Positions 1 through 64,000 of a stretch of 64,000 nucleotides of DNA are shown one piece after another. The stretch covers positions 3,472,001 to 3,536,000 of the forward strand of contig NC_091272.1 of NCBI RefSeq assembly GCF_042100115.1, in the 5' to 3' direction. The translations under genes were made by a program, and so were the position numbers. Source of the DNA: Alternaria dauci (lineage: Eukaryota > Ascomycota > Dothideomycetes > Pleosporales > Pleosporaceae). Position 1 is the first letter of the stretch, and each line of letters opens with the position of its first letter. The notes under the pieces were generated by a model. The model did not search any database. It was given only the letters and a program-made list of their open reading frames with translations, and was not told the DNA's origin.

Positions 1-2851
1 TTTTAAGTAGTAGTATACTTAAGAGGAGTAGGTATCTTATAGGTAGCCTTCTTAGGTAGCTTAGATAGAGTAATAACTTAGTTATTACTTAACTCCCTAA
101 CTAAAGATAGCTTAGTAAGAGCTAAATCCTTAGAGGTAATACTATTAGTATCTAAGCTAAGCTTAGGCTTAAAGTCACTAGCCTTACCCTTATTTAACTA
201 GCTTAAATAAAGACTATAGCTAGTAGTAGACTTCTTACTAACCTAGCTAAAGGAAGAGTAAGTAAATAGGGGTTTCTTAGTAGGTATTATAGCCTTACTA
301 GCGCTAGTATAAGTAAGGAGAGGTAAAGTAGGAGTATTAAGGATATTAGAGGAAAGGATAGAGGAGAGTTAACTAATATAAGTAATACTATAATAAATAG
401 GAATATTACCTAGAAAAAGTTTAAATTAGTAAAATTTATAAAGAAGAAAAGAAGAGGCTATCTAAAAGATAATTAGGTACTTATAGTAGAATAAATAGGT
501 ATTTAAGGCGCTACTACGAACGTAATTAATATAAATACTATTCTTATATAGTTTACTATTAATATATATAATAATATAGATACTATAGACTTTAGCGTAA
601 TAGTTAGAGTTATAGTAGCTATACGTATAACTAATATTATTAGGGTTATTAATACTACTAATTATAATAGTACCCTAATAGATACTTAGTATTAAAGCCT
701 TAATATTAGAATTAATAATAGTACGCTTTATAAAGCTAGATAAGTAGAAGTATAAGCTAATAGTCCTAAACTTAATAAGAAGATTAAGTAGCCTCTTAGA
801 GTTAACCTAAAAGTCTAAAAACTTATTATTAGGGCGAATTACAAATACTAGGAGCGAAGGTCTAAGGGTAAAACTAGTATACCTAAGTCTCTAGAAGTAG
901 AGCTAAAGGGATCTAATCTAATTATAAGAGAGGACTTTATTAGTATTAGTAATAACTATATAAGGTAGGATATTAAAAAGATATCTAGAAGAATAATAAA
1001 TAGAATTTAAAACTAATAGTACTCTTTAACTATATTATAACTAGAATTAGAAGAAGGATAAAGAAAGAGCTTAAGATTAATAGGACCCTTACTACTAGGA
1101 ACTACTCTCTTTAAAGGAGAGATAGGTTTAGCTTTACTAGCGTTAGGCTAGATAAGAGAAGGTATAGCCTAAGGGATATTCGCTAGGTCTATAGGCGTAG
1201 GGGTAGAATTATAGATATCTACATTATTATCTTACTTAAAGAGCTAAGTAATAGTAGCCTAATTAGTAGCGCTTACTTATTCTTACCTTAAGATAGCCCT
1301 AGTAATAATTAAGGAAAGCTTTATATAGTAGTAGTAGGATAGGTAAAGGGAGGGAGAATCTAGAATATTATAGTCTATTACTAAAGCGTTCTTAGGTAGT
1401 ATAGGTAGACCCTTAGATATTATAAAGATAAGATCTTAAATATTCTAGTTAAAGACTAAGCTATTAGAGTCCTACTCTCCCTAAAATTAGTTATTAAGAT
1501 CTTAAATAAGTAAAGCTAAGTAATATAGTAGAGAATTAAAAATAAAATTAAACTTACTATTAAAGCTTAACGCTAAAGCCCTCTTAGTTATAATAGTATC
1601 CTTAGTAATAGCTAGTAGAGGTATATAAGTAAGTAAGGTAAAGGAATTAGGTAGTGTAAATATAGTAGTAGATTACTCCTTAGGTAACCTAGTACTATAC
1701 TAAATATAAAAGTACTTTAGCTTCTTAAGGGAGTTAATAGTAAGAAAAGATATTATAATAAAGGTATAGTAGAGTTAAGAGAAATAAGAAGAGGGTAATA
1801 AAGCTAGTAAAATAATATAAATAAAGTAATAAAGTAGTAAAGAGAAGGAAGAAGTAGGGTAAGTAGAAGTAAGTAGAAGTAATATTATTATTATTTAATA
1901 TTTAGTTACTAGGCACTAAAAGGCCTTTAGTAATAAATAGAGCTAGAGTAATATTAGGGTCTATAAAAAAAGTAGGTCCTATAGCTAGTACTAAAGGATA
2001 TTTAGAATATACCTAGGATATAAAAAGTAATCTAAGTAGTACTATTAAAGGAAGTAGAGGTATTCTAGATAGTATAGAGGTTAGCTAAGTAGAGTAGAAA
2101 GAGAATTAGATAAAAAGAATAGTAAATAGCTATAGGAACTTAGTTAAATATAAAGTAACTTTTAATAAATCTTAAAAGACTATAAGAAGAAGAGGTAGTT
2201 TATCCTAAGAACTATAAGGGAAGAGGAAGAGAATAAGGATAGTATAGTAGGGAAGAATTAAAATTATAATAGGAATTAGGGGATATAGTAAAAGAAGGTA
2301 TAAGATAAATAATTAGTAAATTATACTAGGAGGGAGGACTTTAGTATTTAGTTTAGGATTTATAGGTCTACTTATTAAGGTTATATATAGGTTTTATTAT
2401 ATAGTAGTAAGTCTAAAAGTTATTCTAGTTAAAGAAGAGGAGGCCTTCTTCTTAAGTAAGGGAAGGATATAGTAGAGAAACTAAAGGAAGTATAAGTAGT
2501 TAAAGAACTATTAGGCTTAGAGGTAGTATAGGAAAAAGAGGCCCTATAGAAACTAGCTAAATAGTATTTAGCTATAGAAAAATAACTATAATAAATACTC
2601 CTTTTAATATTTCTATACCTACCTACTATATTAAGCACCTATTCCTAATAGAGAATTAGTAACGAAATACTCTACTATATTATATTAAAGGATAGGTTAA
2701 TAGTAAAGACTAGCTTATAGTAATCTTATCTTAACACCTAAATATTAAATAGATAAAGGTTATATATAAGAAAGGAGATACTTATATTACTTTACTAATA
2801 TTACTATATAAATTAATAGGACTAGTAATAAAAGTATAATATAGTATTCTT

Positions 2852-4293
2852 TTATAATTTTTTATTTTCTATAAGTAGGGGGGTATTATTAAAATAAAAC
2901 TTTAAAAAAGTAAAAAGTAGCTATCCCTCTACTTATTAGTTATAAAAGTTAATAAAAAAAGATAAAGTAATAATATAATTTAAACGCTAGACTAATTAGT
3001 ATTTTAGGGTAGTAAAGCTCTAATATCTATACGTAAAAACTAAAGTTAAAAAAATTTACTAAAGGTAACTAAAAAGATACCTATTAAACCTTAGTAGGCC
3101 TAATAGGGATTACTAGTATTAGCTAGTAATATAATTATAATATATTATAAAGGGAGGAGGATATAGTATCTTTACTATAATTAAGCTTACCTAGAATTTT
3201 ATACGTTTCTATAAAAGCCTAGCTACTTCTAACCTTTATACTAATACTAACTTACTTTAAGTATCCTACTATATATAATTAAATTATACTATATATAAAT
3301 ATATATATTTCCTCTTTATCCTTATCTAAGAGGTTTTCTAACCTAACCTAAAAACCCTAGCTAAATAGGTACTAATTAATATATCTATAAGTACGTAATA
3401 TACTTACCTTATATATACTTAGGAGCTACTTAGAGTAGTCCTTAATAAGTTAGATAAGTAATTACCTAAGTTCTACTACCTCTTATAGACTAAGATAGTA
3501 GATAATATTAATATTATTAATACCTCTAATATTAGTAATATTATTATAGAGGTAGCTATTAGGTAGAGGAGGATATAGATAGGGAGGAAGGTAGAGGAGC
3601 TAGTATATATAGCCTATATAGATAGCTACTATAGCTATAGGCTCCTTATATTTAGCTACCTTATTATTCTTAAATAAGGTACCTTTAGCTAAGAAACTAA
3701 GAACTAGCTATACTAGTAGATAAAAGATATTAAAAGGGCGTTAGAGGAGTAATATCCTAGGCTTAAAGAGAGGGAGTTTATAAAGATACTATAAGGATAA
3801 GAGAATAAGGTATAGATAGTACTAGTACTAATATTCCTCTAACTAAAGCTAATTATTAGATAATAGTAGCTATACTATAGGTAGCTAGTTAGTTATTCTT
3901 AAGAAGGGGTAGAGGTAGTAGTAGTAGAAGTAGTAGTAGTAGCTATAAAGGGTAGCTATAAAGGGTAGCTTTAAAGGTTATAAAGGGTAGCTATAAAGGG
4001 CGGCTATAAAGGTTATAAAGGGTAGATATAGTAAAGGATAGTAGAGGATAGTAGAAGATAGTAGGGGATAGTATATAAGTTAGAAGGTTACTATAAATTA
4101 TCTTATCTCTAGTAGGCGTATAATAGTATTATATATCTTTAGTATCTAGCGTTTATAATATATTATATATATACTAGTAGTACTAAATATAGGTATAAGC
4201 CTATAGTTACTTAGTTAGCGCTTTATCTTAAAAAAAGTCTCTAAACGTACTATAATAATAATAAAAAAAAAGTTTATAAAGGCTAAGGCTAAA
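2852..4293 (+). repeat. Inverted repeat, left arm (RIP-degraded element copy)
   Basis: This arm starts with TTATAATTTTTT, a TTTTCT box and a run of G at 2878-2883. It ends with GGCTAAGGCTAAA at 4281-4293. Its reverse complement matches 5852-7207 along nearly the whole length, apart from RIP-type transitions and a more divergent stretch around 3,550-3,720. The inner end has the same terminus as the fragment at 7488-7576, so that terminus is probably a true element end. Near the inner end are short tandem units, GCTATAAAGGGTA-like at 3941-4025 and GGATAGTAGA-like at 4036-4075. Confidence 0.8.
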
Positions 4294-5851
4294 TACTATT
4301 CTTTTATAGTTTATTAAAGTTTATAAAGGTATTATAGAGGTACTAGCTATAGGTACCTATAAGGAAATCTATAACGCGTATTAAAACTTAATAGCTCCTC
4401 CTTTTACTCCCTCTAGACACCTAAATTAGTTTAGAGGTATTAGGTAGGCTTTCCTAGCTAACTTATATATTCTATTTAGTAATCTTATCTAGAAGGCGTT
4501 AATTAGATAACTCTTATAGGAAGATAAGATAGTATAACTAGAATATATTAAGATTAATAATATAAGTAAAGAATAGTAGATTTAATATATAAAGGTTAAG
4601 TAATAAAAAGTTATTAAGATAGTTAAAGAACCTTAGGTTATTTAATAATAACTAGAGATATCTACTTTTATAGTAGTACTTAGAGAGAATATCCTTAATT
4701 AATCTTTCTTTACTAATAAGGGGAGGGCTCTAGCTTAATATAAGGATTAGAATAAATAAGATAAAGATATTACTTAAGCTAATACTCTAGCTTAACTAGC
4801 TAATAAGATTACTCTAAAACTAAATAAGATAGGGTACTTTATAGAATTAAATAAGCTTACTATTAGATTACTAACTAATTAGGATAAGAATATTTACTCT
4901 TATTTAGGTAGCCTATAAGCGTCTAATATTACTATACCTCTTACCCCTACTATAGCCTTATATTATAGTAATTATAATAAGAAGTAAAAGACTAACTACT
5001 TAGGTAATAGAATCTAAATTATAGCTCTATAACCTAAATTCTATTAAAAATACTTACTATAATAATATAAGGTATTACTTAGTCTAAAAGATTTCTTTTA
5101 TATTACTTTAGTTTCTTAGATTTTATAAGTTTAAACTAACTTTTATCTCTCTTTTATTCTTCTCTTTTATTTATTTTTATTTATTTAATTTTACTTAGTA
5201 AAGCCTATAAGTAGAAGAGTTATAAGGGGACTATAACTCTAAGAAGGGGAGGTTTATACTAGTATATAAAGTAAGTAAGAGGGCTTTCTTATAAGTACTC
5301 CCTCTACTCTATATTAAGGGGGTAGTAGAGTATAAAATAATTATTAATTATCTATTAGCTATTTATCTATTATTAAACCTTTATAGAACCTTTTATAAGT
5401 TTTTCTTTTAATATAGTATAGAATATACTTACTACTCTTCTTATAATAATTAATTACTTCTATCTACTACCTACTTATAAGCGCCTTACTAGCTACGTAG
5501 AAGATAAAACTTTAATACTAAGATATTAGTATCTTTATATACTCTAATACCTATATACTAAGTAAAAGTAAATCCTTATAAAGGCTAAGTAGATACTTAT
5601 ATTAATAATAGATAGCTACTAAAGGTAGAAGTTAGTATTCTTTTCTTTAAAGAATTACTATAATTAGATAAAGAAGTAATTATATACTATATAACTAATA
5701 CTTTAATAAGTAATAACTAGTTTATATATAATAAAGATTAGATATATATATTTTTAAAATCTTACTATAAGAAGATTAATAGTCTTAATAAGATATATTA
5801 TTAAAAAAAAGGTAATATTAATATAAAAATATAATATATTATACTATTTAA
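4294..5851. repeat. RIP-degraded spacer between inverted repeat arms
   Basis: About 1.56 kb of equally RIP-mutated sequence separates the two inverted arms. It has no reading frame, and I see no copy of the arm sequence in it. It may be the interior of a large element whose arms are terminal inverted repeats, or an unrelated insertion between two inverted copies. The sequence alone does not decide between these. Confidence 0.6.
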
Positions 5852-7207
5852 TTTAGCTTTAGCCTTTATAGACTTTTTTTATTATTATAGTATATTTAGA
5901 GACTTTTTTTAAGATAAAGTACTAACTAAGTAACTATAGGCTTATATAAACCTATATTTAGTACTACTAGTGTATATATAGTATATTATAAATACTAGAT
6001 ACTAAAGATATATAATAGTATTATATATAAACTAGAGACTATAAGATATAACCTTCTAATATATATACTATCCTCTACTATCCTCTACTATTTCTACCCT
6101 TTATAACTACTACTACCTCTACTACTACTACCTCTACTACCCCTTCTTAAGAATAACTAACTAGCTACTTATAGTATAGCTACTACTATCTAATAATTAG
6201 CTTTAGTTAGAAGAATATTAGTACTAGCGCTATCTACGCCTTATTCTCTTATCCTTATAGTATCTATTTAAATTCCCTCTCCTTAAGCCTAAGATATTAA
6301 TTATTAATTACCCTTCTAATATTACTTATTTACTATTATAGCTAGGTCTTAGTCTCTTAGCTTAATCCCTTTCCTAATACTAAGATAGTAAGATAGCTAA
6401 TTATAAGGACTTTACTACTACTAGTATTATTAATCTAGGCCTTATAGATAACCTCCTCTACGTCCTTTAGTATCTATATTCTACTCTTTTTTACTATCTC
6501 TTCTACTTTAATATTACTAATATTAGAGGTATTAATAATATTAATATTATTTACTATCTTAGTTTATAAAAGGTAGTAGAACTTAAGTAATTACTTATCT
6601 AACTTATTAAGGACTACTTTAGGTAGCTCCTTAGTATATATAGGGTAGGTATATTACGTACTTATAGATATATTAATTAGTACCTATCTAGCTAAGGTTT
6701 TTAGGCTAAGCTAGAAGACTTCCTAGATAAGGATAAAGAGGAAATATATATATTTAAATATAGTATAATTTAATTATATATAGTATAATTTAATTATATA
6801 TAGGAAGATACTTAAAGTTAGTATTAATATAAAGGTTAGAAGTAGCTAGGCTTTTATATAACCCTTCTTAGTTATAGTAAATATACTATATCCTCTCTCC
6901 TCTTTATAATATATTATAATTATATTACTAGCTAATAGCTAGTAATCCTTATTATACCCTCCCAAGGTTTAATAGGTGTCTTTTTTTAGTTACCTTTAGT
7001 AAATTTTTTTTAACTTTAGTTTTCGCGTATAGATGTTAGAGCTTTACTACTATAAAACACTAATTAGTCTAGTGTTTAAATTATATTATTACTTTATCTT
7101 TTTTATTAACTTTTATAACTAATAAGTAGAGGGATAGCCACTTTTTACTTTTTTAAAGTTTTATTTTAATGATACCCCCCCGACTTGCAGAAAACAAAAA
7201 ATTATAA
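5852..7207 (-). repeat. Inverted repeat, right arm
   Basis: This is the reverse-complement partner of 2852-4293. The outer end carries a run of seven C at 7175-7181 followed by GACTTGCAG and AAAACAAAAAATTATAA, which mirrors the left arm's outer end. The last 40 or so bases keep CpA and TpG (TTGCAG, AACAAA), so RIP fades at this edge. A 22-bp AT-rich unit is duplicated in tandem near 6770-6810 compared with the left arm. Confidence 0.8.
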
Positions 7208-7487
7208 GTCCTTAGGTTTATAATATATAGTTCTTATAGGTATCTATACTATCTACTTTTAGTCTTATAGTCTAGCTCTTAGTCAGTAATAAGAATAAAA
7301 AAGATATTTTACAGCTTTAAATAATCTAGCTCACTTCGTATTACTATTTTGTTTTTTATAAAATAGAAGGTTTATAACTCTTTTCTTCCTAATTATTCTA
7401 TACGCTACCTTACAGACTATCGCTAATATCTATCTCGCCTTAGTACGGACTAAGCTTAGAGAAGTATAGTAAACCCCCGTGTAACAC
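7208..7487. other. AT-rich transition zone without genes
   Basis: The sequence is AT-rich but contains normal CA and TG dinucleotides. I see no reading frame, RNA gene or clear repeat in it. It separates the right repeat arm from a third repeat fragment. Confidence 0.5.
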
Positions 7488-7576
7488 CTGTAGTCACCTA
7501 GTTAGCGCTTTATCTTAAAAAAGTCTCTAAACATACTGTAATAATAATAAAAAAGTCTGCAAAGGCTAAGGCTAAA
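7488..7576 (+). repeat. Truncated, weakly RIP-mutated third copy of the repeat end
   Basis: The sequence from CCTGTAGTCAC to AAGGCTAAGGCTAAA matches the inner end of the left arm (about 4206-4293) in the same orientation, including TTAGCGCTTTATCTTAAAA and AGTCTCTAAAC. It keeps CA and TG where the arms have TA, so it approximates the pre-RIP sequence. It stops at the same GGCTAAGGCTAAA as the arms and is followed by ordinary single-copy sequence. Confidence 0.75.
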
Positions 7577-7680
7577 CAGCTGATAGTATAAGGTCGCGTT
7601 TTATTTCATAAGCTGCCTAGTTGATCGTTTGTCCGACTGTGCATGTTAGAAAAAGCAAGAACGGTATCTTCCCGAACAAC

Positions 7681-8169
7681 CTACTGTATCAAGTAAGACA
7701 TGAAAATCGAGTACACATCGGTCTTGATTCTGAAAAGTTGGTCCAAATACCCGATGATATTTTGGCGCCGAAATACCCAAATTACACGACGTCGGATCTG
7801 AAAGGCGTGTGGAATTCTTGATTCGTTGTCGAACTTAGGTAGTTTTTCAAGCTCTCGGGTGATTGCATTAGTTACCCGATTAGATTGTTCCAATGCTACC
7901 TTTAGCTGTTGGCAGTACTTTGAGAAAGTAGGATCATTCCGATGGTATTCTTGTTCACAATGATTGATGATTGGTTGTAGTTCGATACGCCATCGTTCTT
8001 GATCTTCATAAATCGTCCGTAAGTCTTCCAGAGCGTTCACAGAAAGGATAAAATATGCGAAGTAGGTCAAGGCCGCGCCAAGAACAAAAGTTAGAATTCC
8101 GATAACATTCGCAGCTACCGACAATCCGCTGTCACCGCAGCAAACAGTGTGGTCCGTTTTGGCAGCCAT
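7681..8169 (-). CDS. Small single-pass membrane protein, hypothetical
   Basis: A 162-residue frame begins MAAKTDHTVCCGDSG. A hydrophobic segment at about residues 15-44 is the likely membrane anchor. The rest is polar, with charged amphipathic stretches (about 45-105), then a basic segment RIRRRVIWVFRR-like near 125-137 and a final hydrophobic-alternating helix. Proteins with this layout, one N-terminal membrane segment and a helical tail, are common and uncharacterised in filamentous ascomycetes, and I cannot name a function. The last codons lie about 100 bp from a transposon fragment at 7488-7576. The C-terminus may be cut short by that insertion, or it may continue through an intron with the GTAGGT donor at the end of the frame. 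Confidence 0.6.
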   Translation of the reverse strand: MAAKTDHTVCCGDSGLSVAANVIGILTFVLGAALTYFAYFILSVNALEDLRTIYEDQERWRIELQPIINHCEQEYHRNDPTFSKYCQQLKVALEQSNRVTNAITRELEKLPKFDNESRIPHAFQIRRRVIWVFRRQNIIGYLDQLFRIKTDVYSIFMSYLIQ

Positions 8170-8746
8170 GTGACGCAGCTTGCAGTAGAGTAGCGGTTGA
8201 GAATGAAGAGCAGAAGTTATGCTTAGAACAAGAAGTAGTTAAGAACGATAACTGGCAGTAAGGAAACTACAGGTATGGTGGCTGTGGCACATTTGACCCC
8301 ACGGTTACGCAAGCCTAACTGCGCCGACCCATCCACACATGTGCTAGCACCGCCAGCACGCGACCCCGCTGTGGGCAGTGCATCTTCTTGCGCAGCGCCA
8401 ACAGTGTACTCTCTACCACTGGTGTCTCATGTTTTCGCTTCTCCTGATGGTGATCGGCGATGGAGAAGGAGTGGCGGGAATTGCTCAGGCGGTAAGGGGC
8501 AGTGCCGGGGCAGTGCCGGGGCAGTGTGGGGAACCAATGACTTCAGCTGAGCCAAAGCAACAAGCCACTGTAATGGCAACAAGGATGCACTGCCTCAACA
8601 AGAAAAAGCAACAGCTATACACCACAGATAAATGAAGATGGTAGATAGCAGTAACAATACAGATCAATTTTTCACCGCACCCACGCGTGCAACAGTACTC
8701 GACATCTGCGCTTGAACTTGCGTATGTATTAAGAGCAGGAAACAAC
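8170..8746. other. Intergenic region between divergent genes
   Basis: This is the shared upstream region of the membrane protein (minus strand) and the ubiquitin-like-domain gene (plus strand). It contains a short GC-rich tandem repeat of GGCAGTGCCGGG-type units at about 8499-8535. Several short frames here overlap each other on both strands with no coding character. I see no RNA gene. Confidence 0.5.
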
Positions 8747-10250
8747 ATGGCAGAACTTGCACTTTCTTTCGCTGAGATGGATCAAAGCACTGGTGCTTGC
8801 AGTCGTATTTTTGCTACAGGGCCAAACGGTGAAATCTCACTGAGCTTCCGGCGCACTTCAAAGGTTCCCAACGACGGGTATATGTTCTACACTCCAGATT
8901 TAGGGCACTTCCCGTTGTATCATGTCGACAGATTCCGCGGCCTTCCCAGTTCGGTTCGAGAAGCTGGCGGGTGGTTTATTGCCATGCAAGGTAAGAGAAT
9001 TAACTTAAGGGTGTGCAAGTCAATTGAGCGCTGAAATTAGTAGATCAAGAAGCCATGTTCATCGATTTCGACTCCAATCGAGAATTCGCTGTAGCGGTTG
9101 GATCGGCTACATCAAAGAAAGCGCACTGTTTTGTCAATGGGAAGTATTACCTTGATGGATTACCCGATTCCGCCTTTCCCGACTGTGTTCGACAGTTTCT
9201 TGCAGCACCTGCTTCTTCAAGGTAAACAGACATTGAAACAGAGTTTTAACCCTGCTAAGAGTAACAAAGATCCCAGAATAACTCAGATGACGGAACCGTT
9301 GTCGGCAGTTTGTTGCTCGATATCAAACCATCAAAAACTGTGTTCGTGGTTCCGGATAAGTTGATCACGTTTCCCACGTTTACCATTGATGTCAAAACAC
9401 TCACCGGGAAATCCTTCCAGGTCGGCATCAATGATGTCACTACAGGTATCCAGCTGAAAACTGCGATACATGATGTAGAGGGCATCCCCCCAGATCAGCA
9501 AAGGATTATCTTTCAACGTATGCAGATAACTGATGGTGAGTTTCTCAGATTAAAGGAGAAGCCAGCACACTAATGCGTCTCTAAAGAAACCGTTCTTAGT
9601 AGCCATGGAATTGTGGAGGTTGTTTTCCAACATCCAATGTTCAAAAGTTGACATAGGCTAAATTTGACTAGGGTAGCGTCGTGCACTTGGTTTTGCGACT
9701 GCGTGGAGGTTGGAAAAGAACCATAGCAAGGCCTTTTGCAAGCCATATGATGACTCTGAAACCTGGTGGACTTATCTGGCAACCCAAAGCATTGAAAGAG
9801 GCGCCGCAGATTACATTGGCAGAGACTTCAACACTCATTCCTATCCACATTCTGAACGCCAAACACGTACAGGCCTGGACCGGTATCGATCCGCCGCAGT
9901 CACTTGTTGATCCAGAACTCTACATCACAGCGGGCATACCTTTTGTTCAGGATGAAGACGAAGCTGAGGAGCTCGTGAAACAAAACGCGACCTTATATGA
10001 TCAGCTGAATGAGCATGTGGGTGGAATGCATTACAGTATGCATTCCATAGAGCGTCCGAGCACAATACCTAAAGACAACAATCCTTTCACGGCCATTAAG
10101 TCTCGGAATTCGAGGGGTATAAGCAATGAAAATCGTTCAAATAAATATGTTGGTCCAGGCAGTAGCACGAACATAGGTGGGGAAAGCAGCTTAGTAGAGG
10201 ACCAAAACTCTAGGAAAAAGAAACATTGGTGGGGCAGGATGTTCCAGTAA
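8747..10250 (+). CDS. Ubiquitin-like-domain protein with long C-terminal extension
   Basis: Exons are read as 8747-8990, 9041-9221 and 9270-9535, with GTAAGA, GTAAAC and GTGAGT donors and consistent phases. A part near 9600-9646 and a last exon at 9672-10250 follow. The middle encodes a recognisable ubiquitin fold from about residue 178: TIDVKTLTGKSF, then VEGIPPDQQRIIF, then NIQ and HLVLRLRGG. In real ubiquitin RLRGG is the C-terminus. Here a tryptophan and about 180 further residues follow, including a PPQSLVDPELYITAGIPF motif and a basic RKKKHWWGRMF end. The N-terminal 170 residues are unfamiliar. The junction between the NIQ segment and HLVLRLRGG is unresolved: the only frame-compatible gap is 25 nt (9647-9671), too short for a normal intron. 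A frameshift or pseudogene is therefore possible. Conjugation activity is unlikely unless the tail is cleaved. Confidence 0.7.
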
Positions 10251-11019
10251 CAACAAGAATCACTATATTTGTGTTATATATGCTACCTTGTAAGCTGCTT
10301 TGCTACGCAGTGAGAGAGGTTGTACTCTATAAGATACTATAAGCACGGATAAATAAGAAGTTTAGCGGTTTCTCTGGACAGGTAGCAAAGAGCCACACTA
10401 GCTGGAGCTAGAACAGTTAAGGTAAGGCTTATGCCAAGCGAGACAGGGGTGAGCACTAAGCGGCGTGCACAAAGCAGAAGCTGCAAGTGCATGAGGGTGT
10501 AAGAAAAGTTGTTTTGATATGACGGGTGACTGTTAACTAGTTGATCTTACTTGCTGACAATCATTCTGCTGGCACAGCTATTGATGAGTCAGCTAGCTTG
10601 GTCTTGGTTAGTTATGGAAATAAATTACGCAACGCTGTTTGACGCTTGCCAGAACAAGTAAGGCCATCGCCTCGATGTACCGATCCCTATGGCGATCTTG
10701 CATCAAATCGCGCACCACTGCACGAACAAGGCTGGTGATGACTTGATGCTATGGTAATCGCATTATTAGACTTAGAGAAGACATTGGTAAGGGTTATAAA
10801 AGAGACAGGACCTTACTAACGGTTATCTTATCATAGGACACTGGGCCGTAACGAAAGAAGGTGTGCCGCGAAGGAGGCGTAAGAGTGATAATGCGATGGT
10901 AATATTGAGGTGCGAAGGGTCTATTGTATTTAAAAGTCGCTATAGCATAACACATCAAAGTTATAGGGCGAACATAGTCGTAAGGGTGGGGTTATAAGGA
11001 AGCAAAGCCAAAGTACCCC
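10251..11019. other. Gene-free stretch
   Basis: No convincing reading frame, RNA gene or repeat is visible. The sequence has normal CA/TG content, so it is not RIP-mutated. Confidence 0.45.
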
Positions 11020-11360
11020 TCATTTGTTTCGGTATAGGTGGTTTTTCGTCACGGGTGGAAATACGTTATAACGGTTGGGTCTAGGAAGACAGCCAGCCGA
11101 TGTTTGACGAGTCCTTCCGATGGCACTGTCACGATTGCCTGTACCACCGTAACGATCATACTTCAGTGTTGCTCCAAACGACGGTCGAGTGCAGTAAGCG
11201 CCCCAGCACATATTATTGCAAATGTCTGAGCAAAGATAAACGAAGTTCATATCTAAGGAGGCGGATAGTTACCTTGGAGGTTGTCTGCGCAGTTGAAGAT
11301 CATACCCGGCACAGCAATACCAGGGCCTATGAGACTTGTAATGAAGAGAGTCCTGAGCAT
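11020..11360 (-). pseudogene. Decayed secreted NucA/NucB-like nuclease
   Basis: On the minus strand a signal-peptide-like start (MLRTLFITSLIGPGIAVPG) is followed by FNCADNLQ. After a short frame disruption comes CSDICNNMCWGAYC, a TLKYDRYGGTGNR segment and AGCLPRPNRYN. This spacing resembles fungal secreted proteins with the deoxyribonuclease NucA/NucB-type domain, in which cysteine pairs precede a YD...R...GC...PNRC block. Three things point to decay: the two halves lie in different frames joined by only about 20 nt, the expected Cys after PNR is Tyr, and the usual CDEYPFAST-like C-terminal motif is not found downstream before a stop. The family assignment rests on remembered motif shape only. 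The alternative is a rapidly evolving small secreted protein with a misread intron. Confidence 0.45.
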
Positions 11361-12483
11361 CATAGCTGTGTATCGAGTGAAGAGCCTGAGAATGATTTTG
11401 TGAGGCATGAACAAGAACGCAACCATATTCTTTACACTAATGTTGGCCCTCGTGGATCGACTGACAGTGTAGATCGCCTGGAGATTACAATCTCTCCTAC
11501 TTGGGTACACTGAAGAATAGTGGATCCAAACATTTGCGTAAAGTGAGAGATGGTTACAGACTTCGGTCAACGGTCTGGGAAAGTTTAGATAGAAAACTTT
11601 TTGAGATTCAAGAAGGGCCGGAATTGCCTTGTCTGTACTCCCCGAGTGTCTCGGCCTAGGATCTATTATTTAATCTCACCGGTAGGCAAAGGTTCATGCT
11701 GACGCTGGAGACACGAATTCTGCTCTTTTTTTAAGGCTGCTTACTTGTATGTTGAAAGACAAAGACCTTAGCATTTCGACTGATTGCATGATCATGGGGC
11801 TAGTAACAGCTTTGAAGAGACGATGCACTCTCCTGGCAGCGACTGGGGACATACAGTAATATTTCCAGCTTATTCTGTAAGGTCTTGTCTAATGTTGACG
11901 AACTCAATCAAGCAGCGAGCGCTTGGTTGGTACCTATAGAGCATCAGCAGTTTTCTATCGAGTAGTCGAAGATCTCATCACTTGTTGTACATCACCAAGA
12001 ACCGAAATCTCACTAACAGATACGTTGATAGGAAAAATATTCCGAAAGTAGTGCATAGCGTTGGCAGAGTGTGAGAAGGAGCAAGATGGCAGATTCTTTG
12101 CTTGTATGGGAGGCTCGGCCCGCAGGTGAGCAAGTCCGCATGACAGTTAGCCTCTGACATCATACCATACGTTTACGCGCTTTCCTGTAGTGCCCTCCGA
12201 ACTCTGTACGACAGCCACTGACATTCGCCCCACCTGCTACTATCACCACACCCACCGCACGTCAGCGACCGGTGCCCGACGCCAAGGCAACCAACACTAA
12301 GGCTGGAGTCACCATAATCAGAAACCGGTTCTGATCCCAAGGTTTTCTCCCCTTCTACGCCTGCGATTGTCTGGCGCGGCCCGCCTACGACAGCTAGTAG
12401 GTCATCCCCACCTGCTCATTCACCTATTCCGAGAGGGCTTCTTTACTGAGAAGCAAATTACACGCAACAATACCTACAACACC
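11361..12483. other. Gene-free stretch upstream of the next gene
   Basis: Short overlapping frames on both strands show no coding character. The part next to 12484 is C-rich and likely holds the promoter of the gene that follows. No RNA gene was seen. Confidence 0.45.
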
Positions 12484-13529
12484 ATGTCTTCAACCAAAGA
12501 TCTTGCGAAAACACTTCCCAAGAAGGTCCCTAATGCGGAACATCATCGCGCGACGCTGGACGGCTTGTCTCGCTTCAAGTTCGCTATTTTCCACACAGCT
12601 GCTTTGGACGCGGCGGGTCGCCAGCAGCTTGAAGACAGCATCAACACGGGCGAGACAACTACAGCGAGATCCAAACTCGCCCCGCAGCCAGACTTCAGCG
12701 GTCGCTCTTTACGAGACGTGTACAACTATTTCATTCACCTGCGCGATCAAGACGACACAATTCATCCACTCTACTTCATCGTAGCCGACCAAGAAGACTT
12801 TAGCCATAAGGGGGTGGTGGTCGTTCTGCTCAACTCCAGCCAAGATGAGGAAGATATTGTGGGTGTTGGGCGCTGCAGCAGTGTCGACGCGGACGCATGG
12901 GGTGCAAACATTGATATCGGTAATCAAGATTGGCTCGACTTAAAGGAAGAAGAAGCTGCAGAATGGGGTGGGGATGATCCGTACGGGAATGACGGCGATG
13001 ATGACGATGTCGATAAGCCGGGTGCCAGCGCAACAGCCTCCCAAGACACAACAGCGCAGAGCCTAACGACTCTGAATGAGCCGCCCAAGAAAGTGTACGG
13101 GTGGTATAGTCTGGTCGAAAAAGGTACTTCATGATTGTGTTCACACATGACGCTCTGCATCTTCGCTAACTTTGCAAAGCTGTACCGATCAACTCCATGC
13201 TCGAGCAGTCTTGGCTGAAGATGAGACCAGGAGATTCTCGATTCCAAATGCTCGGCAACTTCTATTCTTCGAGCAACCCTTGGAACGACATACGTGCAGC
13301 CCATCTACAGCAGTGTGTTTCCAGGCCTACCATCCATCGAACCCTCATCCTGGTCGCAGAGCACGACGACGCTAACGGCCCCGAGGGTATGACCCTCGCT
13401 CGCTTGAAGTGGGATGGCGATGTCAAGGCAGTGGAGAATGCGAGCCCAGCACTCATGCCGGAAGTTGAGATAGTGGCCAAGGTGAGCGCGGAAAAGGCTT
13501 TGGAGGAAGCCGACCGAGCGGCGCCATAG
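12484..13529 (+). CDS. Hypothetical cytosolic protein, 329 aa
   Basis: There are two exons, 12484-13123 and 13180-13529, with a 56-nt intron (donor GTACTT, branch CGCTAACTT, acceptor CAAAG) that joins in frame at phase 1. The start ATG follows ACACC and begins MSSTKDLAKTLPKK. There is no signal peptide or membrane segment. The N-terminal two thirds look like a mixed alpha/beta globular domain with a hydrophobic VVVVLL strand after SHKG near residue 118. An acidic linker (residues about 175-192, rich in Asp) separates it from a second region in which PINSMLEQSW and RPGDSRF occur after the intron. I do not recognise a characterised family. A DUF-type domain shared among ascomycetes is the likeliest match, and no function can be given. 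Confidence 0.72.
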
Positions 13530-14092
13530 TTTACGTGTGCATGAACCGAACTGTCTGGACTTTCAATCGCGTCCAGAAGACTTTGGACCTTCGCTATACT
13601 AACGGTCATGTTTGCGCACCATCAAATGCAGATGATGCTTTTTGGTGCGGTAGTAGACCGTCGGTCGAGCCGAGAGTATACCGTTGTATCGAGCTTGGTA
13701 TTCATGTTGTATTACTGCTTCTAAGGAACAACATCATAAAGAGGCTGAAGAAAGTGAACCACCTCCGTATTTACCTATATCCGACAATGCTCTTGATGTC
13801 CGTAAATATAAATGTGGTCCGTTGGACACTAAAGATCATTACAATTTGGACAAGCCTTGATCGGTACTGAAACGTGTAGATTAATGGAAGCATGAAACAC
13901 CGAAAAGACGTAACCTTCGATGCCCAGGGTGGTGAGTTTCAGTGTCTGTTGAGGTGGAAGAGGTCGGAGGATAGACGTCGATGACGCTTCTTCACGCGTT
14001 TGCCAAGACGCTAGGCCTAAAAAGTCCCAGAATCACCCTGCGATGTGTTCATCATCGTGCATTCAATCGTCCCAAGTCTATCTGCTTTTCAA
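13530..14092. other. Intergenic stretch between convergent genes
   Basis: This is the 3' flank of two convergent genes. A 111-codon frame at 13535-13870 is low-quality and probably lies in the 3' untranslated region. Nothing else is supported. Confidence 0.45.
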
Positions 14093-14850
14093 CTATCGTT
14101 CATCACGCCTAACTCCCCACAAATATTGGTCAACCTTGGAGTTTGCCCATGGCGCTACTAGCTTTTCAGAAGGCGTATTCCGATGATCTATCAAGGCCGC
14201 ACACAGCTGCCCGACGAACTCCGGGCAAACTACCTTAGTAAGGTTGTCTATGGACTCCCAATCAGGTCTCGCCTTCCACGCCCAGAGATCAACCATCAAA
14301 TTTCTGCCAGGGACATTTGTAGACAAGCTTTCCGTCTCGAGATATAAGCTGCGAACAAACCGGGTTTTTGGAAAGTCATCGATCTCTCGGGCGTACCAGG
14401 ACATGCGAACGATCAGGAGGTTCTGATAGCGTGGATCCCCAACTTTGCAAGCGAGGCCATATGAACTTGGCAGCCAGTTTAGGTTCGATGAATTATCCCG
14501 TCGCGGTTTCCCAATATGTTCAGGCAGACGGCGGGTGTACAGCCATTCCAAGTACGTTTTGAAGTCTTCGGGATCAGCCTCGAGATATACAATCTCGTCT
14601 TGACTGATCAAACACCTCTCTTCAAACTGATCTTCCTTGTAAAGCACGCATTTTTGAACAGTAAAAGTCTGTCTTAGATCTGGTCTGTCCGACCACGACT
14701 TGCACACTTTCACAGTAATTGTGCTGGACAGAAACCTAAAAAAAAAGTGAGTAAGCGCTGTGCATAACTCTCAAAAACCTACTGTGGTTTGTTTTCCCTT
14801 TTCTGGCTTCCGAAGGGTAGAAGATCAAGGCTCGAAGCATTTCCGGCCAT
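14093..14850 (-). CDS. Small BTB/POZ-like protein, 236 aa
   Basis: Exon 1 is 14850-14783 and exon 2 is 14735-14093, joined at phase 2 across a 47-nt intron (GTAGGT...T-tract...TTTAG). The start gives MAGNASSLDLLPFGSQ. The N-terminal half has the fungal BTB pattern: FTVQKCVLYKEDQFEERCL in place of the usual F.vHk.vL.....F, then YLEWLYTRRLP. After the BTB comes the GRNLMVDLWAWKARPDW segment, which matches the ARRLLVDTWAEEIDSSW and ARRLMVDFWVFTARPKW segments of the genes at 27165 and 28290. The three are therefore paralogues of one small-BTB family. In general BTB domains mediate dimerisation and Cullin-3 binding. For this short fungal type no specific role is known to me. Confidence 0.72.
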
Positions 14851-15400
14851 TGGATCGATGACTGACTGAATGAAATGAACAGTTGGCCGTCAAACAAGCT
14901 GACTGCAAGTAATATAGATCTAATGAGTATGTTGGATAGCATGCACTGATACTAATAGGCTGAGCCCTCGGCAGCTGACTTCCGATTGTCATTTGTCACG
15001 ACATCACAAAGTGTCTGCGTGATTATACACTATCACTGACGCATGATCTTGTGCGCAGCATAATTCGTGTCTAGAGTTCTTTCTATGTTTTCCATGTCTG
15101 TGGAACACAAACTAACGTCTCGCGCTGCTTGGGTAAGTTGCTTTCACTTACTCATTCACGCATTGCACTAGTAAAGTTAGGTCATTGCGATCGCTTGCCG
15201 ACTTATCAAGTAAGAGTCGCGAACTCAAGGTGAAGGCAGACTGAGATGTTGAGAGCTCACGGACCAGGTCTTTTACCTTACGCTATACATGTTCTCGCCT
15301 CCGAGTCTCTGACGGCCTACAGTATCCTCCGCAAGATAAATATCGAGAAGCTCTTTGCACAACACGTCACGAATCAGTAATATCTGGGGAACAAGTCGAG
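14851..15400. other. Divergent promoter region
   Basis: This is the shared upstream region of the small BTB gene (minus) and the F-box/ankyrin gene (plus). No other feature was recognised. Confidence 0.4.
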
Positions 15401-16789
15401 ATGCTGCTGTTAGATATACCCTTGGAGGTTTTCGAAGACGTCATCGCGGCTCTTGCGGAGAAGGTTGGACAACAAGGTGTCGTACAGTATCGACTCGTCA
15501 GCAGTAAGTACAACGCACCGGCCTGAAGCTCAGAGATGTTAATGAGAAACAGGGACATTCGCAAACACGATCAAGAACTGCATTCTTTCGGCTATCGCTC
15601 ATACCAATATAGCCAACTTCTTGCATGATCCTTCTTCGGCCCGTCTTTTCGAGAAGTATGGTGGCGAGATCCTCCACAAGTTCGCGATGGGGCGTCAAAC
15701 AACACGAAACCAGGTCGTTGACTTCGTCCGGAACTCAGCCAAAGCAACCGAACCAGACTCTACACTTTACCCTGCGCGAGTGATGGTCTTGTGTATGAGT
15801 ATGATGGCTCTAGAGCCAAAATATCTGTGCGCCTACACAAAGGGCGTCGAGATTGTCAACAAGGAGAAGCGGCCGTGTTCTCTTAGGGACATGATGATCG
15901 CCATTGCTGCCGCATCTGAGGATCTTGCGCTCTTCGAAGAACCGGCCCTTACCCCAGCTTTGCTCCTCCGACAAACTCATGATCTCTTACCAAGTACGTT
16001 GAAAGCCGCCATTGTAGCTAACCAGTATATGATGCTTGAACGCATTCTAGGTTATCTTCTGGAAAACGTCAAGGGTAAGCGCGATTGCGGCTCATGGAAA
16101 GATATGCGAAATGCTGCCAAGAAGATTGGCAAGGCTTTGTGCATGGCCGTACGCTTACACAAGAACGTTGCTGGAAACCTGTTATTTGACTTCCGCGATA
16201 AGAATCAGCTCTTCGCGAGGTTTGCACCCGATGAGCTGGGCGATTGGCTTGTTAACGACGCTATCGAATATTGCAACACAGCTCTGTTATATCGCGTCTT
16301 GGAAGTCGATTATCCCAAGCTTGTAGCTCATAACAAGGATCCAACACGCACTACAGTCTTGATGATCAAGCTATGGAGACTCTGTACAGAAAAGGCAGGA
16401 TTGAAATCTGGAGCATGCGTAAGTGTACATGCTTACACTATATGCGATACATTTACTGACTTCATGAACCTATATAAACAGTTGTCAGAGATGGTGTCAT
16501 CAGACCAAACAAAGTCCACTCAAACAAAACCCCACTCCAGTACGCTCTCCAGAGACGACGATATGATATTGCACGTGTTCTTATCGACAACGGTGCAGCG
16601 ATCGACAGTATCACACCCAACAGGAACACTGTTCTGTGGATGGCGGCCAACGATGGCCACTGGAAGGATGTTAAGTTTCTACTCATTCACGGCGCGGACC
16701 CCAGCTTGCATGGGAAGGACGGGAAATCTGCAATTTCGGCTGCGAGATTATGGGGATATAGCAGGTGTCGTTTCTTGCTTGAGGCATGA
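15401..16789 (+). CDS. F-box-like/ankyrin-repeat protein, 426 aa
   Basis: Three exons are proposed: 15401-15503, 15553-16422 and 16482-16789. Exon 1 encodes an F-box-like motif (MLLLDIPLEVFEDVIAAL ... YRLVS). The C-terminal exon encodes two ankyrin-type repeats: TPLQYALQRRRYDIARVLI-DNGA, then NTVLWMAANDGHWKDVKFLL-IHGADP. The second intron has two overlapping donors. The canonical GTAAGT at 16419 would put the ankyrin exon out of frame. GTGTAC four bases later (16423) keeps the frame and makes VIVRDGVIRPN line up with AIIQDGYLDPN of the next gene. The gene at 17325 has the same first-exon length (103 nt), phase and domain order, so the two are tandem paralogues. The likely role is an SCF-type substrate adaptor, by inference only. 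Confidence 0.72.
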
Positions 16790-17324
16790 GAGATCACGGA
16801 AAGGAGTATCTCGAGCGCTCCGATCTTTGGGAGGTATACGAGAAGGAGATGTTCCAGGATAGGCTTGATTACTAGAGTGAATAGTATGGACGGCACTCGG
16901 TTTGTCCAAGCAAGACAGCGTCTCTACACGATGTGATGTTTTTGGCGATAAGGCAATTTTCAGCAGCCACGAAGACGGCTCAGAGCCTAACCATGGTGGT
17001 GATTGCTGGGTTGTCGGTTACCCGTATTGGCCGCTGTAAAGAGCACTGGAATTTTCGGGTTCGCCAATGGGTTCAGTCATCACCGTAGAGAAATGCATAT
17101 CCCAAAGACGTAATTTCGTAGCATAGTTTTTGCAACAGGATTTCATAAATGAGAGAACAAGCTTTCTTGAACAAGACACTGAGGTCGCCTAAGACGTGCC
17201 CCACCATCACGTCATTGCGTAACGTTGATTAGGCAACATTCCAAGGCTGTCTTCTGGATCTACAGGTTCCGGCTAGCTAGCATTGTTCCTCTCTTCCCAT
17301 TTAGCTGCAGCACACCAGTACATC
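16790..17324. other. Intergenic region between tandem paralogues
   Basis: It contains the 3' flank of the first and the promoter of the second F-box/ankyrin gene. Apparent frames here continue from out-of-frame readings of the upstream gene. No separate feature is visible. Confidence 0.4.
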
Positions 17325-18769
17325 ATGGAACTATTGGATCTTCCAACCGAATTAATCCTACGTATAATCGGCCTCTTTGTTGGAGATATAGGGGCATTGT
17401 ACGTAGCCGACTACCGACTTGTCTGCAGTACGTCTCGATAATATCATGAACGTAACTCCAACTTACGCGCATAGAACTATTCGCCCATGAGATCCAAGAA
17501 GAGATCTTGAAGCGACAACCGCTCACCGTGTACTCAACAGATGAGCTCAAAATACCCAGTCCGATGGGCCGTCACATCTTCATCGCCATAGATAACGCGA
17601 GATTTGAGAAGCTTTTTGCTCAGCATGGCGGCACGATTATAAGTCATGAGGTCTTCCGACGGCAGAAAGCGCCCTTGCCCATCGTCGAATACTTGCGGAA
17701 CCTCGTTAATGCTTTACTGGAGCATGAAAAGAGTCAATTCACGGACGACCTACAAAAACAATACACGATGCAAGTCTGCACAGCTCTATCTAGTGTATAC
17801 TACAAACAACTCCGGTGGCGTCTGTTCCTGCGCGACTACTCCGAAATTCGAGAACCAGATATTGCAGACGACCTACCCGCAGCATTGGCCGCGACCGGGA
17901 AACTGCAACAGCTTACAGATCTCGTTTCAGGCAACCCGGGACGTTTGAGGGAAAGCTGCTCCTGTTTTCCGAGTCCTCTAGAAGCAGCTGCAGCGTGTGA
18001 CCAAGTGCACGTAGTCAAAGCCATCATAGACATCCTCTCAACCCACGATTCCAAAACCGAGAAGACATCCCGACCCGGCAACTGGCCCGGACTGATCGCT
18101 GCGATCCGAAAAGGCGCAAAGGGATCCGGAAATATTCTACTTGACGATTGCCTTCCTTCCTCGCAATCACACAGCTTCAGCTGGTTCCGCTTGACCAAGG
18201 AAGTGGCAAGGCACGCTGACAAAGGCTTCATGAAGAGAGTGTTTAAATCCCACATGTACATCGACAGGGCGAGGAAGGGATTGGAGAAACATGAAGTGGA
18301 TTATGTGCTGAAGGAAGGCAGTTGTTCAGTTCTACGCGCCATCATTCAGGACGGCTATCTGGATCCTAACGGAACAATTGGAGACTTAACACCGCTCACT
18401 TTGGCAATACAGCACCATCGTTACGACCTCGCTCAAGTCCTTATTCAACACGGTGCGTACGTTGATGGCGTACCTGACACTGGAGAACCGGTGACCGCGT
18501 TGTGGCACGCAGCTAAAGCGGGTTATCGCGGATACGGAGACAGAGTCTTACCTGGAGTGAGGTTTCTTGTGAAACATGGAGCGGATCCTGATTTTGGAGG
18601 GGACTGGAGATCACCACTCCGAGCTGTAGAGGGGCGGGGGTGGCCCGACGTGCAGTTCCTTTTACGACAGGCAAAAGACCTTGGCCAGGACGTAGCGCTA
18701 GGTCTGGAAATATGGACAAGAGAGTACGACAAGAGAACCATATGGTTTGTACCCGCCGTTATTGACTAG
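17325..18769 (+). CDS. F-box-like/ankyrin-repeat protein, 465 aa
   Basis: Exon 1 (17325-17427) and exon 2 (17475-18769) are joined at phase 1 across a 47-nt intron (GTACGT...CGCATAG). The N-terminus MELLDLPTELILRIIGLF ... YRLVCKLFAHEI is F-box-like. The middle, about residues 60-300, is helical without a clear signature. The C-terminus has ankyrin repeats: LTPLTLAIQHHRYDLAQVLI-QHGAYVD, TALWHAAKAGYRG and GVRFLVKHGADPDFGG, and a degenerate last one. It shares exon 1 length and phase, overall order and local residues with the gene at 15401, which supports an old tandem duplication with strong divergence. It is probably an E3-ligase adaptor. No substrate can be inferred. Confidence 0.8.
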
Positions 18770-18990
18770 GGCTCGTGTTTTGAAATTGTTAAATGCAGAA
18801 GATCATGGCAATCAGACCAAGAATGAAGAGCTGGCAATTCAGAAAAAAGAACAATATTCCATTGAAGACAACAACCAAGACCTGGAGTATACTCATGTGG
18901 TACTCGAGCCACTGTTGACCAGCAAAACGCCATGATCTCTCTGTAACCGTACAATGGATATCACAAATACAATGGATCGTACACAGTGCC

Positions 18991-21761
18991 TCAGTACTTC
19001 TCTTCCAATCGCGCAGTCATGCCGGTGACTGCTATCCTCCTGCTCTCCTCGCGCTCTTTGATGTGTATCTCTCGCTCCAACTCCTGCTGCGTGGCCATCT
19101 TCTGAGCGACAGTGAGCTGATCGAGCACTTTAGAAATACCTTGCTCAGTCTGCCCGTTGAAGAGACCCTCCATCTCAGCCTTTGTAGTCATGGCGAGCTG
19201 GTCTTCCAACGCCCTTAATGCTTTCGTGCCGAGTTCTGAGACTGCTTTCTTGAACTTGTCCTCCTCATCAGCCTTGGCCTTCTTGGCTGCCTGCTCACGC
19301 TCATCGACATTGGCCTCTCCAGCATTGCGCTTGGCGGCTTTCAGGGCTTCCTTCTTTGCCTTGGCGGCAAGGTAGCGAGCCGAGTGTCCCAATGGGCGTC
19401 CATCTTTAGTCAGTGGTTCCTCCACATTGAGCGGCGGCGCGGTGAAGAAGAGGATACGACCCTTTTCGTCGCGCTGGAACTGCTCGCGGATCTCAAGCGG
19501 TATACTGGCGTTTGCATGGTCGGCCATGACGTAGACCTCTACAGGCTGTGGAGCCTTGTAGTTGAGCGGCAACTGCTGAGGATACGGCTGTTGGTAGCCT
19601 GGCGCAGCGCGCGGCGTCTGGAAGGTCTGCATGGGGGCAGCTGGTTGAGGTGTAAAGGGTACATGTGGCGTGATTGGCTGGTATGCAGGCGCCTGGGGTG
19701 CCTGCTGGTGCATATGTGGAGCGGGTGACTGAGAGTGGGTGTGATAATGTGTCGCATGGGTCGGCGTGTATGTTGGAGCAACATGATGCTGTTGTGGTGT
19801 TGGAGCAGGCATTGGCGTCAAGGCCGGGGCTTGCGCAATGGGATAGTTTCTTGAAGATTCGTAACCGTGCGACGAAGCCGGGGGTAAACTTGGGGTGGGC
19901 ATAACGGGCGCAGGAGGAGGAGTCGGTGGGGGTGGTGGGGTGGGCTCAGGCGGTGGTGAATCCTATAAGATCTGTGAGCATTGGTATTCGTGGTGAGGGA
20001 GAATACCTTTCGCTTACCTTGGGGTCCCGCGGACGACGATGCACAGCGCCAATCTTTGGAGGAGCGTTTTCAGCACCCCACTCCGGCTTAGGGAGATCGT
20101 CATCCTCTTTTTGGTCGTCCTTGAGCAAATACGCAATCGGGCTGGGTACCTTCTTCAACTTCCGAGGCGCATCGAATAGATCCATGACATAGTCCTTGTC
20201 GCGCACCTCGTCGGGTAGACAGCTGGCCCATGTCTTGATCTTGTTGAGCTTGTGGTTCTCTTCGTTGTATCGAGCCTCACAGACGTAGATCTCTTTATCA
20301 GAAGGAAAGTCGCGGGGACGACCTTTGTTGTAACGCGTGATAAACATGACGAAACACCGGTCCACTACCTCGTCAATGCGATGGTCTCGGTACTGGCCAG
20401 TCTTGACGACCTCGTTTTCGAAGAAGTGCCGGTCAAAACGGTGCACAGTCTGTTCCGGGCGGTAGTACCAGCATGCATTCACCCACTGTCCGCCGTTCGA
20501 ATCTTGCCAGGTGCGGTAGATCTGGGCCACAATTGGCTTTGTGAGGTCGTTGGCGTTCTGAATATGCACCCAGTCACCAACCTTCCACAGTTCACCATTG
20601 TGCACAATGCCGCTAGGCATAGGAATGCGACCCTCTTCCATGACGTAGTCGGTATCCGGCCTCTCCTTCTCGGCCTTTGCAACCTTGCGCGCCTCTTTTT
20701 GGAGATGCACAGCGTCCTTGTAGATCTGGCTATCCTCCTCGTTGTACTGCTTTGCATTTTCGAACATGAGCTCCACGTCCACCATGAAGTGGTCGACCGA
20801 GTTGTACTTCTTCCGCTTGAGTTTGCGCTTGAGAATGTCCATGGCCATTGGGTTCTTAATCTCGGAGTGGTATTCGGGCATTACCGTCTTATCGGGGACG
20901 CGTTCGAAGGCGCTGACCATGAGCTTGTTGAGCTGATTCCGGGGCTTCCTTATGGCTTTCATGATGGTCTTGATTCGCGCTTCCATAGGCGTATCAACCC
21001 GCGGCGGGCGTCCACGCTTCTTTCGTGATTCTGGGTCGTCGTTCTTGGCGTCCTCTTTTGCTGCTCTCGAGCCGCCTTCCCGCTTGGTGATGGCTGCTGT
21101 GGATCGCGGACCGCGCCGGCGCTTGCGCTTGCCTTCGTCTTCCTCGTCGTCGTCCTCTTCTTCGTCTACTTCGAGCTCCTCTTCGTCGTCGTCTTCCTCT
21201 TCCTCTTCTTCCTCCTCTGGTAGCAGCGGGTCTTGTTCCGGAATCTCGCCAAGGAACGGCAGTGTGGCGACGGTCTCGGGAACGATCTTGTCGTCGACCA
21301 GCCTCTTCAACTCGCGTTCGATGACCTTCTTGACTTCGAGCGCATCCACATATGCCTGCGAGTCCTGTCTGTTGTACACCTGCGCATTGTGGGGAATCAA
21401 CGCCAAGTCGCGTACAAACTCGGAAACATTCTTGTATTCTCTCTGCGCGATCTTGGCCTTGATGGTGCTCAGGGCCATGGGCTCCTTGATGATGTCGTAG
21501 TAGTCGGGCACGGCGCGCTTGTTCACTTTGCGCTGGAAGAGCTTGGTAGGGTCGTATGTTCCACTGCATGATGATGAGCCAAAGAAGGCATGGCGCAGGC
21601 AGCGCAAGTACTTACTCGTCGGTCCTGTAGTCGTATACATTCTTGAGGAGGTTTGCCATGGCCTCCCATTCCTGCGCCGTGACGGTCGACGTTGCGCCAG
21701 CCGACTCGGCCGTCTCGGTGGTGGGCACCGGCGTCGAGCTTGGAGCGCGTGCAGACGCCAT
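18991..21761 (-). CDS. RSC1: RSC complex subunit Rsc1/Rsc2-like: two bromodomains, AT-hook, BAH domain
   Basis: Exons are 21761-21616, 21563-20018 and 19962-18991, encoding 887 residues. Domain order: bromodomain 1 (about residues 50-135, DYYDIIKEPMALSTIKAKI); an acidic Glu/Asp run (about 164-193); an AT-hook-like RGRPPR (about 232-237); bromodomain 2 (about 245-345, YHSEIKNPMAMDIL); and a BAH domain (about 373-490, GELWKVGDWVHIQN ... WYYRPEQT). A Pro/Gln/His-rich low-complexity region and a C-terminal coiled coil rich in Lys/Glu/Ala follow. This order is that of yeast Rsc1/Rsc2, subunits of the RSC chromatin-remodelling complex that bind acetylated histones. Filamentous fungi usually have one such gene, so Rsc1 and Rsc2 cannot be told apart. 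It is divergent from the OTU1 gene across 497 bp. Confidence 0.93.
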
Positions 21762-22258
21762 GATTGCGATATTTCAGCCGATGGCGTTGTGTTGCGGTAT
21801 CCTCAGTGCGCCAGATACTAACGACGTCGTCGTCGTCGCGTCGTGAACGTAGAAGTCGCGACTCTGGAGCGGAAGTTAGGATTCGCCGGTTCGCCGATCC
21901 CTGCCACCCATCCCATCCCCGGGTCGGCCTACCTCCATGATTCGGGAACATTCACCCAACGCCATGCCACTTGTTCCATGCCAACTGTCGCCTTTGTAGC
22001 GTTTTTTTCCGTAGCTGACAAACGATTCTGTTCCAACAAACCTTCCTTCGTGCTTGCGCACTCGTGAACTCGTTCCTTCCTTCATACGTCAACTCACTCA
22101 TCGCAGCTTCCATCTAACACCTCTCCACCGCTAGATCGCCGCCCCACCAGTCAACTGACATCTCGCGCCACGCCCTCGAAGCCCCCTCACTCACGCTCGA
22201 TACCACTCCGCTCACGTATGCCAACTGTACCAAATTATTACAGCCGACCCATCACAAC
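21762..22258. promoter_or_regulatory. Bidirectional promoter region, RSC1-like / OTU1
   Basis: The 497 bp between two divergent start codons is C/T-rich on the plus strand toward OTU1, typical of fungal 5' leaders. It must contain the promoters of both genes. No defined factor site was assigned. Confidence 0.5.
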
Positions 22259-23245
22259 ATGCCCATTCGTATCCGGTTACGCGCGCCCAATGGCACTCAC
22301 ACAGTATCACTCAACGATGACGCCGCTGTCTCAGACCTTCTCTCCTCTATCAGCGAAAAGACGGAACTGCCGCTCTTCGAGTTGAAATGGAACCATCCGC
22401 CACAACCGCTCGATCCTTCGCTATACGGCATGTCGACGTTGTTGAGAGACACCGATCTCAAGCTAAACGGCGCATCCATCATAGTCATTGCACAAGCTAC
22501 GGGCGATCCAAGTGAGCGGAAGCAGGAGCAGGAACTCCAAGCATCTACGTCTCAGGCTGCACCGCTCTCACTTCAACGGAAGCAGAACTCTGCACTCAAG
22601 GACACCCCCGAAGTTCCGGTACCCGACCGTGGTGGCACCATGGTCCTTCGAGTTATGCCCGATGATAACTCCTGCATGTTTCGAGCAGTCGGCAGCGCCG
22701 TCTTGTCCGACTCCCTTGATTCCATGACCGAGCTCAGATCGCTGGTTGCGCAGGCCATACAACGAGATCCGGAGCAGTACAATGAGGCCATCTTGCAACG
22801 CTCTCCCGATGAGTATTGCAAGTGGATATCCTACTCCGACTCGTGGGGTGGTGGCATTGAACTCAGCATTCTGTCGCAGGAGTTCGACATTGAGATCGCC
22901 AGCGTCAATGTTCAAGACAACCGGGTAGATCGATTCAACGAGGGCAGGCCACGGCGATGTATCCTGGTGTACTCTGGAATCCACTACGACACCATTGCTC
23001 TCGTGCCAAATGGAGTGTCACCTCAGGACCCCTCGCAAGACATCAAGTTGTTTGACGCAAAAGATGACGTAATTCTTGAAGCGGCAAGGGAACTCTGCGG
23101 GCAGCTGCAGAAAGCACATTACTTCACCGACACACAAAAGTTCGACATCAAGTGCAACAAGTGTGGTTGGAAGGGGGCTGGAGAGCGGGCTGCGATACAG
23201 CACGCGACCGAGACTGGGCACAGCGACTTTGGCGAGGCTGACTGA
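22259..23245 (+). CDS. OTU1: OTU1/YOD1-type ubiquitin thioesterase
   Basis: An intronless 328-residue protein. An N-terminal ubiquitin-like/UBX-like domain (about 3-78, MPIRIRLRAPNGTHTVSL) is followed by a linker and an OTU cysteine-protease domain (about 128-250). The catalytic core is visible: Asp136 and Cys139 in PDDNSCMF, and His242 in SGIHYD. The C-terminus carries a C2H2 zinc finger with Cys299, Cys302, His315 and His321. The order UBX-like, OTU, zinc finger is that of yeast Otu1 and human YOD1, deubiquitinases that work with the Cdc48/p97 segregase in ER-associated degradation. Length and all key residues fit, so it should be active. Confidence 0.95.
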   Translation: MPIRIRLRAPNGTHTVSLNDDAAVSDLLSSISEKTELPLFELKWNHPPQPLDPSLYGMSTLLRDTDLKLNGASIIVIAQATGDPSERKQEQELQASTSQAAPLSLQRKQNSALKDTPEVPVPDRGGTMVLRVMPDDNSCMFRAVGSAVLSDSLDSMTELRSLVAQAIQRDPEQYNEAILQRSPDEYCKWISYSDSWGGGIELSILSQEFDIEIASVNVQDNRVDRFNEGRPRRCILVYSGIHYDTIALVPNGVSPQDPSQDIKLFDAKDDVILEAARELCGQLQKAHYFTDTQKFDIKCNKCGWKGAGERAAIQHATETGHSDFGEAD

Positions 23246-24860
23246 GTATTTTTCCGTTATGCTTTCTTTCACGACCAGAGATCGTGCATTACAATCGATG
23301 AGAACATAATGCAGATCTTATTTTTACCACTATAACCACACGAAAAGGACATGTGAGATGAAGCCTCAGTGGCGAGCGTTCCGAAGTGAACGTAACGGAT
23401 ACTTTGCAGTTCGTTACTCGATACTCCAATCAACCCTCAGTATGGTCCTAGTAGTCGTATGTATGTACAATCAACGGCATCTTCCCCTTCTGGACAACCG
23501 TTGATTACGGTGCAAGCCCGAACCTTCGCCGTGACTTGTACCGAGACCGAAACAAGCTTTGCGATCACAGTGGGACTTCTCGGGATAGCGCAACCGCTAC
23601 TCTGGATAGCTCCGGTGAATCAGAACGGTCCAGAAATCTCATGACAGATAAAATCAAGTCTTCCAAGGCCACCCCATTCGCGGGCCGAACAGAGTATTGG
23701 TGATGGGACTATACGAGAAGAGATTTCACACCTCGTTATTCGGGGTATCTGAACGGAGATATTGTGAGTCGGCCAGTGGAGACGGACGAACATCTTGGGA
23801 CGATCTTTACATGGGTATGGGGGCCTGACGGACCAGTATGACCTCGGCGTGTTCAGCCGCACGCAATGATAGGTACAAAATCCAGGAGCCTGATCAAAGT
23901 TGCAGAGCAAGCTTTACTTGAAGCTTTGCTAAGGCTATACCAAGCAATACCTAGGCAACTTCTTGGTCGTTGCGCGGAAACTCTTCTACGGGACATAGAT
24001 CACGATCGCGCTAGGTTCAGACAAGCAGCAATAGTGTCAAAATTCGTAGCCCAACCCCCGGAAAGGAAACCGGCAGTCATCTTCGAGCATGCATGCATGC
24101 TCGTGCCTGTGCTGTTCCAGTCCACTGGAATTGTTGACTGCATTAGCGCCCCAGACGCCGCTGGGGTTGACCACGTGCGCCAAAACGGTGTCAACGTCGA
24201 GCTCAAGGTCTCACTGATTCTTCCACCAGCCATCTTTTGTACAGTCCTGAAGCCAATCGGACTGGAATACTTTCACAGAACACTTCCGGAGTACAGGTGA
24301 CCGTCTTCCGCTTTGGCCGTAGACTCCAGTGCGCTGGAAAACGCTTCGAAATCTATGTTTAGCTTTGGAGCCTAGGAGGTCTCGCCTGAGATGATCAAGA
24401 TCTTCTCCAAAGAAGGACAGGGATCACCTGTAGTTGCAATCTTCTAGCGCATGTAGGAACACGATCGCCCCTGCATTCGCTGCAGGAACACCCGGCGCAC
24501 ATCGCTCTCTCAATTGCCGACCTCGGTTTCGTCATTACAATCCACTAATTTCCGATAGTCGAACCGCTTTTAGCAATGCGCTTTGAACATAGCGCACCTG
24601 AGCTATACGCCGGAGGCTGTTTCCAGCCACGGCCATGTTCGGCCAGTAAGAGTATGAGCAGTGTCTGCATAACAATGACACATCCGAGAACATCGCTTCG
24701 GCCCAGTGTGACCTGGAGGGATACGAAGGATGAGGAATACTTACGTCTAAAGTAGGATGGTGTATAAGTACCTGTGATGTCCTATATCGGCCAGAGCCAT
24801 CAGCATCCTAAAACGGTGTTAACTTGAGTTCTACACGTTCTTCGTATATCTTCATTCAAC
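23246..24860. other. 1.6-kb intergenic region
   Basis: Short frames on both strands (for example 23866-24300) have no recognisable features. The last few hundred bases are the promoter and leader of the glucanase gene, which has a C/T-rich leader ending TTCATTCAAC before ATG. No RNA gene or repeat was recognised. Confidence 0.45.
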
Positions 24861-26285
24861 ATGCGCGTTTCTGCTGTCGTCACAGCTGCCGTCTTGGCTG
24901 GCACTGCTACTGCTGCTCCTACCCCTGGTCTGATCAGCAGCATCCTTGGTCTGCTCACCAACGACATCAACAAGCTTCTCTCCTCTCTGGGTATCCACCT
25001 CCATACTGATGGTGCTAATCACGGCGTCACTGTTCCTTTCCACGACCAGTGCCCGTTCAGCATCCCAGCTGTTGATCTGAGCCCAATTCGCCACAGCCAC
25101 GATATCAACTGGGGAAAGGGTGTCAACGGCGGCAACTTTATCAACTGGAAGACATTCAAGGCCAATGGTGCCAACCTAGGTGGATGGCTGGAGAAGGAGC
25201 AAACCCATGATCCTATCTGGTGGTCTGAGGTCGGCGGCGATGGCGCTCCTGATGAATGGACTCTCTGCCAGAATCTCGGCAGCAAGTGTGCTTCAGTCTT
25301 CGAGGAGCGTTATGCCTCTTTCATCAACACCACGACTATCGACCAGCTTGCCAACGTTGGTGTCAATACCCTTCGCATTCCGCTCACATATGCTGCCTTC
25401 ATCGAAGTTCCTGGCTCCCAGCTTCACCACGGCAACCAATTAAAGTTCCTCAAGACCATCACCGACTACGCTATCAACAAATACGGCATGCACAGTAAGT
25501 CAACCTACCCTGGGCTCATTTTGTAATGCCACTGCTAACAAGCCCTTTCAGTCATTGTCGGTCTTCACTCGCTCCCCGGTGGTGTAAACAACCTCGATAT
25601 TGGCGAGGCACTCTTCCACCAGGACTGGTTCCAAAACTCTACAAACCTTGATTACTCCTTCCAGGCTGTCGACGGTGTTCTCAACTTCATCAAGCAGAGC
25701 GGCCACGTCAACGCCTTTACGATTGCACCCATCAACGAAGCATCCGATAACTTTGCTGGTTTCGGATCTGCTGCTGGCCTGACTATCAACGGAACAAACT
25801 GGATCAATACTTATTTCAGTGGGGTACTCAAGAAGATTGCCAAGGTGGAGAAGCGAATTCCTATGATGATTCAAGACTGCTTCATGGGCGCCAGTTACTG
25901 GGCGCCTTTCTACGATGCATCCCAAAACATCGTCTTCGACTCGCACGTCTACTACTTCGCCGCCGCCGGCACATATGCCGGATACGTCAACCCTGCTGTG
26001 TGCGGCCAAGCTCAATACATTGCTCAGGAGACCAAGTTCCCTGTCTTCATCGGCGAGTGGTCCCTCCAGGCCATGTACAACAACACCCTGGATACCCGCA
26101 AGACCATCTTCGACACTCAGCGCTACGCATGGAACAAGTATTTGGCCGGTGGTGCTTTCTGGAATGGAGTCTCTTACGCAACCACCAAGGTGGATGGAGA
26201 GGGTACCCAGCGCGAGTACTGGAGCTATATTGACTTGATCAACCAAGGTGTTATCACCAAGGTCACAAACGAGTCATATTGTTAG
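24861..26285 (+). CDS. Secreted GH5 exo-beta-1,3-glucanase
   Basis: Two exons, 24861-25494 and 25552-26285, are joined at phase 1 across a 57-nt intron (GTAAGT, branch GCTAACA, acceptor TTTCAG), giving 455 residues. A signal peptide ends near residue 18 (GTATA|AP). The glycoside hydrolase family 5 fold is clear: GANLGGWLEKE near the start of the catalytic domain; NTLRIPLTYAAF; the acid/base glutamate in APINEAS (Glu274); and the nucleophile glutamate in FIGEWS (Glu380). The family (yeast Exg1 type) releases glucose from beta-1,3-glucan in the cell wall. The N-terminal 80-residue extension before the catalytic domain is longer than in Exg1. A role in wall remodelling or glucan nutrition is likely. 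Confidence 0.9.
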
Positions 26286-27164
26286 GATAATGGAGGAGGA
26301 TGAGTTACGAAAGCACATATACCCAGATGAAATCATTTTGTAATGTTCAGTGTTTTAGAGTTTTCGAGTCGAACGTTCTTGTGGTATTGGCTTTTTCTGG
26401 ACTCCCATTATGCGAAATTTATCCTATACAGGATGTATCTTGCTTCGATCCTTTCGCTGGACTTACTACGTTGAACTTTGCGCTTTTAAGGGTAAAAGTT
26501 TTGCAGAGCACCCCCAAACACTATTCGGCGCGCCCCAAAATGATCAGATGGAAGCAATTCTATACCTCAATATTGCCTAAGTAGAAATAATGTATAAATG
26601 TATCAATTAACAAGGATATGTAGGTAGCTTGAACATCTTTTGTCTTATCTGATCTTTTTGGGATGCGCCGAATACGTATGTGCCTAGGTAGTATTTGGGG
26701 TGCTCCGAAAAGGTTTTACCGTTTTAGGGCTTCAGCCGGATCTTCGGATATGCATTAGCAAGAAACACAGAAGCGTTACACTATCGAAAGCAGTGTATCG
26801 AGAGAGCTGGGATGTCAAATTTCACAGTTGCGGCTATAACCTCGTGATGGAAAATTTCTACCTCGGGAAGAACGCCAAGCTCCAGAACCTTCCAAGGTTT
26901 CCAAGGTTACCTAGGTAACTCTCACCTGACCAGCAACGGCACCTAATGGATGGCTCACCAGAGCCATAGTGTCCGTCACTTTTATTCCATCAAAGCCATC
27001 TACCGGTTTACAGTCAGTACCTAAACCACAACTATCTAAGTACCGACCCCGCCTGTGTGGCCTGTCTGCCAGTTTCTGAGGGCCTCGAACGCTTGCAACG
27101 AGACTGTAAGTACACGAATGCTACATGTATGCGACATCGAATCCCATGAGCAATAGGAAGCAAG
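26286..27164. other. Intergenic region
   Basis: This is the 3' flank of the glucanase and the upstream region of the next BTB gene. No supported reading frame or RNA gene was found. Confidence 0.4.
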
Positions 27165-27945
27165 ATGGCGACTCCAGTGAAAGCACGCGCGCCTACCTTC
27201 GGGCCACCCGCGCTTACCCCCAAGCTACCCGCGCCTACCCCCAAGCTACCAGAGTGAGTGAATACACCTGCTTGCACAAAGCCCCAGTGGCTGGTTTTCT
27301 AGCCTTTCCGGCGAGATCATTGCAGTCCGGGTTGGTGACGAAATCATCTACGTGCACGAACGTCTCATCAGCAACAGCTCCGGCTTCTTCCAAAAGGCCA
27401 CAAAACGAGAATGGAAGACGGGACCTCGCCCGATTGATCTATTCGACGAGATGTCAAGCATCTTCAAGAAATATTGTCAGTGGCTGTATACTGGACGCAT
27501 CGCAACAGAATGTCTGGAAAAGTATGACTTCCGTGATCTCGCCCGTATGTACGTCCTGGGAGAGAAGATCGTGGATTTTGAATTCCAAAATGCAGTCATC
27601 GATGCCCTTGTTTCTTGTATGATACGATGGGGCAAGGTACCATGCCTGAAATCTGTCATAATCATCTACAGGGGAACGACCGAGGGATCCGTTGCAAGAC
27701 GTCTTCTTGTTGACACCTGGGCTGAAGAAATCGATTCTTCTTGGACGCAGGATGGCCGAGAGCTTCTAGAGCCTGTCTTCAAGGGCTTTCTCAAGGACTT
27801 ATTTCCACAGATACTGGAGAAACGATTATTTCGCGATAAAACCGAAGGAATTTGGATCCCGCGACCAGAATTGTACCACCAGAAGGTTGTCGCCTTGAGA
27901 AGCAGTGTGGTGGAGAAGAAGGACGACAGGATCAATACTACGTAG
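27165..27945 (+). CDS. Small BTB/POZ protein, 243 aa
   Basis: Exon 1 (27165-27253) and exon 2 (27303-27945) join at phase 2 across a 49-nt intron (GTGAGT...TTTTCTAG). This start was chosen because the intron puts the BTB frame, which otherwise runs into a stop just upstream, onto an ATG. The N-terminus is a Pro-rich repeat (PALTPKLPAPTPKLP) encoded by a tandem DNA repeat. The BTB follows: EIIAVRVGDEIIYVHERLI, SSGFF and YCQWLYTGRI. After it come a helical tail with YVLGEKIVDFEFQNAVIDAL and the family-specific ARRLLVDTWAEEIDSSW. It is a paralogue of the genes at 28290 and 14093. BTB proteins usually dimerise and can recruit Cullin-3. The role of this fungal subfamily is unknown. Confidence 0.8.
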
Positions 27946-28289
27946 GACGTGTCGGGGGCTTGAAAGGGGCACACATGTACATCATCCCCGGCTACGTGAT
28001 GAGGCTTTCAACAACTACATACTCATGAGTGAAATTGAAGACAGTCATTAAGGATTGTGCACGCGCTTGAAAGACCTAGGTAAATGCAATGCCAGGGTGA
28101 AATTACCAGCTCGACAACCAATAAATCAAATGATTTTCAGTTTACCTACCATTACCTAGCTTAGGAACAAACCAAATTTACCCAGTTGAAAGAAACTTGA
28201 TTAGCGCGCGAAACTGAGAACACTCCTCTGAGCTATTCTGTCCAGCACCCTCTTCAGTCACAGATCTTACGGTCTCTGTATCCAACAAA
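27946..28289. other. Intergenic region between BTB paralogues
   Basis: 344 bp separate two tandem BTB genes on the plus strand. It must contain the terminator of the first and the promoter of the second. Nothing else was seen. Confidence 0.4.
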
Positions 28290-29013
28290 ATGGAGACAGC
28301 GACAACTACAATTGTTCTTGTAGCGCCTCCCAAGGATTTTGAGATGCCCAAGTAGGAAGATTGACTACAGCATTGTCTCAAATACTGAGTACTAACAACA
28401 CCACAGTCTGAGGGACGATGTCGTGCCTATCCAGGTCGGCAGTAAAAACAAGTCTCTGATGCACGTACACACCGCCGTCTTGATCAAGAGTTCCGAAGTT
28501 CTCAAGAACGCTATGAAACCAGAGTGGCGCACTGATGCTACAAAACCCATCAATATGTCCAACGTGGAGCTCAAGATCTTCGAGGCATATTGCGGATGGC
28601 TGTACACCGGAAAAGTTGTACATCACGTGAAGGGCCATCGCCACAGTTTCCTCGCTCATGTATATGTCCTGGGAGAACAGTTGATGGATAGTACCTTCCA
28701 AAATGCCATCATCGCTGCCATGATTCAATACAGCATTGACTACCATACAGTTCCCAGAAGTAAACACATACAAATCATTTACGGCGGTACCTCTACCAAT
28801 TCGCCCGCGCGACGTCTGATGGTAGACTTCTGGGTGTTCACGGCCCGACCAAAATGGCCAGAGTTTTCGGATCTGATCGAGGAGACCTGCCCTGATTTCG
28901 TCAACGATCTGGTTCGCGAGCTCGTTATGAGACGAGACATACCCACGAACTTTGCACAGAGACCATGGGTCACGAACCCTGAATCTTACCGCGTCGATAG
29001 CGAGGCCAAGTAA
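28290..29013 (+). CDS. Small BTB/POZ protein, 222 aa
   Basis: Exon 1 (28290-28351) and exon 2 (28407-29013) join at phase 2 across a 55-nt intron (GTAGGA donor, branch TACTAAC, acceptor CACAG). The N-terminus is METATTTIVLVAPPKDFEM. The BTB region includes VVPIQVGSKNKSLMHVHTAVL, SSEVLKNAMKPEW and YCGWLYTGKV. The tail has YVLGEQLMDSTFQNAIIAAM and ARRLMVDFWVFTARPKW, matching its neighbour at 27165 closely in order and spacing. The pair is a local tandem duplication. No transcription factor, kelch or MATH domain is attached, so any function would lie in protein-protein interaction. Confidence 0.82.
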
Positions 29014-29378
29014 GGATGCTCGTTTGTGCTGAGTAAGGCGACCAGACAGCAAAGGTCATTCGGTGTACCTTGTGTTACAAGAGATACATGTGGGATATGG
29101 CGAACACCTTCACAGTATGTCTTACCCAGATACTAGTTGTAGCATGAACAACTGGGGTTAGAAGACAGACTGCTAGAAACGGCACAGAAGCAAAAAGGAC
29201 AGTCAGTCGATGGGAAAAAGGTATCTTTTCACTTACTATCTACCATAATTCATCAATCAATACTACCGCCAAAGCAACGATATGATACAATTGAAAACGC
29301 CAAACACTCAACCATTGTGACAGGTTGACCACTTTACGTGCTCCTAAACTCCAATACGTATACTCAAGCAATAGTCGT
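29014..29378. other. Convergent intergenic region
   Basis: This is the 3' flank shared by the BTB gene and the DnaJ/TPR gene. No gene or RNA was recognised. Confidence 0.4.
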
Positions 29379-30947
29379 CTAGAAACCAAACCCACCAGGG
29401 AAGCCACCAGGAAATCCGCCACCCTGCTGAAACTTGAAGCTACCACCGCCAGGGAAACCACCGCCTTGTCTGAACATGAACTGCTGACCTCCAAACGGCG
29501 AGCCCTGGAAGGGTTGGCCTTGTTGCTGCTCGTTGTTGTTGGGGTCGTCGCCGCGGTCGAAACGTTCCTTGAGTTCAGGGTCGGAGAGGACTTCGTAGGC
29601 TTCGTTGACGGCAGCCATCTTCTTCTGCGCATCCTCGGGTGTCATGTTGTTGGCCGCAGCCTTGTCAGGGTGGTAGACCTTGGTCAGCTTGCGGTACGCC
29701 TTTTTGATCTCGCGTTCATCTGCATCGCGCGTTACACCGAGGACCTTGTAGTAGTCCTTTGTCTTTGATCGCTTAAGTAGTGTATGTGCTTTGTTGTACA
29801 GCTCGTCTAGCTTCTGGCTCTGGTGGTGTTCTTTGGCATGGTCTAGAGTACGAACGCAGTCTTCGAATTCGTCGGCTTCGAGCTGGCCTTGTGCCTTGTG
29901 GAGAAGGCCATATAGGGAGTTGGGGTTGAGTTGTAGGGCTTCGGTACAGTATGGTGTGCCCTTCTTCAGGTTGTTCATTTCGACGTACGCTTCACAGGTC
30001 ATCTCGACGAGGGTTTGGTAAAGACCGTTGGGGGAGTTGGCGTAGATGTATCCCTGTTCAGTGTAGTCCTTGAAGTCTTGCTTGACCTCCTTCAGTAGAC
30101 CAGGGTCTTCTTCGCCGCGATCGATGAGGAGTTTCGAAGCAGTGGCGAACTGGCGCTTCTCGAAGAACTTGCGAACCTTTTGTATGTCCTTGTCGAGGTT
30201 CTTTTCTCTCCTCCGCAGCTTCATGCAAGCCTTGGAGTCGGGATCCGACTGGAGACATTGCGCAATGTGCTTGAGACCCTTGTCGGTCTCACCCAGCGAG
30301 TAGAAGGCCATGGCGGAGCTCTGGAGATGGGGTTCGATGTCGCCGGTGTTGATCTGGAGGAGATGCTGCAAGTCACTGATACCCTCGATAACCTCGCCCT
30401 TCTCGAAGCGACAGCGTGCTCTTGTCTTGCGAATGTCGTATGCGCCTCCCGCGACTACGATGGCGGTGCCTGCATTTGAAATGCACGAGTCCCAATCGCC
30501 CTTGTCGGCCGCTTCTTGCGCCATGATAGCAGCGCCCTGTGCTTCTTCTAGCCGCGCGATCTCATCTGTCTTGCCAGCAGCCTCATAGTCTTTCCGCGCT
30601 GCAGCCCAATCGGCCTTTCTGGCTCTGATCTTGGCTCTCTGCACCAACGCACCCTCGAAGCCAGGCTTCAGTTCCAGCACCTTGTCAAAGTCATGCTGCG
30701 CTTGTGCCATTCTTCCGATTTGCAGGTACGCGGCGCCGCGCCTGAAGTAGGTGAGGTAGTTGCGTGGGTCGCGGGTAATGGCAGCGTCAAAGTAGAGGAG
30801 AGCGTCTTGGGTGTTGCCCGTAGCAAGCTGAACGCCGGCATCCTTGATCAGCTGCGACACGGGAGTATCCGCAGGAATGTCCGAGGCAGAGAATGCGCTT
30901 GCGAGCGGGAGCAGCCCCAGGGCGAGGGAGGAGAGTCGGAGTATCAT
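29379..30947 (-). CDS. ER-luminal TPR/DnaJ co-chaperone, DNAJC3/P58IPK type
   Basis: An intronless 522-residue protein. A signal peptide (MILRLSSLALGLLPLASA) ends near residue 18. Residues about 28-390 are tetratricopeptide repeats; the first two are clear, around 30-95. The J domain spans about 398-465 with the essential HPD at 426-428 (KVYHPDK). A Gly/Phe-rich tail (470-522) ends the protein, with no HDEL-type retrieval signal. This order matches animal DNAJC3/P58IPK and its fungal relatives, which present unfolded ER proteins to the Hsp70 BiP/Kar2. It is divergent from the steryl-glucosidase-like gene across 396 bp, so the two may share regulation. Induction by ER stress is expected from the family, not shown by the sequence. 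Confidence 0.93.
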   Translation of the reverse strand: MILRLSSLALGLLPLASAFSASDIPADTPVSQLIKDAGVQLATGNTQDALLYFDAAITRDPRNYLTYFRRGAAYLQIGRMAQAQHDFDKVLELKPGFEGALVQRAKIRARKADWAAARKDYEAAGKTDEIARLEEAQGAAIMAQEAADKGDWDSCISNAGTAIVVAGGAYDIRKTRARCRFEKGEVIEGISDLQHLLQINTGDIEPHLQSSAMAFYSLGETDKGLKHIAQCLQSDPDSKACMKLRRREKNLDKDIQKVRKFFEKRQFATASKLLIDRGEEDPGLLKEVKQDFKDYTEQGYIYANSPNGLYQTLVEMTCEAYVEMNNLKKGTPYCTEALQLNPNSLYGLLHKAQGQLEADEFEDCVRTLDHAKEHHQSQKLDELYNKAHTLLKRSKTKDYYKVLGVTRDADEREIKKAYRKLTKVYHPDKAAANNMTPEDAQKKMAAVNEAYEVLSDPELKERFDRGDDPNNNEQQQGQPFQGSPFGGQQFMFRQGGGFPGGGSFKFQQGGGFPGGFPGGFGF

Positions 30948-31343
30948 GGCGGGCAGGCGTTGAGGTTGCTATGAATGAGTGACGGTGGGTTGGATGGAGG
31001 TGAGCAACTGGTAGAGTCCGCGCAGAGAGGCAGCGGCAGGTGCGACGGTCAGATCATGGAAGGAGCGAGGCGTGTCTTTATTTGGTCTTTCACGCAAACA
31101 ATTGCAACTTGTCCTCAGCGACGCATGATAGCCGGAATGCACTGGCCACCTGGACATTGAGACCCCAGACGCTAATGCGGGCAGGGGCAGGGGCATGGAT
31201 GATGACGCGCCCGTGAACACGGCCGCCGCTACGCCATCAGGACTAGAGAGACGCATACCTCATATCTAGCTCCCCTTCACACTCGCCTTGCGCGCCTGTT
31301 CTTCTTTCCTCTCTTTCACGCTTTACATACATCCTCACCAGTC
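30948..31343. promoter_or_regulatory. Bidirectional promoter region, DNAJC3-like / steryl-glucosidase-like
   Basis: 396 bp between divergent start codons. The side toward 31344 is C/T-rich, as in fungal leaders. No unfolded-protein-response element or other site could be assigned with confidence. Confidence 0.45.
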
Positions 31344-33761
31344 ATGTCTTCTATCCGACTGCGTATCGACGGTCGCATCTTCCGCGATCCTCAGAACCGC
31401 GAAGTTACCCTGCACGGCATCAACTGCGCGGCAGATGCCAAGTTCCCTGCAAAGCCAGATCAACCATCACACATACCAGACAACTTCTTCGACGGAGACA
31501 ATGTGTCCTTCGTTAATCGGCCATTTTCCCTAGAAGATTCGGCCGCCCACTTCTCGCGATTACGCAGCTGGGGCTACAACACCATTCGTTATGTCTTCAC
31601 ATGGGAAGCCATAGAGCACGCGGGACCGGGAAAGTACGACGAGGACTGGATAGACCATACAATTTGTCTACTGCGCAAGGCAAAGGAATATGGCTTCTAC
31701 ATCTTCATGGATCCCCACCAGGACGTCGTAGGTAGCATTCTGGTACACTGCATCACCTTCTCTCTAATACATCGCGTAGTGGTCACGATTCTCTGGAGGG
31801 TCTGGTGCGCCCATGTGGACTCTCTATGCCTGTGGGCTGGACCCCGAGCACTTCGCCGTTACCGAAGCCGCCCTCGTACACAACACATACCCCGAGCCCG
31901 CCACCTATCCCAAGATGATCTGGGCTACCAACTACACACGACTAGTAAACCAAGTCATGTGGACACTCTTCTTTGGCGGCAGGGACTTTGCGCCCAAGGC
32001 TATCATGGACGGCAAGAACATTCAGGACTATCTGCAGGAGCACTACATCGGAGCATGCGAGCACCTCGCCAAGCGGATACAACAGGCCGGTGACTTGTGG
32101 CACGATCCAGTCGTCGGATGGGAAAGCATGAATGAGCCCAACAGGGGCCTCATCAGCTACCAGGACATCACCCAGATCCCGAGCGAACAGAAACTACAGA
32201 AGGGCACTTCACCGACGGCTTGGCAGGCGATACTTACCGGATCGGGTAGAGCTTGCGAGATCTCGACTTGGGACTTTGGCGGGCTGGGGCCGTACAAGAG
32301 CGGCTCCGTATTAGTGGACCCCGAGGGCACCATTGCGTGGCTATCAAAAGATTACGACGACACCAAATACGGCTGGAAACGCGACCCGGGCTGGAAGTTG
32401 GGCGAGTGCTTGTGGGCGCAACACGGCGTCTGGGATCCAGCGACTGATACAGTTCTGAAGAAGGACTATTTCGGAATTGATCCTAAGAATGGGGCCAAGA
32501 TTGATTACGAGTACTTTACGAACCACTACTGGCTACCACATTACCGCGCATACAGCAAGATGGTCAAGTCGATATTCCCAGACTCCCTGATGTTCTTCCA
32601 GCCCCCAGTACTGGAGATACCACCAAAAATCAAAGGCACGGAAGATGATGACCCTAACATTATCTTCTCGCCGCATTTTTACGATGGCATTACTTTAATC
32701 ACTAAGAAATGGTATGTTCCAAGTCACCGAAGCCGGATACTCTCCAGCTAACATGATACAGGAATCGAGTATGGAACGTGGACGTTTTTGGTGTTCTGCG
32801 AGGGAAGTATCTTACGCCAGCGTTCGCCATCAAGATTGGAGAGAATGCCATCAGGAACTGCTTCTCGCACCAGCTCAAGGCAATCCGCGAGGAGGGTGCA
32901 GAGTACATGGGTGTTCATCCTTGCATCTTCACAGAGATTGGTATTCCCTATGACATGGACGACAAGTACGCGTACAAGACTGGCAACTACAGCAGCCAGA
33001 TAGCAGCACTGGACGCGAATCATTTCGCTCTCGAAGACAGTAAAGCTAACGGGTTCGCGTTGTGGACATATGTCGCAAATGTAAGTTTGTCTTCTGTACA
33101 AAGTTGGATGTTGACTGACAAAGACAAGAACTGTCATTTCTGGGGCGATCTTTGGAACGGTGAGGACCTGTCCATCTACTCACTAGACGACAAGGCTGTA
33201 CCAGCCGGCGCCTTCTCACCAGCCGACTCTCGTGCATCACTCGACATCAACTCACCCACCTATTCGAGAGCGCAATCGACCGACACCCTGAGTATCAGTC
33301 CTTCCAATCTGCAGAAGACCATTACGACGGAACGAATGAGTTCGACAAAGGACGAAGGTGATGTTCGGGGTCTGCGCGCAGCAGAAGCCTTCATCCGCCC
33401 CACTCCTGTTGCAGTTCACGGGGACATCTCATCGTATGGGTTTGATCTCAAGAGCTGTACTTTTAAGCTTGCGCTCGCTGCGCCAAGCTCGACAGCAGAG
33501 GAATTCCCTACGATCTGTTATCTCCCAGAGTTTCACTTCCCGTCAGGACAGACCAGCGTCGAAGTTAGCGGTGGCAAGTGGACCATTACGTCCGAGGAGA
33601 TAAATGGCGCATTGCAGCAGACGCTGCGGTGGTGGCATGCAGAAGGTGACCAAGTCATCACAGTGAAAGGCGTCGTGCGAAAGGCAGGCAGCGCATTGGG
33701 TACGGAAGAGGACGAAGGGTACCTGCAGCAGTGCCAGAGGCAGGCTTGCGTTGTCATGTAA
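31344..33761 (+). CDS. GH5 steryl-beta-glucosidase/EGCrP-like hydrolase with C-terminal CaaX box
   Basis: Exons are 31344-31727, 31780-32711, 32762-33080 and 33129-33761, encoding 755 residues. There is no signal peptide. The GH5 core contains LHGINCAADAKFP, YNTIRYVFTWEAIEH, FMDPHQDVWSRFSGG, the acid/base motif WESMNEPNRG and the nucleophile region IFTEIGIPYDM. The family includes the yeast cytosolic Egh1 steryl-beta-glucosidase and Cryptococcus EGCrP glucosylceramidases. The 755-residue length is close to Egh1, so a sterol-glucoside substrate is favoured but not proven. The C-terminal 200 residues form a beta-rich domain. The very last residues are QACVVM, a textbook CaaX prenylation box. 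The last intron (33081-33128, 48 nt) is a multiple of three without stops, so its retention would also be translatable. Confidence 0.88.
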
Positions 33762-34401
33762 GGTCTTGAAATTTCTTGGGGTTCTGGTGTGGTGGGGGAA
33801 TCGGGCCAATGCACGGTGATTGAATGTTATCCGATGCTCAGGTCACGCAGTCAGCGCTGTTTTTGTGCATATGATCCGTTTGGGCAAACGTGGGCGCTGG
33901 GCGACTTTATGTTCTTTGTCACGGCGTTTTGGAGCGTTTGCGATAGGATTGAGCGTGTATATAGCGATAATGGACGAACTAGTTGGGAAGCGACGAGCCT
34001 AGCTGTGGCGGCAAAGCAGCTGACATCGCGTCGACGTGACGTGCCTCTGGGACTGCAGCCTGCAAAACGCGTCTGTGGAACGTGCGACGTGAAAATAAGC
34101 CTCGTTCGCCTTTTTGAATCGTTGGGACAGACAGCACCACGCCTCGGGCCAGCGCGTCAAAGAATCTCGGCCTACACGCTACACCGCCATCTTCTTTGGT
34201 TTGTCCCAGACATCGGCGCCAAAGCTTCTCGACCCACGATCCTTGTCCTCTACATCTTCCGCTTTCAGCAACCTCCGCCCGACTACTCCGACACTCGGAA
34301 CAACAAATACACGGCGTTGCTACAATCACCAGCGGCAGCTCACGGACACACTCACCCGACTCCACGTCTCCCGGGCACAGGCTAGAGAAGCCGTCTCCAA
34401 G
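33762..34401. other. Intergenic region upstream of MSN5-like gene
   Basis: 640 bp between two plus-strand genes. The last 150 bases are C-rich and probably belong to the transcribed leader. An open frame runs through the leader into the downstream gene without an ATG that would fit better. Confidence 0.4.
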
Positions 34402-37400
34402 ATGAATGTTGGCGCAGACCAAGCCCCGCAAACAAATGGCGGCGACGGCGCACAGCACCAGCACCAACACCAACACCACAGCGCCAACGGAGACTCTGAC
34501 CTCTCCCAAATACTAGAGGCGCTGCAGGCCATCTACGCAAAAGACTCGACCAATGATACCCGCCGACAGGCAACCGAATACCTCGAGCAAGCGAAACGGC
34601 ACCCCGAAGCGCCTTCCCATGGTCACACGCTCGCTCTCGACCGCTCGCAGCCGGTGCCCCTCCGCTACTATGGCCTCACTATGCTGGAATACTCGATCAA
34701 GTACAGCTGGGAAGATCTCACTGTGGACCAGGGAACCGTCTTGAGAGGCTATGCGATCGATCTGGCACAGAATGTGTCTGAAAGCGAGCCCGTCTTCATC
34801 AGGAACAAGATCGCGCAGTTGTGGACAGAGGTTGCGAAGCGCAGCTGGGGTGCCGAGTGGCTGGACATGGACCGGCTGCTCGTCTCACTGTGGTCGACCT
34901 CGCTGCACCACCAGGCTGTAGTGCTATACATCCTGGAAACGCTTTCCGAGGAGGTTTTCAATCGCGAAGACGCAACGGCAGGCCTTCGGGGCAGCGACTT
35001 GGGACGAGCATGTGTCGAGATCTTCACGCCGCTCTTCGTCATACAAGAACAACTCCCTACACGCGAGAAGAGTCTTGAAGTGCGGTGTGGGGACGAAGGG
35101 TGGCTGAGGAGGCTATGCGACAATTTGGTTTGGTGCTTGGGGCAGGACTACCAGAATCAAGAGGCTGTCAAAGCGAACGCCATCAAGACCATGCATGCGC
35201 TCAAGGCGGCTATGCCATGGATTATGCCCAAGGCCATTGCTGCGACACAAGTCATCGAGGCCGTCTGTAAGGCGCTGGCTACCCCTGCCGTGGAGATGCA
35301 GATTGTAAGTCGCGTCTCACTCCCTACAAAATACACAGCCGCTGACACGAACAGGCCGCCGTCGAGACTCTCCAAGCCATCTACAACCGAACACACCTTC
35401 ACGACGACGAGTTTGTGGAGCTTGTTTGCCCCATGTTCACACCCGGCAGTGTTTCACTCCTGCGAGAAGTATACAACTGGACACTCACGGACATGGATGT
35501 GAATGACATAGATGACCAGAAATATATGCTCTGCAAGAGACTTTCAGAAGTACGACTCCAGCCACTCTTCACACTCACAATGTCTTGCTAATAATATCAG
35601 TTGGCTAATAGCCTCGGACTCTTCATCGAGCAAAAGCCCCAGTCGATACCCGATGGCAGTGACCTAGCGGGCATGTTTGGTTTCCTATACGAAATCATGC
35701 GCAACCCAAGCCTTGTCGTCTCTATACCTGTCCTTCACTGCTGGACAAAATTGCTACGATTGAGCATTGTGCGGGACTCTGATGTCGTCAACTCCATGGT
35801 CGGAGGACTACTCGAGACCTGTTGCGCTCGACTTATCCGATACGAATCATTGCCAGAAGATACTGAAGACATCACATTGCAATTTCTCAACGAAGACATT
35901 GATACAGTCCCGGAGCGCCATGCCTTTTTGGGTAACTACCGCAGGTTTTGCGCTGACGTGATCGAAGTCCTGGTTCGCAAAACGCCAGTTGAAGCAATGG
36001 AGCATATCCTTGCTCAAGCAACAAGCATGCTTCAAAACCTGTACAATGGTCAGCCCTCTTTCCAGCGCCAGACCTTTACCAAGAATTCTCCACAAGTTCT
36101 GCAGGTCGATGCGCAAGTTACTGTCATCGAAGCTGTACTCAAGGGATACATGAAGTGGCAGCAGGGGCAAGGAGAAGACGCGCAAGACAATGAACGGACG
36201 CGCAACACCCTTGAAGACTCACTCGAACAGTGGGGCAGGCAGATTTTGCAAGCCCAGTTTGAAGACCCTGAAGTCGCAAGAAAGATAATTTCCTTAATGG
36301 CAACACTCTCAACAAAAGCTCTGGGCGACCGGCCGGGTTTCGCCCTTACCTTCCTGGAGTATATGCTTACAATACGGCTAGCCGATGACACAAACTACCC
36401 ACAGTACTCCGATTCTGTCAAAGACCTCGAGCGCATATGCAGTCTTGAGATGCAGAAACTAGCCATGAAGTTTGCTGACGACTTCATGAGCGTCTACGAG
36501 CAACTAGAAGCCAAGGTCAATGAGATGATTAATGACCCAACGACTGATGAACGCCAACGTATGGCCTACTCCGCTTTTCTTTTCATCATCATACATAGAT
36601 GTACAACTTTAGAGCGCGCCACACAAGAAGAGCGCATGAGGCAGATGCTCAACAGTGTCAAGGATGCTTGGCGCAACGATGAGTTCACCAACGCAATCTC
36701 TTCATTTCAATCTTTTTGTGGCGTGCTGGGCATGGGTCAATTACCCGAGTTCATGTCTGCGAACAACTTCCGTGGCGTTCAGGACTGGTCTGAGCAACAA
36801 CTGCCTAGTGATGGCCAGGCATTGCAGGCTTCAATCCTTGAGCGCTCCCAACATCTGCCACTGCGACTCACCAAGACGCTACTGGCAGCATCGACGGAGA
36901 AGCTTCGCGATGGTACTGCTGCGTATGAGACCGCCGCCGTACTATGGGCTGAAACTATACCGGTGCTGCTCCCCAATCTTCTTCAGCTTGTGAGCCATGC
37001 GCAAGCATTCAACGACATTGAGAGTAACTGGTCGCACTTACCGGTAGAGCTACAGCAGGTTATTCGGAGAGTGTTGACAGATCGGTTCTGGCAAGCTGGT
37101 ATATCGACAGAGAGCAGGGATGACTTCTTTGCGAGAGTCAGTGGCTCCAAGTCGACGTATGAGGGTTTCGCTTCGACAGTACGAGGCACTGTACGACAGA
37201 TTAGGGAGAGCTCGTACTACATACTCTACTCGCTGACGCGATTCCGAGACTTCTTCTACGGCATACAAGACCTGCCAGGACCGCTGAGTCAAGCACTATT
37301 CGGCCATGCTGGAGCTTTGACTGCACATCATCTGTCCGTTCTGCTGACAGTATCAACCCATCTCATCGAAGGTTGCCCAGCGCGATTACGGCCGCATTTC

Positions 37401-38353
37401 CTGCCACCGATGATACAAGGGCTGTTCAGGGAGCTTGATCGGAAGATTTCTGGAGAGTGGAATGAGGTTGCCCGACAAGTGGCGGAGTCAGGGGACAACG
37501 ACAACTTGACGGACGAGATGAAGACGGAGAGCATACTGCGTCAGCTCACCTATTCGTCTGTCTCGCTTGTCGCTGTCCTGCTCGATTCAAGGCAGGGTGA
37601 GTTATCCATTGCTTATCAACACAGGTGGTGTTTTAACCGCGAGTTCTTTCGGCCGGTTGATTACTGTTTTAGTACCGCGTTGTCAGATCATTGTTGGTAA
37701 AGAAGGAAGCTAATCCCATCACAGAATTCGCCCGTCATGATGAGCACGGCCGGAAGGAAGCCAACGCACCGCCCATGTGCGACTTTATTCTCGCAACACC
37801 CGCGGTCCTTGAGCCCATCCTCCTCTTCTGCAATTCAACCATTCGTGTTCGAGACACCAGGTCCGTCGTCACCATCGTCCGTGTTATGCGCACTCTGCTT
37901 CCGCAGTTCAAGGACAAGTCCCCGATCCGCGACTACTTTTGCAACGATATCCTCAAGTCGGCCATCACGTCCCTCCACGAACCCTACTTTGTGGATTGTC
38001 AAAAGGAGCTTGCCTCTCTCATTGCAGGCATCATCCACCTCGACGAAGACATACCGCGCTCGATCATCTTATCTCTACCCGGCATGGGTGACCAATACCG
38101 TGTCGACCGCCGTCTTGCGAAGCTCCGCAGTGCCAACAGGTCTGATGAACGCATGCAACGCAGCATCGTGCTCGATCTCTTGAGCAGCATTAAGGGTGTC
38201 AGTATTCACGAGCAAGGCAAGATTCAGAGGCCAAAGGCTAAGCCTAGGACGGCCATGATGGAGCAGTACATGAGTGTTGACCAACAGCCGACTATCGTTA
38301 GAGGAGATTCTCCAGGCCTGGCTGGAGTGGCAGATATGTTTGCTGGGTCGTAG
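34402..38353 (+). CDS. MSN5: Karyopherin Msn5/exportin-5 homologue
   Basis: Four exons, 34402-35304, 35355-35549, 35601-37596 and 37725-38353, encode 1240 residues. The last intron is 128 nt; the acceptor CATCACAG at 37724, with a CTAAT branch, is the one that restores phase. The start ATG precedes MNVGADQAPQTNGG and a His/Gln repeat. The N-terminal importin-beta-like HEAT region is clear (VPLRYYGLTMLEYSIKYSW, IRNKIAQLWTEVAKRSW), as is FVLEPILLFC-like sequence near the C-terminal end (LEPILLFCNSTIRVRDTRS). Length and these signatures fit Msn5/exportin-5, a RanGTP-dependent nuclear transport receptor that exports phosphorylated transcription factors in yeast and small RNAs or tRNA in animals. 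Which cargo applies here cannot be read from sequence. Confidence 0.88.
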
Positions 38354-39340
38354 CAATACGACGCGAGCGGTGGATCGTTACTTCAGACGGAGGATGGTGT
38401 TTAGGTACGACTAAAAAAAAGGGCATCGGGTATGGTAGTACGGTAATGGGGGTGAATCGACTGGGAGGATATCATTGGGACGACACGAAACGGCAGGATG
38501 GGTGTAGGATGACTGGTATGCATAGCATGGATATTTGGCTTGTCTTGACGACGTCGCATTGGCATTACACGTTAGCCAGGAGTTCCTTTTGTATTGTTGT
38601 TTGTTAAACGATGAATCAGCAGCTTGCACTGGGATCCACCTCGATATGTATGTTGTCGCTAGTGTCAAATTAGACGTATCCGTCTTATCGATTACGCCTA
38701 CCCCGCGCTTGTGCTACCAGTACTTGCCGTGTCTGCATTGCCTCCAAGATGTCGACAAAGGAGGCAACGCTGGGGAAATAGTGGCACCAGATGGTTATTT
38801 GGGGAGATATGAGCCTGTCACGACGTGGGGGTGAGTAGCGATGAAACGGTATGGAGGCTGTGAGATACCTATTTCCCAATACTGAGATATGCATCCAAGC
38901 CAAGGAAGCAGACCGACCGGTCAGTTCTATTTCAGTTCCGAGGACGACAAGTCGCAATGCGTTCCGCAGAATGCCCTGTCGTATCCTGCCACGCCCCATG
39001 CAGCTCGAGGTCCTGCACGCAGCCATTCCAACGTCGTACTGACTTAGGCAGCAAGGCCAACAGCTCATAAGTCAGAACCAACAGAACCTACTTCTGGCAA
39101 CATCGCAACTACGTATCCACAACTGATAGTTATTCGTGCTTCAAATCAAGGTGAAGGCGGACCCCGCGGGTTCACTAGTCGTTAGCGCCATCCCCACTTT
39201 CCTAATTGGCCAGCTTGTCGCGAGCTCTATCTTCTTTGTTTGTCTCAGCGCCTGAGCTTCTACTCGACTTTTGGTACGGCTAGGGGTATATCATTCATTG
39301 TCTTGCGGACCAGCCTGTTGAGGCGCCGCAGGCCTTCGCG
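38354..39340. other. Intergenic region, about 1 kb
   Basis: Overlapping short frames on both strands (38411-39068) show no coding character. I found no RNA gene. The last part is upstream of the RdRP gene. Confidence 0.45.
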
Positions 39341-42300
39341 ATGGATATATATATTCCAGAGGTAAGTCACCACGCTGGAGCAGGGTAAATGGCGCCCCGG
39401 GCACGGCGATAGGCTATCGATATCGGGCGCAAATAGCAAAGAAGTAGCTAACCAAATACCGTAATCATAGGTCCCCAAGAACGCCAATAGTATTCAGTTG
39501 AAGATCTTCTTGAAAGACATACTCCTAAAACTAGACGTACTCGCGTTCGACATCCAGAAGTATGGGGGTCATCATGGAAAGCTCCACTTCGCGATACTCA
39601 CCATACCGAGCACAAGTAAAGCCAACCAATTTCTGCAACTTTATGGCAGCCGAGGACGACGTGTAGCGCTTCGGACTTTGGAGTTCCAGGGTCAGCGACT
39701 TGTGTTTCAGCAGAGCAACAGACCTGGTCAACCTGATCCTCTCAAGGTCAAGTCATTGCAAGAGAGAGAAGAGACTGAGAGGTCAAAACTGGGAAACCAG
39801 GCGTCTATCATAAAGCTTGAGCGCCCTTCTGGACGATCGACACTGTCGTTTCGTACCTTGATGACAGGTGTTTGGGATTACGATCGTCTAGGCAAGCTCG
39901 TTTTCGATCAAAAGTTCAAGGATAAGAGGAACGGTTTCATCACATTTGGCAAGAATGCTCTAGTGGTAAGCATGTTCCCCGATCAGCCAGCATGATAGAA
40001 ACCCAGTCATTGACCTTCTCAGATATATCTCCAAGCAGGTATCTCCGAAACCTTCAACTGGCACTGCAGAATCGACATTCCCTACGCGATCATAGAGCAT
40101 ACGATTCCATCAGCCGACAATGGCAAACACGAGACAATCACATTCACTCTCAAGTCGCCCCCAAAGTTCTACGAGATTCAGTCTACAGATGATCTGCACT
40201 TGTACACCGGCCAGCAAGCACCGTATGAGTCGAACGATATTTCTTCCATGCTAGCGAGCCTGAACATAAGGCCACAGAAGAAGGTACTCCGCCTGCAAAG
40301 GCTTTGCAAGTTGAGCAAATCGAATGACAAGAACTCCGCTTTGTGCATGGTGTACAAGATTGCCTTTCATAATGCACAGACCGCAAGATTTGCCTGGAAC
40401 TTCGTCAAGGACTTCTCAGTACCGAACATATACTGTTGGAAGACCATGGTTCCCGGGCATCGGACCAACAGCATCGAAATTGAGTATGTGCTTGTCGAAA
40501 ATAAGCTTCGCGCGGCCTTCACGTTCGGGGTCCGGTATCAGTTGCTAGCGCTCGTGCTAGAGGGTACAATCACGCCACTGAAGATGTTGGAACTCATACC
40601 TGCCGTGCATAAGATTGCGAAAGAGCATGGTGAAAACCTCACAGCAAGCGCAGTTCGTCGCCTAGGGAACCAGATACCGACACCTGCTCCTGGGGTCGAG
40701 GCGGTCGAATTCGAGATCAATACTCTTACGAACATTCTCAACGAGAACATCGCAAAGAGTAAATTGCACGAAGAAGCTTCGCGAGCGTTGCGTGCTGAGC
40801 ATAGCAAGCAACATCTTGTTTCAACTTACAAGGCTACGGTCACACCCACAGGTATGTGATTCTTTACACATTACGCTTTCTGACATCTTCGAGTACATGA
40901 CTGAGATTAAAAATAGGTATCCTGCTGCGCGGCCCTGACTGGGGCACTTCCAATCGTATCTTGCGAAAGTATGCCACTCATAGCGAATACTTCATGCGTG
41001 TATTCTTCGCCGACGAGGACGGATTATCGGTTTTTCACGACCCACGAGCATCACAAGACACGGTCTACGAACGCTTTAGAACTGTGCTTCGGGATGGTAT
41101 CTCAGTCGCCGGGCGGACTTTCCACTTTCTCGGCTTTTCTCACGCATCGCTTCGTAACCATCAAGCTTGGTTCATGGCTCCTTTCGAAAAGGACGGTATA
41201 TTTATTCGCGCGGGAGATGTTATACGCGACTTGGGCGATTTTACACACATTCATTGCAGCGCCAAGTGTGCGGCTAGAATTGGGCAAGCATTTTCTGGTC
41301 AGTAACACCCCCGTGCCAAGTACATGTTGAAGATACACTGACTCGTATACAAACATGCAGATACCATGTTCTCGGTTCAAATTCCATCTACCGCCTTCGT
41401 CACCGAGACCAAAGACGACGTTGTGCGCAATGGTCGGACGTTTAGCGACGGTTGCGGGACAATTTCTCTTGAGCTGATGAGCAAAGTTTGGAAGGCTCTA
41501 CCTCCGGACCGAAGACGACTCAGGCCGACCATACTGCAGATACGCTATCGAGGGGCTAAAGGTGTCTTGTCGCTCGATCAGTCTCTTCCAGGCGAGCAGC
41601 TGCATGTTCGAAAGAGCATGACAAAATATATCGCCAATGAAACTTGGCAAGCTCTTGAACTTTGCGGAGCTGCATATAAGCCTTTGCAAGTCTTCCTCAA
41701 CCACCAGTTCATCAAGATCCTAGAAGATCTTGGTGTTCCGGCAAGGAACTTCAAGGCTGTGCAAGACGAGGCAGTCAGGACCCTCAAGCGTATGACAGAG
41801 CATCCTTTGAATGCTGCAAGTTTTCTCGGTAAGTTTTCTAGCGTGCCTGGCATGGGGATCATGATAGACTGGGGTCGTTCCAATGTCGACCTGAGGCGCC
41901 ATGTAAAGGACTGTGCTAACATTTGTCAGAATACTCGCACTCTGGCGTATTCGCCAAGGTTCCCAAGTTATTTCAGCTCATGTATCAGATTCGTTTGTCC
42001 TTTCACGAGGACAAGTTCCTTACCGACATTGTAGAAGTCGCAGCCATGGCGAGTTTGAGGAGCATGAAGTATCGCGCACGCATTCCCATCGAAAAAGGCT
42101 GTCTTCTCTATGGAATCATGGATGAGACGAACACTTTGCGCGAAGGAGAAGTCTATATCGCCACGCGGGACTTTGATTCGAGGGGCGAATTAAAGAAGAA
42201 AACTTTTGTGGGTAAACGAGTGGTAATTACCAGGGCGCCAGGTAAGTTGTGATTGCACGAGATGTATGTGACACATACGCTGACTTCGTCTCTTCAACTC

Positions 42301-43504
42301 TGCAGCTCTCCATCCAGGAGACGTCCAGCTTGTTACCGCTGTTAATGTTCCTGATGACTCACCCCTCCATGCACTCTACAACTGCGTTGTCTTCTCGCAA
42401 CGAGGCCAACGAGACCTGCCTTCGCAGCTAAGTGGCGGCGATCTCGATGGAGATCTTTTCCACATCATCTTCGATCCACGACTCGTTCCTGATTTCACTG
42501 TGGCCCCTGCGGATTATCCATCTACGCCAGCCAGAGATCTAGGTCGCCCAGTAGAGACCAATGATATAGTCGACTTCTTCATTGAATACATGAACATGGA
42601 TCGACTGGGCCAGATCTCGAACAAGCACAAGATTCGTGCTGATAAAGCGCTTACTGGGACTAAAGATGCAGACTGTCAGCTTCTTGCCAAGCTCGCATCC
42701 GACGCCGTTGACTTTAGCAAGTCTGGAATTCCTGCCGACATGAATTTGATACCACGAGGTGTTGATCACGTTCGTCCAGATTTCATGGCGCCCGTGTCGA
42801 ACCTGTTCATCAACAATATGGGCGCAGCCGAACTAGAAGAGCTTGAGGGCGATGATATTGACAATCCTGACGGCGTGAGTGTGCTTGATCCAGACAAAGC
42901 ACGAAATCAGTTCTATCGTAGCGACAAGATCCTCGGAGTTCTGTATCGCGACATCGATGAGAAAACGTTCTTTGCCAGCCTGAAGAACGATTTCAGAACG
43001 TCTCGCCGTCATTTGGTTGGTGAGTCTCTAGTGCAAAAGCTTGAGCGGTACGTTCTCCGAGAAATTCAGGGTGTGCAGTGGGAACACCACTGGGATTTTG
43101 CCGAAGAGCTCCGTGAAGCGTACGAGGAGAATTTACTCGAGATCATGGATACGCTTCGACCGACTCGTGGCGAGCCTCTCACCGAGCTGGAGGTGTTCAG
43201 CGGTAACATCCTTGGCAAGAAAGAGCGCGCACCGTCGCGCTACATCCGCGAAGCCAACCTAGAGGTCCAAGAGCGCTTCAATCGCGACGTTAGTAATATG
43301 GTCAGACTCATTGTAAAGGGCGACGCAGCCGATGACGACGATGCTGGTTCAGAAGCGTTGCCGCGTTCGGTTGCATGCTTTATGGTAGCGCTAGAGACAG
43401 TTGGCTGGGAGAACTACCGGAACTTGCAGAGTTGGAAGTACGTCGCTGCCGCGGTGTGCCTGGAGCAGCTAGAGAGGTACAACGGGTACTTGCGACCACT
43501 TTGA
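39341..43504 (+). CDS. RNA-dependent RNA polymerase of the RNA-silencing (QDE-1/SAD-1/RRP) family
   Basis: Seven exons are proposed: 39341-39361, 39471-39965, 40023-40851, 40917-41297, 41361-41828, 41930-42241 and 42306-43504. All phases agree and the product is 1234 residues. The catalytic loop is SGGDLDGDLFHIIFD, with the invariant DLDGD at residues 881-885. It is preceded by the family's LHPGDVQLVTAVN and by RNGRTFSDGCGTIS, ILQIRYRGAKGVL and CLLYGIMDETNTLREGEVY. These are hallmarks of eukaryotic RdRPs that make double-stranded RNA from aberrant or repeat transcripts in quelling and meiotic silencing. The first exon encodes only seven residues. The active-site aspartates are intact, so the enzyme should be functional. 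The sequence does not tell which of the fungal RdRP classes it belongs to. Confidence 0.92.
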
Positions 43505-44266
43505 GCAGTCGCGCTGCGTCTTGCATTGGTCTTGCATAGAAGATGTGTATGATATCCCCGATTTCATGGAGATAGATGCCTGAGGTAGATCTGGATGCGC
43601 TTTGACATAGGTAGCTGAAAGGATATTACGACTCTTATGGCGAGTGTTGAAGGAATGCATCGCCCGAGGGCAAATGCAACTAGTGATGAAGCCTGCCATT
43701 ATAAGATACTTGTAAATGATACACACGATGCGAATCGCGGAGAGTTGATGAAGTTGTCGACGAGGCCCGACACCTTCAGTGAGGAGGAGCGCGCCAGCAG
43801 CCTTGCCCCCAAACTGCGCCGAGGAGCCTGACGAATCAGCGCCTTCGCATCCAAAGGAGCGGGTAAAGGGGCAATTATTCGCCTCTGGCACTGGAAAAAA
43901 GGAATGCTGTGACTTAAAAGGCTCAAAGAGATTTCTCCTGCTTGTCGTTGGAACACATTACGGTTATGCTTGACACCAGCGTGTCTGCGCAGCCATGTGC
44001 CCTTGAGATTTGTGGCCTCAGCAATTTGATGCCACGTCCATGACCCCGCGTCGCGCGATTATCTGGCTGGCAGACTGATTGGCTAGCTTCCAGGAAGCCC
44101 GGATTGCATCACGAGATCATGTATCAACAGTCCCCACAGTCTGATTTATCGTTAACGAGTAAAAACCCACAGAAAATGTGAAGTGAGGTCTATATATGCA
44201 AAATTTGCGCCTCTATTCATCGAACAAACAACCATCTGCTTACGTCATATGACGCTAAGAGCAATA
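43505..44266. other. Intergenic region upstream of the tRNA
   Basis: There is no supported coding sequence; short frames on both strands at 43637-43973 overlap one another. A TATATAT motif at 44191-44197 lies about 70 bp before the tRNA 5' end and could help position Pol III. Confidence 0.45.
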
Positions 44267-44303
44267 TCTTCGATGGTCTAGTGGTCATGATTTCCGCTTG
44301 TCA

Positions 44304-44322
44304 AGTCTTCTGGATTTACAAG
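44304..44322 (+). other. Canonical tRNA intron in the anticodon loop
   Basis: Nineteen nucleotides follow base 37 and are of the kind removed by the tRNA splicing endonuclease. Without them the loop reads TTGTCAC, the usual Asp anticodon loop. Confidence 0.8.
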
Positions 44323-44338
44323 CGCGGGAGACCGGGGT

Positions 44339-44391
44339 GTAAGTGAAAACCTAATCTGAATCACCATAAATATCTTCTAACATCGCACCAG
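44339..44391 (+). other. Spliceosomal-like intron inside the tRNA T-loop
   Basis: Fifty-three nucleotides with a GTAAGT donor, a CTAAC branch motif at about 44377-44381 and a CAG acceptor. Length and motifs match mRNA introns in the neighbouring genes (48 to 60 nt). Confidence 0.75.
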
Positions 44392-44428
44392 TCGATTCCC
44401 CGTCGGAGAGCTTATCAGACGTTCATTC

Positions 44429-44436
44429 TTTTTTTT
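44429..44436 (+). terminator. Pol III T8 terminator
   Basis: A run of eight T on the coding strand, 18 nt after the tRNA 3' end, is a strong RNA polymerase III stop. Confidence 0.8.
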
Positions 44437-44756
44437 GCCCGCAGGTGTGGGCTGAGAGTGGGCGTGGCCTCAGTACTTTCTGGGTAAAAGTGCGGGGTTC
44501 CTAGATAGGACGAATGCTCTAGCCGTTATCGGGTGCCTTGATAATGCTGCAAGGCTTTTTGCTCAGGATCACTGTTCATGTTCATAATTTTCAATAGCAT
44601 CTATATGTGATATTCGGCTGCGACACAGCGTGCAGGTTTCTCTAATCTCCGATCTCCATCGTGATCGCACTATCGCTGGGCGCTTCAATGCGCAATGTGC
44701 AAGAAGACATGTACCATATTCCACCAGCCGGAGATTTGGGCATGGACAAAACTCCT

Positions 44757-46805
44757 TCAGCTAGCCGGGAATCCAGCTCGAGCCATCTTCTTTCCTCGCT
44801 GAGCCTTACGATTATGGTTCGCACTTGAACCCTTGTTGGCTTCTTTTCGTTGCCGCGAGATCTGTGTGCCTTTATCATCAGCAGGGCCTGCAACACTGGC
44901 GCCCCCTCTTCCACCGCCCGCACCGCCACGTCCGCGGCCTCGACCTCTACCCCTACCGCCGCCACCTCTGCCACCACGGCCGCCTTGCCCGTCGCCGCTA
45001 CCCTCATCGCCAGATCCTGCAGGGCTATTCCGCCATGCTGTTGATTGGAGTTCCCGCTGTTGACCCTGGAAGTTGGAAAACTTCGCTTCAAGTCGCCGGA
45101 GTTGCCTGGGGTTGCGTCCCATCATGATAGCCCATCCTTCGATGGCCTCATCGGTCATACCCGTCTCGCTCTTAAGAGCCGTTCGAGCCTTGCCCCTTCT
45201 TGTCTCTGATTCGCGGCCGAACAGCTCAGGTGATATGGTGTAGGCGCGGAATAGAGCTTCTTCGTTCTTGTCGCCGAGATCAGCATCCTCGCCAGGCCCA
45301 GGTGCGGCAGTGTCGACAGACGCACCAACATCCTCCGCATCGTATGTGTCATCACGCTCGTCATCGTCCGAATCAAAAGCCGCCAGAGCTGCCATTATGG
45401 CTGACTTGGCGGGCGCTTTGCTTCGATCAGACAAAATCTCGTCGGCGTTCAGGTCTTGACCTCTTCGGCCCATGTGCAGTCGAGACGTGTCTACTGCGAG
45501 CTGATCGAACTCATCACCATCGAACACATTGCGCCGCTCTGGAATATGCTGGCTTGACCTGGGTGGAGGCAGTGGTTGTGAAGACGTTGCTGGCGTAGGC
45601 CTAGCATTCGTTAGTGCCGTTGTCTAGAGTCGGAAATGCGTGATATAAATTGACAGCACTTACAGCTTTTCGCTTCGGTCTGCCTTGGAGAGATGTGGTG
45701 GCAGCGAGTCTTCCAAGAGATGCGCAGTGACCTGCTCCACGTCGTCGTTGTACTCATCCAAGCACTTCACGATGAAGCCTGCACCAAGATGCGGGAAGAG
45801 ATCCTGTATTTGACTGACCATACTCATGCGATGAACATGGATCTCGCCAGTAAAGGCTCCATGTCCATAACTGTCTTGATCCGCATTGGCCTTGCCTTTG
45901 TCTACCTTCCGTCGAATCAGCCTCTTTGTCCGAGCTAGACCAGATTGTCGAAATGCGCTTAATGATGCTGCAGTGTTCTTTACTCTTGCAGCTTCGGGAG
46001 AGGTAGCCTGTTCTCTGATCTTCTCCAGTAACGGCGTGTTTGTGACGAGATCAGCAACCAGCGTCTTCTTCCCAGGCTCTTTCTTCTGATCTTGCTCTTC
46101 GCTGGATTTCAGGCTGTACAAATGATCGGAAAGCAACGAGTAATTAGGTTTTGGCCCCTCTAGTGCAGCTGTGAGACCAAGATGTGCTGTCGTGACCAGC
46201 TTCTTCTGCATGGATTGCGGTACTTGTGGGTATGCAGCAAGGAGAGAATCGAGGAAGTCGGACCCTGTGAGCATAAACATGCTGGCCTGTGACGAGGCCC
46301 TGAGAAGAGGTACGATTCGATCAAGCGTCTTTTCAGCCTCTTCTGGTCGCTTTGACTCCAGGTTCCGGATCAGAGACGTTTTCGCAGTCTGTAAGGACTT
46401 CTCGATGGCTACGCTGTTTCTCCCCCAGGACCCCTGCAAGAGCGTACGAAACTGCTCGCTCTTTGGATACGCATGACAAATATCAGACAGATTTGACCAG
46501 TTGAGCAAGGACGCAGGTATATCGTCCTTTGTCAAGATCCTGTGTAATAAAAAGAAAGTCTTCTTTCGCAATGACGCAACTTTGGGTGCTAGCTCATCGT
46601 CCAGGGCCAGCTCGTGAAAGAAAGACAGCAGAAACTGTGTAAGTGAACTCTCCTCTTTGGTTGCTGCTGAGAACTGTTGGTCCCCTAACCTCAGATAGAG
46701 CTCAGCTAGTGAAGTCCAGGAATCCAGGTACAACTGCCATTCGTCGGGAAGTATGCTCTTTCTGACTTTTGCATCTGGAAATGGCGCGAAGTGGGGTAGC
46801 GACAT
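44757..46805 (-). CDS. CUE3: CUE-domain protein, Cue3/ASCC2-like ribosome-quality-control factor
   Basis: Exon 1 (46805-45664) and exon 2 (45600-44757) join at phase 2 across a 63-nt intron (GTAAGT...AATGCTAG), giving 661 residues. Start MSLPHFAPFPDAKV. The N-terminal 300 residues are helical (YLDSWTSLAELYLRLGD and so on). The CUE ubiquitin-binding domain is at about 329-368 (IQDLFPHLGAGFIVKCLDEY). The C-terminal half is acidic and then RGG-rich (about 20 Arg-Gly units), ending basic. Layout and length match yeast Cue3/Rqt3 and human ASCC2, the ubiquitin-binding subunit of the RQT/ASCC complex that splits collided ribosomes. The RGG tail suggests RNA contact, by inference. It is divergent from ribosomal protein uS10 across about 370 bp. 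Confidence 0.85.
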
Positions 46806-47176
46806 GATTATTGGAAATGCTGTAAGTTGGAGGTCGAGTCCGAGTCGGAACATGCAACGCGGTGAATGAGAAGCAAAGGCAATGTCTCAACGGTTCGATT
46901 TCTGGTGTTTGCCTGCAGTCATGCAGTCATGATGGCTCATGGGCCCGCCTGCCGCGCGATCAAAAGGGAGCGATACCCGATGCGGCTCTAGCGTCCGCAA
47001 TCTTGGCGCCCATCGCCCACAGATGCAAAATGCGCATCGCGAAAGGACTTATCGACTCCGAACGCCGTCGCCAATTTAACGCCAACCCAGTCATCACATT
47101 ACCGCGATCGAGGATCCAGGTCGTGACTGGAATCTAACTCAGTACCTACAACAACGCAACACTCCAACCCGACAAG
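46806..47176. promoter_or_regulatory. Bidirectional promoter region, CUE3-like / RPS20
   Basis: 371 bp between divergent start codons of a ribosome-quality-control gene and a ribosomal protein gene. Co-regulation is plausible. No defined site was assigned. Confidence 0.45.
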
Positions 47177-47642
47177 ATGTCTTACAACAAGCCCGAGAAG
47201 GACTTTGGTGAGGGTCCCAAGATCCACAAGGCAAGTCTCCGTCAATGCAATACGACGCGCACAAGGCCATTCACTGACTGCGACTCCAGATCCGCATCAC
47301 CCTCACCTCCCGCAACGTCAAGAGCCTCGAGAAGGTCTGCCAGGAGCTCATCGACCGTGCCAAGAACAAGGAGCTCCGCGTCAAGGGCCCCGTCCGCCTG
47401 CCCACCAAGCACTTGAAGATCACCACCCGTAAGACTCCTTGCGGTGAGGGTTCCAAGACTTGGGACACCTACGAGATGCGCATCCACAAGCGTAAGTGCA
47501 CACCGCTCTGGGCAGTTGGTTTGGACAGCGGCTAATTGCGATTTTAGGCCTCATCGATCTCCACGCCCCCACCGAGGTCGTGAAGCAGATCATCATCAAC
47601 ATCGAGGCTGGTGTCGAGGTTGAGGTTACCATCGCCGCATAA
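47177..47642 (+). CDS. RPS20: 40S ribosomal protein uS10 (RPS20)
   Basis: Three exons, 47177-47230, 47290-47491 and 47548-47642, encode 116 residues. The product contains [53 protein letters not shown] and [14 protein letters not shown], diagnostic of eukaryotic uS10. It is a component of the 40S head and a site of regulatory ubiquitylation in ribosome quality control. Intron 1 is non-canonical: it starts GCAAGT and ends CTCCAG (GC-AG type), and no GT donor fits the phase. Intron 2 is ordinary (GTAAGT, GCTAATTGC branch, TTTTAG). Length and sequence fit the family completely. Confidence 0.96.
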
Positions 47643-48578
47643 GGGCTTGGTTCGCACAAGGGTTATGAACGAGTGTCAAGGGTCTGAACAGACATGTGGC
47701 TATGAACAGCTCTAGAAGCTGGATATACACGAAATGGAATGATTCAGACATGATGAAGTGTCCACCTGAAGACATGTGCTCTTGACTGTGATGAAACATA
47801 CTACACACCACACAGGTGTTCGAATTTGACCGAAAACTTGCTTGTAGCAATTTCCAAGTTCACAAACATAATTTCGAGTCGTTGTGAGCAAGGAACGTAC
47901 GTGCAACGTTCTCGAAGCAATATGTAATATAGCCACACAGATCCTGTCTTTTGCACTACCATAGACGGCAGCTGAGTCGACATGTCACTGCATACGTTGC
48001 ATTCTCCCGATTGAAGCGTCGGCCTTGTATAGCGGACGCTAACAGGTCAGAGTGCAGCACTTCAACATACCCGACCTGCGTTTTCTTCCGCCTTCTATAG
48101 CAACGCTAATATATCTACAATGTACCAACTGACACATGAATACGTTCTAAAACTATAGCCTGATGACATCTGAAGCCTAGTGTGTTGACCTTTGGCGAGG
48201 CCATAATATATCGAGAACCATACATAACAATGCCTATGCGTAGAGTGACATGTGCCACCACTGGGCCTGTTGACCCTCACAGTACTGTCTGCCAACAATC
48301 TCAAACCTGATAATGAAGCTTGTACACCTTCAACAAACTGGCTATATACGTACGTCAAGGCATCAGTGTATCCGAGTGACTACCAAGACTCTGCAGATAT
48401 CACCCATCACCATGAAGATAACATTTAATGCAATCAAAGACTTTTTTATGAAGTGCTAGTTAGCTAGCTATGAACTCTCAAGACCATATGTCATATCCCC
48501 ATGAAGACCCCCCATTTTCATATCCTCTTATACATGATGATTAGAGAAGGCAAACTACTGAGAACCACCAACCCCCCT
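47643..48578. other. Intergenic region
   Basis: No supported gene was found. Short minus-strand frames in 47712-47983 and 48095-48358 are not convincing. The right part is the 3' flank of the small ORF at 48579. Confidence 0.4.
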
Positions 48579-48803
48579 TCAGAAATGGTGCGAGTGGCTG
48601 CGGTAAGGCTCCTCAGGACCAACCGCTGGTGCGTACAGGACCAAATTCTCCACATCTGCGTCGGGTTCTGGCGTGTTGGGCGGCGGGGGCGGAGACGAGG
48701 GGGGAGTGGGAGGAGGATACAACTCGCCCTGCTGGTAGTGGAGAATCACCAAGATCACACCACTGGAGGTGATGAAAATGGTGAGTTCGATATAGATATC
48801 CAT
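48579..48803 (-). CDS. Candidate 74-aa membrane microprotein with Pro-rich tail
   Basis: The frame encodes MDIYIELTIFITSSGVILVILH, a clear single membrane helix, then a Pro-rich stretch (PPPTPPSSPPPPPNTPEPD) and an acidic/His tail. The ATG lies in a good context (TGCCATGG). It starts only 5 nt after the TAA of the 1.7-kilo-residue gene upstream on the same strand (TAA-CTGCC-ATG), so it either has its own promoter inside that gene, is read by reinitiation, or is joined by an alternative splice. I know no homologue. The hydrophobic segment followed by a Pro-rich tail looks designed rather than random, but a chance frame cannot be excluded. Confidence 0.45.
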   Translation of the reverse strand: MDIYIELTIFITSSGVILVILHYQQGELYPPPTPPSSPPPPPNTPEPDADVENLVLYAPAVGPEEPYRSHSHHF

Positions 48804-48808
48804 GGCAG

Positions 48809-51800
48809 TTAAGTACTTGTAGTATCCCTGGTGGTGGATTGCTTGCGGTTTGACAGTCGTCGAATCAGGTGTGAGCCTTTATGCCACCAAGTCTTGATGC
48901 GGTCGATGATACGGTGCTTGCGGTAGTCAACTGCTCTCATGCCCTCCGCGTCACGGAAGGTATGGCGGTTTGCGGTAGTGGATGACGTGAACGCTTGAGC
49001 TTCACCGACACAATCCTGCACGATCGAATTCGTTGAAGGCTTGATCGATTCGGGCGAGGCAAGGTCTTGTGCGTTGGTCTTGCTTCTGCTGGCTCGGATG
49101 GCTGTCTGGTTGTCAAGCTTAGCCTTGCGAGTTGATGAAAACCGCTTGCGCAGTGAGAGCCTGGTCTTGTGCGTGGTGTCGTAATGCTCGTCGTCAGAAA
49201 TGTCTGAGGCAGAAAGGTGATCGCGGAAGATGGCTGTAGGTGGAGACAAAGCTGACGTAGGATAGCGTTCTCCGACCGCGTGCGGCTGATCACCGTTACG
49301 GCCAAAAGTGCTGAAGCGGTGGTGACGTGCGTGTGCAGTGCTATCAGACGGCGACCCGAAGGGCGATGCTGTAGCTGTCTGTGCAGTCGAAAAAGAGCTT
49401 GCAGTAGACGTGTCAGAGAGTCTGTTACGAAGATGGGAAGGACCAGGGCGAGGGGAGTGCTTTGCAGCGGTTGGACGTGGGAGGGAGATGTCGATTGCGG
49501 GGTTTGTTGACGTTGCCCAAGGATAGTTCTTGTCTGAGTTCCAAGGACGCGTCTCGGTTGCTGTGGGCGTTGAAACAATCGACCTCAGAGACCTTCTTGA
49601 CGATAGAGCCGAATCCCCTGAGACGCGAAGCTCTCGAGGACCGACAGTGTGAGAACGTGGGCGTAGAACAGCAGTTGACGGAACTTGAAGCTCTAGAAGC
49701 GGAGCTGTCTTGTTGTGTGTTGGGGTGGTAGTCACGTCGTCCTTGTAGGCCGACTTGTCTGCGATTGAGTCTGCCTCACTAGCGCTGTTTGCAACACCCC
49801 CATCGTTGGGACAACCCGGACTGCCATTGCCCTTCTCCTTGCTCGTGATCTCATCGTAGAGATCGTCCTCGATAACCACCATGTGGGATACGCCGCGCAT
49901 AGGCCGGAGTCGAGCTGAAGAGCGCTTTTGCGTCGGGTGAATCTCGTGAATCTCCTCCAATGCGTGCTTCTCAATCTCTTCCTCAATCGGAAATTCAGCT
50001 GGCTCACCACACTGGTAGTATTCCCTCAACGACGGAAAGAACTCCGAGAAGCGCTGTGTGAGTCCTCCAACAGAAGGTATAGTCAGCCGCTCAATCTCCG
50101 CCATGAGCTCCGGCGAACGCGCACGATGCATGGCGAACAAGCCCATCATGGCGGTAGGCTGCATCGAAAACCTTGAGCGCTCGGCTTCATTCAATTCCGC
50201 AAGAGAAAGGCGCAGACCAGTGACATCACCTGCTGATGCAGGTCGCAGCGGACTACCTCTGCTCATCCTCTGCGACACACTAGGCACCTCCTCCATCGAC
50301 CTCGAATAGCGGAGGCCAAGCTCATCGGTCAGACCATCAAACAGATTCATTCGACTGAATCGCATCGAAGGCAAGCCGTGTGCCTGGCCAAGCGTGCTGC
50401 CAACATTGCTACCAATAACACTCTGACGATGCGATACCATAGACGACCTTCTCGAGAAGTTGATCGGATCCTCTCCCGAAGCCCGAACACCCGACGGTGC
50501 CCCAAACGGAAAACGGAAACTCGAGCCCTTGAGATTGCTGGCACTCGTGTTGAGGCTCGAGTCCTCGTGCGACTCCTCTTTCAGATCAGGCAGATAACGA
50601 GACGGGCCAGGATACCTATATCCGGACAGCCTGAGGTCCGTCGTAGTGTCCTCCTGAATGTTGGCCAAGGGTACCAAGGCCGAAGAGTTGGAATGAGACT
50701 CAATAATGCTTGACGGACGCGACTGCTGAATTCCGCCATCGGTGGCAGAAGGCGCATAGCGGGGCCATTCCAAGTGTGTAGTAGTCTGGCTGTCGCGATG
50801 ACTAGGCACCGGAACTACCGCAACCCCATCCACAGGATCTACATGTGAGCCTGAATAGTTATCCTGCATCGAATACACAGACGAGGGCTCCAGGATGGCA
50901 GGGGTCGGGCTGTTGGGAGCTCGTTGTTGCGCAACAGGAATCGGGCTGTTACCAAGCACCTTGTACGGGTTGCAAGCTTCTGGGGTACTGAAAGTGATGC
51001 TCCGCGTCTTCGCAGCAGGTACCCCTTGTGGCTTAGATGATATAGCTTTTGGTGCGTCGTGCATATCCACAACGGGCGGTGATGATCTAGCGACCTTATC
51101 GCTGTTCGTGGCGTCGCTCATGTCTTGATTCACATCACAAGCAGATGAATTCGTTCCATCTGATCCCGGGAGATCCTCTTGCTCGGGGTACTTTCGAGAC
51201 CTAGCAAAACGCGAGGGTAGTGGACGCATCAAGAAAGACACTGCAGCATGCACACGTTGAGCTTCCTTCGAAGTAGATGACTCACGTGGCGGGACCACCG
51301 GCGGCATGGGCGTGGTGCTGAGCGTGGATGACGAACCAGAGGCCGATACTGAGCCTTGCCTCATGTTCTGCTTTGAACTGGTCCGCAGTTTGTTCGCCAC
51401 GATTGAGAAGCTTGATTCTCGGCGAGGTACTGGTGGCTGCTTGCGAAGCATAGCAGAGGGAGGCTTTGACCAAGGCATCTCAGTGGCCGCCTTACTCTGG
51501 CTCATGACCAGAGTCCCTAAGTTGGATGACAGTAGTCGAGACGGCGGTACAGAGGTGGCACGAACAGGGCTTGCAGTAGTCTCGAAAGAACAGGCATCTG
51601 CTTCTTTCCTAGACCCATTGTGCTGGGACACATCTTCGATCGGGGACGCAGAAGATCCTTTGTCAAGGTCCTTTCCTACTCGAAACGATGGCGACTGTGA
51701 AGATACCTCTAGTTGGTCTGTACACGACTTGAAGGACAGTTCATCAGACGACTTTTGGACGTGATTGCTTCTGGAGTGAAGTGCAAGTGGCAGTGGCTTC

Positions 51801-54007
51801 AGGTCCTGATCTGTCGAAGCATCTGTATGCTCTTCCGTATCGTCCATGTCCTTCTGGATCGTTCCGACTCGCATAAGAGCATCAGTTCCGTTCTTGGAAT
51901 CGGTTCCTTGGTAGCCTGCAAGGACATCCGACATGCCATCCTCGGTACTGTGGCCAGGACTAAAAGTATTCATGGTAAGATCAGATTGGATGCCAGGTTC
52001 ATTTCGGAAGCCACCGCTTTTGGCCGTTGGTATGGAATGTTGAACCGCGAATTCAAGTGTGGACGAATCAAGAAGGCTGGATCCAGTTTGCGACAAAATG
52101 CTATGACGATTATCTCGGGTGTCTATCGGATTCAATGCGGCCTCGGACAGCGTATTAGATGCAGAATACTTCTTAAGAGGTAGGCGTTCAGACTGAGTGG
52201 GCTCATTCGTCTTTGGCAGTGTCGGAGAGGCTGGAGTCAAGGACTTCTGGAACAGAGACTTCTGGGACAGCGACTTCTGGGACAGAGACCTTGGGATGAG
52301 TGGTTTTCTTGACGGTGATGGGGGCTCCTTCGCGGGCGACGGAGATGTTTCCGAAGAGCTCGTTGACTTGATTGAAGACTGGATATCGTCCGTGGTCGAA
52401 GCCTCCAGACCTCTTAGGATCAAATGCCTCGTGATACGGCGAGCTACTGGGGACGCCGGGAGTTCCGCAATGACGTTTACGGTATGGTCGATGTTGGATG
52501 ATTGGGGAGACACGACTTCCATCGACATTGGTCGTGCCTCTTGTCCTAAAAAAGGATCACTCTTCAACGTCGCCTCCCCAGGATTAGACTGCTCGAGGAC
52601 AGTTTTAGTCCGGTCTATGAACCCAACAGGAATAGCTTCGGCTCCTGGTTCTCCGGACTCATGGCGTTCGAGCTGTTCATCGGTCTCAGCATGTGGCACC
52701 GAAGAACTTTCCTCTGTAATGATGAGGCGGTTTGTATTGGCGACCTTAAAGACCTTGGTTCTATCGAGGCTTCGGTGCACTTCCAAAGAGTTGCTATCTT
52801 TCGGAGTAGGCGGTAGGGCCAGATCGGATGACGGTGGGTCTGAGTCGGTACGCAAGTTTGTGTTAAAACTGGACATAGAAGCAGGCGCAGACCTCTTGAG
52901 ACGAGCTTGTTCGACAGCGATGCGGTGTTTGTGATCGAATGGCAAGGGTGGAACCTCCGAACGAGGCTCACCACCCCTAGGCCTGTGTTCCCTTGGATCT
53001 TCCGAGCGAGCCTCGCGGATGACATTGCCCGGAACCTTACGAGGGATCTTAAGCCTGCTTTTCATGTTCTGCATCTGCCTGGGCTGGTCGCGATGATAGG
53101 GTTCGCCGTAGACGGGGAAGTCGTCGTCCTCAGCACGATCTTCAAGACTCATGGTTGATCGGGAGAGCGGGGTTGTGGTTCTCATTTGTCCTGGATTATG
53201 CCGGTTGCCGTAGCCACGATATTCCTGTCGCTGTCCAGCATACTGCTGCGGATGGTTGTAGTGGGGACGTGCTGAATTGCCATAGCCTTGTGTTTGGACA
53301 GCATAAGACAGTCGCTGGTCATCGTAGGCTTGTTGTCCTTGCGGTGGTAGTCTGGCATCGTCGACCAAGGCGGGTGAGGCTAATCCCTGGTATGGACCAG
53401 GCGGCCTGAGTCCACCCCCGGACGAGATCGGATAGTTATACGAGTTGGAAGGTCGAGATGCTGGAGGAGGGCGCAGACTGGTGAGAGACCTGTTGCTTAC
53501 GAGGCCGTACCTGGGGGGCTGTATGGTATGGGTCATCGAATGCGAGCGATGTGAGTCCCTGTCGCGGTTGGCCCTTCCGTCGAAAGGCGATGAGCCGGAG
53601 GTGTTCATCGTCGGAGAGAGCGTGTCGGCCATGTACTGCTGCCCATAATGTGGCATTGGCTGGCGCGGTGCGGAAGAAGACGAAGGGAAGGGGCGAAGCT
53701 GCTTGCTGGCTCGACTGGAGGTGTTGGACATGGAAGAAGCTGTCGACATCCTGCTGGCCGCGCGCGAACGCATGGGGCGCTGCATATTGTTGATGCCAGA
53801 CAGGTCGTCAAACTGGGGGCCGATGCCGACGTTGCCCATCTCGGTCCCGGTTCGTAGCATGGATGAGACACCGCGATCGAGAGGAGGTTGGATCTCAGCA
53901 CTGGGCGCCCGCGATGTGGGCTTACCTGATGTTCTGCTCAGTGCGGAGACGTTGGAGGCTCGAGACATGCGGCCGCCGCCGTTGGGATCTTGCTCAGAGA
54001 GCAGCAT
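48809..54007 (-). CDS. Very large Ser/Pro-rich disordered protein
   Basis: An open frame of over 1,730 codons. The first ATG in it is at 54007 (MLLSEQDPNGGG). A possible 17-nt upstream exon with its own ATG at 54225-54209 (GTAAAG donor, CCCTCAG acceptor at 54030) would prepend MLARVVIFRTDGS in frame. The protein is low complexity: Ser, Pro, Arg and Thr rich, with many SxxS-type and RS motifs and a local repeat of SLSQK/SLFQK units. It has a few ordered patches (for example LTDELGLRYSRSMEEVPS and GGLTQRFSEFFPSLREYY) and a basic C-terminus. No catalytic or membrane domain was recognised. It may be a cytoskeleton, polarity or phospho-regulated scaffold, but that is a guess from composition. Its function is unknown. 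Confidence 0.8.
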   Translation of the reverse strand: MLLSEQDPNGGGRMSRASNVSALSRTSGKPTSRAPSAEIQPPLDRGVSSMLRTGTEMGNVGIGPQFDDLSGINNMQRPMRSRAASRMSTASSMSNTSSRASKQLRPFPSSSSAPRQPMPHYGQQYMADTLSPTMNTSGSSPFDGRANRDRDSHRSHSMTHTIQPPRYGLVSNRSLTSLRPPPASRPSNSYNYPISSGGGLRPPGPYQGLASPALVDDARLPPQGQQAYDDQRLSYAVQTQGYGNSARPHYNHPQQYAGQRQEYRGYGNRHNPGQMRTTTPLSRSTMSLEDRAEDDDFPVYGEPYHRDQPRQMQNMKSRLKIPRKVPGNVIREARSEDPREHRPRGGEPRSEVPPLPFDHKHRIAVEQARLKRSAPASMSSFNTNLRTDSDPPSSDLALPPTPKDSNSLEVHRSLDRTKVFKVANTNRLIITEESSSVPHAETDEQLERHESGEPGAEAIPVGFIDRTKTVLEQSNPGEATLKSDPFLGQEARPMSMEVVSPQSSNIDHTVNVIAELPASPVARRITRHLILRGLEASTTDDIQSSIKSTSSSETSPSPAKEPPSPSRKPLIPRSLSQKSLSQKSLFQKSLTPASPTLPKTNEPTQSERLPLKKYSASNTLSEAALNPIDTRDNRHSILSQTGSSLLDSSTLEFAVQHSIPTAKSGGFRNEPGIQSDLTMNTFSPGHSTEDGMSDVLAGYQGTDSKNGTDALMRVGTIQKDMDDTEEHTDASTDQDLKPLPLALHSRSNHVQKSSDELSFKSCTDQLEVSSQSPSFRVGKDLDKGSSASPIEDVSQHNGSRKEADACSFETTASPVRATSVPPSRLLSSNLGTLVMSQSKAATEMPWSKPPSAMLRKQPPVPRRESSFSIVANKLRTSSKQNMRQGSVSASGSSSTLSTTPMPPVVPPRESSTSKEAQRVHAAVSFLMRPLPSRFARSRKYPEQEDLPGSDGTNSSACDVNQDMSDATNSDKVARSSPPVVDMHDAPKAISSKPQGVPAAKTRSITFSTPEACNPYKVLGNSPIPVAQQRAPNSPTPAILEPSSVYSMQDNYSGSHVDPVDGVAVVPVPSHRDSQTTTHLEWPRYAPSATDGGIQQSRPSSIIESHSNSSALVPLANIQEDTTTDLRLSGYRYPGPSRYLPDLKEESHEDSSLNTSASNLKGSSFRFPFGAPSGVRASGEDPINFSRRSSMVSHRQSVIGSNVGSTLGQAHGLPSMRFSRMNLFDGLTDELGLRYSRSMEEVPSVSQRMSRGSPLRPASAGDVTGLRLSLAELNEAERSRFSMQPTAMMGLFAMHRARSPELMAEIERLTIPSVGGLTQRFSEFFPSLREYYQCGEPAEFPIEEEIEKHALEEIHEIHPTQKRSSARLRPMRGVSHMVVIEDDLYDEITSKEKGNGSPGCPNDGGVANSASEADSIADKSAYKDDVTTTPTHNKTAPLLELQVPSTAVLRPRSHTVGPRELRVSGDSALSSRRSLRSIVSTPTATETRPWNSDKNYPWATSTNPAIDISLPRPTAAKHSPRPGPSHLRNRLSDTSTASSFSTAQTATASPFGSPSDSTAHARHHRFSTFGRNGDQPHAVGERYPTSALSPPTAIFRDHLSASDISDDEHYDTTHKTRLSLRKRFSSTRKAKLDNQTAIRASRSKTNAQDLASPESIKPSTNSIVQDCVGEAQAFTSSTTANRHTFRDAEGMRAVDYRKHRIIDRIKTWWHKGSHLIRRLSNRKQSTTRDTTST

Positions 54008-54955
54008 ACTGCCGTCGGTGCGGAAGATGCTGAGGGGGACAAGCAAACAAGAGCTGTACGTAGGGGGAGAACGATGCTGTTGCGGTGGGAGCTCTCTTGG
54101 CTGCCGTAAGGCAGAAAGATGTAGAAGTTATTGGTATGACCCAAAAGAAGAGGTGATACTGCACAAGGCGGCAGATATCCAAGAAAGAGGAAAGCGAGTG
54201 ACCTTTACACGACTCTCGCCAGCATCTCTGCCAAAAGGAGAGTGCTGTTGAGAATATGAGTGTTGTGGTGGGGGAGGTGGAGGAGACGGAGGGAGCTTGG
54301 TGGAGGCGCTGTTTTGATGGCGAAATCCGCGCCTACTTCACGTCCACTACGACAGGAGCTACCCCACCACGGCTTTTTTGGGAAGAAAGTACAGCCGTCG
54401 ACGATGAAAAGAATGCAGAGAGGATGCAGAGAGAGCCAGTGGCAGAGATGTATACGAGACTGAAACTGGTCCCTACTTACTTGTGCGTACAGCTTCTCGA
54501 TGTCTTTAGGACAAGGGCATCGATAGAGACACCAACACAGCAGCCAGCAGCTAGCATTCCCTCACATCCCGTTCCCGCACCTCGCCTGCCTACTGTGCGC
54601 GATACACGCAGTGTCCAACGACCACCGCAAACTACCCCCCAACGAGCATGACGGGCCACCGCATCCCCAGATTCGTCCGCACGACTGTGCTTCCAGAAAC
54701 ACCCATCTCCTTACACGAAGCCAGACCCAATACGCGTTGCTCGTTACCGCATCACATCTACGAGAGCAAGAATATATACATCCAAAAGCCCCAGGAAACC
54801 ATCAAGAAAAACCGGACACAAGCCACGGTAGAGATTATAAGATTTGTATCGCGCAATACAAAAAATGCAGTGTCAAAGGGGTATAGAGCCTTGCAACGCC
54901 AGACAACAAGATCAAAGACGGCACAGGGAACAACAAAGATCAAACTAGGAGGGTA
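54008..54955. other. Upstream region of the large gene and 3' flank of the next gene
   Basis: It contains the putative 17-nt first exon of the large gene (54209-54225) and its intron. The rest is G/T- and A-rich without a supported gene. Plus-strand frames at 54256-54886 are antisense noise. Confidence 0.4.
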
Positions 54956-56816
54956 TCACTCAGCGATGGGGCCTATATCGCCGGATTTCTTCTTGGAGAA
55001 CAACCGTTTGAGAGATGAGAAGCTACTTCGCTTCGATAGCCGCTTGGTTGAGGCATCTGAGAAGGTGGATAAGGAGGTTGGTGGACGGCTTGGCATATCC
55101 GCGGGTTTAGGGTGCTGTGCCGGACGATCGAACGCCGGAGAGCTAGCGCCTAGCCGACTAGATATTGAGCCTTTCGGTGTGCTCAAATTCCTGCTAGGGA
55201 ACAGACCAAATTGGGCAGTTTGTCGAGAGGATGTGGAGGATACTGAGCGGGGCGACGCGAAGCCTGGTAACATGGCCGATGCGCCCGATACGGAAGAATA
55301 CGCCGAATCCTTTCCGGTTAAAGGTGGGCTATATTCTCCATTATGTGGTTTCACTGATAGGCGGTTCGCTACTGGTGAGCTCTCTTCTGCAGATAGATTA
55401 GATGGCGAAGACACTTTATGCTGATGTCCCAAGAGCTGACTTGAACGACTAGACTCTGCCTGCGAAGTCGCTCCTCCACGTCTCTCATCATTATGCCGGG
55501 CATCACGGTAGTATCCCGTCTGGCTTGTCTGACGTCGCACATCCATGTCAGCATTGGAAAGAGCTGATGCGGAGGAAGAGTCTTCGCTTCGTTTTGGCGT
55601 CTCAGTGTTGGAGTCAGACACATTCGTGGTCTCGGGCTGCTGTTGAGGTCTTGCTCTTATTGTTGAATGTCGCTGAGGAGTGCCAAAGCTGGCAGGAGTC
55701 TCCCTACTGGAGGACGAAGCATTCATGAATGGCGGACGTTCGGGCGGTGGTGTAGGAAGAGGTTTGTTGTTGGCAAAATTTCGGAACGGACGTGCTTCGC
55801 GCGAGTTGGACGAGTTCCGTGAGGATGTACGTGTTGCAATCTAAAGCCGTTAACAAAACTCAGACATCAAGTACGGCTGGCGATGCTGAGATGGGGTGGG
55901 AAATCATAGGCGGCCATACCAAACTTCGACGACTTGCCGCACCACACCGCTTCTCGATCTCATTGCAGTAGCTGCTCACTTGTACGAGCACAACGCCAAG
56001 TCTTTCAGCCTTTGCCACAAGGCTTTGCAGAAATTGCGACCAGCCTCCGGTATTGCCACACATGGCTGAGTATATGCGCCCAATGTCCTCATTACGGTAT
56101 GTCCACGCGTCGCCCACGTCGCCTAAGTACAAGTCGAGTTCTTGGTTGGCTTCGCGGAATATGTTTATATCGATCAGATAGTCGTTGAGGAGTTGCGACA
56201 TGCGCCCGATGGTACGTTCGATTACGATGTTGCCGTCGAGAAGTTGGGCGCGGTATGAACGGTCTTCGAGGAGGCGATCGAATTCGTTTACGTGTTCCAT
56301 GGGCACTTTTAAACATTTGTGCCGGAAGAGCATGTCTTTCATGCTGCTTTCCAGGTCTTCGTTGGCCCTCTGCAAGAAGCTGTCAAGCTCGTTGACATGC
56401 TTCAGTAAGATGTCTGCTACGTCGGCGACCGACTTTTCCAGATGCTGATGCAGCAGGTGGACGCCAAAGACGATCTGCGCGATGGTCTTTGTCAAAGGGT
56501 GGAATTTGCCTTTCGGGTTATTCCTCCAATGACAGTTGTATGTGAAGTTCCACGAGGCCTCTGGGGCGCTCTCCTCTCTGCACAGCATCTGCTGGCGAGT
56601 CTTGACGCTCTTCTTGGGATTGACAAAAGGGACGTGGCCAGTCTCGCCGGTGGCATCGAGCATGGACTCCTCGAAGGGCGCTTGCATCGAGGCGAGCGGG
56701 TGTATGGGGAAGGTTGCCGTCATGATGCGTTTGTCTCGTTCGTCTTGCCATTCATAGGAGTCGCGGTCTTCGAAGCTGCGACGACCCCTCTGCGATGGGC
56801 GTCGAAAAGGAACCAT
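54956..56816 (-). CDS. Uncharacterised protein: helical N-terminal domain, Ser-rich tail (593 aa)
   Basis: Exon 1 (56816-55920) and exon 2 (55840-54956) join at phase 0 across a 79-nt intron (GTATGG...GGCTTTAG). The N-terminal 300 residues form a long helical domain with the motifs NFTYNCHWRNNPKGKFHPL, IVFGVHLLHQHLEKSVADV and LFRHKCLKVPMEHVNEFDRLL, probably coiled coil. The exon-2 half is Ser/Pro/Thr-rich and disordered, ending with a basic RLSKRSSFSSLKRLFSKKKSG segment, which could bind acidic membranes. I recognise this as a typical uncharacterised ascomycete protein and cannot assign a role. An earlier or later start (for example MTATFPIHPLAS) is possible. Confidence 0.75.
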
Positions 56817-58525
56817 GGCGAGGCACCGAGTCGATGTGGCTGGTAGCTCGGATTATGGTGCTACAGAAGCCAAAGCCAATGCAAGCCGCAACTCGCACTT
56901 CTTCAGGGATCCGGGCTGTGCATAAGCACGAAACACAAGGTGGGAGGGTCCAGGGCAGTGGTGTGTCGTCGTCGGGCCTTCTTAAAGAAGCATGGTGAAG
57001 GATGGCATTGTGTGAAGAGGGTCGACGCCGCAGGGGATGCAAATGTTCAACGTGCCGGAGATGGCGGAAAGAAGACTGGACACGGTCCCAAGGTTCAACG
57101 ACCCCTTCGGTTCGTCAGTCATCAGGTCACAGGTCACAGATCAGCCTGGGGATCTGGCACAGAGACGGGGGTTTCTGGTCGCCAGGAGGTCTGCAGGTGG
57201 TGCAGGAGGCTTGACCGCAACAAGTCTGGCGGGTGCCTTAGTGCCCGAGACGGTTGGTATTCAAAGGCAGGGCGGGGAAGCGGTGGCCGCTCTCCACCAC
57301 ACAGCTATCGCGACTAGAGGTGGACGGACAAGCCTCAAACAAGGATAAACTTTGGCATTGGCTATCCCCAGTGGCGCGCATCACTACAGATATCCGTTTC
57401 CTTGGCCGCGCTGCCACCTTTACCTGGTGTGTAAGCGTGGCAAGCAGGTAATTTGGCCAGACCGTCGCCCAACACCCAGGCCCTCTGTGTGCGCTAGGAG
57501 ATGCATTGCAGTCGCCTGTCCCAGACCAAGACACGCCTGCAAGCTTTCCCATGGCTGCCCTGAGCGACGATCCCGTCATGCTGCCGTCGTCGTCGACGGT
57601 CACACCAAGTGCCGAGGCTAGTCGTGGCCCCATTGATGTTCTAGTGAGCGAAACGGCCCAACGCATAGCAGACGTCATCAATGGCTTCGAGCCTGAGTTT
57701 AACGAGTGCCACGGTTCCTGGCCCATCTCGGTGGGTTGTTTCGAACGCGGGCTGCAAGCGCAAACTTACAGCCTCGTGCTTGAGCCTGCCGGCTGGGGTC
57801 ACGAGCATCCAATCAGACAGTGCACACGACAAGCAAACTTCACGTCGCAACCATTGCGTTTCTCAACCACCATCGCTGTTTTCGCCCACCAGCCCGTGTG
57901 ACATACTTTTGCTACCGAGACAGAGATTGGCGTTCTTTTGCCAAAGAACAAAAAGAAAACATTAAACCAACATGGCCAGAGTTGCGAGGAACCACGAGGC
58001 GAACTACGCTCTTGTGATTCCGTAGCAACCAACGGCTCAACACTTCGCCTTTTCATCCCATCACCAAAACCCGACCCCAACAAATAAAATGCACCCATAC
58101 CGGACATTACACAGAGCAAAATGCAGCCTCTCCCGTACCGGATCAGGTGGTCCGATAATCACAGCGAGGTCGATGCAGAGATACTATGGGCGGGAACAGA
58201 CATTGCGACAGTTGTCAACAGCCTTTCGCGACCGGCAGCACAAAAATCGTGAAATTCCCCAGCACCAGTCGCTGCGCGAATCGCATTCTGGTCCATGTCA
58301 AGGCGATCGGAATGCATGTGCAAGCCAGGCCGTTGAAGATCCTAAAATTGTTCCGTCGGCATCGCCCACAATCCCCACAGCAACAGCGCAGATTTGAGAG
58401 TGCGACGGCTGAGGTGAGGCTTGAGGCGTTCTTACTACAGCAAGTGCATGTTTTGTAGACTTAGTGCAAGTGGCATAAGGAACGATATGGAGCATGCGCA
58501 TTGTGTGAATGCCCATCGACTTTAT
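56817..58525. other. 1.7-kb intergenic region, weak ORFs only
   Basis: Several overlapping frames exist on both strands. The best is plus-strand 57506-57901 (internal ATG giving MAALSDDPVMLPSSS), but a minus-strand frame covers the same bases and no intron or family signal supports either. The upstream end is the promoter of the minus-strand gene at 56816. Confidence 0.4.
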
Positions 58526-60059
58526 CTACCAGCCCCGCCATCTGACCCAGACATCTACCACTGTATCTCCACCTGAATCCGAGTCGACCACGAGATACCA
58601 TCCGAATCCAGCACCAGCCACGCATGCATGATTTGGCCAAACCATGACCCTGTCACCAATTGTCAACTCATTGCATTCGCTCCTATCGCCCTCCCATGTC
58701 AAGATGCCATGCTCTTGACTAATGCGTCCTACAATCCATCCCGTCTTATCTTCCCGCTCGTCGTATATGTGCTTGGCGGAAGCATTGCCCAGAGCAGGTG
58801 TGACGATGCCCCAACCGGGATAGGACTTGCAAGGTTCACGACCCATCGCCAGAGAGCCAGCTGACACAAGAGCCTCAGGCTTTGACCGCTCGTTGTACAC
58901 ACTTGTCACTTCGACCAACATTCTCATTCCGATGCTCGATTTAGCGAGAGGCTGGAAGGATGACGTGGCTGCGCTAGAAGAAGACGGTGGTCTTGCATGT
59001 GTAGCGACTTGCTGGCAGTCTAGTACCGGGTATACCCCGGCATGCAGCTCAACGACACAATCTTTCTGTAGACGACCAAGCACATCGTGGAACTCCTGGA
59101 CCTTGGGGCTGGAACTCGATAGCATGTTTTGTGCGGCTGTCGCGGTGGGTGTCGCGCCTACACTCAGCACCAGCTTTCCGCTGAAGCTCTCTGGAACGGC
59201 CTTGACTGCTGTTTCCAAGCCCAGTAACTCCTCAATTAAGCCATTTGCGGCATCATCTTCTGAGGATCCACCGTACGAATGTCCAAAGTGCGAATAGAAA
59301 CCTTGCAAGAAACATCCAGATCCGGGTTCCTGACTCTTCTCAACTACTGTCTGGACGAGAGAAGGAAAGTTGGGCGAGGAGGTTTTGATACCAGCGCGTT
59401 CGTAGCCAGTATCAATCTTGATAAAGACTCCCATCTCCACTTTGGTCTCAGAGGTGTTGAGTCGTTCGTGGAACTTGAGAAAAGCATTCTCGTTGTCGAT
59501 CATAACATTTACAGAGCCAGGCTTCAGTTTCGAGGCCAGAGATACAAGGCGTGGAATCCCAGATTGAGACACAGGTACGCCATAGAGGACCTTGGAGGGT
59601 AGGCGTTAGCTTCAAGTCTTTGGATAACCCAATCTGTGGACACGGATTATGAGAAATAAAACAAAAGCAAGCAAAGACATGAGTTATCGTAGGATGTACT
59701 CGAGAAACGAACATCGCAATACATACACTGGCTTCCCTCCCTTCCGCCTGCGCATCGCACAGCTCTGGCAACAAGTTCTCAGCCTCCGCAATCGTGCTGA
59801 CAATAAAGTTCGCAGGACCGCTTTCCCCAACTTGCAATCTTGATAATTCAGCAGTCTTGTGAGTTTTGATGTGCGCACGAAAGCCAACTTTGAGTTCGGC
59901 GCAGATATTGAGCATGGCAGCGCAGTTGCGCTGTATAATGGCGCGGTCGAGGACGGCGGCTGGAGTGGGGACATCCTCTAGTCTCTTGCCCAGGTATTGT
60001 GAGAGGAGAGAGGCGCGCGTAGGCACCGGATAGGCTGACAAAGGGTTGATTTCGGCCAT
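58526..60059 (-). CDS. DSD1: D-serine dehydratase-like PLP enzyme (alanine-racemase fold)
   Basis: Exon 1 (60059-59727) and exon 2 (59590-58526) join at phase 0 across a 136-nt intron (GTATGT, GCTAACG branch, CTCCAAG), giving 465 residues. The N-terminal PLP-barrel carries the cofactor lysine in FRAHIKTHKTAEL. Further family motifs are DTPAAVLDR-like PTPAAVLDRAII, FIKIDTGYERAGI, GFYSHFGHSYGG and LSVGATPTATAA. The C-terminal domain has the metal-binding MVWPNHACV motif (His and Cys) typical of yeast Dsd1. The family converts D-serine to pyruvate and ammonia with PLP and zinc; some members are D-threonine aldolases. All key residues are present. The D-amino-acid substrate is inferred from the family. 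Confidence 0.88.
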
Positions 60060-60714
60060 GGTGATGTATCGGTAGCTGTTAATGCTGATATCTGTTGATG
60101 TCGAGGTAGCTACAGCTGGTAAAGAGCTGCGAGAATGGCTTTGAAATAGGTCCTACAAGATGCGTCGCAAAAGACTTGCAGACCAGGTGCTGAGCTGTGA
60201 GTCAGTCTTCTGCCCCTAGACCTTAGATATAGATTCTTCTCTTTCCAAACTTGTCGTGTTGTCTCTTATCGGCCGTAGGCGCTATACGCGTTAACCGTCG
60301 GACAAAGTATGTGCGGTGCGGAGCGGCCGCGCAGCTTCGGCAAATAGGATAATCACTTCACAAGGCCGCGGATGTTCCAAAAAAAATACCTACTTGGTGT
60401 AGTAAGCTGGGGGTAATGAATTTTGCTATCACCGCGATACTATCTCAATGTGGGAGATGTGCAATAAGCTGGGGGTAATAGTTTGCCGTGAAAGTGGACC
60501 TACGGAGTTGGTATAGAGTGGGGGCGTTGCATCGCGACGTCTTGTGTGGGTCCGACATCAGAACCGCCGATACGCGACAACAAGCATGCTCACAGGAGAA
60601 ACTGTGTAGATTGAGTTGATAAACTCGTATGAACTACCGAAATTGAGTCCAGTCTGCGTACCTAAACCGTCACAAAACTTTTCGTCTGTAGTGTATAGAC
60701 CGCCGGAATGCCTC
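60060..60714. other. Intergenic region with a duplicated 15-mer
   Basis: This is the upstream region of the D-serine dehydratase gene and 3' flank of the TRP-channel gene. TAAGCTGGGGGTAAT occurs twice, at 60403-60417 and 60465-60479, in the same orientation. No gene was recognised. Confidence 0.5.
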
Positions 60715-63057
60715 CTAAGCGCCTGGTCCCGGCCACACGCTGCTCAATCTCCTCCTTCTCCCGGCCATTGCACTTCCCGGACTAACACTCCTGGTTCCCA
60801 TGCCCGTTGCCGCGAAACTATTTTCAAGTATAGCGTCCTCAAGATCATCTTCTTCTTCGATCCTTTGCACTATGTCGGCTGGTGGCTCTTCTTCAAACAC
60901 GGCCTGCAAATCGGCATGTGGACTCAACTGCTTCCAGCTCCTCCAGAAACCAACGTCCTGCAACCAAGTTGTTCGTTTCGAAGGTCCAGGGCCGTTGATG
61001 CTGAGTTGGCGGCGCGGCTTCCAGAGATAGCGACGCTCGTAGTGGGAGATGGCGAGAAGGATAGGGAAGTTCAAGATTCGTATCGCCGAAACATTGATCT
61101 TGTGGAACCATCGTGGCGATAGAATGAACTTGAGAGGGAGTAAGATTACAAACGCGAGTAGGTTGAAGGGAGGGCGATAAGCGAATAGGGAGTCGGATTT
61201 TACACCTTCGAAAGTGAGCACTGCGCGTCGGAATTGGATCTCCGCTGTCGCATCTGCAGCGATCTTGCTGAATGTGTTGGACAGAATCGACACCAAGACT
61301 GTCAAGAATAGAGTGTTACCCAGGAAGGCGTAGATAACCATTAGAGTAGGACCGAGAATCTCATGGAATCCGGATGCTTCATCAATACCTGTACCGTCCA
61401 GACCGAACCAGATCCATAGCATCCATTTCGAGACAGTGATCGAGTTTGGTGAGTCTTCGTAGCCGACTGCTGGATTACTGATGCTCAGCCATTTGAGCGC
61501 CAACAAGAAGCCACCGAAGCACCATACAGCGATTAGACTCAGGGCTGTGAACTCTTTGACCATTGCTCTCAGGGCAATAAACAACATGTTCTCCGGCATG
61601 AGGTTGAATGCGATACGTGGGAACAGTATCGGCGACGCGACAGCCAGTACGTCGAGAGCCTGTCTGCCCGTCTCGTCTTGACCCATCATCCATCCATGGA
61701 ACCGCATGCCAAGGTATGTGAGGAAGATGCCGGCAAATGTAACATCCAAGAAGGCCCAGAGTTCCTGCGTGTGTACTTCCCAGCCATGCTCGAGGCAGGA
61801 CATGAGCTCATCGAGCACCCAGCCGCTGCCATACAGCAGGAATGTGATTTCGGCACCAGTCAGAAAATGGTCTTTTCGCATAGTCATGCACCAGCAGTAG
61901 AGTACGAGTAGTATGATGAACTGTACTACCTCGATGATGTTGCGTGTTCTGGGTACCATGAGACGGTACTGATTTAGTGTTGGCGCCTTTTGTGGGTTGT
62001 AGAGGGAGATGGGCTTGTGCTTGTAGTGATCTGGTATGATATCCATGTATACGGTCGGGGTATACACGATACGCCCTCGGTAAATAGCATCGATGACCTT
62101 CTGACTTGCGGAACCAGATAACAGCACTTTACTCTCGGAAACGATAGCCACCTCCAGCGCTGTCAGTTTACCCTCATAGTCGCCCTGGCCCTGGTACTCT
62201 GAGCTATGACGCGGCGGACAGCGTTCATCTGGGGCACCTTGGAATGGCTGGAAAGGAGCTACCATAATCTGTGCTAGAAGTAACAAGCCAGCCTTGCCTG
62301 TTGACTCTTCATCGTGCCGTCGCAGCACTTTCATAGCAACCAGCTCGCATAAATTCGCGCGCGTAAGGTCAACAGTCTGATGATGTTGCTGAAACTGCTG
62401 CTCCCGAAGGAACTGCATACGATTGACAAGCAGACAGTACACGATGGATATATCTTCTTCGTCGTAGAGGCGATCCACCAGTGGCTTTACGATGAGAACG
62501 TTCATTCGAGGCTCGCGGAGCTGATCCACAGTATAGGGGTCCTCGATTACTGCTAGGACAAGGCGTCGTATCCTAACTCATGATTAACATCAGACTTGAA
62601 CTTCTTACCTGCTGCGCTACACATACCTGTGAATATTGAAGTACGTCTTCTTGTTATTGTTCAGATCAGGCGTACTAGCAGTTCTCGCAGCCATTGGCTC
62701 GCCTTGACCGTTGAAGCATCCGTCAGCGCCAGCATAGTCCTCCTCGGGGAGCAACGTCTCCTGTTCCTCTCTACTCTTTGCCGATCTCAATGCATCGCTC
62801 AGCGTTCTCTGGTTCTCTATCATATGAGGGCGTTTCAAGTACTTTCTAAACTCGATGTGCCTTGACTGCTTTCGTTGTGGTGACGGCCTGCGCGTAGTGG
62901 GCGAGAGTTCCTCGCCGCCATTGCTAGAGGGCGCGATAGCACTTTCATCACTGTCGTGACTTTTGGTAGGATTCGGATTGAGCGGTGGTCGAGTGAAGGT
63001 ACCGTAGGCAGGACTGCCACTTCTGTTCCAGTCTGGGCTTGACGTCGGGCCTGACAT
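60715..63057 (-). CDS. YVC1: Vacuolar TRP-type cation channel, Yvc1-like
   Basis: Exon 1 (63057-62627) and exon 2 (62572-60715) join at phase 2 across a 54-nt intron (GTATGT...GAGTTAG), giving 762 residues. A disordered Ser/Pro N-terminus (about 1-140) precedes a cytosolic helical domain and about six to seven membrane segments from VVQFIILLVLYCWCM on. The pore region is around SKWMLWIWFGLDGTG, followed by GPTLMVIYAFLGNTLFLTVL. The helix after it (NTFSKIAADATAEIQFRRAV) matches fungal TRPY channels. Yvc1 releases Ca2+ from the vacuole in response to stretch, oxidants and lipids. An acidic C-terminal cluster (EEPPADIVQRIEEEDDLEDA) resembles the region proposed to sense Ca2+ in the yeast channel. 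The function assignment is secure; the gating details are inferred. Confidence 0.9.
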
Positions 63058-64000
63058 GTGAGGCTGCTGCCAGCCTTAGGTAACAGTAATAGGAGGAGTC
63101 AGTAAGCTGCACAGGGTTGGGGTTGTGCGGGTCTTTTCCGAGGCTGAGCGGGACGAAAGTGGATAAGCCTCAGGAGCGTAGAAGCTTGGACAGCAAAAGG
63201 TGCCGCGGTCTATCCAGCTCCGATACTCTTAGAGCGTCGCAAAAAATAGGCACCAAGTCTACTCAACGACAATGTTAAGTAGTCTTGCCACAATTGATGT
63301 CTTTTCGTGGATGTTGATAAGGTGGGAAAAGGAAGCATGGACCGCTGCACCGATTGCAGGATTGGCAGATGAGGTTTCACGCTAACGCTATTCGGCATAG
63401 ATCTTCAAGATCGCCCCCGACGTCACCCTTTGGCAGTATCGCGAAGCTACCGATTCTCCCAATAACGTGCTTGAGCAAAACCAGCTTGATCCTATTGTAA
63501 TCACCATAAGACTCTTTTTTAATCATAAAATGAGAATGCGCCTTCGCACAAGTGAAACATGAAGATATACCACTTCGTAGACGCGCACGTGAGCCACTCG
63601 CCAAATCACGCCACGATTGCGGGATTAACTGCGCAACGAGGATAGAGGAGACGCATCGCGGCAACCATCGGTGAGAAAAAATGAGGCTGAGAGCGAGATA
63701 GCTAAGGCAGCCACTAATTGTTTGAATGGCAAAGTTGTGCTCACAGTTGATTGGGAAAGAGGGATGGGTTGACGTACACCAGCTGCATTGGAAGCGGGGT
63801 CTTTGTGATAGGTGCTGCAATACACTCCAACCCTTCACTTGAGAGTACAGTACATGTATCATCTGACCAATCGTGATACCTTAAACCCCACTGCTATCTA
63901 TGTGTTGTTCTCAAAGGTCTCTCAATCGGACCGAATGGATCCTCCAGCGCCTACATCGAAGCCCTACGGCGTTTCACACCTTTCCTTCCAAGCCTAGTAG
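63058..64000. other. Upstream region of the TRP-channel gene to window end
   Basis: No supported gene was found. A minus-strand frame (63377-63862) and a short plus-strand frame near the end (63812-63997) lack features. The next gene, if any, lies beyond the window. Confidence 0.4.

Follow-up and report, generated by a model that had tools for sequence, protein, structure and literature searches.

Candidate spliceosomal introns in nuclear tRNA genes of a Pleosporales fungus, including all tRNA-Gln genes found

A tRNA-Asp(GTC) gene in the genome of this Pleosporales fungus (34.9 Mb, 10 contigs) is interrupted in its T-loop by a 53-nt insert, which we read, with a probability of roughly 0.86, as a U2-type spliceosomal intron, one of at least 25 in at least 18 nuclear tRNA genes. 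The gene lies in the window, the whole stretch of 64,000 nucleotides that was analysed (C1:3472001-3536000). A DnaJ-TPR protein encoded there has 93% identity to a JGI protein and, among the named matches, 90% to one of Stemphylium lycopersici, 88% to one of Bipolaris sorokiniana and 87% to one of Decorospora gaudefroyi, which very likely places the fungus in the Pleosporaceae. It is likely, at a lower level of confidence, that spliceosomal introns have spread so far through the nuclear tRNA genes that making all glutamine tRNA, and probably several other isoacceptors, requires the spliceosome to act on Pol III pre-tRNAs alongside the endonuclease, and that introns splitting the B box survive partly as some of them provide a replacement. 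Judged from the gene sequences, this suggests that the fungus needs its mRNA-splicing machinery for some of its tRNAs.

In the proposed pathway, the interrupted genes would most likely be transcribed by Pol III, as indicated by their A box, T-run terminators and upstream motifs, which are like those of intact genes. The spliceosome would remove the introns of the D arm, anticodon and T arm by their 5' splice site, CTAAY and AG, and the separate intron at 37|38 would be removed by the tRNA endonuclease and ligase, in an order of steps that is conjectural. Where the B box is split, some introns would bring one of their own.

Table 1. Features of the window, and inserts in the 18 interrupted tRNA genes
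Feature	Window coordinates	Strand	tRNA position	Details
tRNA-Asp(GTC) gene	44267..44410	+		144 nt; 72 nt without both introns; sequence reading and ARAGORN
Exon 1 of tRNA-Asp	44267..44303	+	1-37	acceptor 5' strand, D arm, anticodon GTC
A box, in D arm	44274-44284	+		
Canonical tRNA intron	44304..44322	+	37|38	19 nt; not GT..AG; ARAGORN i(38,19)
Exon 2 of tRNA-Asp	44323..44338	+	38-54	
Spliceosomal-type intron	44339..44391	+	T54/T55	53 nt; GTAAGT ... CTAAC ... CAG
Branch-site motif CTAAC	44377..44381	+		11 nt before 3' splice site
Exon 3 of tRNA-Asp	44392..44410	+	55-73	T-loop remainder, T-stem 3' strand, acceptor 3' strand, discriminator G
TATATAT	44191..44197	+		starts 27 nt upstream of start-like motif
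CATCGAA, start-like CATC motif	44218..44224	+		
T8, Pol III terminator	44429..44436	+		
Candidate mRNA intron	25495..25551	+		57 nt; GTAAGT..GCTAAC..CAG; joins two long open frames
Candidate mRNA intron	32712..32761	+		50 nt; GTATGT..GCTAAC..CAG
Candidate mRNA intron	35305..35354	+		50 nt; GTAAGT..GCTGAC..CAG
Asp-GTC, window			T54|55	53 nt
Leu-CAA L042			D loop; T54|55	49 nt; 55 nt
Gly-CCC L043			T54|55	50 nt
Pro-TGG L045			34|35; T54|55	55 nt; 53 nt
Pro-CGG L094			34|35	56 nt
Arg-CCT L069 (= L079)			T53|54	51 nt
Ile-AAT L070			T52|53	55 nt
Thr-TGT L071			11|12	52 nt
Ser-CGA L073			T53|54	50 nt
Arg-TCG L074			T53|54	52 nt
Lys-CTT L126			T57|58	50 nt
Gln-TTG L130			11|12; T57|58	51 nt; 51 nt
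Gln-TTG L131			11|12; T57|58	53 nt; 52 nt
Gln-CTG L132			11|12; T57|58	52 nt; 48 nt
Gln-CTG L133			11|12; T57|58	50 nt; 51 nt
Gln-CTG L134			11|12; T57|58	50 nt; 51 nt
Ser-GCT, beside L052			13|14	52 nt; GC..AG
Arg-ACG, beside L098			T55|56	54 nt

The tRNA-Asp gene of the window

The preliminary description had read this gene as a tRNA-Asp(GTC) with acceptor stem, A box, GTC anticodon and T8 terminator, and both the sequence and ARAGORN, after insert removal, agree with it (Table 1). The acceptor is TCTTCGA..TCGGAGA. The canonical intron of 19 nt is present as described, and ARAGORN finds the same one. The additional insert reads GTAAGT...TTCTAACATCGCACCAG and sits exactly at the junction that had been named; its removal gives GGGGTTCGATTCCCC. 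That exact removal restores the T-loop was also correct: among 17 cuts tried (shifts of -8 to +8), the GT..AG cut was unique in giving 5/5 T-stem pairs and a TTCRA loop. ARAGORN left the gene uncalled as it stands, and called tRNA-Asp(gtc) with a 19-nt intron when the insert was removed. Over the whole window, ARAGORN called no tRNA, and Rfam gave no match at gathering score, group I and group II ribozyme families included. A length of 53 nt is too short for the core of a group I or II ribozyme.

The insert had further been said to carry the same signals as the mRNA introns of neighbouring genes, and candidate mRNA introns with such signals are present in the window. These candidates, known from sequence alone, joined long open frames and were ranked without the branch site. 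There were 12 junctions, seven of them with a branch site (49, 50, 50, 54, 57, 101 and 128 nt); the tRNA-gene inserts are 48-56 nt long, compared with 49-57 nt in five of these seven.

The window copy may or may not yield a working tRNA: the gene has retained arms, terminator and upstream motifs, yet its B box is split, as the preliminary description stated, and the insert holds no replacement (best score -0.4, p 0.375). Comparison with the other tRNA-Asp genes, which had been proposed as a check, found five Asp(GTC) paralogs in the genome, all free of the insert. Because of these paralogs and the missing replacement B box, inactivation of this one gene alone by a spliceosomal intron or mobile element keeps an appreciable, if minor, likelihood. 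According to the available part of PMC4090602, insertions in the D or T arm of eukaryotic tRNA genes mostly affect a single gene out of a large synonymous set, and such genes are regarded as pseudogenes. The state of the gene argues against this, since it keeps 7/7 acceptor and 5/5 T-stem pairs after insert removal, the TATA and CATC pair upstream and the T8 run, and two of its acceptor pairs are changed on both strands relative to the other Asp genes (A-T to G-C and G-C to A-T).

Interrupted tRNA genes in the genome

We read 93 nuclear tRNA genes, counted by script through the 5' exons of fetched loci, and 18 of them carry inserts (25 in total) in the D arm, anticodon or T arm. The interrupted genes are spread over contigs C1, C2, C3, C4, C5, C7 and C8. 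Nine insert positions were found (11|12, 13|14, D loop, 34|35, 52|53, 53|54, 54|55, 55|56 and 57|58), none of which is the canonical 37|38. Several genes were read by hand. The survey of tRNA genes is incomplete, which makes 18 genes and 25 inserts lower bounds; out of 931 candidates, 63 were scored in the Rfam tRNA search, and the set of 93 has no gene for Trp, His, Val-AAC, Gly-TCC, Pro-AGG, Lys-TTT or Ile-TAT. Canonical introns at 37|38 occur in many nuclear tRNA genes, such as Ala-AGC, one Gly-GCC type, Glu-CTC, Phe and Tyr.

Six of the 18 genes, the window gene included, were first found through splice signals, and the other 12 came from 87 genes found otherwise. A T54|T55 pattern with splice signals matched five places (reversed control 0), four of which are tRNA genes (window, L042, L043 and L045); the fifth, L046, is not tRNA-like. 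The corresponding 53|54 pattern matched nine places against four in the control and gave three tRNA genes (L073, L074 and L079, the last identical with L069). A pattern of the 54|55 3' exon followed by a T-run matched 50 places against 27, where the four genes already known were the only tRNA-like ones; the further places L110-L112 were rejected on reading. The Rfam search found Arg-CCT L069; Ile-AAT L070 and Thr-TGT L071 came from its matches under the cut-off. Two patterns of B box and terminator matched 55 places (control 4) and 135 places (control 47), the second read among the matches listed, and led to Pro-CGG L094 and to the neighbouring Arg-ACG (by L098) and Ser-GCT (by L052), these two pointed to by weak model hits and then read by eye. 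With a D-arm/anticodon pattern, 13 places were matched (control 0), namely six Lys genes including L126, four Phe and three Tyr genes. A second such pattern matched 30 places against 35 in the control, and was useful solely because its Gln matches could be read; it yielded the five tRNA-Gln genes L130-L134. Prokaryote and viral contigs were scanned for exact matches and, as expected, had none.

Several loci were set aside. L081 (C1:347180-347680), with a long GC-rich stretch in the region of the anticodon loop, and L095 (C4:1060570-1061070) are tRNA-like and were left out of all counts. Dropped as not tRNA-like were L041, L046, L072, L075-L078, L080, L083, L089, L096, L108-L116 and L140-L143, among which L109 contains no more than the beginning of a Gly gene already known. 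Apart from the 93 nuclear genes, 17 further Rfam hits at C3:3344-3400 kb (L002, L003, L009-L011, L016, L019-L024) are AT-rich and of mitochondrial type. This cluster sits close to one end of contig C3 (3.445 Mb) and has one tRNA twice on opposite strands (L002 and L003); it would be either a mitochondrial genome fused to a nuclear contig or a large copy of one in the nucleus. Upstream of each of the two elongator tRNA-Met genes found (L084 and L106) stands a partial, tRNA-like copy of that gene's 5' half.

Removal of the inserts gives 7/7 acceptor pairs, 5/5 T-stem pairs and a TTCRANN T-loop in 18/18 genes. For inserts of the T arm, the GT..AG cut restores the arm in 15/15 cases; 12 of 240 shifted cuts also do so, and 10 of these 12 are a one-base slide with the same product. 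ARAGORN was correct for 0/18 genes as they stand (17 uncalled, one called Thr), which would explain why genes of this kind can escape standard tRNA finders. After the inserts were removed, all 18 were called tRNA, 15 of them with the expected anticodon, and the remaining three (Leu, Pro-TGG and Arg-TCG) received it once the canonical intron was also taken out. When all introns are removed, ARAGORN gives no anticodon for the five Gln genes, Ser-GCT and Ser-CGA, because our borders of the canonical intron in these seven genes are one base off relative to ARAGORN; the inserts are unaffected.

Empty sites are present in the same genome. Leu-CAA L042 without its two inserts agrees with the intact L102 in 117 of 121 positions, a count that covers the canonical intron, and the exons of Lys-CTT L126 equal those of five intact Lys genes at 73/73 positions. 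These are presence/absence pairs within one genome. The identity of the Lys exons suggests a recent event, and with one of the six Lys-CTT genes found carrying the insert, intron gain becomes testable. Ile L070 differs from the intact Ile genes by two double T-stem changes that keep pairing (GCGAG/CTCGT to GAGGG/CCCTT); such paired changes, here and in the acceptor of the window Asp gene, could predate the inserts. In comparisons between inserts, the shuffle maximum of 0.75 was exceeded by pairs among the five Gln genes alone. An introner origin was rejected, since inserts outside the Gln genes are no more alike than shuffles; the genome search for copies that had been suggested matched the window stretch to itself alone (search not exhaustive), with no near-identical family.

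Each of the five tRNA-Gln genes found, of which two are TTG and three CTG, has inserts at 11|12 and 57|58 besides the canonical intron. No intact tRNA-Gln gene was found by two patterns and the B-box lists, the second of these read among the matches listed; these searches define the set, and an unusual intact Gln gene could be missed. A Gln 21-mer with up to 3 mismatches gave the five genes at 0 mismatches and three places at 3 mismatches (control 2). On reading, these three places were not tRNA genes, nor was one further exact match of the second D-arm/anticodon pattern. In the T-loop inserts of the Gln genes, the invariant columns are chiefly GT.AG and CTAAC, plus four single columns. Identity between TTG and CTG genes is 44% in the T-loop inserts and 26% in the D-stem inserts, and 85% in the exons, where the differences include paired changes in the anticodon stem as well as at positions 5 and 6 of the acceptor. 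The codons CAA and CAG are read by tRNA-Gln alone. As all genes found for it carry inserts, the inserts must be removed in the cell, barring a missed intact gene; this removal should not be optional. Two Gln loci have additional elements downstream: L134 (C8:593420-593700), a CTG gene, is followed by a partial second copy of its own 3' end with B box and T-run, and L130 (C2:3066420-3066690), a TTG gene, has a B-box-like GTTCGATTC between gene end and terminator.

The preliminary description had offered a recently mobile intron that inactivated the copy as the other possibility. As an account of the class, inactivation fails, because no intact Gln gene was found in these searches and the non-Gln inserts are no more alike than shuffles; as an explanation overall it is improbable, and it keeps its minor likelihood for the single Asp gene. 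The spliceosomal-type reading, made there for one gene, is extended by the survey to 18 of the 93 tRNA genes read.

Splice signals and promoter elements

All 25 inserts are GT/GC..AG with a G[TC]DNG 5' end, one of them GC..AG (Ser-GCT). A YTRAY branch site lies 9-14 nt from the 3' end in 24/25, against a shuffle rate of 0.065, so the signal is beyond chance. In the 12 genes found without splice-motif patterns, the 17 inserts are GT/GC..AG in 17/17 and have YTRAY in 16/17 (shuffle rate 0.067), in comparison with 0/15 and 1/15 for the canonical introns of the same 18 genes. In Gln-TTG L131 the T insert ends in AAG and the D insert has no YTRAY near its end.

These signals bear on a second explanation, that the inserts are non-canonical tRNA introns with a bulge-helix-bulge, cut by the tRNA splicing endonuclease as in the red alga Cyanidioschyzon merolae. 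The insert positions resemble those reported for that alga in the accessible portion of PMC9602550, and some precursors fold accordingly, the predicted fold of the Gln-CTG precursors pairing both insert ends. A relaxed bulge-helix-bulge scan matched 2/25 inserts where 2.66 were expected from shuffles, in a test of low power that matched 2/15 canonical introns (0.70 expected). Removal through a bulge-helix-bulge needs no GT, no branch motif at 9-14 nt and no AG, yet all but one of the inserts have them and the canonical introns do not. We regard this explanation as quite unlikely.

Inserts at 54|55, 55|56 and 57|58 split the B box in 11 cases. Four of these 11 have a B box of their own scoring within the range of intact genes: TGTTCGATTCA in Lys L126, CGTTCGATTCC in Gln-CTG L132, and CGTTCAATTCC in L133 and L134, the inserts of the three Gln genes being homologous to one another. 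Pro-TGG (GGTTCGACATC) and Gly-CCC (TATTCGAATCA) have intermediate matches below the intact range, and five of the 11, the window included, have no or a weak B box, which rules out replacement as a general rule. B-box scores differ between splitting and other inserts (p = 0.026), and Fisher's method over nine splitting inserts, with one Gln-CTG only, gives p = 1e-4. Taken as a set, the remaining 14 inserts likewise tend to exceed shuffles (p = 0.048), and two of them, the D inserts of L131 and L132, have good matches.

Upstream of the interrupted genes, the CATC motif is present in 12 of the 17 scored (53/72 intact genes; shuffles 2.6/17), and CATC with a TATA element at the right distance in five of 17 (29/72 intact; shuffles 0.2/17). 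Gln L130 had too little upstream DNA to be among the 17; the window gene has both elements. T-runs follow the insert-bearing genes. In nuclear tRNA genes the T-run is often followed by GC (TTTTTGC).

Pol II transcripts are the usual place of spliceosomal introns, and the interrupted genes might accordingly be spliced non-coding RNAs of Pol II from which tRNAs are cut. The T-runs, the upstream motifs occurring as in intact genes, and the B box within some inserts speak against this, and we give it as little credit as the endonuclease explanation. An assembly or sequencing artefact is hardly conceivable with 25 inserts in 18 genes on seven contigs, each at an exact exon junction.

Comparison with known systems

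Textbooks assign the removal of tRNA introns to a dedicated endonuclease and ligase. If spliceosomal introns are confirmed here, an essential tRNA family would depend on the spliceosome, joining mRNA splicing to translation, and the genome would offer many natural Pol III substrates of the spliceosome, together with cases of intron gain for which duplicated genes preserve the exact empty site. The preliminary description knew of no described case in a T-loop, and our literature search, which stopped short of preprints and most subscription journals, likewise found no described spliceosomal intron in any tRNA gene.

The inserts have the GT/GC 5' site, CTAAY, AG and length of about 50 nt of U2-type introns in fungal mRNA genes, as seen in the candidate mRNA introns of the window. 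They differ in their host, which is a tRNA gene, with splice sites in the D stem, D loop, anticodon and T arm. With introner-like elements they share the occurrence of many introns in one genome, but no near-identical copy family was seen. Spliceosomal introns occur in fungal U6 snRNA and rRNA genes, and U6 is a Pol III transcript. Those introns are also of mRNA type in a non-coding RNA, in the case of U6 one made by Pol III; here, in contrast, many tRNA genes are concerned, with up to two inserts per gene besides the canonical intron, among them every gene found for one essential tRNA. The available text of PMC11782384 cites a reference on an mRNA-type intron in nuclear 18S rDNA of deuteromycetes.

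In position, the inserts resemble non-canonical tRNA introns of C. merolae, nucleomorphs and archaea. The excerpt available of PMC9602550 gives introns at 12/13, 37/38 and 53/54 for C. merolae tRNA-Ile(UAU), and that of PMC4033280 lists tRNA genes with multiple introns among eukaryotes for C. merolae. In the passages available of PMC9602550 and PMC4090602, the archaeal and C. merolae non-canonical introns are described as endonuclease substrates with a bulge-helix-bulge, and the latter review states the mode of removal of nucleomorph tRNA introns as unknown. As far as these partial sources go, both groups have introns in the D arm, anticodon and T arm, extra introns besides the one at 37|38, and up to three introns per gene; the difference is that the inserts described here carry spliceosomal signals.
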